From: Paludibacter sp.
GTDB lineage: Bacteria > Bacteroidota > Bacteroidia > Bacteroidales > Paludibacteraceae
Length of the DNA: 47,253 nt
NCBI GenBank assembly: GCA_027450045.1
Contig: DAIDKM010000018.1
Coordinates: forward strand, 1-47,253
Direction: 5' to 3'
Of the stretch, positions 1 through 47,253 are shown piece after piece (the first letter of the stretch is position 1; the number at the start of each line of letters is the position of its first letter). The translations under genes and the position numbers were made by a program. The notes beneath the pieces are model-generated. The model was not told the origin of the DNA. It saw only the letters and a list, made by a program, of their open reading frames with translations, and did not search any database.

Positions 1-71
1 TATTGATGGCTGCCTGGGCAGTCAATGCTCCTTATTGCAAATGGGATTTTTGTTTCGGGTAATTTTGCAGG

Positions 72-1187
72 TCAATAATGGAGGCAAATGACCACCATTT
101 CCGATTGGGTGCCAATGCGGTATTGAGGCCCCCAGATACCTAATCCTGAGGAAACATAATAATGGGTATTGCCTTTTTTGCCATAGCCGTATTGGATTTC
201 GAACATGTTTTTGACAAACAGGTTACCCGGGAAAAATTGACCTTCGTGCGTATGACCGGAAATTTGGAGGTCGATACCATTTTGTTGTGCCTCCTCCAGA
301 TGAAAAGGTTGATGATCTAATAAGATTTTTGGCAAATCGGGATTGAGATTCTTTACCAATTCGGCAAGCGATTTACGCTGGAAGTTGCTACGGTCATCGC
401 GTCCTATGAGGTAAAATGAATTGTCGATCAGATGCGTGGAATCGATCAGTATATGAATGCCTGATTTACTTAAATATTCTGCTGTTGCCCCTTTTGTTTC
501 TGTATAATGCTCATGGTTGCCATTGATGGCAAATACACCCAATGATGCCTCTATTTGTTGAAACTCTTCCCGCATATTTTGACGGATAATCGGCTTTATG
601 GAGCGGTCGGAAACGTCGCCTGCCATGAGCACAATGTCAGGTTTTTCTGCATTGATCATGGCGACATAGCGCTTTAAGTTCTTTTTATTGATGGAAAAAC
701 CAAGATGAATGTCGCTTACCGCTACAATTTTCAACTCTTTGTGCTGTTGTGGCTTGTCGCTTTGCAGATCGAGCTTCACCGTTTTAGGATGCTTAAACCG
801 ATAATTGCCAATAAACATGACGATTGCAATGGCAATAAGGCTGATCATCATCCACCAATACCGGTAGTTGTGCAAACCTGCCGGTGCAAAGTGCATCATA
901 TCATTGGCTAACCTGACAGCATCAGCTATTAAAAAAGAGAAAAACAGATAAATCATCACTATCAGGTAGGTATTGCCTAAGAATGAGATAATGGATGCTA
1001 ACTTGAGGGGCATCTTATATCCAAACAACAAAGCTCCGATAAAAAATAAAAAGAACAAGATGTTTCCTCCGGCATAGAGTGGAAGCAAAAAGTCTTTGTC
1101 GGGCAAAACCTGGCAACCCCGCCACGTGATATAAAGGATGATAGATAATAAAACTATTGGAAAGAAGGCGAAAAATCGGCGTTTCAT
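72..1187 (-). CDS. Membrane-anchored calcineurin-like metallophosphoesterase
   Basis: This 371-residue protein has a hydrophobic N-terminal half with about four membrane segments (roughly residues 6-21, 38-56, 63-89 and 111-128), followed by a cytosolic or periplasmic phosphoesterase domain. The domain carries the usual metal-site motifs: D159-x-H161 in SDIHLG, GD at 190-191, GNHEH at 223-227, a DHQP block near 292 and SGHTHEGQ near 310. These resemble the YaeI/YkuE branch of the metallophosphoesterases, which hydrolyse phosphoester or pyrophosphate bonds; the substrate here cannot be read from the sequence. The ATG at 1187 is preferred because it lies 28 nt after the conserved leader box at 1216-1275. 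The gene has its own promoter-like site at 1319-1326, so it need not depend on the porP gene upstream. The family call is firm, the physiological role is not. Confidence 0.9.
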   Translation of the reverse strand: MKRRFFAFFPIVLLSIILYITWRGCQVLPDKDFLLPLYAGGNILFFLFFIGALLFGYKMPLKLASIISFLGNTYLIVMIYLFFSFLIADAVRLANDMMHFAPAGLHNYRYWWMMISLIAIAIVMFIGNYRFKHPKTVKLDLQSDKPQQHKELKIVAVSDIHLGFSINKKNLKRYVAMINAEKPDIVLMAGDVSDRSIKPIIRQNMREEFQQIEASLGVFAINGNHEHYTETKGATAEYLSKSGIHILIDSTHLIDNSFYLIGRDDRSNFQRKSLAELVKNLNPDLPKILLDHQPFHLEEAQQNGIDLQISGHTHEGQFFPGNLFVKNMFEIQYGYGKKGNTHYYVSSGLGIWGPQYRIGTQSEMVVICLHY

Positions 1188-1215
1188 ACGTGAATAATTT
1201 GTTTTTAAAGGTCGT

Positions 1216-1275
1216 ATGGAACTCGCATGTCAACTATTCTCATATCTGGGAATGAAATTTACATGCTCGTTTCAT
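1216..1275 (-). promoter_or_regulatory. Conserved paired-box 5' leader, copy 1
   Basis: Read on the minus strand, box A (ATGAAACGAGCATG, 1275-1262) can pair with box B (CATGCGAGTTCCAT, 1229-1216). The pairing is ATG/CAT, an A-C mismatch, AAC/GTT, a tandem GA/GA and then GCATG/CATGC. The loop is about 32 nt. Box B ends 28 nt before the start codon and continues into ACGACCTTTAAAAA. Three other genes in this window carry the same arrangement. The function is unknown; a cis-acting RNA or leader-peptide control element is the inference. Confidence 0.75.
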
Positions 1276-1297
1276 TTTGAATCAGTTTGCTAAATAA

Positions 1298-1312
1298 GGA
1301 GCAGATTGCTCC
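1298..1312. other. Small hairpin in the metallophosphoesterase 5' UTR
   Basis: GGAGCA and TGCTCC form a perfect 6-bp inverted repeat around a 3-nt loop. It lies between the predicted promoter (1319-1326) and the paired-box leader. It has no T-run on the gene strand, so a terminator role is not supported. Confidence 0.4.
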
Positions 1313-1318
1313 CGTCCG

Positions 1319-1326
1319 CAAAGATA
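1319..1326 (-). promoter_or_regulatory. Predicted promoter (-7 box) for the metallophosphoesterase
   Basis: The minus strand reads TATCTTTG, matching the Bacteroidota -7 consensus TAnnTTTG. Transcription from here would start near 1310, so the leader at 1216-1275 would be inside the mRNA. Confidence 0.55.
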
Positions 1327-1387
1327 GTCATCTTTTAGATGCAATTTTGCGACACAATCCTATTTCAAAAAAAAGGAGAAACGCTAA

Positions 1388-2290
1388 CTAATAGCATCCG
1401 ATGCATTCTTGTCCACGGAAGAATCGATAGACAATCATCAATTCGTGTGACCCTATGGAACTCCGACTGATTCCGCCAACAGAATAATCATAACTATATG
1501 ACAAAAAGAGGGATTTGCTTAAATTAATTCCGGCAATGAATCCCATTTCACTGGAGGTACGATAAAAAACACCTAATTGAAACAAGTCCGATTGATCGTC
1601 TGCCTTAAAATAGGTAGTAAAGTTCAGTTCGAGTTGACGCTGGTTTTGAACCTGAATACCGCATCCACCTAAGCCGAAATCAAGTGGTTGCTGGGTATAA
1701 TCCCGATAGATGACGTAGAGGTAATTAATGTTCGTTTGAAGATCTCTTTTGGGGAAAAACAGCGAAAAAATATTTTGACTGGATGCTCCGAATCGCAACG
1801 CTTTGCTTGCTAATTCTGTCCCAAGATCGGCATTATAATGATTGACTCTCACTAATTTCTGATAGATGAAAGGATCGCTTTGTGTATCAACACGCACTTT
1901 AGAAGGATCGTAGGATAAACTTTCAAAACTGGCAGCAACACCAAGATGCAACCGCCAATAGTCATTGAGTATGACGGCATAGGCATAAGAAAGCGCAATA
2001 TTAGCGGTTGTAGTGTATCCAATATTATCGGAGAAGGCTTTCACTCCAAATTGAGTGTGCATGTGATCGAGATAAAGAAGGCCTGAAGCAAAAAAGGTGG
2101 TTGGTGCACCAGGGAAGTGGATCCATTGCTTTCGGGCAGCCATGCTTATCACACCGGCATAGCTGCTATTAATGGACGACGGGTTAATGTAATATGTATT
2201 GTCCCAATAATCGTTTATATGGATGCTTGTTTGCGCATGTCCCGAAATCCATGCTATGGAGAATAGAAAAAAGAAGATGTACTTTTTCAT
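1388..2290 (-). CDS. PorP/SprF-family type IX secretion membrane protein
   Basis: This 300-residue protein starts with a clear signal peptide (MKKYIFFFLF... ending GHAQ) and continues as an amphipathic beta-rich outer-membrane protein. Features typical of PorP/SprF proteins are a small-residue-rich start with NPSSINSSYAGV, a FASGLLYLDH stretch and a C-terminal SIGSHELMIVYRF strand. Members of this family accompany T9SS substrates that carry a type B C-terminal domain and help anchor them at the surface. The adhesin with exactly such a domain lies directly upstream on the same strand, with only 110 nt between the two. An in-frame extension to 2350 exists, but it would run through the conserved leader and would bury the signal peptide, so the ATG at 2290 is preferred. 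Confidence 0.85.
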   Translation of the reverse strand: MKKYIFFFLFSIAWISGHAQTSIHINDYWDNTYYINPSSINSSYAGVISMAARKQWIHFPGAPTTFFASGLLYLDHMHTQFGVKAFSDNIGYTTTANIALSYAYAVILNDYWRLHLGVAASFESLSYDPSKVRVDTQSDPFIYQKLVRVNHYNADLGTELASKALRFGASSQNIFSLFFPKRDLQTNINYLYVIYRDYTQQPLDFGLGGCGIQVQNQRQLELNFTTYFKADDQSDLFQLGVFYRTSSEMGFIAGINLSKSLFLSYSYDYSVGGISRSSIGSHELMIVYRFFRGQECIGCY

Positions 2291-2399
2291 CTGATTGCGT
2301 TTAATTCGTACACTAAGGACAGATGGAACTCCATGACAGCCGATCATCATTTCCTTGTGTGTTTAAATTAATAGTCCTGTTCGTTTCATCTGATTGCGT
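2285..2399. repeat. 16-bp direct repeat flanking leader copy 2
   Basis: TTTCATCTGATTGCGT occurs at 2285-2300 and again at 2384-2399, exactly 99 bp apart. On the gene strand, one copy covers the PorP start codon and the other covers the first codon-like ATG of the leader box A. Confidence 0.85.
2322..2390 (-). promoter_or_regulatory. Conserved paired-box 5' leader, copy 2
   Basis: Minus-strand box A (GATGAAACGAACAG, 2390-2377) faces box B, whose pairing blocks are CTGT (2339-2336) and GAGTTCCATC (2331-2322). The pairs are GATG/CATC, an A-C mismatch, AAC/GTT, tandem GA/GA and ACAG/CTGT, with CATG (2335-2332) bulged. ACAG/CTGT replaces the RCATG/CATGY pairing of the other copies, a compensatory change. 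The box starts about 10 nt after the adhesin stop codon and ends 32 nt before the PorP start. Confidence 0.72.
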
Positions 2400-2400
2400 A

Positions 2401-5400
2401 TTACCGGAGAACAGTCACATATCCGACTTTCGTTTTTGATCCAGTGGGGGACATATAATATAACACATAGAAATAGGTATCGTTAGGAACCATTTCACCA
2501 TGATATGTACCATCCCATCCATCGGTTCCATCATACAGAAGCAACCCGTTTCGATTGTACACCTTGATATGCCACCCTTTCATAAAAATATCATTGATGC
2601 CATCTCCATTGGGAGTAAACGTATTGACTTGGTTATCATTCACAATCCAAATGCGTTTCGTGGCAGTTTCAACACAACCATAGGGACTGATCACATGTAA
2701 CTGAATATCATAATAACCTTCTTTGGTAATAGCGTATGTATGGACTACATCTGCCCCTTGCGCTGACTGTCCATCGCCAAAATTCCAAAAGTATTGCGAA
2801 AAAGGAACCGACTCGCTCCAAACATGCAGTTGGGGATCACTTGTAGTTACCTCCGTTCGATCGGTCTGGATGGTGTAATGAAACAGGCCAAAATAGGATG
2901 CCGTGAACTGCAAAGTATTAGTACAGCCTGCTAAAGAGGTTCCGATAACGCTGTAATCGCCTGCTTTTTTAATAACAAGACTATCGCCGGTTGTCCCGTT
3001 ACTCCAGAGGTATGAGTTTGCTCCCGATACGTGAATTGTCACAGAGTCTCCCTCACATAATTTGGGTTCTTTGTCAATAGATAAGATAGGTAATGATTCG
3101 ACGGTGATTGTGTTTTTGTAAATGCTACTACACGATGGGGTAGTTATAGTTAATTGCACCGCATAGTTTCCCGGATTAACATAGCGATGTTGAGGGCTTT
3201 TCTCCGTTGACGTAGTACCATCACCGAAATCCCACAGGTAGGTAAATGTACCACTTATTTCGTTAACAACCATCGCATTAAATTGGAAAAGATGCGTATT
3301 ACAATCAATCAATTGATCCGTTATCCCTGTTTCAGGAATTGTAACCTGGAATGAATAACTCATTGTGCAACCCAGCGTATCCATCACTTGCAGAGTTACC
3401 ATTCCACTCTGAGAAGTTGTCATAATCTCATTGTTGGCTCCACTTACTTTTCCTCTCGACCATGTAAATTGATAGGGAGGCATTCCTCCTGTGACGTTTG
3501 CAGTACAAATAGCAGTTACTTGCTTCGTAGCACAATTGAAATCATCGGTAATGGACATGTTAACAGCAAGCGGAGATGGACGTTTTACTTCGTATATAAA
3601 CGTTGATGAGCAGCTTAGCGAGTCCGTTATAGACACGGTATAAGTTCCGGCCTGTATACGGGTTAAATCTTTTGTGGTGGCTCCATTCGACCATACATAG
3701 CGGTAGGGAGGCGTGCCACCTGTCACTACTAAACTAATTGCACCGCTATTCGGATCATTGCAGACAAGAGCATCTTGTATTAAGGCTGATGCCTCTAAAG
3801 CTGGTGGTTCTACAATCACAAACGTGCGGGTAATATCGCATGGAGAACCATCGCTGATGGTTGCGGTATAGGTTCCAGGCCCTAAATTATTACGGTTGGT
3901 TCCTGATGTAGCGCCATCGCTCCAGATAACCGAGATAGGGGTTCCGCTAACATTGAGATGGATACTTCCGTTTTGTGCACCATGGCAAGTCACATTGGTT
4001 ACGGTCGGATCAATCATAAAAACAGGCGGTTCCTGCAGATTAATTGAGACGGTTTTTTGACAACCGTTAGCATCGGTAACCGTGATAACATAATCCCCAC
4101 CCGACAGATTGTTTTGGTAAGTACCGCTTGCGAGATTACTCCATGTTTCCTGATAAGGTGGAACGCCACCCGAAATTTGCAACGAAATGGAACCATTATT
4201 CGATCCATAACAGGTAATTGGCGTGGTATTGGCAATCACACTGAGTGCGGAAGGCTGGGTAATAGTGACTGTCAGAGTATCGAAGCAGCCCGATTGATCT
4301 GTCACGGTCAGTGTATATATTCCGGCAGAAATCGAGTCAATGTTTTGGAGATTGCTAATAAAGCCATTAGGCCCTTTCCAAGAATAGTTATAATTAAACA
4401 CCCCGGGAGATGTTTCAAACGGTGTTCCTCCTGTTGCGTTAACAGCGATAGCACCTGTTGCAGAACCATTACACAAAACATTGGTCTGATGAATTAATGC
4501 GACTGTTAAAGGGGTAGGTTCTGTAATCGTATAGTTTGCTGTTGCCGGCGTACAACCCACACTGTCGGTTACGGATACACTATAGTTTCCCGGCTCCAGA
4601 TTAAACAGGTTTTGAGAAGTTGAAAAGGGGGTATTGTTCTTCATCCATGAATAATGATAATTTCCAGCTCCACCTGTTACTGAAATGGAAATTGATCCGT
4701 TGGCTTCGCCAAAACAAGTAATGTCTTTTTGAATTGCAGTGTCAATGACAATAGCAGCAGGCTCTGTCACGGTATAATTGGCTGAAAAAGGACACCCACC
4801 GGCATCATCTACAGAAAGAGTATAAATCCCGGGTGCTAATCCTGTGATGGTCGGGGCGCTCGAGGCAAATCCATTAGGTCCCGTCCATATAATTTTATAA
4901 GGTGTGCCAGAGCTAAAAGGTACTCCTCCGGTGATCTGGGTTTGAATGGCGCCGTTGTTGGCTTCATAGCAAGTGCTATTGGTGATGGTAACGTTTGGGT
5001 TGATCGATGGATTGACTGTAATAATTACATTAAAATCGCTGCCCGCACAAGAACCGGAAATTGGCGTGACGGTGTAGGTAACCGTTGCCGGACTGTGGGT
5101 GGTGTTGATTAATGTTTGACTAATTGATGACTGAGGAGCCGATTGTGCAGAAGCCCCGTTGATTGAACCTGCCGGATTGACAACCGGCGTTGACCAAGTA
5201 TAGGTTGTTCCAAAAGGTACGATATCACCACCAACAGAGTCTGGCAAAATGACAAAGGCTTTTCCACTGCAAATGACTGTGTTCTTTGATGATATAACCG
5301 GAATTGGTTGTATCGTCACTTGGGCAATATTCGATATCATGGTGGAACATCCACCTGAAGATAGCGTGATGATGCAATAATAATAAATGGTGCCAACGTT

Positions 5401-8400
5401 GGTAGCCGGTGGCATGTAGTTGTTGTAAGTTGCTCCTAAAATGGGAGTTCCCGATGTATTATCGTTAATGCTGTTGCTATACCATTGATAAGAGGGAGTG
5501 CCAGCCCCATTTATGAAAGCAATTGATAAAAGAGTTGGCGTTTCGCCTATGCAGATTGTGCTGGATGTTGGTTGGGTTGTAATGATTGGCGCGGCATTGA
5601 CAATTACTTCTGCTGTGGCAGAGGTTACGATACAGCCCGGGCCGGTGGGTTGAGAGATCACACAATAATAGTAAAACTTTCCTATTGTATTGGTGATTGG
5701 CGTATAAGTCGCATTGGTAGCGCCAGTGATTATGTTTCCCGACGTATTGCTGTTGATGGAGTTCTGATACCATTGATAAGCAAAGTTACCAACTCCTCCA
5801 CTGGCAGTTACGCTCAAATCAGCGGGGATTGCTGTTTGACATACAGTTTGAGTAGCAAGTGGCTGTGTTGTAACCATTGGATCGGATACAACTCTGACTT
5901 TGGCAACGTTGCTTGTGATTGCTCCACATCCATTTCCGGAAAGCGCTATGGTTGCATAGTAATAATATACTCCGGGCGTTGTGAAAACAGGCGGTGTATA
6001 AGTTGAATTTGTTGCGCCGGCAATTGGAGCACCACCCATATTCGTTGAGTCTTGCGTATTTTGATACCATTGATAAGAAGCCGTTCCGGCACCCCCTGTA
6101 TAGATTACACTCAAAGGATCAATAATGGTTCCTCCGACGCAGATTGTTTGTTCCAGTAAGGGTTGTGTACTGATAGTTGGAATGGAATTGACGGTTACCG
6201 AAGCCGTGTTGGAAATCATACTGGAACATCCGCCTGTTTGTAAGGAAATGATGCAATAATAATAGGTGGTACCAATCATGGTTGTTGGGGGAGTGTAGCT
6301 ACTGTTAATTTCCCCGCTAATCGCTGTTCCCGTCGTCGTGTTGTTCAAGCTGTTTTGATACCATTGATACGCGGGGGTTCCCGTGCCATTGGTATATGAA
6401 ACAGATAAGATTGTTGCTGTACCACCTTGACATACAGTACTTGAAATGGGCTGTTTTGTAATATAGGGTGCAGGGTTGACGGTTATGATGTATTTTACTG
6501 TGGTGCCGGAACATCCATTTAACCAAGGAGTGATGAGATACGTAACCGTGCCGGAACTTGATCCCGTGTTATGAATGATTTGCGCCGGTATTGTATCTGA
6601 CGTACCATAGGAAATGTATCCTGAAATGCCTGATGTTGCTGAAGCCGACCAGATAAAAGTAGTTCCACTTGCATCTGCCGTTAATGGAACAGGGACAGTT
6701 GGTATTCCCGAACAAACCGTTTGGGCTAACGTCGTATTGGTAAGGATAGGTACTCGCTTCACTACAAAAGTATCTCTTGCAGTTGAAGAGATGCCACATT
6801 CATTTGTCACGGTGAAAGATATTGGGTATACACCCGGAGCGTTATAGAGAATGGCTCCCGGTATTGCTTTTGTGGCTGTGGAAGGAGTCCCGCCAGGGAA
6901 ACTCCACGCATAAATCAAAGAGCTTGTGTCAGGAGTACATGTGTTGATGATTGCTGTCGGATAGATTGTGGCAGCGCCGCAATGATCAGCAAGGGGATTA
7001 AGAATAACCACTGGCGGCTTTTTTACCGTTATGGTATCGGAGACTGATTGATTGCCGCACGCTGTGGTTATTGACAAAGTAACAATATATGATCCCGGAT
7101 TGATAAACTGAAAAGAAGGACTTACAGATGAAGCATTGGTTCCATTGGTGAATACGTAAGCAGATGATGTGCCACAATTTCCGGCTTTGTAGGTAACATT
7201 CCAGTGGTAGCTGATTGTATCACACGACTTCGACACATCGGTAGTGTTTGTGGTTGTCACATTTAAAGGAGCACATCCGGCATTGTGATCGACAGCAAAT
7301 TGAAGATTCAATGGAGGTTCAACACATATTGTATCCTGTATTGTATCCAATCCGCAATTATTTCCCGTTTCCATCGTCACGATATAGGTTCCGGGAATGG
7401 AAAATTGCGGCATGATGATCGACGATCCTGATGTCCAAAGGTTCGGATTCGACGAACCAAAATCGCTCCCCAAAACACCACTACTCAGAGTCACGCCTGT
7501 TGAAGGAGTAATGCTCCATACAATTTTTGGATTGGCAAGACACCCACCAGCACTTGCTTGAGAAGCTCCCGTAGTCATATTGCTGAGCGAAATAGGCGTA
7601 TTGGTACAAGTCGTTGTTTTAGATGCCTGAAAATTGGCAATAGGGGGTGTGGAAACATAAATAGGAACAACTCCGACTGCGGAGGTTCCACAAGGGTTCG
7701 TAGCTACAATGTTGGCAGAAAAAGAGTTAGGAAACCATGAATTTCCGCTTATGCTGTTGGTTCCACATGAAGAGTGTGTAAAGGTATGAGTTACACTGGA
7801 AGGTGGAGGGTTATTAAACACTTGAGGTGCAGAACCATCGTTAAAAGTAACAGTGTAGGTAGTGCCAGGAGGATTATTGTCAGTGCCTGTTATGGGGAAA
7901 GTTAATGTACTATTGCCACAGATATTGGTATTACCCGGGTTTCCTAATGAAACCGCAGGATTGGAACCCACAAACACGGTGTATTTTTTAGTAATAGTGC
8001 AACCGTTTTGCCCTGGAATTGTGTATGTTAATGTCCATGAGCCAACAGTATATGTATGAGTAACAGTACTCCATGTAGTTGCAAAAAAATCAGGTGATCC
8101 ATCTCCCCAGCTAATCGTGTAGTTGACATTGGTAGCGGTTGTTGTTGATGCATTGGTGAAAGTGATGATAGCATCCGAATTACTGCATGTTCTAAAGGTT
8201 GGTTGTCCATTGAATACCACGAAATCCGCTGTGGAATTTAAGGTAGCATCCGGCGCTTGATGTAACGTGATGATCTTCTGAATTGATTGAATGCAACCGG
8301 TAGTATCATCGGTTACAGTCAGGGTTACTGTAAACGATTGGGTCCCATTGCCTGGTGCTGAATATTGATGGGTTGGGTTTGGATCAGTAGAGGTGATGGA

Positions 8401-9162
8401 ATCGCCAAAGTTCCATAAATAAGAGCAGGAATCTTTCCCGGAGACAGAAGAAGTAAACTGGACAACATTGCTGGAGCATTGATTGTCGGTAAACGAGAAA
8501 TTAATTACAGGCAACGGATTCACTGTCAAAATTGCAGAAGTTGAACATCCACTGCTGTTTGTATAGGTAATCGTAGTTGTTCCTACTGCAAGAATTTTTA
8601 CCAATCCGGTGCTATTGATTGTTGCTACAGTTGTATTAGTAGATACCCAAGGCTTGGTAGAATTCGGCGTTCCTGAACCACTTAATTGTGTGGTGTCTCG
8701 ATCGATGCAGACGGTAAGTTTTCCCGAAATGACAGGCGTAGCATTTACCGTTATGGTTGCCGTTTGCGAAGATATAGGTTGAGTAGTATTTGTCGCATCC
8801 GTTACACTAACAAGTGTGTAAACATAAGTTCCGGCTGTCTTGGTAGGTACATTTACCGTTGCGCTGTTGCCCGAAGTTGTTGTGACAATTTGATTGGCAC
8901 CATTGTTGATTTTGTAGGTAAACGTATACGGCGCTGTGCCACCCGAAGTAGAAAATGTCACGCTTACATTGGCGCTATTTTGGCACACAGAAGTAGTACT
9001 AGTGATGGTGGCAGTTATGCTGGCGCTGCTTTGTCCACTGCCTGAATTTGACGTAAATTCGTTTGAATCTATTCCTTGATCTCCTTCGATGGCATAAGCG
9101 GTACGAACATTACTCACAAGGGCAATGAGGATCAAAAAGGTGAATTTGAAAGACGCTTTCAT
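2401..9162 (-). CDS. Giant T9SS type B adhesin with Ig/PKD/SprB repeats
   Basis: This is a 2253-residue surface or secreted protein. A signal peptide (residues 1-24, ending TAYA) is followed by an Ig-like domain, a Big2-like segment (about 140-215) and several PKD domains with YLWNFGD-type cores. Next come four tandem Ig-like repeats of about 95 residues sharing YQWYxNS (about 896-1284). Six to seven SprB-type repeats (about 1385-1940) share a C-x-G-x-x-NGxI...G-G-x-P-Y...W...LxxGxYxxxVxDxxGC plan. Two further PKD domains (YLWDFGDG, YFWNFGDG) precede the C-terminal FTPNGDGINDIF...GWDGTYHG...DTYFYVL...G type B sorting domain. Such proteins are exported by the T9SS and act as gliding or attachment adhesins. 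A PorP/SprF partner follows directly. Ligand and surface role are unknown. Confidence 0.93.
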   Translation of the reverse strand: MKASFKFTFLILIALVSNVRTAYAIEGDQGIDSNEFTSNSGSGQSSASITATITSTTSVCQNSANVSVTFSTSGGTAPYTFTYKINNGANQIVTTTSGNSATVNVPTKTAGTYVYTLVSVTDATNTTQPISSQTATITVNATPVISGKLTVCIDRDTTQLSGSGTPNSTKPWVSTNTTVATINSTGLVKILAVGTTTITYTNSSGCSTSAILTVNPLPVINFSFTDNQCSSNVVQFTSSVSGKDSCSYLWNFGDSITSTDPNPTHQYSAPGNGTQSFTVTLTVTDDTTGCIQSIQKIITLHQAPDATLNSTADFVVFNGQPTFRTCSNSDAIITFTNASTTTATNVNYTISWGDGSPDFFATTWSTVTHTYTVGSWTLTYTIPGQNGCTITKKYTVFVGSNPAVSLGNPGNTNICGNSTLTFPITGTDNNPPGTTYTVTFNDGSAPQVFNNPPPSSVTHTFTHSSCGTNSISGNSWFPNSFSANIVATNPCGTSAVGVVPIYVSTPPIANFQASKTTTCTNTPISLSNMTTGASQASAGGCLANPKIVWSITPSTGVTLSSGVLGSDFGSSNPNLWTSGSSIIMPQFSIPGTYIVTMETGNNCGLDTIQDTICVEPPLNLQFAVDHNAGCAPLNVTTTNTTDVSKSCDTISYHWNVTYKAGNCGTSSAYVFTNGTNASSVSPSFQFINPGSYIVTLSITTACGNQSVSDTITVKKPPVVILNPLADHCGAATIYPTAIINTCTPDTSSLIYAWSFPGGTPSTATKAIPGAILYNAPGVYPISFTVTNECGISSTARDTFVVKRVPILTNTTLAQTVCSGIPTVPVPLTADASGTTFIWSASATSGISGYISYGTSDTIPAQIIHNTGSSSGTVTYLITPWLNGCSGTTVKYIITVNPAPYITKQPISSTVCQGGTATILSVSYTNGTGTPAYQWYQNSLNNTTTGTAISGEINSSYTPPTTMIGTTYYYCIISLQTGGCSSMISNTASVTVNSIPTISTQPLLEQTICVGGTIIDPLSVIYTGGAGTASYQWYQNTQDSTNMGGAPIAGATNSTYTPPVFTTPGVYYYYATIALSGNGCGAITSNVAKVRVVSDPMVTTQPLATQTVCQTAIPADLSVTASGGVGNFAYQWYQNSINSNTSGNIITGATNATYTPITNTIGKFYYYCVISQPTGPGCIVTSATAEVIVNAAPIITTQPTSSTICIGETPTLLSIAFINGAGTPSYQWYSNSINDNTSGTPILGATYNNYMPPATNVGTIYYYCIITLSSGGCSTMISNIAQVTIQPIPVISSKNTVICSGKAFVILPDSVGGDIVPFGTTYTWSTPVVNPAGSINGASAQSAPQSSISQTLINTTHSPATVTYTVTPISGSCAGSDFNVIITVNPSINPNVTITNSTCYEANNGAIQTQITGGVPFSSGTPYKIIWTGPNGFASSAPTITGLAPGIYTLSVDDAGGCPFSANYTVTEPAAIVIDTAIQKDITCFGEANGSISISVTGGAGNYHYSWMKNNTPFSTSQNLFNLEPGNYSVSVTDSVGCTPATANYTITEPTPLTVALIHQTNVLCNGSATGAIAVNATGGTPFETSPGVFNYNYSWKGPNGFISNLQNIDSISAGIYTLTVTDQSGCFDTLTVTITQPSALSVIANTTPITCYGSNNGSISLQISGGVPPYQETWSNLASGTYQNNLSGGDYVITVTDANGCQKTVSINLQEPPVFMIDPTVTNVTCHGAQNGSIHLNVSGTPISVIWSDGATSGTNRNNLGPGTYTATISDGSPCDITRTFVIVEPPALEASALIQDALVCNDPNSGAISLVVTGGTPPYRYVWSNGATTKDLTRIQAGTYTVSITDSLSCSSTFIYEVKRPSPLAVNMSITDDFNCATKQVTAICTANVTGGMPPYQFTWSRGKVSGANNEIMTTSQSGMVTLQVMDTLGCTMSYSFQVTIPETGITDQLIDCNTHLFQFNAMVVNEISGTFTYLWDFGDGTTSTEKSPQHRYVNPGNYAVQLTITTPSCSSIYKNTITVESLPILSIDKEPKLCEGDSVTIHVSGANSYLWSNGTTGDSLVIKKAGDYSVIGTSLAGCTNTLQFTASYFGLFHYTIQTDRTEVTTSDPQLHVWSESVPFSQYFWNFGDGQSAQGADVVHTYAITKEGYYDIQLHVISPYGCVETATKRIWIVNDNQVNTFTPNGDGINDIFMKGWHIKVYNRNGLLLYDGTDGWDGTYHGEMVPNDTYFYVLYYMSPTGSKTKVGYVTVLR
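3330..5000 (-). repeat. SprB-type tandem repeats inside the adhesin
   Basis: Six clear copies and one degenerate copy of a repeat of about 75-88 residues are encoded back to back. Each copy has an early Cys followed by NG(S/A)I, a central GG-P-Y...W, and a closing GxYTxxVTDxxGC then (T)EP. Boundaries are approximate. Confidence 0.8.
5312..6474 (-). repeat. Four tandem Ig-like repeats inside the adhesin
   Basis: Four copies of about 95 residues share ITxQPxxxTxCxG, AYQWYQNS, TGATNxxYTPP and YYYCxIxxxxxGC. Nucleotide divergence between copies is moderate, so they are old or functionally constrained duplications. Boundaries are approximate. Confidence 0.8.
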
Positions 9163-9191
9163 CTGATTTATAATTGAATTCTAAAGGTCAG

Positions 9192-9263
9192 ATGGAACTC
9201 CATAACACATGATAATCATTGCTTTGCATGACAAATGCGGAAGTTTTGTCATGTTCGTTTCAT
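9192..9263 (-). promoter_or_regulatory. Conserved paired-box 5' leader, copy 3
   Basis: Minus-strand box A (ATGAAACGAACATG, 9263-9250) pairs with box B (CATGT at 9211-9207 and GAGTTCCAT at 9200-9192), leaving GTTATG bulged. The box ends 29 nt before the adhesin start and continues into CTGACCTTTA. This copy also holds a perfect 9-bp hairpin (CATGACAAA at 9227-9235 with TTTGTCATG at 9245-9253). That hairpin shares the box A CATG, so the two pairings compete. Confidence 0.75.
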
Positions 9264-9340
9264 ACAATGTTATCAGTGCATTTGCAATACAATGGATGTT
9301 CTACAGTCAACAAAATAGACTTACAAGCTCAAAATCGCCT

Positions 9341-9348
9341 CAAATATA
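9341..9348 (-). promoter_or_regulatory. Predicted promoter (-7 box) for the adhesin
   Basis: The minus strand reads TATATTTG, matching TAnnTTTG. It would give a 5' UTR of about 170 nt containing leader copy 3. No convincing -33 box is seen. Confidence 0.4.
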
Positions 9349-9837
9349 TGAATTGTTTTGAAATAAGCTGTAAAATCACAATTATATTTTTAGCTTACAT
9401 GGTTGAGAATATAATGCAGTCATTAACTTATGGATTATTTTAGCATATAGGAAGCATAACCATAAAGCAATTATACACTCATAAATCATTGCAATTCAAT
9501 TATTTTTGTTTTTTTATATAATCGATTGGGCACTAAAATCCGAGAAGAAAGAAAAAAGAATTGACTTGTAAACATATCGTAAATATCGTTCTTCATGTCA
9601 CCCGCTAAGATGCTTAATGAATACCGTTATGTTGTGTAGTACAACAACACAAGTGAATAATCGAAAATTGAGGTTACAGGACTCAACGTATGACATGTCA
9701 ATAAAGCTCCGAATATAGAAATCAGGGCTTTTTATTTGTCGATTCATCATTTTTGCACGACTATTCATGCCAAATTTCAAACTGCTCGCTACCTAAATTG
9801 ACACTGAAAATAATTTTCCTATTTCAAAATGAATGCT
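9349..9837. other. AT-rich intergenic stretch between divergent genes
   Basis: About 490 bp between the adhesin promoter and the L31 promoter. It is AT-rich, with poly-T and poly-A runs near 9500-9560 and a short inverted repeat (TTGTGT...ACACAA) around 9633-9653. I see no protein frame with coding character, no tRNA fold and no IS ends here. Confidence 0.6.
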
Positions 9838-9845
9838 TACCTTTG
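9838..9845 (+). promoter_or_regulatory. Predicted promoter (-7 box) for rpmE2
   Basis: TACCTTTG matches the Bacteroidota -7 consensus and lies 42 bp before the L31 start codon. Confidence 0.6.
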
Positions 9846-9887
9846 CAAGCTCAACGAGAAAAACAACTCTTAATTATAACTATCACA

Positions 9888-10151
9888 ATGAAAGAAGGCA
9901 TTCATCCGGCAAGCTATCGACCCGTAGCCTTTAGAGATCTGTCGAACGGTGACACATTTATTACCCGTTCTACGGTGGCTACGAAAGAAACCGTTGAAAT
10001 TGACGGGGTAACTTATCCTTTGGTAAAACTCGAAATCTCCAGTTCTTCACACCCATTCTACACCGGCAAACAAAAGTTGGTGGATACGGCAGGACGTGTA
10101 GACAAGTTCATGAATCGTTACCAAAAGCACTTGGAAAACAAGAAGAAATAA
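9888..10151 (+). CDS. rpmE2: 50S ribosomal protein L31 type B
   Basis: This 87-residue ribosomal protein begins [17 protein letters not shown] and contains [23 protein letters not shown] near its C-terminal half, the hallmark of L31. It lacks the CxxC zinc motif, which makes it the zinc-free type B paralogue. A longer open frame starts at 9753, but it would run through the promoter-like site at 9838-9845 and has no similarity to L31. The ATG at 9888 is therefore the start. It is monocistronic: a hairpin with a T-run follows 30 bp after the stop. Confidence 0.96.
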
Positions 10152-10181
10152 GTTCTCCCTTTCAACAATTAACTCTACAAA

Positions 10182-10207
10182 GCCGCTCCGAAAAGAGTGG
10201 CTTTTTT
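10182..10207 (+). terminator. Rho-independent terminator after rpmE2
   Basis: GCCGCTC (10182-10188) pairs with GAGTGGC (10195-10201), including one G-U pair, and is followed by TTTTTT. Confidence 0.85.
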
Positions 10208-10292
10208 GTTGTCTCCCCAAAAAAGCAAGAAATGGATTCTGCTAAACGACATATTTTAATAAGACTGTAACAAAATAGGCCAAAATAGAATG

Positions 10293-10300
10293 TATCTTTG
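10293..10300 (+). promoter_or_regulatory. Predicted promoter (-7 box) for rnr
   Basis: TATCTTTG matches TAnnTTTG and lies 106 bp before the RNase R start codon, implying an A-rich 5' UTR of about 100 nt. Confidence 0.5.
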
Positions 10301-10406
10301 AAGAAAAAATACAAACACCGGAGTTTCAAAATCATCAACAAACATTGGCAGATAACGAAATAATTCATTAGTATATCCTTGAAAAAAGGCGAAATAAATC
10401 ATCACG

Positions 10407-12614
10407 ATGAAAAAACAAACAGTCAGTCCCGATGGACGCATTAAAAAAGCAGATTTGAAACGGTCTATATCACATCTGTTTAATCAGGAACCTAACCGCG
10501 CATTCAACTATAAACAGGTATCGCACGCGCTGGCGCTCACGACCACGCCACTGAAACAGTTAGCAGCCGATGTTCTGACAGAACTTACCGATAATGGGTT
10601 TCTTATCGAAATTGAGCGTGGAAAATTTCGGCTAAATGTTCGTGGAGGTAATATCGCCGGCACCATTGATCGTACTTCGCGCAAGAATTACCTGATTCCT
10701 GACGATGGAGGTGCTCCCATTTTCATTTCCGAGCGCAACATGAATCGCGCAATGGACAAAGATTACGTAAAAGCCTTTCTTTATGCTGGACGTAAAGGTC
10801 GACAACCTGAAGCTGAAGTGCTTGAAATATTGAAGCGCGCAAAAGAAACTTTTGTTGGAGTGCTTGATATGAGCGGTCCGTATGCTTTCCTGGTGGTGGA
10901 CAAAAAATACCTGTCAAACGATATATTCATTCCGGCAGACAAACTTAAAGGGGGGAAGAATGGCCAAAAAGCCGTAGTGAAAATGCTCCATTGGGATGCC
11001 AAAGACAAAAATCCGGTAGGCGAAGTACTTGATGTTTTGGGCGATACAGGCGAAAATAATACCGAAATGAATTCCATTTTGGTGGAGTTCGGGTTACCTT
11101 ATCATTATCCTGAAGAAGTGGAAAAAGAAGCGGAGACCATTGATACAGGCATCACGCCCGAAGAAATTGCTCGCAGGGTTGATTGCCGAAACATTGTCAC
11201 CTTTACTATTGACCCACGCGACGCCAAAGATTTTGACGATGCCCTATCACTACGGAAACTAACCAACGGATTGTGGGAAGTAGGTATTCACATTGCCGAC
11301 GTAACTCACTACGTACAACCGCAAACACTCATTGATCGCGAAGCTGAACAACGCGCCACGTCCATCTATTTGGTGGACAGAACGATTCCGATGTTGCCGG
11401 AAAAATTATCGAACGGACTTTGTTCTCTTCGTCCCAACGAAGAGAAACTCTGCTATTCGGTTTTGGCGCAAATGGATGACGATGCTAATCTGAAAGAATA
11501 TTCCATTGGTCGCACCGTGATTCGCTCTGACCGCCGTTTTACATACGAAGAGGCACAAAATATTCTTGAAACAGGCGAAGGTGATTTTAAAGAAGAACTG
11601 AACACACTCAATCAATTAGCCAAAAAGATGCGTGAACGTCGGTTTAAGGCCGGAGCCATTGCTTTCGATCGGGTAGAAGTTCGTTTTGAAATTGACGAAA
11701 AAGGCAAACCAACAAGCGTTTTTTTCAAAGAAGCGAAAGATTCAAATAAATTAGTAGAAGAATTTATGCTATTGGCCAATGAAACAGTAGCTTCACACAT
11801 TGGGAAACCAGGAAAAGGCAAGAAAGCGAAAACGTTTGTGTACCGGATTCACGACGTGCCCAACCCGGAAAAATTAAATAACTTTGCACAGTTTATTCGC
11901 CGTTTCGGTTACAAACTCAAAACATCGGGCAAGAAAAACGAAGTCTCATCGTCGGTTAATCGTCTTTTGGACGAAGTTCAGGGAAAAAAAGAACAAAACT
12001 TGATTGAAACATTAGCAGTGCGCTCTATGGCAAAAGCCATTTACAGTACCGACAACATTGGACATTATGGCTTGGCATTCGACTATTACACTCATTTCAC
12101 CTCTCCTATTCGTCGTTACCCCGATATGATGGTACATCGGTTGCTAACTCGATACGCAACGAACGGAACATCCGTGAATGCTTCGGAATGGGAAGAGCGC
12201 TGCAAGCACAGCTCCGACATGGAACAGTTGGCTGCCAATGCCGAACGAGCCTCCATAAAATACAAACAAGTGGAATTTATGAGCGATAAGTTGGGACAGA
12301 CATTCGACGGTGTCATCTCAGGCGTGAGCGAATGGGGCATTTATGTACAACTGAACGAAAATAAATGCGAAGGCATGGTGCCAATTCGTGATTTGGACGA
12401 CGATTATTATATTTTTGACGAAAAGAATTACTGTCTTGAAGGGCATCGGTACAACAAAAAATATCAATTAGGTGACGTCATTAACGTACAAGTAGCGCGA
12501 GCTAATTTAGAAAAAAAACAACTCGATTTTGCGCTTGTTCAATCTGAAACCACCAAGGTAAAACCTTATGACCATCAAAATACAAACCGAAACACGCAAA
12601 AACGAAGAAAATGA
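10407..12614 (+). CDS. rnr: Ribonuclease R
   Basis: This 735-residue processive 3'-to-5' exoribonuclease degrades structured RNA in the cytoplasm. In order it has an N-terminal winged-helix/OB region, cold-shock-like RNA-binding domains, the RNB catalytic domain and a C-terminal S1 domain (about 640-715, GVISGVSEWGIYVQL). The catalytic acidic cluster is visible as DPRDAKDFDDA, with D269, D272, D277 and D278. HIADVTHYV and the TSPIRRYPDMMVHR signature lie further on. Its length matches the family. A promoter-like site and a terminator upstream separate it from rpmE2. Confidence 0.96.
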   Translation: MKKQTVSPDGRIKKADLKRSISHLFNQEPNRAFNYKQVSHALALTTTPLKQLAADVLTELTDNGFLIEIERGKFRLNVRGGNIAGTIDRTSRKNYLIPDDGGAPIFISERNMNRAMDKDYVKAFLYAGRKGRQPEAEVLEILKRAKETFVGVLDMSGPYAFLVVDKKYLSNDIFIPADKLKGGKNGQKAVVKMLHWDAKDKNPVGEVLDVLGDTGENNTEMNSILVEFGLPYHYPEEVEKEAETIDTGITPEEIARRVDCRNIVTFTIDPRDAKDFDDALSLRKLTNGLWEVGIHIADVTHYVQPQTLIDREAEQRATSIYLVDRTIPMLPEKLSNGLCSLRPNEEKLCYSVLAQMDDDANLKEYSIGRTVIRSDRRFTYEEAQNILETGEGDFKEELNTLNQLAKKMRERRFKAGAIAFDRVEVRFEIDEKGKPTSVFFKEAKDSNKLVEEFMLLANETVASHIGKPGKGKKAKTFVYRIHDVPNPEKLNNFAQFIRRFGYKLKTSGKKNEVSSSVNRLLDEVQGKKEQNLIETLAVRSMAKAIYSTDNIGHYGLAFDYYTHFTSPIRRYPDMMVHRLLTRYATNGTSVNASEWEERCKHSSDMEQLAANAERASIKYKQVEFMSDKLGQTFDGVISGVSEWGIYVQLNENKCEGMVPIRDLDDDYYIFDEKNYCLEGHRYNKKYQLGDVINVQVARANLEKKQLDFALVQSETTKVKPYDHQNTNRNTQKRRK

Positions 12615-12620
12615 TCTTTA

Positions 12621-12663
12621 AATGGCGTTTAAACACCATTGCAATGTCTTGTAAAACAAGACA
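12621..12663. repeat. Two adjacent inverted repeats between rnr and the methyltransferase gene
   Basis: AATGGCGTTTAAACACCATT (12621-12640) is a 20-bp palindrome with one mismatched pair. Just after it, TGTCTTGT and ACAAGACA (12645-12652 and 12656-12663) form a perfect 8-bp hairpin with an AAA loop. There is no clear T-run, so neither is a standard terminator. They could be RNA-processing or protein-binding sites. Confidence 0.5.
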
Positions 12664-12715
12664 AATCGAAAAAAATCACCTCATTTTTTATAACAACATC
12701 TCAGAAACCCATTGA

Positions 12716-13891
12716 ATGCTACCCAAAGAATTTGACATCATCGTAAAAACCTTTCAGGGACTCGAAGAAGTGCTTGCACGTGAATTAACAGATTTAGGCG
12801 CTAATAACATCGAAATACAACGACGAGCTGTCCGTTGCACTGTTGACAAAGCATTGCTTTACAAAGCCAATTTTTGGCTACGCACTGCCTCTCGGGTCTT
12901 AATTCCCATTGCCACATTTAAAGCTGAAACACACGATCAAATCTATGATGCCATAAAAGCGATCGAATGGAACGAATACATGACGTTAGAAAATACGTTT
13001 GCCATTGATTCAACGGTTTATTCTGACCATTTTCATCATTCCCAATTTGTCACCTATCGTGTGAAAGATGCCATTGTCGATTATTTTCAAGATCGATATC
13101 AACAAAGGCCGTCGGTTGATGCAAAACAACCCGACATATATTTGAATTTACACATTGCTCAACAAACCTGCACTTTGTCATTAGATAGTTCAGGAGAATC
13201 GCTCCATAAGCGTGGTTATCGCAGCGATCAAACGGAAGCACCACTCAACGAAGCACTGGCGGCAGGCATGATTCTTTTGTCAGGTTGGCACGGAGAATGT
13301 GACTTTATCGATCCCATGTGCGGATCGGGCACCTTGCTGATTGAAGCAGCGCTCATTGCCCTCAATATCGCTCCGGGAGTCTATCGACACCAATTTGGCT
13401 TTGAGCGATGGCTCGATTTCGATGAAGAGCTGTTCAATAACATTTACAACGACGACAGTCAAGAGCGACCTTTTGCTCATCACATTTATGGTTCTGACCA
13501 ATCGTTGCGAGCTACCCGCATTGCCGAAGAAAATATTAAAAGTGCTGGATTAACCAAACACATTCAGGTTGAAACAAAGCCAATGGAGGATTGGCAACGA
13601 CCAACAGAAAAAGCGCTTATCCTTTTCAATCCTCCTTACGGCGAACGCCTTTTGACCGAAGACCTTTTGGGGCTTTACAGCACAATGGGTAAAACATTGA
13701 AACATACCTTTGCCGGCAACACAGCGTGGGTAATCAGTTCCAACCTCGAATGTCTCGATCACATGGGGCTTCGTCCCAATCAACGCATTAAATTGCTTAA
13801 CGGAGCTTTACCGTGCGAATTTCGTCATTATGAACTTTTCGCTGGCAAAAGAAATGATTTCTTAGCCGAAAACGCCAAACCATCCGAATAA
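12716..13891 (+). CDS. THUMP-domain class I rRNA N2-guanine methyltransferase (RlmL/YpsC-like)
   Basis: This 391-residue enzyme has an N-terminal ferredoxin-like/THUMP region (about 1-165), which binds RNA, and a C-terminal Rossmann methyltransferase domain. The SAM-binding motif is DPMCGSGTLLIEAAL (about 201-215) and the catalytic motif is LFNPPYGERL (about 302-311), the N-P-P-Y form used by exocyclic-amine methylases. It matches the N-terminal half of E. coli RlmL, which makes m2G2445 in 23S rRNA. The RlmK half of the E. coli fusion is absent, as is usual for stand-alone members. The exact target guanine is an inference from the family. Confidence 0.88.
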   Translation: MLPKEFDIIVKTFQGLEEVLARELTDLGANNIEIQRRAVRCTVDKALLYKANFWLRTASRVLIPIATFKAETHDQIYDAIKAIEWNEYMTLENTFAIDSTVYSDHFHHSQFVTYRVKDAIVDYFQDRYQQRPSVDAKQPDIYLNLHIAQQTCTLSLDSSGESLHKRGYRSDQTEAPLNEALAAGMILLSGWHGECDFIDPMCGSGTLLIEAALIALNIAPGVYRHQFGFERWLDFDEELFNNIYNDDSQERPFAHHIYGSDQSLRATRIAEENIKSAGLTKHIQVETKPMEDWQRPTEKALILFNPPYGERLLTEDLLGLYSTMGKTLKHTFAGNTAWVISSNLECLDHMGLRPNQRIKLLNGALPCEFRHYELFAGKRNDFLAENAKPSE

Positions 13892-13964
13892 CTCGTTGAA
13901 ATAATAACAAAAATGTGCGCATTTGAATTATTCGCTATTTTCGTATCCTCCTTATCATACTCTT

Positions 13965-15764
13965 ATGCCAGTCACTCACTTTTCCACCCTGCTATTTGAG
14001 CAAGCCAAAAAATATGGAGAACGACCTGCTCTTTTTTCCCGCGACAACACGACAAAAACATGGACCCCACTTTCGTGGAATTCTTTTGCCGAAAAGACAA
14101 AAAAAACAGCATTAGCACTTCTTGCCAATGGCGTAATGCCAGGTCAAACAGTAGCTATTTATGCTCAGAATATGGCTGAAAACTTCTTTATAGATTACGC
14201 CGATTATGCTATCCGTGCTGTCTCGGTTCCTTTGTTTGCTACCGCTTCAGTAGCGCAATTAATCTATATTTTGAATGATGCAGGGGTTAAACTTCTTTTT
14301 GTAGGCGAACAAACTCAATATGACAACGCTTTGGAAGCGCTGCAACAAATCCCGACGCTGCAACAAATCGTCGTGATAGATTCCACGGTAGAATTGCACG
14401 ATGAATCGCATTCAATTCATTTTTCTGAATTTGTTGAAAATCGTCAGGCCTCAACATTAGAAGAAGAACTTTTGCGGCGACAACAAGCTGCCAATAAAGA
14501 TGATTTGGCTTTAATCATGTACACGTCCGGAACTACCGGGGAACCTAAAGGTGTCATGCTAAAACATTCCTCGTTTATCGAAGCAATGACAATTCACGAT
14601 GAGGTAATCCCCTACTTTACCGAAGCCGACCGTTCCATTGCGTTTTTGCCCCTTTCGCACATTCTTGAACGAACTTGGTGCTACTATTGTTTTTACAAAG
14701 GAGCTCAAGTTTATGTAAATCTCCGACCTCAAGAGGTGCAATCAGCTCTCAAAGAAATACGACCAACCTCCATGTGCAGTGTGCCCCGTTTTTGGGAAAA
14801 AGTCTATCAAGGTGTCAAAGAACATATTGATAGTTTTTCGCCTGCCATGAAAGGGCTTGTAGTGTGGGCATTAGCCTTGGGTGAAATTTACAACTTAAAT
14901 TACCTGCGCCTTGGCAAGAAGCCACCCCTATGGCTTAAATTACGCTATCAATTCGTTGACAAACTTATTTTTGCAAAAGTCAAAAAGACAGTCGGCATCG
15001 AGAATGCCAATATCTTTCCTGTAGCAGGTGCTGCTCTTGACGATTCCATCAATACTTTTTTGCGTAGTATGGGTCTTCCCATTGTGATTGGATACGGTTT
15101 AACCGAAACTACAGCTACCGTAACTTGCTTTCGAGAAACAAACTACAAAATAGGCACAGTAGGTAAAATAATGCCAAACGTTGAAGCACGCATCGGCGAC
15201 GATAACGAAATTCAGCTCAAAGGGAAAACCATTACCTCAGGCTATTACAACAAACCTGAAGCCACAGCAGCCGCTTTTATCGATGGATGGTTCCGAACCG
15301 GCGATGCAGGAAAATTCGATGAAGAAGGAAATCTGATTCTTATTGAGCGCATCAAAGATCTATTCAAAACATCGAACGGAAAATACATTGCACCACAACA
15401 ATTGGAAATCAAACTCGGTACGGACAAACACATTGATCAAGTAGCAGTTATCGGTGATCAACGCAACTACGTCACAGCCATTATCGTCCCTAATATGAAT
15501 GAGCTGCATCAATTTGCAGTCAAAAATCAACTGGCAGAGTTAAAAGAGGATACTTTGCTTCAACACCCGACCGTGATCTCCTTTTACACTACATTGATCG
15601 AGGCACTGCAAAAGGATATGGCAACATACGAAAAAATCAAGAAATTCACGTTGATTAAAAAAGCCTTCAGCATTGAAACCGGCGAATTGACCTCGACGTT
15701 GAAACTTCGCCGCGCCATTATTCAACAAAATTATCACCAGCAAATTGAGGCTATGTATCATTAA
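13965..15764 (+). CDS. Long-chain fatty-acid--CoA ligase (AMP-forming)
   Basis: This enzyme of about 599 residues activates fatty acids to acyl-CoA through an acyl-adenylate. The ANL-superfamily motifs are present: the P-loop-like YTSGTTGEPKGVML, the adenine-binding GYGLTETTATV, a WFRTGDAG block and the C-terminal-domain lysine region LIKKAFSIETGELTSTLK. Its overall build (FLPLSHILER, SVPRFWEKVYQG) is that of the long-chain FadD/FAA group found in Bacteroidota. The open frame extends to 13923, but that start is a TTG. The ATG at 13965 gives the natural MPVTHFSTLLFEQ start and leaves room for a TATTTTCG promoter-like site at 13936-13943. The Nif3-family gene follows 10 bp later and is probably co-transcribed. 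Confidence 0.92.
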   Translation: MPVTHFSTLLFEQAKKYGERPALFSRDNTTKTWTPLSWNSFAEKTKKTALALLANGVMPGQTVAIYAQNMAENFFIDYADYAIRAVSVPLFATASVAQLIYILNDAGVKLLFVGEQTQYDNALEALQQIPTLQQIVVIDSTVELHDESHSIHFSEFVENRQASTLEEELLRRQQAANKDDLALIMYTSGTTGEPKGVMLKHSSFIEAMTIHDEVIPYFTEADRSIAFLPLSHILERTWCYYCFYKGAQVYVNLRPQEVQSALKEIRPTSMCSVPRFWEKVYQGVKEHIDSFSPAMKGLVVWALALGEIYNLNYLRLGKKPPLWLKLRYQFVDKLIFAKVKKTVGIENANIFPVAGAALDDSINTFLRSMGLPIVIGYGLTETTATVTCFRETNYKIGTVGKIMPNVEARIGDDNEIQLKGKTITSGYYNKPEATAAAFIDGWFRTGDAGKFDEEGNLILIERIKDLFKTSNGKYIAPQQLEIKLGTDKHIDQVAVIGDQRNYVTAIIVPNMNELHQFAVKNQLAELKEDTLLQHPTVISFYTTLIEALQKDMATYEKIKKFTLIKKAFSIETGELTSTLKLRRAIIQQNYHQQIEAMYH

Positions 15765-15774
15765 ATCAAATAAT

Positions 15775-16791
15775 ATGAAAAATATGACAGTTGATACCGT
15801 TTGCCATTGGATGGAAGAAATAGCGCCTCTGTCGTTACAAGAAAACTACGACAATGCAGGACTACAAATAGGAGATCGCAACTGTGAAGTGACGGGGGTT
15901 TTACTAACTCTCGACGTAACGGAAGCGGTAATCGACGAAGCCATTTCAAAAAAATGCAACCTTATTATCGCACATCATCCATTGTTGTTCAAAGGATTAA
16001 AACAAATCACAGGGAACAATTATGTACAACGATGCGTCATTGCTGCTATTCGCAATAACATCGCTATTTATGCTGCACACACCAATATGGATAATATTGC
16101 CGCTGGTGTAAGTCAAAAAATGGCCGAAAAATTAACTCTTCAACATTGCCAAGTTTTATCACCACGTACTGATCAACTATTTAAACTAATCACGTATGTA
16201 CCTCTATCGAAATCTGATGACGTGCGGGAAGCCCTCTTTAAAGCTGGAGCCGGAACGATAGGCAACTACGATGCCTGTAGTTTTAATGCCGAAGGAATTG
16301 GAACTTTTCGTGCCAATAAAGGCGCTCATCCCTTTGTTGGCAATCTTTATGAGCGGCACCATGAAAAAGAAACACGCATTGAAGTTATCGTATCAGCTTT
16401 TCAGCGAGCAGCCATTGAAAAAGCGTTGCTTGAGACTCACCCATACGAAGAGCCGGCTTACGATTGGATTCCGCTCCGAAATCGATCATCACAGATTGGA
16501 CTCGGCATTGTTGGGAATCTTACTGAACCTGAAACCGAAAAAGCTTTCTTACAACGACTAAAAGAGACATTTTGTCTGTCAGTGATTCGACATACACCAT
16601 TTTGTGGAAAACCTATTCAAAAAGTAGCTCTTTGTGGTGGGTCAGGAGCTTCGCTACTGCCGGCTGCACTTGGGACACAAGCTGATATTTACATAAGCGC
16701 GGACTTCAAATACCATGAATTTTTCGACGCTGACAATCGAATTATCATCGCAGACATTGGACATTATGAATCACAGGGAAAACGCTTTTAG
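15775..16791 (+). pseudogene. Nif3/YbgI-family metal-binding protein, 3' end cut by an IS
   Basis: The 338-residue open frame is a Nif3-like dinuclear-metal protein (YqfO type, with an inserted domain). Metal-ligand motifs H67-H68 in IIAHHPLLF and H102-x3-D106 in AHTNMD are intact. The C-terminal GHYES motif (H330) is followed by Gln-Gly-Lys-Arg-Phe-stop, encoded by the left end of the ISAs1-type element. In the uninterrupted gene the next residue is Glu, giving the HYESE metal-ligand pair. Removing the IS and one target repeat restores a 367-codon frame. The ATG at 15775 is chosen; a TTG-initiated extension to 15745 overlaps the previous gene. Whether the truncated product still folds is unknown. 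The biochemical role of this family is poorly defined; annotations as GTP cyclohydrolase type 2 are not well supported. Confidence 0.9.
16764..16773. repeat. Target-site duplication, left copy
   Basis: TTATGAATCA abuts the left end of the IS and is repeated exactly at 18012-18021 on the right side. Ten base pairs fits the 8-10 bp reported for ISAs1-family elements. Confidence 0.95.
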
Positions 16792-18011
16792 ATATTCAAG
16801 ATTTTTTCTCTGTAACTATCATCAAGAGCAGCTCTTTTCATTTTTAGTTTCTTGGTACTATTAAAGTCTGTTTGGTTGCTTATTAACCCCAACGCTATTT
16901 TGCGGATGATATTGAAATTCTCGGCAGAATAGCCTTTTCTTTTAAGCTGATTGTCTTCATTCATTACCACATCCAGGGTCCAATGTAATTTGTTTTCAAT
17001 GCCCCAATGACTTCTGATAGCATCTCCCATTTTACTGGCATCTAACTGTTTGATGGATGTAATATAATGACGTTCCTCTTGACTTGTAATACCGGTTTTC
17101 TTTATTGTCCGTTTGGCAGTAATGCGTACAAGAGCACTGATTCCTTCCCATTGGTCTTTATTGTCCAAGTAATCCAGGTTGGTTATAACCTCGCAATATC
17201 GTTCTTCAATTCTACCATGGGCAAATTCATACTGCCTATGAACCGACACGGGCTTCTGTACTTTAAATGTCGTTTTTATTTGTTGATGCAACTCTTGCTG
17301 ATTATCCTTGACCATCAGAATATAATCAGCCTCTTGTTCCAATATTTTAGAGGCTATCTTTTTCTGACAACCCATTGCATCAATAGTTACGATGCAGCCC
17401 TTTATGGCGATTAATTCCAATAATTCCGGAATGGCTACGATCTCATTCGATTTATCCAATACTGTTTCTTGCCCTATGCTAAGATTGTTCTTATTACAAA
17501 ACGCTGTTACAATGTGCAATTTACTATTGCGTAAATTGGATGCTGCGCCTCGTATTGTTTTTCCATCAATAGAAACTACCCTGTCGGGGCATAAGTCGGC
17601 TATCGAATTTACCCAATTGATAAAACAAATATTGAATTGTTTGGTGTTCAAATTGTTAAAAACTCTATTGATAACATCGTGTGAAGGTGTTCCATTCGCA
17701 TAGGGGAAGTATTTACGAAGCCATTCCAATTTGTTTTCTCCAAAGAATGCAATCTCTTCCCAACCATCAAAACCACTGATGACTGCCGATATGGTTAGAA
17801 AAAGTATTTCTTCCAGGGGATAAAGATAATTGCCCTTTTTGATTCTGCGGGGGTCTTGCAAGGTTGAAAAATGAGACGTGAATAGAAGGCAGTTATCACT
17901 AGATTTAAAAGAATTTGTCATTTTTTTTTATGGCAGAAAGTGCTGCCTAAATGACTATTCAAAGATACTGCATTTCTTATATCCCACAAAATCTTAAAAG
18001 CGTTTTCCCTG
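16774..18011 (-). mobile_element. ISAs1-family insertion sequence (1238 bp, complete)
   Basis: The element is bounded by 17-bp perfect terminal inverted repeats: CAGGGAAAACGCTTTTA at 16774-16790 and its complement at 17995-18011. A 10-bp target duplication flanks it. It holds one intact DDE transposase gene that fills nearly all of its length and runs antisense to the disrupted Nif3-family gene. Perfect repeats, an intact transposase and an undegraded host gene remnant on both sides point to recent insertion. Confidence 0.96.
16788..17921 (-). CDS. ISAs1-family transposase
   Basis: This 377-residue DDE transposase has the N-terminal DUF4372-like LQDPRRIKKGNYLYPLEEILFL start typical of ISAs1/H-repeat-associated proteins. 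The catalytic triad is visible as D in SIDGKTIRGA, D in TIDAMGCQ and E in SHWGIENKLHW. The stop codon lies inside the left terminal inverted repeat. The gene is full length, with no frameshift, so the element may still move. Confidence 0.95.
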   Translation of the reverse strand: MTNSFKSSDNCLLFTSHFSTLQDPRRIKKGNYLYPLEEILFLTISAVISGFDGWEEIAFFGENKLEWLRKYFPYANGTPSHDVINRVFNNLNTKQFNICFINWVNSIADLCPDRVVSIDGKTIRGAASNLRNSKLHIVTAFCNKNNLSIGQETVLDKSNEIVAIPELLELIAIKGCIVTIDAMGCQKKIASKILEQEADYILMVKDNQQELHQQIKTTFKVQKPVSVHRQYEFAHGRIEERYCEVITNLDYLDNKDQWEGISALVRITAKRTIKKTGITSQEERHYITSIKQLDASKMGDAIRSHWGIENKLHWTLDVVMNEDNQLKRKGYSAENFNIIRKIALGLISNQTDFNSTKKLKMKRAALDDSYREKILNI

Positions 18012-18021
18012 TTATGAATCA
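18012..18021. repeat. Target-site duplication, right copy
   Basis: TTATGAATCA follows the right IS end directly and matches the left copy at 16764-16773. Confidence 0.95.
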
Positions 18022-18126
18022 GAGCAATTTACAAAAGAGCTGCTACAGGAACAACTACAGAAAAAAATGCCTACATTTGCACTCCATTTGTCTACCAGCC
18101 TGACTAATCCGGTGCAGTATTTCTAA
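18022..18126 (+). pseudogene. Detached 3' fragment of the Nif3-family gene
   Basis: Thirty-four codons plus a TAA remain after the IS. Read in the original frame they give EQFTKELLQEQLQKK and then PTFALHLSTSLTNPVQYF, a typical Nif3-family C-terminus beginning with the metal-ligand Glu. There is no start codon for it apart from an internal ATG at 18067, so it is unlikely to be translated as a useful product. Confidence 0.88.
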
Positions 18127-18222
18127 CTACAGCTCCAACAACGATTTGAAAGGCATTTGTGAAAGCAAGTGCAATGAAATATACAACTCAAAAAGCGTTC
18201 AAACAGTAAATTCACTACCGTT

Positions 18223-18990
18223 ATGCCTACTGAAGCAAAAACCGAAAAAGAGATCACCGTAGAAGAAAAATTAAAAGCTTTATACGAGCTTCAAACTGTT
18301 TCTACTGAAATTGATAAAATCAAAACATTACGTGGTGAATTGCCTCTCGAAGTGCAAGATTTAGAAGATGAAATCGTAGGGTTGCAAACCCGAATCGAAC
18401 ATTATAGCGAAGAGCTTAAAGAACAAGAACGAGAAATTGCTTCTCGTAAAATTGAAATTGAAGACTCTAAAGCTAAAATGGCCAAATACAAAGAGCAACA
18501 AGACAATGTGCGCAACAACCGCGAATACGACTTCCTAACCAAAGAGATTGAGTTTCAATCGTTGGAAATCGAACTGAGCGAGAAGCGAATACAAGAAACG
18601 CAAGCTGCCATTACATTCAAAACAGAAGAAATTGCCAACGCCAACACCTTGCTGAATGATCGTAAAGGCGATCTTGCACAAAAACAAGGCGAATTGGAAG
18701 AAATTGTTTCTGAGACCAAACAAGAAGAAGAACGCTTACGCGAACGTGCCAAAGAAATTGAATCTATGATTGAGTCTCGTTTGCTTACGGCGTTCAAAAG
18801 GATCCGTAAAAACGTTCGTAACGGCTTGTCAGTGGTCACCATTCAGCGCGACGCTTGTGGCGGCTGTTTCAACAAAATTCCACCTCAACGGCAAATGGAA
18901 ATTCGGCTTCGTAAGAAAGTTATTGTCTGCGAATATTGTGGACGTATCTTAGTTGATCCTGATATCAACACCCCATCCACACTCGAATAA
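18223..18990 (+). CDS. Coiled-coil C4 zinc-ribbon protein
   Basis: This 255-residue protein has a long acidic/basic coiled coil (about residues 10-185, rich in E, K and Q heptads) and a C-terminal zinc ribbon. The ribbon runs from CGGCFNKIPPQ to CEYCGRILVD, with two CxxC pairs about 25 residues apart. Such proteins resemble the CT398/FlgZ-type zf-RING_7 family and may bind nucleic acid or act as chaperones; no catalytic role is known. In Bacteroidota it commonly sits directly after the Nif3-family gene, so it probably was the second gene of that operon before the IS insertion. A TACATTTG promoter-like site at 18072-18079 could drive it independently. Confidence 0.88.
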   Translation: MPTEAKTEKEITVEEKLKALYELQTVSTEIDKIKTLRGELPLEVQDLEDEIVGLQTRIEHYSEELKEQEREIASRKIEIEDSKAKMAKYKEQQDNVRNNREYDFLTKEIEFQSLEIELSEKRIQETQAAITFKTEEIANANTLLNDRKGDLAQKQGELEEIVSETKQEEERLRERAKEIESMIESRLLTAFKRIRKNVRNGLSVVTIQRDACGGCFNKIPPQRQMEIRLRKKVIVCEYCGRILVDPDINTPSTLE

Positions 18991-19013
18991 TTTTTCACCA
19001 TAAGTTCAATATT

Positions 19014-19060
19014 CCTTGCTCTTTCTGTTGCAAAAATGCGCATGAAGAGCAAGGTTTTTT
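19014..19060 (+). terminator. Rho-independent terminator after the zinc-ribbon gene
   Basis: CCTTGCTCTT (19014-19023) pairs perfectly over 10 bp with AAGAGCAAGG (19045-19054), followed by TTTTTT. The loop is 21 nt. Confidence 0.85.
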
Positions 19061-19079
19061 ATTTAACCCTTACGATTAT

Positions 19080-19853
19080 ATGAAGAGTATCGAAGAAATC
19101 TTTCTCTCCCGCACTTCGGTGCGACGTTACGAACGGAGAGCCATTGAACCTGAGAAATTAGATTTAATTTATCGCGCCATTCAAAATACACCAACAAGCT
19201 ACAACGGACAGCAATTTTCCGTTATCGCTATTAGTGACCAAACTATCAAAGAACAAATCTATACTATCACCGGTCAGAAACAGATCAAGACTTGCGCCAT
19301 ATTCTTAGTGTTTTGTGCAGATTTCAATAAACTAAAGCAATTTGCTGACGCCAAAAGCATTGATTTTCCCCGATTTCAGGACACTATGGATGGGTTGTTG
19401 GTGGGTGTAATTGACGCTTCTTTAGCCATGCAAAATGCCGTCATAGCTTCCGAATCGCTTGGATTAGGCAGCTGTTGCATTGGGTATACACGTACCGCAG
19501 CTCCGGCACAATTAGCAGAAATTCTTCAACTTCCTCAGGGCGTTGCCGTCGTCTGCGGGCTATCCATTGGCTATCCGGCAGAACATCCTGATTTAAAACC
19601 TAAACAACCACTCTCTTTAGTCATTCACCATAACCATTATCGCACCGATCGGATTGACAAAGAACTTTTGGACTACAACGATGAAGTAGCTCAATACAAT
19701 GAAGTTCGCTCTGGCGACAAAACGCACCACGATTGGGGGACTCATATTCTCGACTATCACCGTGTGGCGTTAGACTATCACCTGGAGGAGTATTTGCAAC
19801 AACAAGGATTTGATCTTTCCTTCTCAAAAAACAACATGTCAGAACCCGAATAA
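19080..19853 (+). CDS. Nitroreductase family flavoprotein (NfsA/FRP-like)
   Basis: This 257-residue FMN-dependent oxidoreductase has the N-terminal SRTSVRRYERRAIEP motif, in which the Arg and Ser residues bind the FMN phosphate. It also has TPTSYNGQQFSVI, a central GLGSCCIGYTR segment and the SIGYPAEHPDLKPKQPL loop of the NfsA/FRP subgroup. Members reduce nitroaromatics, quinones or flavins using NAD(P)H; the physiological substrate here is not evident. It stands alone between a terminator and a new promoter. Confidence 0.9.
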   Translation: MKSIEEIFLSRTSVRRYERRAIEPEKLDLIYRAIQNTPTSYNGQQFSVIAISDQTIKEQIYTITGQKQIKTCAIFLVFCADFNKLKQFADAKSIDFPRFQDTMDGLLVGVIDASLAMQNAVIASESLGLGSCCIGYTRTAAPAQLAEILQLPQGVAVVCGLSIGYPAEHPDLKPKQPLSLVIHHNHYRTDRIDKELLDYNDEVAQYNEVRSGDKTHHDWGTHILDYHRVALDYHLEEYLQQQGFDLSFSKNNMSEPE

Positions 19854-19961
19854 ACTATTGCTGCAAACAATTCATAATAAAATAATTAGGAAATTGAAAT
19901 TCTTCACAATCATCTGTCTTTCTTTTTTTCTGCAGTGCAATAATCAATAAAAAAATAATGC

Positions 19962-19969
19962 TACCTTTG
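19962..19969 (+). promoter_or_regulatory. Predicted promoter (-7 box) for the MgtE-like/Nramp operon
   Basis: TACCTTTG matches TAnnTTTG. Transcription would begin near 19977, leaving about 120 nt of 5' UTR that contains the alternative hairpins at 20031-20092. Confidence 0.6.
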
Positions 19970-20030
19970 CAGCGAAATTTTAAAATGATATTCCTCATGG
20001 ACGATGGCCCGGCGAACAACTTAGTATTAA

Positions 20031-20092
20031 CTTGCGTTTAGCAAGGAAGCCGCATCGCATTCGCTTCCTTCTAAACCCCTAACAGAAGGAGG
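20031..20092 (+). promoter_or_regulatory. Candidate two-state translational leader (metal operon)
   Basis: Three pairings compete. (1) CTTGC/GCAAG (20031-20035 with 20041-20045). (2) A long stem of GTTTAG and AAGGAAGC (20036-20050, C20042 bulged) with GCTTCCTT and CTAAAC (20063-20076). (3) TCCTTCT (20066-20072) with AGAAGGA (20084-20090), which hides the SD site GAAGGAGG (20085-20092). Pairing 2 frees the SD and pairing 3 sequesters it, as in translational riboswitches. Location ahead of a divalent-cation transport operon suggests a metal signal. It does not look like an M-box or a yybP-ykoY element to me. Confidence 0.5.
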
Positions 20093-20097
20093 CACTT

Positions 20098-21372
20098 ATG
20101 ACTTCTCTCACTACCTTTTATTTAAGCAGACTCATTGGATGCAAACTGTTTGATGCCCGCGAAAATGTGCTAGGTATTATTCTGGATGTTTATGTTCAAC
20201 TTCCAATGAACAATATCGAAATCGACAATGCACAACGACCCAAGATTATCGGTTTTTACATCAAGCAACAGAAAAAACGCTTGAATGTCACCTTGACCAA
20301 TGTACAAATTGTAAAGTTCAACACCCATTACAAAGTGCAATGCCAGGCTATGACCGAAGTCTCTTCTGACACACTTAGCAATACCTTTTTGTTGAAAGAA
20401 ACCATTCTCGATAAACAAATTGTCGATATCAATGGCAGAAAATTAGTACGGGTGAACGATGTACGGATGGTGGCGCTCTCATCAGGCGCTTTTGTAGTGG
20501 CTGTTGATGTAGGACTTGAAGGATTGCTGCGACGCATTGGCATTCACCCGCTTATTAAAGCCATCCTGCAACTCTTCGGCGGAAAGACCCCTTCTAAATT
20601 TATTCTGTGGGATGATGTGGAGGCCATCGATTTTGCCACGTTAAACATCAAACTCAACACGCCATTTACCAAACTCAACACGCTTCACCCGTCTGACTTA
20701 GCCGATATTATAGAAGACTTGGGGAAAGACTCAAAAACTTCAGTCTTTTCTTTATTAGACGAAGAGACTGCGGCTGATGTACTCGAAGAACTCGAGTCCA
20801 AAGAGCAAGTGCATATCATAGAAAGTCTTTCCATTGAAAAGGCAGCTGATGTGCTTGAAAAAATGCCGGCTAATGAAGCGGCAGATTTGATGGACAACTT
20901 AGAAGAAGAAAAAGCCCAACAACTGCTTGAAGAAATGGAGTCTGAAGCATCAGAAGAAGTAAGAGATTTGCTTGAATACCCAGACTCGTCTGTGGGCAGC
21001 TTAATGACGACCAACATATTAACTTTTCAAGAGACACAAACCATTGCCGACGTTATTGAGTTCATTAAAGCAGAACAACCGGAAATGGAATCACTTTACA
21101 CCCTCTTTGTTGTGGATGAGCACAATCGGTTGTCAGGCACATTCACGATGCGTGACTTGTTGATCGAGTCACCCGACACACCATTGACGGAAATCATGAA
21201 TTCTAACACTAATCAGGTCAATGATTATGATCGACTTGATTCTCTTTCGGAAATCATTTCCAAATACAACCTCTTGGCCGTTCCTGTCACCAATGAAAAT
21301 GAAGAACTGGAAGGCATGGTAGTGGTTGACGATGTCGTTGACGATTTATTAGGCAAACGTAGAACCATGTAA
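20098..21372 (+). CDS. MgtE-like regulatory protein without membrane domain (PRC-barrel, MgtE_N, CBS)
   Basis: This 424-residue protein is cytosolic. Residues about 1-165 look like two PRC-barrel-type beta units (LIGCKLFDARENVLGIILDVYV and QIVDINGRKLVRVNDVRMV). Residues about 195-300 are an MgtE N-terminal superhelical domain made of repeated LxPxxAADxLExL helices, very rich in Glu. Residues about 300-420 form a pair of CBS domains (SLYTLFVVDEHNRLSGTFTMRDLL and AVPVTNENEELEGMVVVDDVVDDL). In MgtE these domains sense Mg2+ and gate the channel, but the five-helix channel domain is missing here. An Nramp-type transporter follows 16 bp later, so this is probably its soluble gate or sensor. The start has a strong SD, GAAGGAGG, 5 nt upstream. 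Confidence 0.88.
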   Translation: MTSLTTFYLSRLIGCKLFDARENVLGIILDVYVQLPMNNIEIDNAQRPKIIGFYIKQQKKRLNVTLTNVQIVKFNTHYKVQCQAMTEVSSDTLSNTFLLKETILDKQIVDINGRKLVRVNDVRMVALSSGAFVVAVDVGLEGLLRRIGIHPLIKAILQLFGGKTPSKFILWDDVEAIDFATLNIKLNTPFTKLNTLHPSDLADIIEDLGKDSKTSVFSLLDEETAADVLEELESKEQVHIIESLSIEKAADVLEKMPANEAADLMDNLEEEKAQQLLEEMESEASEEVRDLLEYPDSSVGSLMTTNILTFQETQTIADVIEFIKAEQPEMESLYTLFVVDEHNRLSGTFTMRDLLIESPDTPLTEIMNSNTNQVNDYDRLDSLSEIISKYNLLAVPVTNENEELEGMVVVDDVVDDLLGKRRTM

Positions 21373-21388
21373 TAAAGGAGGAGTATTT

Positions 21389-22636
21389 ATGGTATTGAAG
21401 AAAACGAATCGGAAGACTATTTTTAGCAGCATTGCAATTTTCCTCGCTATTTTAGGGCCGGGTATCATCACAGGCAGCGTAGATAATGATGCGGGAGGCA
21501 TCACCACCTATTCAGTCGCCGGCGCCATGTACGGCTACCAACTTCTTTGGACGCTGATACCGTCGTTTGTCGTTCTTTTAGTAGTACAAGAAATGAATGC
21601 CCGTATGGGTATTGTCACAGGAAAAGGCTTAGCAACGCTCATACGCGAAAACGCCGGCGTAAAAGTCACATTTTTTATTTTTATGGGGCTACTACTTGCC
21701 GACATTGGGAACACCACCACGGAATTTGCAGGCGTTGCCGGTAGTTTAGAAGTGTTTAATGTAAGTAAGTACATTTCAGTTCCGTTAGTGGCTTTCATCG
21801 TTTGGATTTTGGTTGTGAAAGGGAATTACACTATCGCTGAACGCATCTTCTTGATTTTCAGCGCATCATTATTAGTATATATTATTTCCGCATTGATGGG
21901 ACATCCGCAATGGAGCGAAATAGGCCATTCAATCGTTCGTCCCCGCATGGGAATGGACGACACAACGCTTACGATGGTACTGGGTATCGTGGGAACCACC
22001 ATTGCTCCATGGATGCAATTTTACATGCAATCGTCGGTTATTGAAAAAAAACTTAAGATTTCGCAATACAACTACGTGCTGCTCGACATTATTATTGGGT
22101 GTGTTGCGACTATTACAGTAGCCTTTTTCATCATCATTGCATGTGCATCAACGTTGCACACGAATCATATCGTGATTAACGAAGCAAAAGATGCAGCCTT
22201 GGCGCTTAAACCGCTTGCAGGGGAATTTGCATCGCAAGTGTTCGCATTCGGACTTTTCGTTGCATCCATTTTTTCTGCTGTCATTTTACCATTGGCAACG
22301 GCCTTTTATGTCTCCGAAGCATTCGGATTTGAAGCAGGTATCGATAAAAAATGGAATGAAGCCCCCGAATTTTACGTGCTTTATACCGGCATTATCATAC
22401 TTTCCGCAGGCATCATCCTGATTCCCAATGCACCATTAATAGGAATCTCACTTTGGTCGCAGGTCATTAATGCCGTCTTGTTGCCGGTTGTCCTGGTGAG
22501 CATGATGCTCTTGGTCAACAAGAAAAAACTCATGGGAGTGTACACAAACAAACCCATTGTGAATATCATTGGCTGGATCACCGTTGTCATCTTGGTTGCC
22601 ATGTCATTTATGATGATAGTAGCGCCATTTTTCTAA
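21389..22636 (+). CDS. Divergent Nramp-family divalent cation transporter
   Basis: This 415-residue inner-membrane protein has about eleven hydrophobic segments. The Nramp fold is indicated by LGPGIITGSVDNDAGG in the first helix and VLGIVGTTIAPWMQFYMQ in the sixth. Canonical Mn/Fe Nramps have DPGN in helix 1 and a Met-Pro-His in helix 6; here these are DND and Ala-Pro-Trp. Loss of the metal-binding Met is a feature of Nramp-related Mg2+ transporters, so a hard-ion substrate such as Mg2+ is the inference. The gene has a strong SD (AAAGGAGG) and is 16 bp downstream of the MgtE-like sensor. A terminator follows. Confidence 0.88.
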   Translation: MVLKKTNRKTIFSSIAIFLAILGPGIITGSVDNDAGGITTYSVAGAMYGYQLLWTLIPSFVVLLVVQEMNARMGIVTGKGLATLIRENAGVKVTFFIFMGLLLADIGNTTTEFAGVAGSLEVFNVSKYISVPLVAFIVWILVVKGNYTIAERIFLIFSASLLVYIISALMGHPQWSEIGHSIVRPRMGMDDTTLTMVLGIVGTTIAPWMQFYMQSSVIEKKLKISQYNYVLLDIIIGCVATITVAFFIIIACASTLHTNHIVINEAKDAALALKPLAGEFASQVFAFGLFVASIFSAVILPLATAFYVSEAFGFEAGIDKKWNEAPEFYVLYTGIIILSAGIILIPNAPLIGISLWSQVINAVLLPVVLVSMMLLVNKKKLMGVYTNKPIVNIIGWITVVILVAMSFMMIVAPFF

Positions 22637-22662
22637 TTATTGAGCGATAGCACATCATACCT

Positions 22663-22708
22663 AAAACCGATGATAAGAACCTAACTTGTTTGCAATCATC
22701 GGTTTTTT
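22663..22708 (+). terminator. Rho-independent terminator after the Nramp gene
   Basis: AAAACCGATGAT (22663-22674) pairs over 12 bp with ATCATCGGTTTT (22695-22706), and the T-run continues to 22708. Confidence 0.88.
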
Positions 22709-22746
22709 GTGTTTCTATTTGAAAGAAATCGATTGAACAATGGCAC

Positions 22747-22781
22747 TTTGATGCGAGGTAACGGTTTAAATTGTATCTTTG
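22747..22781 (+). promoter_or_regulatory. Predicted trpS promoter
   Basis: TTTG (22747-22750) and TATCTTTG (22774-22781) match the Bacteroidota -33 and -7 boxes, with a 23-bp spacer that is slightly long. The -7 box is 25 bp before the start codon. Confidence 0.6.
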
Positions 22782-22806
22782 TAACTCTAAAAAAACGACA
22801 TAAAAC

Positions 22807-23802
22807 ATGGAAATAGTTGTTAGTGGCATTCGTCCAACAGGAAATTTACATATCGGAAACTATTTTGGCGCTTTGCGCAACTTCATTAAGATGCAAAATG
22901 AGCATCAATGTTATTTCTTCATTGCCGATTACCACTCATTGACCACGCACCCAACTCCGCACGATTTGCATGGCAATGTAAAACAAATATTGGCAGAGTA
23001 TTTAGCGGCAGGATTAGATCCTGAAAAATCAGCATTATATGTGCAAAGCGATTTGCCGGAAACCATTGAATTGTATCTTTTCTTCAACATGAACGCTTAT
23101 GTTGGCGAGTTAGAACGTTGCACATCGTTCAAAGAAAAAATCAGAAAACAACCTGACAACGTGAATGCAGGATTGCTAACATATCCGACCTTAATGGCAG
23201 CCGATATCCTGATTCACAGGGCTTCCAAAGTGCCCGTGGGCAAAGACCAGGAGCAACATCTCGAGATGACCCGTACGTTTGGAAACCGGTTCAACCGCAT
23301 GTATCAAACTGATTACTTTCCAGAACCACAGGCTTTTAATTTTGGAGAAGAATTAATCAAAATACCCGGTCTGAACGGTAGCGGCAAAATGGGAAAATCG
23401 GAAGGCGAAGGCAATGCCATTTTCTTGGCTGATGAACCCGAAGTGATTCGTAAAAAGGTAATGCGGGCTGTTACTGATGCAGGACCCACAGAAATGAATC
23501 AAGCCAAACCTGAAGTAATTGAGAATTTATTTAGCCTGTTAAAAGCAGTTTCAGATTCTTCTACCATAAGTTATTTTGATGAGAAATATGCCACTTGCCA
23601 GATCCGTTATGGAGACTTGAAAAAACAATTAGCGGAAGACATGATTCGGTTCACCACACCGCTACGCGAAAAAATCAACGAAATCAAAGCCAATGATGCT
23701 TATCTTCATCAGGTAGCCGAGATGGGTAGGGAAAAAGCGCACGAAAGCGCAGCAAAAACCATTCGTGAAGTACGCGAAATTATCGGGTTCAAACGTTTCT
23801 GA
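22807..23802 (+). CDS. trpS: Tryptophan--tRNA ligase
   Basis: This 331-residue class I aminoacyl-tRNA synthetase charges tRNA-Trp. The HIGH motif appears as HIGN (15-18) within SGIRPTGNLHIGNYFGAL. The KMSKS loop appears as KMGKS (194-198). The tryptophan-pocket region MAADILIHRASKVPVGKDQEQH is intact. Length and order match bacterial TrpS. It is followed 42 bp later by rpe, which probably shares the transcript. Confidence 0.97.
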   Translation: MEIVVSGIRPTGNLHIGNYFGALRNFIKMQNEHQCYFFIADYHSLTTHPTPHDLHGNVKQILAEYLAAGLDPEKSALYVQSDLPETIELYLFFNMNAYVGELERCTSFKEKIRKQPDNVNAGLLTYPTLMAADILIHRASKVPVGKDQEQHLEMTRTFGNRFNRMYQTDYFPEPQAFNFGEELIKIPGLNGSGKMGKSEGEGNAIFLADEPEVIRKKVMRAVTDAGPTEMNQAKPEVIENLFSLLKAVSDSSTISYFDEKYATCQIRYGDLKKQLAEDMIRFTTPLREKINEIKANDAYLHQVAEMGREKAHESAAKTIREVREIIGFKRF

Positions 23803-23844
23803 ATTTCTTGAAAATTCAAAATTAATCACCTAAACCGATTGAAC

Positions 23845-24495
23845 ATGTCCACACTGATTGCACCTTCGTTGCTGGCGGCAAATTTTGCCAACTTGCAACA
23901 TGACATCGAAATGATCAATTGCAGTGAAGCTGATTGGTTGCATTTAGACATCATGGACGGCGTGTACGTTCCCAATATTTCTTTTGGGTTTCCTGTCATC
24001 GAAGCTGTTAAAACATTGTGCAAGAAACCGATGGATGCTCATTTAATGATCGTTCATGCCGACAACTACATCACTCGCTTTCAGGAAATGGGTGTCAATC
24101 GTCTCACGGTACATTACGAAGCATGTACACATTTGCATCGAACCATTCAAACCATTCACCAGGAAGGAATGAAAGCCGGCGTGGCGCTTAACCCTCACAC
24201 TCCGGTATTTATGCTCCAAGACATTATCGCAGAATTAGACACCGTGCTAATTATGAGTGTCAATCCGGGGTTCGGCGGACAAACGTTCATTGAACATAGT
24301 TACCGTAAAGTTTACGAACTTAAAGAGTTGATTATGAAAGAACAAGCATCTACTCTTATTGAGGTAGATGGTGGCGTCAACTTGGAAACAGGCGCGAAAC
24401 TCATTACGCAGGGCGCCGACGTGTTGGTAGCAGGTAACTTTGTTTTCGCATCAGCCAACCCCGAGGAAACGATTCATCAACTCAAGCAGCTCTAA
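23845..24495 (+). CDS. rpe: Ribulose-phosphate 3-epimerase
   Basis: This 216-residue TIM-barrel enzyme interconverts ribulose-5-phosphate and xylulose-5-phosphate in the pentose phosphate pathway. The signature LHLDIMDGVYVPN (first catalytic Asp and metal His), HLMI, the MSVNPGFGGQ loop and VDGGVN (second catalytic Asp) are all present. The ATG at 23845 gives the normal MSTLIAPSLLAANF start; a TTG two codons earlier is ignored. It abuts the convergent DUF2148 gene with no intergenic bases, so no terminator hairpin fits between them. Confidence 0.97.
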   Translation: MSTLIAPSLLAANFANLQHDIEMINCSEADWLHLDIMDGVYVPNISFGFPVIEAVKTLCKKPMDAHLMIVHADNYITRFQEMGVNRLTVHYEACTHLHRTIQTIHQEGMKAGVALNPHTPVFMLQDIIAELDTVLIMSVNPGFGGQTFIEHSYRKVYELKELIMKEQASTLIEVDGGVNLETGAKLITQGADVLVAGNFVFASANPEETIHQLKQL

Positions 24496-25056
24496 TCAGG
24501 CTATCTTATTCGGATTTTTTTGATCACGCGGACGACGATCGAAAAATGGATTTTTCGATGACACACTAATTGGGATAGCATAAATAGAATGACACTCAGT
24601 CATAACATTCAACGCTTTCACAGCAAAACCCACAGAAAACATTACCCTTGAATCGACACGCAAATCAGCAGCAGTAGCCACCGCAGACCCAATGGCAATA
24701 CCCAGATCGATCATATTGATGGCACATGGGATAGCCTCATTCTTCAATTTTTCATCGCACGTAGCGACCCCGCAATATCCACAATTGAGACCTTGGACTT
24801 GGGTTCGAGTGCCAATAAGAATTACGGCATCCGCATGAAGAATATTTTCTGCATCGCGAAACAAAAACTTCAAGCCTGTTTCTTCTCCTTTTGCATAGGT
24901 TACTTCTGACAACTTTTGAATGTCGTCACCCACAACCGTGGTAATTTCTATCACATCAATACCTTTCCCTTTAGGAGCTGTCCGTGCTGCCGTCATTATT
25001 AATTGTGCAATCTCGACGATACGCGTCGAACGATTCTCTCTTTCGTTTATGATCAT
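24496..25056 (-). CDS. DUF2148 ferredoxin-like protein
   Basis: This 186-residue protein contains a four-cysteine cluster motif, C92-x2-C95-x4-C100-x10-C111 (in GLNCGYCGVATC...AIPC), that probably binds an iron-sulfur cluster. The rest (ADAVILIGTRTQVQG, GIAIGSAVATAADLRVDSRVMFSVG) matches the DUF2148 family found in anaerobes. Its role is undefined; annotation as a ferredoxin-domain protein rests on the cysteines. It is transcribed away from rpsO and ends directly against rpe. Confidence 0.85.
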   Translation of the reverse strand: MIINERENRSTRIVEIAQLIMTAARTAPKGKGIDVIEITTVVGDDIQKLSEVTYAKGEETGLKFLFRDAENILHADAVILIGTRTQVQGLNCGYCGVATCDEKLKNEAIPCAINMIDLGIAIGSAVATAADLRVDSRVMFSVGFAVKALNVMTECHSIYAIPISVSSKNPFFDRRPRDQKNPNKIA

Positions 25057-25131
25057 TTTTTTAGTAGTTTGAATTCAATTATTTTACAATCAAGTCTTCC
25101 AATGTCTATTGGAAACTTTTCAACGAATCGA

Positions 25132-25139
25132 CAAAAGTA
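25132..25139 (-). promoter_or_regulatory. Predicted promoter (-7 box) for the DUF2148 gene
   Basis: The minus strand reads TACTTTTG, matching TAnnTTTG, about 76 bp before the start codon. Confidence 0.5.
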
Positions 25140-25217
25140 CAAAAAACGGGGGAAATCGCTTTTCAACAAACGAATTTCCATCGACAAAACGCAGAGACAG
25201 AAAAAGAGTTTGGTTAC

Positions 25218-25248
25218 TTGCTCGTTTGAAAAGTATGCACTACCTTTG
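25218..25248 (+). promoter_or_regulatory. Predicted rpsO promoter
   Basis: TTG (25218-25220) and TACCTTTG (25241-25248) are 20 bp apart, the ideal spacing for a Bacteroidota housekeeping promoter. The start codon is 35 bp downstream. Confidence 0.7.
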
Positions 25249-25282
25249 CAACCATTAATTTACATCCAAAATTTTATTCGTA

Positions 25283-25552
25283 ATGTATTTAACTGCAGAA
25301 AAGAAAGAAGAAATCTTCGGCAAGTACGGGAAGTCGAATACTGATACTGGGTCAGCAGAATCCCAGATAGCATTATTTTCATACCGTATTAGCTCGTTAA
25401 CTGAGCATCTCAAGTTAAACGCGAAAGATTATAGCACAGAAAGAGCATTGGTCATGTTGGTAGGTAAACGTCGTCGGTTGCTCGACTACTTAATAGCCAA
25501 AGATATTGAACGATATCGCCACATTATCAAAGAGCTTAACATTCGGAAGTAA
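25283..25552 (+). CDS. rpsO: 30S ribosomal protein S15
   Basis: This 89-residue ribosomal protein binds 16S rRNA early in 30S assembly. The motif TGSAESQIALFSYRISSLTEHLK and the C-terminal VGKRRRLLDYLIAKDIERYRHIIKELNIRK are diagnostic of S15. It is monocistronic, with its own promoter and terminator. Confidence 0.98.
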   Translation: MYLTAEKKEEIFGKYGKSNTDTGSAESQIALFSYRISSLTEHLKLNAKDYSTERALVMLVGKRRRLLDYLIAKDIERYRHIIKELNIRK

Positions 25553-25572
25553 GCTCATTCAACAACTTAAAG

Positions 25573-25600
25573 AAGCCATCTCAATCGGGTGGCTTTTTTA
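25573..25600 (+). terminator. Rho-independent terminator after rpsO
   Basis: AAGCCATC (25573-25580) pairs with GGTGGCTT (25588-25595), including one G-U pair, and a run of T follows. Confidence 0.85.
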
Positions 25601-25718
25601 TTTTAAACCACCTTTCAAAAAGGATAAGATAATGACTAAATGAAGCTTCGACAACACCGCACCAAAGGGTTGACATAGTTTAACACCGCACTAATCGCCA
25701 CTATCAGGCAAAATTGCC

Positions 25719-25726
25719 TATTTTTG
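25719..25726 (+). promoter_or_regulatory. Predicted promoter (-7 box) for the TPR gene
   Basis: TATTTTTG matches TAnnTTTG and lies 20 bp before the start codon. Confidence 0.6.
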
Positions 25727-25746
25727 CTTGAATTAAACATCCTCTT

Positions 25747-28700
25747 ATGAAGAAATTGATTTTGCTTGGCGCGACTTTTCTGTTTTTGGTAATAAATTCT
25801 CATGCACAAGAGTCGTACACATTTACTCAACCTTCACATGCTTTTCAAGAAGGCACCGCGCTCTATCTTCAAAAGCAATACAGCGCGGCACAACATCAAA
25901 TGGAAATCTTTTTACAAAAAGCCGATCCAATCGATAAAGTACGTTGTCAAGAGGCTTCTTATTTCATAGCGGCATGTGCTTTTGAATTAAGACAACCCAA
26001 TGCAAAGGAATTAATCGAACAGGAACTCATCACTTATCCAAGTTCTCCTCAACAATCACATCTGCACTACATGGCAGGTATTCTCAGATTTGAAGCAAAA
26101 CAATACGCAGCAGCCCTAAATGAATTAGGAAAAGTAACAATCAACCAGTTAAATCCATCTGAAGGTCTTTTATGCCATTTTGCTATAGGCTATTCCAACA
26201 TGGCTGTCAATCGTTTTCCGGATGCACTTATTGCATTCAAACCACTCTTAGGCAGCGAAAAATATGATGCAGTTGCTACCTATTATTATGGATATTGTGA
26301 ATATGCTTTAGATAATTACGCAGCTGCGCTTCCATATTTTCAAAAAATAGATCAGTTGCCTGAATTCTCGTCGTTGGCACCTTATTACGTCATCCAAATT
26401 TATGCCAAACAACACGACTACGCAAAAGTAAGAAGTTATGGCAATACCATCCTCAAGTCACAACCAAACAACCCTAAAAACGGTGAAGTTTATCGCCTGT
26501 TAGGAGAATGCGACTATCGGGAACAAAATTATAACCAAGCTGTTACTCAATTTTCAAAAGCAGGAGCTATGAATGCTTCCCTCCCACGAAACTCATTATA
26601 CATGTGGGGAATATCTTGTTATAAAACCAATCGTTTTGCCGATGGCATTACACCCTTGTCAAAAGTTGCAGCTATATCGGATAGCCTAGGACAAAACGGT
26701 TTCTTCTGGCTTGGGAATACGTATATTCAACTGAAAGAAATCTTGAAAGCCAAGCTCGCATTCGAGGCTGCCTCCAAAATGAGTTATGACAAAACAGTAC
26801 AAGAAGAAGCAATGTACAATTACGCAATGACAACTTACACAAGTACGTCTCCTTTTGGCGAATCAGTGAAAGTGTTTGATCAATTTCTCACCCAATTTCC
26901 TCATTCAGCACATAGCGAAGCCATCAAAACTGACTTAGCCACTGTTTTATTAGCTTCAAAAGATTATCCGGCAGCTTTGCAAGCCATTCAAAAATTGCAA
27001 TCAAACTCACCGCAAATTGCAGCAGCCAAAGAAAATATTCTTTTTCATCTTGGAATTGAACAATTCAACAACAATCATTACCAGTCTGCAATCGATTACT
27101 TCACAAAATCTATTGATTCTGAAACGTTTGGCGCAGCTATGGCTCAAACTTATTATTGGCGTGGCGAAAGTTATTATCGCTTACACAATTATCAGTCAGC
27201 GATTAAAGATTGGTTAGCTTATCAAAACAATCCACTCGGCCCCAAAGATGCCAATTACAACCAATCTAATTATGATTTAGGATACGCCTATTTCAAAGTC
27301 AATGATTTTAAACAAAGCCAACTCTATTTCTTACGTTTTGCAGGAAGTGAACATGATCCGCTTTCACTAATATACAATGATGCTTTGGTACGCATTGCCG
27401 ATTGCCATTTTCAAACACGTGATTTTTCCGATGCTCACATTTTTTATGCACAGGTTATTGCTAAAAATGTTGCCGCCAGTGCTTACGCACAATATCAAAC
27501 GGCCTTTATTAACGGCCTTGAAAAACATTATCGCGCCAAAATTGATGAATTGAACAAATTGACTAAAAATTATCCTGCATCAGAATATACAGAACAAGCA
27601 TATTATGAAATAGGACGAGCCTACATATCTCTTGAACAGTATGATAAGGCCATTGCTGCATACCAAACCTTGCTTCAGAAATTTCCCAATGGTGCGTTAG
27701 CACGCAAAGCATCACTCGAAATCGGTATGGCGTATTACATTAACAACAACAAGCAGCAAGCTTTAGATGCTTATAAAGCCGTCGTGGCCAACTACCCCGG
27801 CAGCAACGAAGCTAACGAAGCCATGCAAAACATTGAAAATATCTATGTTGACATGGCAGATGCTAATGACTACCTCGCCTATAGACGCTCGCTGGGCAAA
27901 AACAATGGACTTTCAATCAACGCACAAGACTCGCTTACTTTTGTAACTGCAGAGAAGCTTTATCTCAGCGGACAGACAGAACAAGCCATCACGCAACTCA
28001 ACCAATATCTCACACAGTTCTGTCCACAAGGTAATTATTGTGTCAAAGCAACATATTATTTGGCAGACAGCTACCGACAACTTCATCAATCAGACAACGC
28101 GTTAGCGGCCTATCAGAAATTAGCAACACTTAAAGGGAATCCTTATCAGGAAGAAGCATTAGCACAATGTGCATCGATCACGTACGATGCAAAAACGTAT
28201 GATGCAGCGCTCAATTTTTTTCAATCACTGCTCAACATCACTAACAACAACACCTATAAACAAGCAGCTCTTTTAGGCATATTACGAAGCAGCTATCTGA
28301 GCCACAACAGCGCAGTAGCCATTGCCACTGCCAACAACATTTTTACCGACATACAAGCGACTCCCGAAATGAAAGACGAAGCTCGATTCGATCGTGCCTC
28401 TTCCTACCAACTGATCAACCAGCCAGACAGCGCTTTTGCTGATTGGAGCATCTTGGGGCAAGACGTTCATACTGCTTATGGAGCGCAAGCCAAATATGAA
28501 ATGGCCAAATATTACTTTGAAAATGGCGATTTAGCCAAATCGGAAAGCGAAGTCCTTGATTTTATCAACAAAGGCACACCTTATCAATTTTGGTTGGCAA
28601 AAAGTTTCTTGCTTCTTTCCGATATTTATGTCAAGAAAGGCGACGATTTTCAAGCAAAACAATATTTATTGAGTTTGCGCGACAACTACCATGCCAATGA

Positions 28701-28791
28701 CGAGATTCAATCTCTCATCCAACAACGGTTACAAGCTATTGATGAGCGTCAAAATGCGCCAACAACCTCTACGCCAACGGTAAATCATTAA
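25747..28791 (+). CDS. Periplasmic TPR-repeat protein
   Basis: This 1014-residue protein has a signal peptide (residues 1-21, ending NSHAQ). The rest is almost entirely tetratricopeptide repeats, with many copies of the A-x-x-x-Y-x-x-A-L/I-x-x-F/Y pattern (for example YAAALNELGKV, YDKAIAAYQTLLQKFPNG and KQQALDAYKAVVANYPGS). The C-terminal half resembles the YbgF/BamD type of TPRs. Such proteins act as assembly scaffolds in the periplasm. It is followed 38 bp later by an outer-membrane beta-barrel protein, so the two are probably co-transcribed and may work together in envelope assembly. No specific function can be assigned. Confidence 0.88.
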   Translation: MKKLILLGATFLFLVINSHAQESYTFTQPSHAFQEGTALYLQKQYSAAQHQMEIFLQKADPIDKVRCQEASYFIAACAFELRQPNAKELIEQELITYPSSPQQSHLHYMAGILRFEAKQYAAALNELGKVTINQLNPSEGLLCHFAIGYSNMAVNRFPDALIAFKPLLGSEKYDAVATYYYGYCEYALDNYAAALPYFQKIDQLPEFSSLAPYYVIQIYAKQHDYAKVRSYGNTILKSQPNNPKNGEVYRLLGECDYREQNYNQAVTQFSKAGAMNASLPRNSLYMWGISCYKTNRFADGITPLSKVAAISDSLGQNGFFWLGNTYIQLKEILKAKLAFEAASKMSYDKTVQEEAMYNYAMTTYTSTSPFGESVKVFDQFLTQFPHSAHSEAIKTDLATVLLASKDYPAALQAIQKLQSNSPQIAAAKENILFHLGIEQFNNNHYQSAIDYFTKSIDSETFGAAMAQTYYWRGESYYRLHNYQSAIKDWLAYQNNPLGPKDANYNQSNYDLGYAYFKVNDFKQSQLYFLRFAGSEHDPLSLIYNDALVRIADCHFQTRDFSDAHIFYAQVIAKNVAASAYAQYQTAFINGLEKHYRAKIDELNKLTKNYPASEYTEQAYYEIGRAYISLEQYDKAIAAYQTLLQKFPNGALARKASLEIGMAYYINNNKQQALDAYKAVVANYPGSNEANEAMQNIENIYVDMADANDYLAYRRSLGKNNGLSINAQDSLTFVTAEKLYLSGQTEQAITQLNQYLTQFCPQGNYCVKATYYLADSYRQLHQSDNALAAYQKLATLKGNPYQEEALAQCASITYDAKTYDAALNFFQSLLNITNNNTYKQAALLGILRSSYLSHNSAVAIATANNIFTDIQATPEMKDEARFDRASSYQLINQPDSAFADWSILGQDVHTAYGAQAKYEMAKYYFENGDLAKSESEVLDFINKGTPYQFWLAKSFLLLSDIYVKKGDDFQAKQYLLSLRDNYHANDEIQSLIQQRLQAIDERQNAPTTSTPTVNH

Positions 28792-28829
28792 CTATTTGTT
28801 TTCACAACGGGTCACCAATTTCAGCAACA

Positions 28830-30518
28830 ATGAAGCAATCAATCTATTTTCTTTTCCTGTTCAGCATGATCGGGACTCAATTTGCCACCGCTCAAGTATC
28901 TAAAAATGACACCATTGCCAAGCGTAATGTGATCATCGAACGGAATTATACTCCTACTGCACCTGATGTACACCGAATTGTGGTTAATCCCGTCGTCACC
29001 GAGCCTGAAATCAAACCTGAACCGGTGGCATTCTCCGAACAGATATCTCCACTTCAACCTGCTTTCGATTTACATAAATGGCAAGCTGCCGTGGTGCATA
29101 TCGATCAGGATCCAATTCACAAAGGATACGCACTGATTGGAGGAGGATTGTATGGGAACGCATTGGGAGATTTGTTACTTCCCATTGTTAGTGACAAATC
29201 ACAGCAATTGACCTTCAACACACATATATGGTCGCTTTTCGGGAACAAACAACAACACTTGGTCACCGACTTCGGCCTCGATTACCAATATTCTTTCAAA
29301 CCATTCGATTTCTTGGTAGGCGCTTATTTCAATCGTGAAGGATTTAATTACTATGGCACAAACGGCCCTTCTTTTCAATTTCTCCCTTCCTCAACCAGCT
29401 ATAAAGATACCACGAACCACTTTGTCAATGGTGGCTTTAACGTCGGCATTCGTTCACGACACAATTCTTCGAACGTTGATTATTCAGCAAAAGTAAAGTA
29501 TAATAGTTTTGTGCCCGGATTCGGATTGCATGAACAACAAATCAATGCTTCGGGCAATGTTGAAATTCCTGTCAATGACAATCGTTTGGGGGTTTCTGTC
29601 GATGTGACACACTTTTCATACAATCGACCTTCGGGACTCGGATATCCCAATTATGCCGTGATAGGCGTCAATCCTTATTTTAATTTATTAGGAGATACTT
29701 GGAAAGTTCATATTGGATTAAAGGATGATGTGGCTACCGGAGGAAGTAACAAAAAAATGAACCTGATGCCCGACGTAACCGCTCACATTGATCTTATCCC
29801 GACAGTTACTGTTTATGGAGGCATTACCGGAAGTTACCAAATAAATTCCATGCAAAGCATGATGGAGAATAACCGTTACTTGCTGCCTACGTTGCGCGTC
29901 AGAGACAGCTACGTGCCTATCGACGCTTTCGCAGGCATAAAAAGCAGTCCCTTGTCCGGACTTTTGCTGAACGGATCCATTGATTATAAACATTATGACA
30001 AACAATATTTTTATATTAATACAGGTTCAGCAGACACACTTTCTTTTGCACTTCCTACGCAATATTGGAATAATCCCACGTTTGATGTAGCTTACGACAA
30101 TACCCAAGAAGTGACGCTTCATTTCAACAGTAACTACAATTGGCGGGACGAACAAATCATTTTCTTAGAAGCAAATTATCATTATTGGCATATGCAGACT
30201 CTTGCCCACGCGTGGATGCAACCATCTTTTGAATTTGCGGCCGGTATTGATCAAAAGGTCTCACAACATCTTTTTCTTAATGCCAATTACTATTTTGCAG
30301 GTGGGCGATATGCGGCTTTGGCTAATAGCACGTCAATTCGAATGAAAGATATCAACGACGTGAATATCGGCGCATCTTATTCATACAGTAACTGGTTGAC
30401 AGCCTTTGTACGTGTAAACAACATTTTAGGTTTAGCATCGTCGCTTCGTTATCAAACGTGGTATGGTTACGATGCCGTAGGGTGCAATTTCCAAATTGGA
30501 GTCGCCTTTTCTTTTTAA
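28830..30518 (+). CDS. Outer-membrane beta-barrel protein (TonB-receptor-like barrel, no plug)
   Basis: This 562-residue protein has a signal peptide ending FATAQ. A short periplasmic N-terminal stretch, rich in Pro and Val (residues about 25-75), contains IIERNYTPTAPDV and PVVTEPEIKPEP. The remainder is made of alternating amphipathic strands rich in Tyr, Asn and Gly and ends in Phe-Ser-Phe, as expected of an outer-membrane barrel. No TonB plug domain or carboxypeptidase-like repeat is visible, and it is shorter than true SusC receptors. Pairing with the upstream TPR protein suggests a joint role in the envelope; the transported or bound partner is unknown. Confidence 0.82.
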   Translation: MKQSIYFLFLFSMIGTQFATAQVSKNDTIAKRNVIIERNYTPTAPDVHRIVVNPVVTEPEIKPEPVAFSEQISPLQPAFDLHKWQAAVVHIDQDPIHKGYALIGGGLYGNALGDLLLPIVSDKSQQLTFNTHIWSLFGNKQQHLVTDFGLDYQYSFKPFDFLVGAYFNREGFNYYGTNGPSFQFLPSSTSYKDTTNHFVNGGFNVGIRSRHNSSNVDYSAKVKYNSFVPGFGLHEQQINASGNVEIPVNDNRLGVSVDVTHFSYNRPSGLGYPNYAVIGVNPYFNLLGDTWKVHIGLKDDVATGGSNKKMNLMPDVTAHIDLIPTVTVYGGITGSYQINSMQSMMENNRYLLPTLRVRDSYVPIDAFAGIKSSPLSGLLLNGSIDYKHYDKQYFYINTGSADTLSFALPTQYWNNPTFDVAYDNTQEVTLHFNSNYNWRDEQIIFLEANYHYWHMQTLAHAWMQPSFEFAAGIDQKVSQHLFLNANYYFAGGRYAALANSTSIRMKDINDVNIGASYSYSNWLTAFVRVNNILGLASSLRYQTWYGYDAVGCNFQIGVAFSF

Positions 30519-30604
30519 TGGACAAAACCATGCGGTGACAAATGAATTAGTTCTGGTTACGCAACAGCCAACCAAAACTTGTGACAATTGGAAGTATAAA
30601 TAAC

Positions 30605-31321
30605 ATGGCCAATCCCTATTTTCAGTTTAAACAATTCACCGTTTGGCATGATCATTGTGCCATGAAAGTAGGCACAGATAGTGTTTTGCTGGGAGCATGG
30701 ACCGACTTCAGCGGCGCTGCAAACATTTTAGATATTGGCACCGGATCGGGTATTCTTGCATTAATGGCGGCACAAAAAGCCCCCAATGCTCAAATTGATG
30801 CGATAGACATTGATGCTGCGGCAGTGGAACAAGCGAGAGAAAACTTTTCACGTTCGCAATGGAAAGATCGAATTACAATCTATCATCAGTCGTTACAGGA
30901 ATTTGCAAACACCCCAACAAAACGCTACGATATAATCATCTCAAATCCGCCATATTTCAGCAATGCACTCAAATCACCTGACAAGCAGCGTACAACAGCA
31001 AGACATAATGATGATTTAGATCTAAAAACACTATTTGAAGCTGCCAATCAATTGTTAGAATCAACTGGCAGTCTCAACCTGATCTTACCGGTAGCACAAG
31101 GAAGACAAAGTATTGATGAAGCAGCAAGACTCGGCTTAACATGTATCCATCAAACTTTTGTAAAACCAACAGAGAACGCTGTCCCCAAACGCAGCTTACT
31201 CTGTTTCTCGAAATCGTTGGCACTGTACCATGAAGACGAATTCTTTATTGAGACAGAAACAAGACATTCGTTCTCGTATGATTATCGGCAATTGACACAA
31301 GATTTTTACCTGAATTTATAA
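30605..31321 (+). CDS. trmN6: tRNA1(Val) (adenine(37)-N6)-methyltransferase
   Basis: This enzyme of about 238 residues is a class I SAM-dependent methylase of the YfiC/TrmN6 family, which makes m6A37 in tRNA-Val. The family start FxFKQFTVWHDHCAMKVGTDSVLLGAW is clear. It is followed by the SAM motif DIGTGSGILALMAAQ (about 41-55) and the catalytic ISNPPYF (about 110-116). The open frame extends to 30581, but the ATG at 30605 gives the conserved start. It may be the last gene of the TPR/barrel transcript, since no terminator is visible before it. Confidence 0.92.
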   Translation: MANPYFQFKQFTVWHDHCAMKVGTDSVLLGAWTDFSGAANILDIGTGSGILALMAAQKAPNAQIDAIDIDAAAVEQARENFSRSQWKDRITIYHQSLQEFANTPTKRYDIIISNPPYFSNALKSPDKQRTTARHNDDLDLKTLFEAANQLLESTGSLNLILPVAQGRQSIDEAARLGLTCIHQTFVKPTENAVPKRSLLCFSKSLALYHEDEFFIETETRHSFSYDYRQLTQDFYLNL

Positions 31322-31418
31322 GGCCAAATCACTTCTAACACGAAAGCAGTGCAAACGATTGAACCGTCATCATCGGGAATCTTTAACAAAGCATCCATAC
31401 TTCATCTAAAAAAACAAG

Positions 31419-31426
31419 TAACTTTG
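31419..31426 (+). promoter_or_regulatory. Predicted promoter (-7 box) for the glycogen genes
   Basis: TAACTTTG matches TAnnTTTG and lies 23 bp before the glycogen synthase start codon. Confidence 0.6.
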
Positions 31427-31449
31427 TACGTGCAATAATTTGCAACAAA

Positions 31450-33090
31450 ATGAACACAGAATCCATCAAACCTGATTATATTTTTGAAACAAGTTGGGAA
31501 GTATGCAACAAAATCGGAGGTATCTACACGGTGCTTTCCACCAAAGCGCGTACTTTAAAACAAACCGTGGATGATCATCTGATCTTTATCGGTCCTGATT
31601 TAGGTATTGGTGTACAAACCGACTTCATAGAATCGCTCACTCTATTTCAGGATTGGAAAGAAGTGGCAGTGAAGCGTAACAACTTGAAAATAAGAGTTGG
31701 AAGATGGGACATTCCTTCTCAACCCATAGCAATCCTGATAGATCATAAACCCTTTTTTGCTCAGAAAAACGAAATATACGGACGAATGTGGGAATGGTAC
31801 AATGTCGATTCGTTGCATGGATTTGGAGATTATGACGACGCTTCTTTATATGGATATGCGGTCGGGACTGTGATTGAAAATTTTTATCGCTTCTACCATC
31901 TCGACCAACAACGCGTGATTGCTCATTTCAATGAATGGAACACCGCTTTTGGCCTTTTTTATCTCAAACGTTATCTCCCACAAGTCGGAACCTTGTTTAC
32001 GACACATGCAACAACAGTAGGACGCTCCATAGCAGGCAATAACAAGCAATTATATGACTTCTTGCCCGGATACCATGGCGATCAGATGGCGCATGAACTA
32101 AATGTCGAATCAAAGCATTCCGTTGAAAAACAAGCTGCAAAGCTCGCCGATTGCTTTACAACCGTAAGCTCGATTACAGCAAAAGAATGCACACAAATTC
32201 TCGAAAAAAAGCCGGATGTCATTACGCCGAATGGATTTGAAGATGACTTTGTGCCACGCAACGAGCAATTTGCACAGAAACGGGAACAAGCGCGAACAAC
32301 CTTGAAACAAGTTGCAGAAGCACTCCTCTGCTACGCCCTCCCATCTGACACGTTGTTTGTGGCTACTTCGGGACGTTATGAATACATCAATAAAGGGATA
32401 AACCTCTTTCTCGATTCACTCAACCAGGCAGAAGAAGATCATAAATTAAACCGAACCATTGCTGCGTTTATTATGGTACCAGCCTATATTTCCGGACCAC
32501 GACACGTTTTGCAACAAAAATTGGCTGGTGGAACACATTCATGCGTCAAAGAAAATCCCTTTGTTACTCATGAATTGGTAGAGCCGTGGAAAGATCCGAT
32601 TCTATCTGATATTAGCTGGTTACATTTCACCAATCATCCAGACTCAAAGATTAAATTGATCTTTGTTCCAAGTTATTTGCATGGAGATGATGGAATTTTC
32701 AATAAATCCTATTATGACTTGCTCATTGGCATGGATGTCACACTGTTTCCATCTTACTACGAACCATGGGGTTATACGCCGTTAGAAAGCGTTGCATTCT
32801 CCGTGCCAACTATAACTACTTCGCTTTCAGGGTTTGGGCAATGGATAAACCCGCACCAGCAATCGATAGACAAAGGGGTTGCCATCATTGAGCGTACCGA
32901 TGCAAACTACCCGGAAGCCGTTGCTGCAACAACATCTCAATTAATAGCTTTTGCTAATATGGAAGCTCAAAAAATAGTAGAAATCAGAGAAAAAGCTCAC
33001 GCCATTTCGCAAAAAGCACATTGGGAAAACTTTATTTCGTATTACTACGAAGCCTACGCAAAAGCGCTATTAAAAAAAGAGAAACCGTGA
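31450..33090 (+). CDS. Glycogen synthase, GT3-type
   Basis: This 546-residue retaining glycosyltransferase extends alpha-1,4-glucan chains. The N-terminal FETSWEVCNKIGGIYTVLSTKA is the sugar-nucleotide-binding signature of GT3 (the animal/fungal glycogen synthase type), not of bacterial GlgA, whose motif is KTGGLGDV. Further support comes from ATTVGRSIAGNN, TPNGFEDDFVPR and the C-terminal catalytic FPSYYEPWGYTPLESVAFSVPTITT, with the E-x7-E pair. GT3 enzymes use UDP-glucose, so that donor is likely. The glycogen phosphorylase gene follows 66 bp downstream, giving a synthesis/degradation pair. Confidence 0.92.
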   Translation: MNTESIKPDYIFETSWEVCNKIGGIYTVLSTKARTLKQTVDDHLIFIGPDLGIGVQTDFIESLTLFQDWKEVAVKRNNLKIRVGRWDIPSQPIAILIDHKPFFAQKNEIYGRMWEWYNVDSLHGFGDYDDASLYGYAVGTVIENFYRFYHLDQQRVIAHFNEWNTAFGLFYLKRYLPQVGTLFTTHATTVGRSIAGNNKQLYDFLPGYHGDQMAHELNVESKHSVEKQAAKLADCFTTVSSITAKECTQILEKKPDVITPNGFEDDFVPRNEQFAQKREQARTTLKQVAEALLCYALPSDTLFVATSGRYEYINKGINLFLDSLNQAEEDHKLNRTIAAFIMVPAYISGPRHVLQQKLAGGTHSCVKENPFVTHELVEPWKDPILSDISWLHFTNHPDSKIKLIFVPSYLHGDDGIFNKSYYDLLIGMDVTLFPSYYEPWGYTPLESVAFSVPTITTSLSGFGQWINPHQQSIDKGVAIIERTDANYPEAVAATTSQLIAFANMEAQKIVEIREKAHAISQKAHWENFISYYYEAYAKALLKKEKP

Positions 33091-33156
33091 TAGCCGGTTG
33101 TTCAGTTTCTAATCAAGGCATTACACATAAAATCACTATTCAAGAATTCGATAAAA

Positions 33157-35724
33157 ATGAAATTACAAACATCGCATGTCAATCAATCAAATTGGAAAGA
33201 AATCGTTGTTTCTTCCCACGTTCCTGATCGATTGATCAAATTAAAAGAATTAGCGCACAACCTTTGGTGGGTATGGAATCCTGAAGCATTGGAGCTTTTT
33301 GCAGACATTGATCCAAAACTATGGGAAGAAACAAAAGGGAATCCCATTGTGATGCGTGAAAAACTCAGTTACGAGAGATTTGAAGCCCTTGAAGCCGATC
33401 CTGCTTTTCTTCAACGATTAGACAAGGTGTATAAGGACTACCAAGATTATATTCACGCACCTATAGATACTACAAAGCCATCTGTAGCATACTTTAGTAT
33501 GGAATACGGGTTGTCCAACATTTTGAAAATCTATTCCGGCGGACTTGGTATGTTAGCAGGCGATTACCTCAAAGAAGCCAGCGACTGCAACGTGGACATG
33601 ACGGCAATTGGATTTCTATATCGTTTCGGCTACTTTACCCAGAATTTATCGATGGAAGGCCAACAACTCGCACTTTATGAGCCTCAAAATTTTGGAAGTC
33701 TCCCCATTGAATCGGTAAAAGATGAACATGGCAATCAAATTCAAGTTGAAGTTCCCTATCCAAATCGTATCATCTATGCAAATGTTTGGAAAGTAGCTGT
33801 TGGTCGGGTCTCATTATATCTGTTAGACACCGATAACGACAAAAACAGCGAGTTTGACCGTCCTATCACCTATCAACTTTATGGTGGCGACTGGGAAAAT
33901 CGTCTCAAACAAGAAATTCTCTTAGGAATTGGCGGTATTTTGACTTTGAAACAATTAGGTATTGAAAAACAAGTTTACCATACTAACGAAGGACATGCCG
34001 CACTCATCAATCTGCAACGATTGGTCGATTTAGTTACAGAAAAAGGATTGACCTTCAATCAAGCTATGGAAGTAGTACGTTCATCTTCGCTTTATACCGT
34101 TCACACTCCGGTACCTGCCGGCCACGATAGCTTTGATGACGGATTATTTGGCAAATACATGGGAAGTTATCCGGCTAAGTTGGGCATTAGTTGGGAGGAA
34201 CTGATGGATTTAGGCCGCGAAAATCCTGGCGACAGTAACGAGAAGTTTAGCATGAGCAATTTCGCATGCCGCACCTGCCAAGAAGTCAATGGGGTAAGTT
34301 GGTTGCATGGAAAAGTTTCCCAAGAGATGTTTCAGAATCTTTGGAAAGGGTATATGCCTGAAGAATTGCATGTTAGCTATGTAACCAATGGAGTGCACCT
34401 TTCAACGTGGACCGCTTCGGAATGGCAACGACTTTACGATAAAGTTTTTTCATCCAACTTTAGGAAAGAACAATCTAACCTTAAAGTCTGGGAAGGGATT
34501 TACAGCGTGAGCGATGAAGAAATATGGAAGACGCGCACTACGCTTAAAAACAAGCTGATAAGCTACATAAAAAATCAGATCAATGACACATGGTTAAAAA
34601 ATCAAGGTGATCCTGCCATGATTGTCGCTACGTTAGAGAAAATAAACCCTAACGCCTTAATGATTGGGTTTGGTCGACGTTTTGCAACCTACAAACGTGC
34701 ACAACTTTTATTTACTGATATTGAGCGTTTAGCGAAAATTGTAAATAATCCACTTTATCCAGTTCAATTTATCTACACGGGGAAAGCGCATCCAGCTGAT
34801 GGAGCCGGACAAGATTTGATTCGCAAAATCATCCAAATCTCGCGAATGCCTGAATTTCAGGGGAAAATCATTTTCTTGGAAAATTACGACATGCAACTTG
34901 CCAAACGGCTTATTTCCGGTGTCGATATCTGGTTAAACACGCCTACACGACCATTGGAAGCATCGGGAACTTCGGGACAAAAAGCAGAAATGAACGGAGT
35001 CCTTAATTTCTCAGTACTCGATGGATGGTGGCTCGAAGGCTACATTCAAGGAGCCGGATGGGCGCTAACCGAAAAACAAACTTATAACAATGAAGCCTAT
35101 CAGGATCAATTGGATGCAGCAACCATTTACTCGCTCTTAGAAAACGAAATTATCCCGCTCTATTTTGCAAAAAACAGTAAAGGATACTCTCCGGAATGGA
35201 TAGAATATATTAAAAATTCGATTGCCAAAATTGCACCACGTTTCACAACAAAAAGAATGTTGGACGATTACATAAATCGTTTTTACTTGAAACTAAGCAT
35301 TCGTCACGAACGTATGGTGGCAGACAATTTCAAGAAAGCAAAAGAACTTGTTGCTTGGAAAGAAAAAATGGCAGCTTCATGGGATAATATTGAATTGCTT
35401 GAGTTGAATATTCCTGAATCACTTTACAAGGATTCCACCGTAAACAGTAAGCATCAAATTACAGCTCTTCTTGATGTAAAAACGGCTGATTGTAAAGATA
35501 TCGGAGTTGAATTAGTAGTTACCTATCATGATGACCAGAAAAATGAAGATCACATTCTCGATACAGACGAATTTAATATAGTAAAAACCGAAGGAACACG
35601 TTTGACATTTCAATTAGAATATCGACTGACCAAAGCAGGATCTTTTCGGTATGGCTTCAGAATGTTTCCAAAAAATGAAGAACTTCCTCATCGTCAGGAT
35701 TTCAACTATGTTCGCTGGCTATAA
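33157..35724 (+). CDS. glgP: Alpha-glucan (glycogen) phosphorylase, short DUF3417-containing type
   Basis: This 855-residue GT35 enzyme releases glucose-1-phosphate from glycogen using pyridoxal phosphate. The N-terminal DUF3417 segment ([20 protein letters not shown], about 30-50) marks the AlgP/short phosphorylase class. HTNEGHAAL, the glycogen-site [12 protein letters not shown] and the PLP-site region [25 protein letters not shown] (with the Schiff-base Lys in GQKAEMNG) are intact. The start at 33157 overlaps no other gene. A strong bidirectional terminator follows, shared with convergent asnS. Confidence 0.95.
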
Positions 35725-35748
35725 ACAAAACATCAAATCTCATCAAAT

Positions 35749-35781
35749 AAAAAACCATCGGCTTGTAACCGATGGTTTTTT
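35749..35781. terminator. Bidirectional terminator between glgP and asnS
   Basis: AAAAAACCATCGG (35749-35761) pairs perfectly over 13 bp with CCGATGGTTTTTT (35769-35781), with a 7-nt loop. It has a T-run on both strands, serving both convergent genes. Confidence 0.9.
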
Positions 35782-35798
35782 ATTTACCATTCTTTATA

Positions 35799-37199
35799 TC
35801 AAAACTCGGCGTTTTTAGGTGTGCGGGGGAACGGGATGACATCTCGAATGTTTCCCATACCGGTGACAAAAAGCAACAAACGTTCAAAGCCCAATCCAAA
35901 TCCGGCATGTGGCGCCGTACCAAATTTGCGTGTTTCAAGATACCACCAAAGATCTTTCATTGGAATATTCAACTCGTTGATTCGATCAAGCAGTCGATCA
36001 TAATTCTCCTCACGCTGCGATCCGCCTATTATTTCACCAATACGAGGGAATAAGACATCCATGGCTCTTACCGTTTTGCCATCTTCGTTTTGTTTCATGT
36101 AAAAGGCCTTGATCTCTTTCGGATAATCAGTTAAGATCACCGGTTTTTTGAAATGCTTTTCAACCAAATAACGCTCATGCTCCGATTGCAAATCAACACC
36201 CCATGAAACAGGGAATTCAAATTTCTCTCCACTATGAACCAAGATATCGATGCCTTCCGTATATGATAGCCGTACAAAGTCGTTTTCAGCCACGAACTTC
36301 AGCCTGTCAATCAACTCATTATCCCACATGGAATTAAGAAAATCCAAATCATCAGCGCAATGATCGAGGGCATATCGGATAAGCGACTTGAGAAAGTCTT
36401 CTGCCAAATCCATGTTGTCATGAATATCATAAAAGGCCGCTTCAGGCTCGATCATCCAAAACTCAGCTAAATGGCGAGGAGTATTAGAATTTTCAGCTCT
36501 AAACGTTGGTCCGAACGTATAAATGTTGCCCAAAGCCAAAGCGCCTAACTCACCCTCCAACTGACCGGAAACAGTAAGATTGGTTGGTTTGCCGAAGAAG
36601 TCATTATCATAATTCACTTTGCCTTCGGGCGTTTTCGGCATATCATTTAAATCCAATGTAGTGACCTGAAACATAGCACCTGCGCCTTCAGCATCCGAAC
36701 CTGTAATAATAGGGGTATGAAGATAAAAGAACCCTTTTTCGTTAAAATATTGATGAATGGCGAACGCCATTGCATGACGAATACGTAACACAGCGCTGAA
36801 TGTATTTGTTCGTGGTCGCAAATGAGCAATCTCTCGTAAAAATTCGAGTGAATGCCCTTTCTTTTGTAAAGGATAAGTTTCAGCGTCGGCAGTACCATAG
36901 ATTTCAATTTCTAATGCCTGAAGCTCCACCGTTTGCCCTTGACCTTGCGATGCCACTAACAATCCCGTGATACTCACGCAAGCTCCTGTAGTAATAGGTT
37001 TTAGAAAATCATCGCCAAAGGTAGCTATATCAACCACAATTTGCAGATTCTTAATGGTTGATCCATCATTTAAAGCTATGAAACTAATGTGCTTATTGCC
37101 ACGACGCGTTCTAACCCAACCACGAACATTGATTTGTTCAGATAAAAACGCATCCGAAGCCAGGATTTCGACAATTTTAATACGTTGTAATTTTCCCAT
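35799..37199 (-). CDS. asnS: Asparagine--tRNA ligase
   Basis: This class II aminoacyl-tRNA synthetase of 466 residues has an N-terminal OB-fold anticodon-binding domain ([25 protein letters not shown]). Class II motif 2 is [22 protein letters not shown] and motif 3 is [16 protein letters not shown]. The ending [14 protein letters not shown] is typical. A longer frame to 37223 is ignored in favour of the [13 protein letters not shown] start. It lies 54 bp after the GldJ-like gene on the same strand, with a perfect hairpin in the gap, so it may be partly co-transcribed. Confidence 0.96.
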
Positions 37200-37214
37200 G
37201 TTCTTTATTAAATG

Positions 37215-37243
37215 ACAAAGCACTTAATGTATAAGTGCTTTGT
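37215..37243 (-). other. Perfect 12-bp intercistronic hairpin before asnS
   Basis: ACAAAGCACTTA (37215-37226) pairs with TAAGTGCTTTGT (37232-37243) around a 5-nt loop. It lies between the stop of the GldJ-like gene and the asnS start, and no T-run follows it on the minus strand. It is more likely an mRNA-stabilising or attenuating hairpin than an efficient terminator. Confidence 0.65.
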
Positions 37244-37253
37244 GGTCAGAAAT

Positions 37254-38750
37254 TTATTTCGATTTTAATGGAGATCCTAATCGCGTCATAGCACAGCGGA
37301 ACCCAATGTCATCAGCACTCTTGTTCTGATCTAAGTAGCGACGCGTAGAAGGATTTAACCAATAAGGTTTATCTTTCCATGAGCCACCTTTGTAAACACG
37401 TGAATAATTAGAAATAGCAGGAGCTAATTCATCTAATTTATCACCTTTAGGACTATACATCATGGCAGTTGCAATATTCCCTTTTGCAATAGAATCAGTC
37501 CATGTATCACTATTAGCGGATGAAGCCATAGATCCATCGCGATAATTACGAACATCATCTATCTCTTTTCCTACATATCGTAAACGACCTAAGGAATCAA
37601 CTTTATAATCGGCAGCATTTTGCGCTCCCATCCGGTTGAATCGCACAGGTTCAAACACGTTACCACGATAAGGATTATATCCTTTTGTCTCTATCTCATT
37701 CATTGGGCGGTAAACATCCAACACCCACTGATTTACATTCCCTACCATACAATACAACCCAAAATTATTGGGGAAGAATGAGTTGACCGGCATCGGAATA
37801 ATTCCCTTGTCAGAATTATGAGCAACTCCCATCATATCCCCACGTCCACGTGCAAAGTTTGCCATAAATTCGCCGGCATATTTTTTATCGGGGCGACGCA
37901 ATTGCGAAGATGGCCAAGGATAGAGTTGCCCATTCTCAACTTCTCCGTTTTTATCGGATTTATAGCCATAAGCAGCATACTCCCATTCTGCTTCCGTCGG
38001 TAATCGGAAATACGGGAATAAGATACCGTCAGACATGTTTACTTTGGACGTATCTCGGCCTCCAACAGCCTCATTAAAATTGGTATAATAATATTTCTTC
38101 GTGCTGAAAATATATTTCTCTGCAATTTCTTGTGGATTAGTCGATTTACGAATGGCATCCCATTGTGTCGGCTTAATTTTCTTCATGTCAATCAAAATCT
38201 TTTCATTGACACGATCAGTGCGCCATTCGCAATAATCCATTGCCTGTTCCCACGTGACACCAACAACTGGGTAGTGACGATATGCTACATGCTGAAAATA
38301 ATTTTCTACATACGGCTCATTATAAGCAAGATTTTCTCTCCATACTGCCTCATTTGGTTTAGCGCGTTCAATGATGGCTGGTGAATTATGAAATACTTCT
38401 TTCGTCCAATTCAAATATTCCAACCAGTTCTCATTTGTAATATCATATTGATCCATATAAAATGAATTCACCGTGACACGACGCTGAAAACTATTCGCTG
38501 TTTGTGCTAATTGTTCTGCATTCCGTCCCATGGTAAACGTTCCTCCCTCGATTAAAACCATATCAGGAGGTGTTTTTTCGTGATAAGCATTATTTATTTT
38601 CAACCCGCCACCATTCTTACCATTGTATGCCCATCCTGTTGTGTTGGAATACTTGGTAGGAATTTGATTATTTGAACTACTTTTACAAGAAACCATGGTA
38701 GCTATTAGACCAATCAAAACAACGCTTACAATTTTATCGCAAATTTTCAT
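37254..38750 (-). CDS. gldJ: GldJ-like SUMF1-fold lipoprotein (gliding/T9SS)
   Basis: This 498-residue protein has a lipoprotein signal peptide (MVSC, lipidated Cys22) and a formylglycine-generating-enzyme (SUMF1) fold. The fold starts with MVLIEGGTFTMG and runs through PVVGVTWEQAMDYCEWRTDRVNEKIL, FRLPTEAEWEYAAYG and the closing YKGGSWKD...STRRYLDQNKSADDIGFRCAM. TGWAYNGKNGGG at the mature start and EYLNWTKEVF...VWRENLAYNEPYVENYFQHVAYRHYP match the GldJ/GldK family rather than sulfatase-maturation enzymes. GldJ supports type IX secretion and gliding; PorK/GldK is the close alternative, but the porL-M-N genes that normally follow porK are absent. It fits the T9SS adhesin and PorP genes elsewhere in the window. 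Confidence 0.85.
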   Translation of the reverse strand: MKICDKIVSVVLIGLIATMVSCKSSSNNQIPTKYSNTTGWAYNGKNGGGLKINNAYHEKTPPDMVLIEGGTFTMGRNAEQLAQTANSFQRRVTVNSFYMDQYDITNENWLEYLNWTKEVFHNSPAIIERAKPNEAVWRENLAYNEPYVENYFQHVAYRHYPVVGVTWEQAMDYCEWRTDRVNEKILIDMKKIKPTQWDAIRKSTNPQEIAEKYIFSTKKYYYTNFNEAVGGRDTSKVNMSDGILFPYFRLPTEAEWEYAAYGYKSDKNGEVENGQLYPWPSSQLRRPDKKYAGEFMANFARGRGDMMGVAHNSDKGIIPMPVNSFFPNNFGLYCMVGNVNQWVLDVYRPMNEIETKGYNPYRGNVFEPVRFNRMGAQNAADYKVDSLGRLRYVGKEIDDVRNYRDGSMASSANSDTWTDSIAKGNIATAMMYSPKGDKLDELAPAISNYSRVYKGGSWKDKPYWLNPSTRRYLDQNKSADDIGFRCAMTRLGSPLKSK

Positions 38751-38866
38751 GGGAAAATAAATTTGATTTTCGTATTTTCAAATGGTTACGAACGCTTCGT
38801 TATCCCGTTGGTCTACTGATTAAAGAATCAAATCATACAGAGACAAAAGAAGCATATTTCAGTGTG

Positions 38867-38874
38867 CAAATATA
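38867..38874 (-). promoter_or_regulatory. Predicted promoter (-7 box) for gldJ
   Basis: The minus strand reads TATATTTG, matching TAnnTTTG, about 117 bp before the start codon. Confidence 0.45.
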
Positions 38875-39089
38875 GTTTTTTTTATCTATCCATTTATCAG
38901 AATATAATTTTTTATTTATAGTCGAATCACTTTTTTCGACGACACATTACATGTTCAGGTACAAACCTGCCAATTGACGTCAATTTTCAATTTATGCATG
39001 CTACTGCCACAAAACCTATCGATTTACACCGCACATTTCTGCTTTATTTTTCTTCTGTACGGATAACCCAGAACTCCAAAGATAATTCC

Positions 39090-39097
39090 TACATTTG
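39090..39097 (+). promoter_or_regulatory. Predicted promoter (-7 box) for folP
   Basis: TACATTTG matches TAnnTTTG and lies 26 bp before the ATG at 39123. It is inside the long open frame that begins at 38994, which argues that the upstream ATG is not used. Confidence 0.6.
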
Positions 39098-39122
39098 TAG
39101 TGAGTTTTTGTATAACGGAAAC

Positions 39123-39980
39123 ATGCAATCAAATAGTATCTCTATACGCATAAAAAATCGCATCCTCTCGCTTTCTTCCCCCATTGTGATGGGGATTCTA
39201 AATGTTACGCCCGACTCTTTTTATCCGGAAAGCAGGGCTAACACAGAAGAAAGAATGATAGCCCGCGTTAAAGCAATCCTCGCAGAAGGAGGCACCATTA
39301 TCGACATTGGAGGCTACTCTACGAGGCCTTTTGCCGTCGAAGTAACAGAAAACGAGGAGATGGAGCGTCTTTTTGGAGCACTCACCATTATAAGAAACCA
39401 TTTCCCTGATGCAATTCTTTCAGTGGATACATATCGTGCTCATGTGGCTGATCAAGTGATTCGTGAGTTTGCCGTGGATATAATCAACGACATTTCGGGA
39501 GGAACATTAGATCCACGCATGGACGAAGTCATTGCATATCATCAAGTACCCTTCATTTTAATGCACATGAGAGGAACTCCACAAACGATGCAACAATTCA
39601 CAACTTACAAAAACCTTTTTCACGAAGTCTCTCTCTTTTTCGCACAACGTATTCAGCGATTGTCCGAATTAGGCGTAAATGATATTGTGTTAGATCCCGG
39701 CTTTGGCTTTGCAAAAACGATAGCACAAAATTTTGAATTATTACGGCATCTTTCCCGATTTTCCCTTTTTGAAAAGCCTTTATTGGCAGGGCTATCACGG
39801 AAATCAATGTTATATAAAACCTTACACACTGACGCTGAACACAGTTTACCGGCCACCATCGCAGTGAATACCATTGCATTGATGGGTGGAGCATCAATTT
39901 TGCGGGTACACGATGTCAGCGAAGCTGTTCAAGCTATTGCTATGTACGAAAACACCTATTCTTCGTTAATTGTTGAATAA
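39123..39980 (+). CDS. folP: Dihydropteroate synthase
   Basis: This TIM-barrel enzyme of 285 residues condenses p-aminobenzoate with dihydropterin pyrophosphate in folate synthesis. The signatures are GILNVTPDSFYP near the start, IIDIGGYSTRPFA, DTYRA, INDISGG, LMHMRGTP, the LDPGFGFAKT loop and LAGLSRKSMLY. The ATG at 39123 is preferred over 38994 because the first 43 residues of the long frame lack similarity to FolP and contain a promoter-like site. The diadenylate cyclase gene follows 97 bp downstream, a common neighbour in Bacteroidota. Confidence 0.95.
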   Translation: MQSNSISIRIKNRILSLSSPIVMGILNVTPDSFYPESRANTEERMIARVKAILAEGGTIIDIGGYSTRPFAVEVTENEEMERLFGALTIIRNHFPDAILSVDTYRAHVADQVIREFAVDIINDISGGTLDPRMDEVIAYHQVPFILMHMRGTPQTMQQFTTYKNLFHEVSLFFAQRIQRLSELGVNDIVLDPGFGFAKTIAQNFELLRHLSRFSLFEKPLLAGLSRKSMLYKTLHTDAEHSLPATIAVNTIALMGGASILRVHDVSEAVQAIAMYENTYSSLIVE

Positions 39981-40077
39981 AATAATTTACAAAAAGCAGG
40001 CGTTTCGTCATAACCATACATAAACGAAATCAATTCCGGGCGCTAGAATTGAATGATGACCCAAAGAGGAATACACT

Positions 40078-40854
40078 ATGAATTTTGAATTTGGCATAAA
40101 GGACATCATTGATATTACGTTGGTTGCCATACTGTTTTACCAGCTCTATAAACTATTTAAGGGCACAGGCGTCAACAACATCTTCATTGGCATTTTGGTG
40201 TTGGTTGTTGTATGGTTTTTCGTAGTCTATGTTTTTCAGCTCGAATTGCTGGGAGCTATTCTCAACAAAGTGATGAGCGTTGGAATCATTGCTCTGATCA
40301 TTATTTTTCAGTTAGAGATTCGTCGCTTTTTTTCCATGTTGGGGTCGCGCCATCAATGGGATTTTTTAAAACGATTTGCACCAAAATTTGGCACCAAAAC
40401 CGAAGAGAGCAGCGACTCTATGGCTGTTGCACAAGTTGTGATGGCGTGTCGCCACTTAGCGAGAAGCCGCACGGGAGCGCTCATCGTGGTGGCAGGAAAA
40501 ACCCGATTAGAGAATCATATACAAATCGGAGAAACGATTGATGCTTCGATTAACAACCGGTTGATTGAAAATATTTTTTTCAAAAACAGCCCATTACACG
40601 ATGGAGCTATGATTATTGAGAACAAAAAGATCACTTCCGTTGCTTCCATCTTGCCGCTCTCCCAGAGCCATTTCATTCCCAAACATTTAGGATTAAGACA
40701 TCGAGCTGCCATGGGAATTTCCGAACAAACCGATGCGGCTGCAATTGTTGTTTCCGAAGAACGAGGATCTATTTCACTGGCTGTGCATGGAGAACTAACT
40801 ATCAATATTTCACCTGACGACTTGCAAAAGATATTGTCTCAAGGCTATATCTAA
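40078..40854 (+). CDS. cdaA: Membrane-bound diadenylate cyclase (c-di-AMP synthase)
   Basis: This 258-residue protein makes cyclic di-AMP from two ATP. Three N-terminal membrane helices (about 11-28, 34-53 and 59-78) precede the DAC domain. The domain's DGA motif is at D175-G176-A177 (SPLHDGAMII) and its RHR motif at R207-H208-R209 (LGLRHRAAMGISEQTDA), both needed for catalysis. The length and layout match CdaA. No CdaR regulator gene is adjacent, unlike in Firmicutes. Confidence 0.95.
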   Translation: MNFEFGIKDIIDITLVAILFYQLYKLFKGTGVNNIFIGILVLVVVWFFVVYVFQLELLGAILNKVMSVGIIALIIIFQLEIRRFFSMLGSRHQWDFLKRFAPKFGTKTEESSDSMAVAQVVMACRHLARSRTGALIVVAGKTRLENHIQIGETIDASINNRLIENIFFKNSPLHDGAMIIENKKITSVASILPLSQSHFIPKHLGLRHRAAMGISEQTDAAAIVVSEERGSISLAVHGELTINISPDDLQKILSQGYI

Positions 40855-40899
40855 TGTCTCTCTCATAAAGCATAATTTCAATAGACAATTCAACCCATT

Positions 40900-41964
40900 A
40901 TGATAAAAATTGGCGATCGCATTCGTTTTTTAAATGAAGTAGGTGGTGGAATAGTAACCAAAATTATCGACAAAGACAGGGTAGCCATACTTGATGAGGA
41001 CGGGTTCGAAACGCCTTTTTTGAAGCGGGAATGTGTAGTGATTGAAGTCGCAAAAACAATGCCGACTCCATCTGTTTCAAATAAACCTATTCCTGCAGAA
41101 AAACCATCAACTCCTGATTTACACGTTTCGTTTAAAAACGCTCCGTATGAACCGGAGCCTGACACTACGTATGGCGAACAACTCTACGCATATCTTGCAT
41201 TTGTGCCGGTTAATTTGCAGCAGTTACAAACTACATCGTTTGACCTTTACCTGATTAATGATAGTAATTATACGATGCTTTTTACACTTGCCACAAAAAA
41301 AGGGAATCAATTTACCTGTCGTGAGCATGGATTGTTAGCTTCAAACTCAAAACTATTCATTGAGCAGTTCTCAAAAGAACAATTGCAAGAGATTCAAGAA
41401 TTAGCCGTGCAAAGTATTGCATTCAAGCAGAAAGCTCCATACAATTCCAAACCACCGTTCGACACTACGCTCACTCTTTCATTTTCCGATTTCGGCAAAC
41501 TGCATCTTTTCAAAGAAAACGATTACTTCGAGGAGTCGGCCATGGTGTTTCCACTCATCGAGAAAGACCTTCCGGCAGCCTTTCTACGAATCGATGCTTC
41601 TCAAATAGAGCAAGCCATGAAGGAAAAGAAAGATTTGCCAACCGATAAACCTTTCATTGAAAAACCACAGAAAAAGCATGGTGACATTGTCGAATTAGAC
41701 CTGCATAGCAGCCAACTGTTAGATAGCACGGCAGGCATGGATAACACAGCCATTTTGCAATATCAATTGGAAACTTTTCGAAAAACAATCGAACAGCATA
41801 AAAACCGGAAAGGGCAAAAAATTGTTGTTATTCACGGAAAAGGAGAAGGCGTGTTACGCAATGCCATTATTCAAGAGCTGAAAACCCATTACAAACATTA
41901 CCTTTATCAAGATGCATCGTTTCGCGAATATGGTTTTGGCGCAACGATGATCACGATACGTTAA
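40900..41964 (+). CDS. DUF2027 and Smr-domain protein
   Basis: This 354-residue protein has an N-terminal DUF2027 region (MIKIGDRIRFLNEVGGGIVTKI, a KOW/SH3-like start) and a C-terminal Smr domain (about 270-354). The Smr domain begins with VELDLHSSQL and contains IVVIHGKGEGVLRNAIIQELK and a closing FGATMITIR. Smr domains in MutS2 and other proteins nick or cleave nucleic acid; the HGKGxGxL motif is intact. The middle region is family-specific. The role in Bacteroidota is unknown. lipA follows 13 bp downstream. Confidence 0.9.
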   Translation: MIKIGDRIRFLNEVGGGIVTKIIDKDRVAILDEDGFETPFLKRECVVIEVAKTMPTPSVSNKPIPAEKPSTPDLHVSFKNAPYEPEPDTTYGEQLYAYLAFVPVNLQQLQTTSFDLYLINDSNYTMLFTLATKKGNQFTCREHGLLASNSKLFIEQFSKEQLQEIQELAVQSIAFKQKAPYNSKPPFDTTLTLSFSDFGKLHLFKENDYFEESAMVFPLIEKDLPAAFLRIDASQIEQAMKEKKDLPTDKPFIEKPQKKHGDIVELDLHSSQLLDSTAGMDNTAILQYQLETFRKTIEQHKNRKGQKIVVIHGKGEGVLRNAIIQELKTHYKHYLYQDASFREYGFGATMITIR

Positions 41965-41977
41965 CATCCCATCTTTT

Positions 41978-42835
41978 ATGGAACGAGTTAAAAAACCAGA
42001 TTGGCTGAAAGTGCAGTTTTCTGCAACAGGCAACTATTCAGCCGTAAAACAAATTGTTGATAATCACCATCTGCATACTATTTGCACTTCGGGAAAATGT
42101 CCAAATATTTCCGACTGTTGGTCGCGAGGGACAGCTACCTTTATGATATTAGGGGAAATCTGCACTCGAAGTTGTCGATTTTGTAACACGTTGACAGGAA
42201 AACCACTGCCACCATCAAAGGATGAGCCGCAAAACGTAGCAGCATCCATCCGATTGATGCATTTGCAGCACGCCGTTATCACATCGGTCGATCGCGACGA
42301 TTTGCCCGATTTAGGTGCAGCCCATTGGGCAGCTACCATTCGAACGATTAAAGCTGAAAACCCAAACACCACGCTTGAAACGCTGATTCCTGATTTTCAA
42401 GGAAGAAAAGAATTGATTGATCAACTCATTGCCGCCCAACCGGAAATCATTTCACACAATATGGAAACCGTGCGACGGCTTACTCCTATGGTGCGAAGCG
42501 CTGCAAAATACGATGTAAGCCTTGCTGTCATTCGCCAAATTGCTTCCAGTGGGCTTGTTGCGAAATCAGGCATTATGGTGGGATTAGGAGAAACACGCGA
42601 AGAAGTATTGGAAACGATGGATGATTTGCTCGAAGCAGGATGTTCGATATTAACCATCGGACAATATTTGCAACCATCGCGCAAAAATATAGAAGTAACA
42701 GCCTACATCACACCCGAACAATTTGAAGAATATCGACTTATTGGTTTGCAAAAAGGGTTTCGCGAAGTAGAAAGCGCTCCGCTGGTACGCTCTTCCTATC
42801 ACGCGGAAAAACACATTCTAAGCAAAAGCAAGTAA
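41978..42835 (+). CDS. lipA: Lipoyl synthase
   Basis: This 285-residue radical-SAM enzyme inserts two sulfurs into protein-bound octanoyl groups. Both iron-sulfur sites are present: the auxiliary cluster cysteines C36-x4-C41-x5-C47 (CTSGKCPNISDC) and the radical-SAM C62-x3-C66-x2-C69 (CTRSCRFC). The C-terminal RSSYHAE supplies the Ser ligand. It is slightly shorter than the E. coli enzyme at the N-terminus, as is common in this phylum. It is probably co-transcribed with the Smr gene and ansA. Confidence 0.96.
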   Translation: MERVKKPDWLKVQFSATGNYSAVKQIVDNHHLHTICTSGKCPNISDCWSRGTATFMILGEICTRSCRFCNTLTGKPLPPSKDEPQNVAASIRLMHLQHAVITSVDRDDLPDLGAAHWAATIRTIKAENPNTTLETLIPDFQGRKELIDQLIAAQPEIISHNMETVRRLTPMVRSAAKYDVSLAVIRQIASSGLVAKSGIMVGLGETREEVLETMDDLLEAGCSILTIGQYLQPSRKNIEVTAYITPEQFEEYRLIGLQKGFREVESAPLVRSSYHAEKHILSKSK

Positions 42836-42870
42836 ACAATATCGCACTCATCCTGTTTTAATTCAACATT

Positions 42871-43911
42871 ATGTCAACTCAGAAATCGGTTTTACTTATT
42901 TTCACCGGAGGAACTATCAGCATGGCTGAAGACCCGCAAACGGGTGCACTAAAACCGCTTGAATTCAACAGGGTGCGTGAATTTATTCCAGAGCTTAAAC
43001 TTTTAGATATTCATATCGAGTCTATTGCATTCACTCCGTTGATTGACTCATCCGACGTACAACCCCATCATTGGATTAAAATAGCAGAAACCATTGAAAA
43101 AGAATACGAAAAACACGACGGATTTGTGATTCTTCATGGCACCGACACCATGGCTTATTCTGCTTCTGCGTTGAGCTTTATGTTGGAAAACCTGTCGAAA
43201 CCGGTTATTTTCACAGGTGCACAGCTCCCCATTGGCATGTTGCGCACCGATGCGAAAGAAAATTTACTGACATCCATCGAAATAGCTGCAAACAGCGACG
43301 AGAACGGAGTTGCCACAGTACATGAGGTGTGCATCTATTTTGAGGATTCCCTCTTCAGAGGAAATCGTACAACCAAAAAGAATGCAGAATTATTTAACGC
43401 TTTCGCCTCTTACAATTATCCGGCTTTAGTGAAGGTAGGTGTGCACTTTAATTTTTCCAGTGCGCACATTCACCAGAATAGTAAGCATACGCCGCTCAAT
43501 GTGCATAAGCAATTGGATTCCAACATTGCCATTCTAAAACTCTTTCCGGGTATCACTCCTCAAATTGTGCAAGCCATTCTTCATTCAGAAGGACTTAGAG
43601 CTGTTGTTCTCGAAAGTTATGGTGCAGGCAATGCTTCACGCCAAGAATGGTTTTTCGATGCTTTAGCCGAAGCGGTAAATCGAGACATTATCATCGTCAA
43701 CATAACACAATGCAATGTCGGTTCGGTGCAAATGGGACGGTATGAAACCAGTTTGAATCTTCAAAAAGCAGGCGTGATCAGTGGCTTTGACCTGACTACC
43801 GAAGCGGCAGTGACCAAATTGATGTTTTTATTGGGCGAAAACTTTTCGACGGACATCATTAAAATAAAGATGCAACAACCACTTATCGGAGAAATGACGT
43901 GTGATATTTAA
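42871..43911 (+). CDS. ansA: Type I (cytosolic) L-asparaginase
   Basis: This 346-residue enzyme hydrolyses asparagine to aspartate and ammonia. The two asparaginase signatures are FTGGTISM (with nucleophile Thr15) and HGTDTM (Thr91-Asp92). The TGAQLPIGMLRTDAKENL segment carries the third catalytic Lys. No signal peptide is present, which fits the cytosolic low-affinity AnsA type. It lies 35 bp after lipA on the same strand. Confidence 0.95.
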   Translation: MSTQKSVLLIFTGGTISMAEDPQTGALKPLEFNRVREFIPELKLLDIHIESIAFTPLIDSSDVQPHHWIKIAETIEKEYEKHDGFVILHGTDTMAYSASALSFMLENLSKPVIFTGAQLPIGMLRTDAKENLLTSIEIAANSDENGVATVHEVCIYFEDSLFRGNRTTKKNAELFNAFASYNYPALVKVGVHFNFSSAHIHQNSKHTPLNVHKQLDSNIAILKLFPGITPQIVQAILHSEGLRAVVLESYGAGNASRQEWFFDALAEAVNRDIIIVNITQCNVGSVQMGRYETSLNLQKAGVISGFDLTTEAAVTKLMFLLGENFSTDIIKIKMQQPLIGEMTCDI

Positions 43912-44008
43912 ATAATTTACTTGCAATATATTATAGCAATACTCCGTTAAAACAACGTGATTGTTTCAATTATGGAACGTTCGTTCTTCACATTAACCTT
44001 TTAATGCC

Positions 44009-44932
44009 ATGTGGAAAGAATGGTTTTATTTTACGAAAGGACAACGGGTTGGAATTATGGTGCTTCTATCCCTTATTTTTTGTCTATTGGCTGTTGATTG
44101 GGCACTACCCTATCTCCTGCCGGACACGAAGCAGTCATCGGATGCATTTGACCAGCAGGCAAAAGCCTTTTTAGATTCCTTACAAACGCTCCCAACGAAC
44201 CGGTTTGATTCCTATTCATCCTATCAAACAACCTGGAATCAATATCCGAAAACTTACGAAAAACAAGTGTTACCAACACCTGTTCTTTCTCGATTCAACC
44301 CCAATGAATTAGACTCGGCAGGATTTGTGAAACTTGGTCTGAAACCTTATATGGCCTCCAATATTTTAAAATATCGTGCCAAAGGAGGCAAATTTCGCAA
44401 GCCGGATGATTTCGCCAAAGTATGGGGCATCACACCCGAAAAGTTCAATGAATTGCTCCCTTATATCGATATACCAACTGAAATAGCCGTGGCCACACCA
44501 GGTTATCCGGCACCGAGGATTGTCAAAAAGGACGTTATTTTGGAACTCAACGGTACCGATACCACGCAACTACAACAAATCAGAGGTATCGGGAGCGGGT
44601 ACGCCAAACGAATCATCGCTTATCGAAAACGCTTGGGCGGTTTCTGCAACGTAGCGCAATTACGTGAAGTTTGGGGAATGACTCCCGAGCTTTATGCTCA
44701 AATAGCGACTCACTTCACTGTAAACGCACAAGCAATCACTAAAATCAAGGTGAACAGAGTCTCTGTGGAACGATTGATGAGTCACCCCTATCTCAACTTT
44801 TCAAAAGCCAAAGCCATCTATGAATTGCGCCGAAACAAAGGAAAGTTGACAAGCAGCGATCAGCTAAAAACTTTAGCTGAAGTTGATCCAACAACACTAT
44901 CCAGGATTGAGCCGTACCTCTCCTTTGAGTAA
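44009..44932 (+). CDS. Membrane-anchored helix-hairpin-helix (ComEA-like) protein
   Basis: This 307-residue protein has one N-terminal membrane helix (about 13-36) and then three helix-hairpin-helix repeats. These start near FNPNELDSAGFVKLGL (about 93), LNGTDTTQLQQIRGIGSGYAKRI (about 178) and VNRVSVERLMSHPYLNFSKA (about 250). Each repeat follows the ComEA-type plan (L...GI/LG...A..I..YR...G.F), which binds DNA backbone. A role in DNA uptake or envelope-proximal DNA binding is the usual inference, but no other competence gene is nearby. The function is not established. Confidence 0.85.
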   Translation: MWKEWFYFTKGQRVGIMVLLSLIFCLLAVDWALPYLLPDTKQSSDAFDQQAKAFLDSLQTLPTNRFDSYSSYQTTWNQYPKTYEKQVLPTPVLSRFNPNELDSAGFVKLGLKPYMASNILKYRAKGGKFRKPDDFAKVWGITPEKFNELLPYIDIPTEIAVATPGYPAPRIVKKDVILELNGTDTTQLQQIRGIGSGYAKRIIAYRKRLGGFCNVAQLREVWGMTPELYAQIATHFTVNAQAITKIKVNRVSVERLMSHPYLNFSKAKAIYELRRNKGKLTSSDQLKTLAEVDPTTLSRIEPYLSFE

Positions 44933-45108
44933 TCAGGCTTAAAATCCAAACCTTTCCCGACACACAGGAATACTCGACTCTTTTTGTGACGGGCTTTGTA
45001 CTCTTTTGATTTCGTGTTCGCCAACGTAAAACACAAACGACTAACATACAGTATATTGATTGCAAAATAAAAACAGGCTGTTTTGATGCCTTTTTGAGAG
45101 GATTTCGC

Positions 45109-45116
45109 TATTTTTG
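45109..45116 (+). promoter_or_regulatory. Predicted promoter (-7 box) for the GH28 gene
   Basis: TATTTTTG matches TAnnTTTG. A TTTG lies 23 bp upstream (45082-45085). Transcription would start near 45123, placing the paired-box leader (45144-45210) entirely in the 5' UTR. Confidence 0.6.
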
Positions 45117-45143
45117 TAACGTTACAAATCATCAAAAAAATCT

Positions 45144-45210
45144 ACATGCAACGAGCATAAATTCAGATGTTCTCTTTTGAAGATAAAAATCTGACATGCA
45201 AGTTCCATGT
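45144..45210 (+). promoter_or_regulatory. Conserved paired-box 5' leader, copy 4
   Basis: Box A (ACATGCAACGAGCAT, 45144-45158) pairs with box B (ATGCAAGTTCCATGT, 45196-45210). The pairing is ACATG/CATGT, a C-C mismatch, AAC/GTT, GA/AA and GCAT/ATGC. An inner stem, TCAGAT (45163-45168) with ATCTGA (45189-45194), stacks inside it. The CAT of box B ends 28 nt before the start codon, the same distance as in copy 1, and GACCTTTAAAAA follows. Only this copy is on the plus strand, 36 kb from the others. Confidence 0.78.
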
Positions 45211-45236
45211 GACCTTTAAAAAATAATTATTTACAC

Positions 45237-46865
45237 ATGAAACTACTGAATTCAATCCTTCTCGCTGCGCTTGTGTCAATGAGTCAACTTACCGTTGCGG
45301 CCACGACACAAGACGAGGTAAATGCACAATTGCAGCACCTGCCGTTTCCATCGTTCACCATTCACGTTCCCACATTTCCCGACAAACAGTATGCCGTTAC
45401 GGATTTTGGAGCCATCGGCAATGGCACAACGAATTCCACCAAAGCCATCAACGAAGCCATTGCTGTCTGTTCTGAAAAAGGTGGAGGAACGGTGATCGTT
45501 CCCGCCGGCATGTACATCACCGCACAGATTGAAATGAAAAGCAACGTCAATCTGCATTTAAATACCGGTGCCATGATTGTGTTCAGTCCCAATATCGACG
45601 ATTATCCCTTGGTGAAAAACGGCTCCGGATATGGTATCAACCCTCTTATTTATGGCACAAAATTAAACAATGTGGCCATTACCGGTAATGGATCATTTGA
45701 TGGCAACGGACAATACTGGCGTCCTGTGAAAAAGGAAAAAATGACAGCCCGACAATGGAGCGATCTGCTCAAAAGCGGTGGCGTGGTTGACGCAAAAGGA
45801 AATACATGGTTTCCCAACCAGCAAGCAGCCGACGGACAAGCGTACTTATCCGGTAAAAAGAAAAGTGAATTGACGGAAGCCGATTACCAAAAGGTAAAAA
45901 CGTTTTTACGTCCGAAAATGCTTAGCCTCGAACATTGCACCAATGTTTTAGTCGAAGGCATTACGCTGAAAAACCCTCCTAACTTCAATATGATCATGCG
46001 TTCCATCGACGGATTGGTGGTGCACAATGTAAAGGTTATGAATGAATGGTGGATACAAAACGGCGACGGATTAGACATTGGCAATTGCAAAAACGTGCTG
46101 ATGTACGATTGCACCGTCAATTCCGGCGACGATGGCATCTGCATGAAATCGAGCAACTCCAAAAATGACGAATATAGCCTGGAAAACGTCGTGATCAAAG
46201 ATTGCACGGTTTACCATGCACACGGCGGCTTCGTCATTGGCAGCAACACCGACGGCAATATGCGCAATATTTACGTCAACAATTGCTCCTACACGGGGAC
46301 AGATACCGGACTCCGCTTCAAAAGCAATATTGGACGCGGCGGTAAAGTAGATCATATCTTTGTTGATTCCGTTTTCATGAAAGATATTGCAGGCGAAGCC
46401 ATTATCTTCGACCTGAAATATAACGATGCTGCTGCCGTGAAAAACAAAGGGATGGCAAAAGAAGAAAGTTTCGTACCTGACTTTTCCGACATCTCCATCA
46501 ATCACGTGGTGTGCGATGGCGCAAAAGCAGCCTTCTTGGTTGATGGCTCGCAACTGCCGATGGTACACAATATCACGGTTTCCAATTCCATTTTCAAAAC
46601 CGACAAAGGCATTGCGTCCACACTTTCAGACCATGTGACATTCAACCATTGTTCTTTTACCGTGAAAAAGAAACCGGCAGTGGTGCTAATGCAAACCCAA
46701 CATTGGATATTCAACCAATGCATCTTTCAACAACCTAAAGGCATCGTCATGCGCCTTTCAAGCAGCAACACCAATAACATTGAATTGAACCAAACCCCTG
46801 TTCAACCCGGTGAAATAGAATATCTGGATGGCGCTACCTCCAGCGCTGTGACCATCGGGAAATAA
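45237..46865 (+). CDS. Secreted GH28 polygalacturonase-like pectinase
   Basis: This 542-residue glycoside hydrolase is exported (signal peptide about residues 1-22, ending TVAA) and folds as a right-handed beta-helix. The N-terminal YAVTDFGAIGNGTTNSTKAINEAI is the usual GH28 entry. Catalytic residues are visible: N275-x-D277 and D280 in NGDGLDI, D298-D299 in SGDDGICMKS, H329 in HGGFVIGS and R360-x-K362 in LRFKS. GH28 enzymes hydrolyse galacturonan or rhamnogalacturonan in pectin. No SusC/SusD pair or other CAZyme is in view, so it is not in an obvious polysaccharide-utilisation locus within this window. Its mRNA would carry the same leader as the adhesin and PorP genes. Confidence 0.93.
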   Translation: MKLLNSILLAALVSMSQLTVAATTQDEVNAQLQHLPFPSFTIHVPTFPDKQYAVTDFGAIGNGTTNSTKAINEAIAVCSEKGGGTVIVPAGMYITAQIEMKSNVNLHLNTGAMIVFSPNIDDYPLVKNGSGYGINPLIYGTKLNNVAITGNGSFDGNGQYWRPVKKEKMTARQWSDLLKSGGVVDAKGNTWFPNQQAADGQAYLSGKKKSELTEADYQKVKTFLRPKMLSLEHCTNVLVEGITLKNPPNFNMIMRSIDGLVVHNVKVMNEWWIQNGDGLDIGNCKNVLMYDCTVNSGDDGICMKSSNSKNDEYSLENVVIKDCTVYHAHGGFVIGSNTDGNMRNIYVNNCSYTGTDTGLRFKSNIGRGGKVDHIFVDSVFMKDIAGEAIIFDLKYNDAAAVKNKGMAKEESFVPDFSDISINHVVCDGAKAAFLVDGSQLPMVHNITVSNSIFKTDKGIASTLSDHVTFNHCSFTVKKKPAVVLMQTQHWIFNQCIFQQPKGIVMRLSSSNTNNIELNQTPVQPGEIEYLDGATSSAVTIGK

Positions 46866-46894
46866 AGCCACGACGTTCTTTTCGACAAGAGTTG

Positions 46895-46945
46895 TAACGC
46901 TCATTTTCAGCAAATAGCTGAGAGTGGGCGTTATTTGTTTTTCCA
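46895..46945 (+). terminator. Rho-independent terminator after the GH28 gene
   Basis: TAACGC (46895-46900) pairs with GCGTTA (46928-46933), and an inner TCAGC/GCTGA pair extends the stem. A T-rich run (TTTGTTTTT) follows. Confidence 0.65.
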
Positions 46946-46991
46946 CCCAACACGCCGGTAATATATCAGAAGCGGTGATGGATGCCAATGA

Positions 46992-47253
46992 CCGGTATGT
47001 CAGTCTCAATCAGTGGTCAGAAATGGCAAATCGAAAAGCAACCTGTTTCAGTCGAAGTTTAGCGTTACTGACAATCCTCTTAAAAATCTATTTCCGGGGA
47101 CAGGCAATAAAATCAAAATTGACGGAGATCACGCTTCAGTGGGCATCAGCCTAACCAATGAAGCGACCAAAGAGGTGACCTTGATTGCCAAAACCGCGGT
47201 GCTGGTAAACGATCCCTCCAAAATCACCTTCGTGGTACCGGCAGGTTTGGCCT
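46992..47253 (+). pseudogene. Frame-broken DUF4469/Ig-like remnant running off the window
   Basis: From 46992 to the window end the frame is open but has no ATG. It encodes FPGTGNKIKIDGDHASVGI, ISLTNEATKEV and NDPSKITFVVPAGLA, which resembles the C-terminal Ig-like (DUF4469) domain found in Bacteroidota DNA-binding/HU-like proteins. The frame begins right after a stop at 46989-46991. An alternative reading of the upstream bases in another frame (ISEAVMDANDRYVSL) could be its N-terminal side. This suggests a 5'-truncated or frameshifted gene fragment. The continuation outside the window is needed to be sure. Confidence 0.4.

Follow-up and report, generated by a model that had tools for sequence, protein, structure and literature searches.

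A putative Mg2+-responsive leader peptide upstream of MgtE_N–Nramp operons in Bacteroidales

The experimental precedents for the leader described here are the enterobacterial leader peptides mgtQ and mgtL, whose acidic and proline-containing N-termini respond to low Mg2+ (PMC8092293; PMC11282234). Salmonella mgtQ is an 8-aa upstream open reading frame (uORF) between mgtC and mgtB in which Asp2 and Glu5 are needed, and stems 1:2 and 3:4, as opposed to 2:3, set access to the mgtB ribosome-binding site (RBS; PMC8092293). For mgtL, the leader of mgtA in E. coli and Salmonella, finished translation represses and drop-off of the ribosome at low Mg2+ induces, through Rho-dependent transcription termination (PMC11282234). 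In other phyla, operons that join an MgtE fragment to NrmT are under the M-box (ykoK leader) Mg2+ riboswitch (PMC4072509). Bacteroidia ribosomes are reported not to recognise Shine–Dalgarno (SD) sequences in general (PMC9976891), and in the transcriptome of B. thetaiotaomicron some long 5′ untranslated regions contain small open reading frames reminiscent of leader peptides (PMC7366714). Our literature search returned no description of such leaders in Bacteroidota or of the control of Mg2+ uptake in Bacteroidales.

We analysed a 47,253-nt stretch of Paludibacter sp. DNA (the window) and observed, there and in its relatives, a conserved uORF, mutually exclusive helices and an in silico dependence of their folding on ribosome position, associated with genes for predicted Mg2+ transporters. 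The leader probably attenuates translation through a Mg2+-responsive leader peptide, in the manner of mgtL and mgtQ. Its features of the mgtL/mgtQ type, found in silico, are a short uORF, an acidic/Pro start and ribosome-dependent exclusive stems. Like mgtQ, it has Asp2, with a Pro and another acidic residue close to the start, and a translational four-arm logic for access to a transporter RBS, in which incomplete translation is predicted to mean ON. Unlike the leader in the window, mgtQ is enterobacterial and intergenic, has a strong SD before it, and has region 1 inside the frame and arm 2 downstream of it. Here, a promoter-proximal uORF without an SD has its stop codon on arm 2, with MgtE_N–NrmT, CorA and MgtE as targets. 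The mgtL peptide also has an acidic/Pro start (EPDP), and the same logic is predicted here, but with SD masking in place of Rho-dependent termination and with one conserved Pro. The downstream genes differ from mgtA and mgtB and the peptide is very short; we do not claim common descent. The M-box precedes the same operon type and presumably reads the same signal, but does so as an RNA aptamer. Autoregulation of rpsU in Bacteroidota likewise makes rare use of a very strong SD; the gene differs, and the accessible part of that source does not describe a uORF or alternative stems (PMC9976891).

A conserved uORF before the transporter operon

The features of the leader and operon in the window are as follows.

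19962–19969, forward strand: Bacteroidota-type promoter −7 element TACCTTTG, a match to TAnnTTTG
19997–20041, forward strand: SD-less uORF for the leader peptide MDDGPANNLVLTCV, its start conserved in 96 leaders
20002–20013, forward strand: region 0 (uORF start), paired with 20049–20057 in the ribosome-free minimum free energy (MFE) structure; own-versus-swapped pairing test
20031–20045, forward strand: hairpin 1:2 (20031–20035 with 20041–20045), containing the uORF stop codon (20039–20041); sequence and folding
20036–20076, forward strand: anti-sequestering stem 2:3 (20036–20050 with 20063–20076), 14 bp, one bulge
20063–20093, forward strand: SD-sequestering stem 3:4 (20063–20072 with 20084–20093); folding
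20084–20092, forward strand: strong SD AGAAGGAGG, −12.2 kcal/mol in the window
20098–21372, forward strand: gene for a PRC-barrel/MgtE_N/CBS protein (Pfam MgtE_N 3e-25, CBS 3e-15, PRC 1e-4)
21389–22636, forward strand: Nramp-family gene, NRMT-like, predicted Mg2+ transporter (Pfam Nramp 2e-95)

A preliminary description of this leader had overlooked the uORF, which comprises 14 codons, has the nucleotide sequence ATGGACGATGGCCCGGCGAACAACTTAGTATTAACTTGCGTTTAG and terminates within the 5′ arm of the long stem. Conservation among the leaders does not extend to an in-frame ATG at 19985. Seven congeners contain the leader, four of them with the peptide MDDGPANSTKVLTCD, and the differences are synonymous (GAC/GAT, GGC/GGT, AAC/AAT) or an in-frame 3-nt insertion; the nearest named relative, a metagenome-assembled genome called Paludibacter sp., has an MgtE_N protein that is 98% identical. 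Searching the family and the order with the PRC-barrel/MgtE_N/CBS gene gave 38 distinct loci, and all but one (37/38) carry an ATG uORF starting MD..P, 93–126 nt before the gene. Among named contigs with upstream sequence, 72 of 77 have it, two as MDEGEP/MDESEP; the five without it are L165, three loci labelled Verrucomicrobia or Deltaproteobacteria, and a Peptococcaceae-labelled locus, L210. The uORF also occurs outside the order, in a further family of the class (L222–L224), and elsewhere in the phylum (L114), and is absent from the more distant L115–L122. Pattern searches for the uORF alone return mostly chance matches in coding sequence.

With identical copies removed, 96 leaders of the orthologous PRC–MgtE_N–CBS/Nramp operon remained. 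Their uORFs start M-D-[D/E]-[G/D]-P about 104 nt before the gene, with variation that consists of synonymous and D/E changes. Asp2 and Pro5 are invariant in the 94 leaders with Pro at position 5, in which residue 3 is acidic in 86 (D 52, E 34) and residue 4 is mostly G (61, using all four Gly codons) or D (21). The peptides are 9–23 aa long with a variable tail. The loci throughout were drawn as best matches, and percentages hold for those samples. Third positions are unusually fixed at two codons of the 94 leaders (GAC in 84/94 at Asp2, GCG in 66/69 at Ala6), which suggests an RNA-level constraint on top of coding.

The promoter that had been placed at 19962 is of the Bacteroidota −7 type and is conserved: 80 of 96 leaders have TAnnTTTG in the 70 nt before the uORF, mostly 25–27 nt from it, and this near-fixed spacing argues against a transcription start downstream of 20076. 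A sigma-70 promoter scan gave no match, as expected for Bacteroidota. The SD of the main gene has a median of −12.2 kcal/mol in the orthologues, compared with 0.1 for 184 other ORFs, and the uORF is SD-less (median 0.4 kcal/mol).

The Nramp protein carries VDN-DAGG and GT-TTIA-PW, which by eye match the signature of NRMT-type Mg2+ transporters, DxxG in helix 1 and TxxA/T in helix 6 (PMC8806188). We therefore predict an NRMT-type Mg2+ transporter, its uptake specificity being read from sequence; the Mg2+ reading is weakened by one MgtE-fragment-linked NrmT that has been classed as a Mn2+ transporter (PMC4072509). This second gene of the operon has a strong SD of its own (AAAGGAGGAG, window 21374–21383, −11.7 kcal/mol); in about one relative in three it is likewise strong. 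An intact-looking ORF whose translation reads like an ISAs1-type transposase lies two genes upstream of the operon, on the minus strand (16788–17921).

Exclusive helices and the position of the ribosome

The three helices of the preliminary description can all be read off the sequence. In the long stem, GTTTAG(C)AAGGAAGC pairs with GCTTCCTTCTAAAC, C20042 being bulged. The 7-bp SD stem, 20066–20072 with 20084–20090, turned out to be the core of a 10-bp helix with one G–U pair, which is part of the MFE structure. The small hairpin pairs CTTGC with GCAAG (5 bp). The relations claimed between them also stood: the long stem and the SD stem both use 20063–20072 and are mutually exclusive, and the small hairpin competes for the 5′ arm of the long stem.

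Folded alone, the 136-nt leader is moderately more stable than chance (z = −2.0; 10 of 200 shuffles equally stable), so a single sequence is insufficient proof of a switch. The homologue and covariation search that the preliminary description proposed supplies what one sequence could not, because both helices are conserved over the 96 leaders. Stem 2:3 covaries in a subgroup of 16 sequences, in which it is 93% paired; its covariation score, which 5 of 500 shuffles reached, lies far above that of slid controls. RNAalifold on A2 displays the core of the SD stem only, two exclusive helices at once being beyond what it can show.

We folded each leader while a ribosome footprint covered either codon 5 or the stop codon. 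The SD core pairs with the upstream leader with a probability of 0.71 without a ribosome, 0.45 with one at codon 5 and 0.87 with one at the stop codon, and the expected number of 2:3 pairs is 2.5, 6.6 and 0.05, respectively; across leaders, this constrained folding lets stem 2:3 form with an early ribosome and blocks it with a terminating one. When the spacer is shuffled with dinucleotides kept, SD pairing is 0.52 at codon 5 and 0.45 at the stop, and the effect of ribosome position is gone (real versus shuffled spacers, p about 6e-17 in a test that treats leaders as independent, which is not fully true). SD accessibility drops once the P site is beyond about codon 10. With this simple model, a clear effect is missing in 31 of 96 leaders, and the ON state of the window itself is only partly favoured, hairpin 1:2 plus the SD stem competing with it. 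SD pairing to the upstream leader proved a better measure than ‘SD unpaired’, which gives a weak effect. Finally, in nrmT and mgtE leaders the uORF start prefers the downstream loop of its own leader to loops taken from others (p=0.001 and <0.0005, respectively), and the same own-versus-swapped test is not significant in corA leaders. This pairing of region 0 may account for the GAC and GCG preference at codons 2 and 6, and would hold untranslated RNA OFF.

These results suggest the following course of events, in which we infer translation of the uORF, ribosome abortion or drop-off, Mg2+ as the signal and the direction of control. The SD-less uORF would be translated first. With ample Mg2+, the ribosome would clear the destabilising N-terminus M-D-D-G-P and arrive at the stop codon, where it would cover the 5′ arm of stem 2:3, so that stem 3:4 would form and hide the operon SD (OFF). 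At low Mg2+, it would pause or fall off at the acidic/Pro start by intrinsic ribosome destabilisation, and such early loss would leave the 5′ arm free for stem 2:3 and expose the SD of the MgtE_N–Nramp operon (ON). Without a ribosome, pairing between the uORF start and the stem 2:3 loop would be favoured and the SD would be mostly hidden, so that ON would require a ribosome that starts without finishing. That Bacteroidia ribosomes largely ignore SDs (PMC9976891) counts against SD masking as the output.

Other Mg2+ transporter genes and rival explanations

As a control, we sought such uORFs before unrelated genes. Only 1 of 184 other genes has one, and that gene is corA; a looser MD[DE] rule finds 2 of 389, one of which is a full-length mgtE. 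The corA match prompted a survey across the order, in which an MD[DE] uORF occupies the same position at 27 of the 30 best corA loci (for example, MDDYHPER, MDDSNPR... and MDEGPYHS...), although Pro is not universal (MDDYYQRN). Full-length mgtE is preceded by acidic uORFs at 18 of 30 loci examined in Bacteroidales, nearly all with Pro5 (MDEGPY, MKDDPY, MEEDPY, MDDVP). The ribosome-position effect is present in both sets (p about 1e-6 each). In all, a short uORF before a predicted Mg2+ transporter gene is found in 96 nrmT, 28 corA and 22 mgtE leaders. The best indication that the signal is Mg2+ is this recurrence of one leader design at three unrelated families of Mg2+ transporter.

Several further loci bear on the range of this design. 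An acidic uORF, hairpins and a strong SD occur together before corA (L264–L293) and full-length mgtE (L324–L353, L034–L037); the genome of the window itself yielded no CorA. That genome has a second copy of the leader and uORF (L019, 1533–1577, and L020) before a gene for an OprB-like porin (1863–3143; G000:C7). A separate leader in another family (MDEGPATRLLTVSMER, L096/L262) also precedes an OprB-like porin, and in one genome (G064) a porin gene directly follows the MgtE_N–Nramp operon; this porin is possibly an outer-membrane route for Mg2+. On the reverse strand of L238, an ATG uORF (MDEGPERTLHEFF...) begins 29 nt downstream of a TACTTTTG element and overlaps the start of full-length mgtE in a different frame; it may be a different uORF arrangement or chance. 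A CorC/DUF21-like gene, judged by translation, itself starts MDDDP (L242), perhaps by coincidence or as a use of the motif within a gene.

The preliminary description had seen in the leader the layout of a translational riboswitch or other metal-sensing leader. The translational on/off switch before a divalent-cation transport operon stood, and the ligand-binding riboswitch was set aside because the conserved sequence is a set of uORF codons rather than an aptamer, a leader-peptide attenuator being the better match. Exclusive stems before a metal-transport operon, and a ribosome-free RNA with structure of its own, would suit an RNA that itself binds Mg2+ or another divalent ion and picks a stem, with the uORF incidental. 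Yet the conserved letters are codons with synonymous variation while stem and loop sequences drift freely, and even a minimal aptamer would need conserved non-coding residues, so that we regard such a riboswitch as very unlikely. Rfam searches at gathering and relaxed thresholds found no family match for the leader, and the yybP–ykoY and NiCo covariance models gave none at either threshold; the M-box model (RF00380) matched neither the window nor 20 sampled Bacteroidales leaders, in keeping with the earlier impression that none of the three is resembled. As a positive control, the M-box model scores 101 bits, a full M-box, before the Firmicute-labelled relative of the operon in L210, which also favours Mg2+ as the signal. 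That locus has the M-box (2569–2727) and then (2839–2916) an acidic/Pro uORF (MEADPYSTC...) with a terminator-like hairpin; together they may form a tandem Mg2+ control whose leader peptide acts on transcription.

An attenuator for some other signal, such as a shortage of an amino acid or charged tRNA, EF-P or EttA status or a ribosome-targeting drug, is unlikely, if less so than a riboswitch: any cause of early stalling suits the logic of uORF and stems, and acidic/Pro motifs also respond to EttA and EF-P (PMC11282234), but the uORF has no run of codons for one amino acid, its tail varies, the downstream genes encode Mg2+ transporters of the CorA, MgtE and NRMT types, and L210 has an M-box instead of the leader. 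Lying 41–71 nt before the gene, the uORF could serve mainly for translational coupling or re-initiation and set a constant expression level; we give this very little credence, as the distance is long, a conserved anti-sequestering stem over the stop codon would be superfluous, and the effect on folding of an early ribosome versus one at the stop is far above shuffles. Equally improbable is that control lies mainly in the unusually strong SD, which a subpopulation of ribosomes lacking bS21 would read, with the stems only tuning it. The gap in SD strength between the main gene and other ORFs, the SD-less uORF and the preference of bS21-free ribosomes for strong SDs (PMC9976891) favour it, but the conservation of the M-D-[D/E]-x-P codons and the ribosome-position logic are left unexplained; such control may add to the attenuator instead of replacing it.

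A broader picture seems somewhat more probable than not: a widespread Mg2+ regulon in Bacteroidales, in which independently evolved, promoter-proximal acidic/Pro leader peptides would act through SD masking on MgtE_N–NrmT, CorA and MgtE and, at some loci, on an OprB-like porin, with the SD-less uORF and the SD-dependent gene read in two modes. A leader class before three unrelated transporter families would extend the use of ribosome stability as a Mg2+ sensor well beyond Enterobacteria, perhaps by convergence, and would, if true, offer a clear example of an SD being masked in a phylum regarded as largely SD-free.
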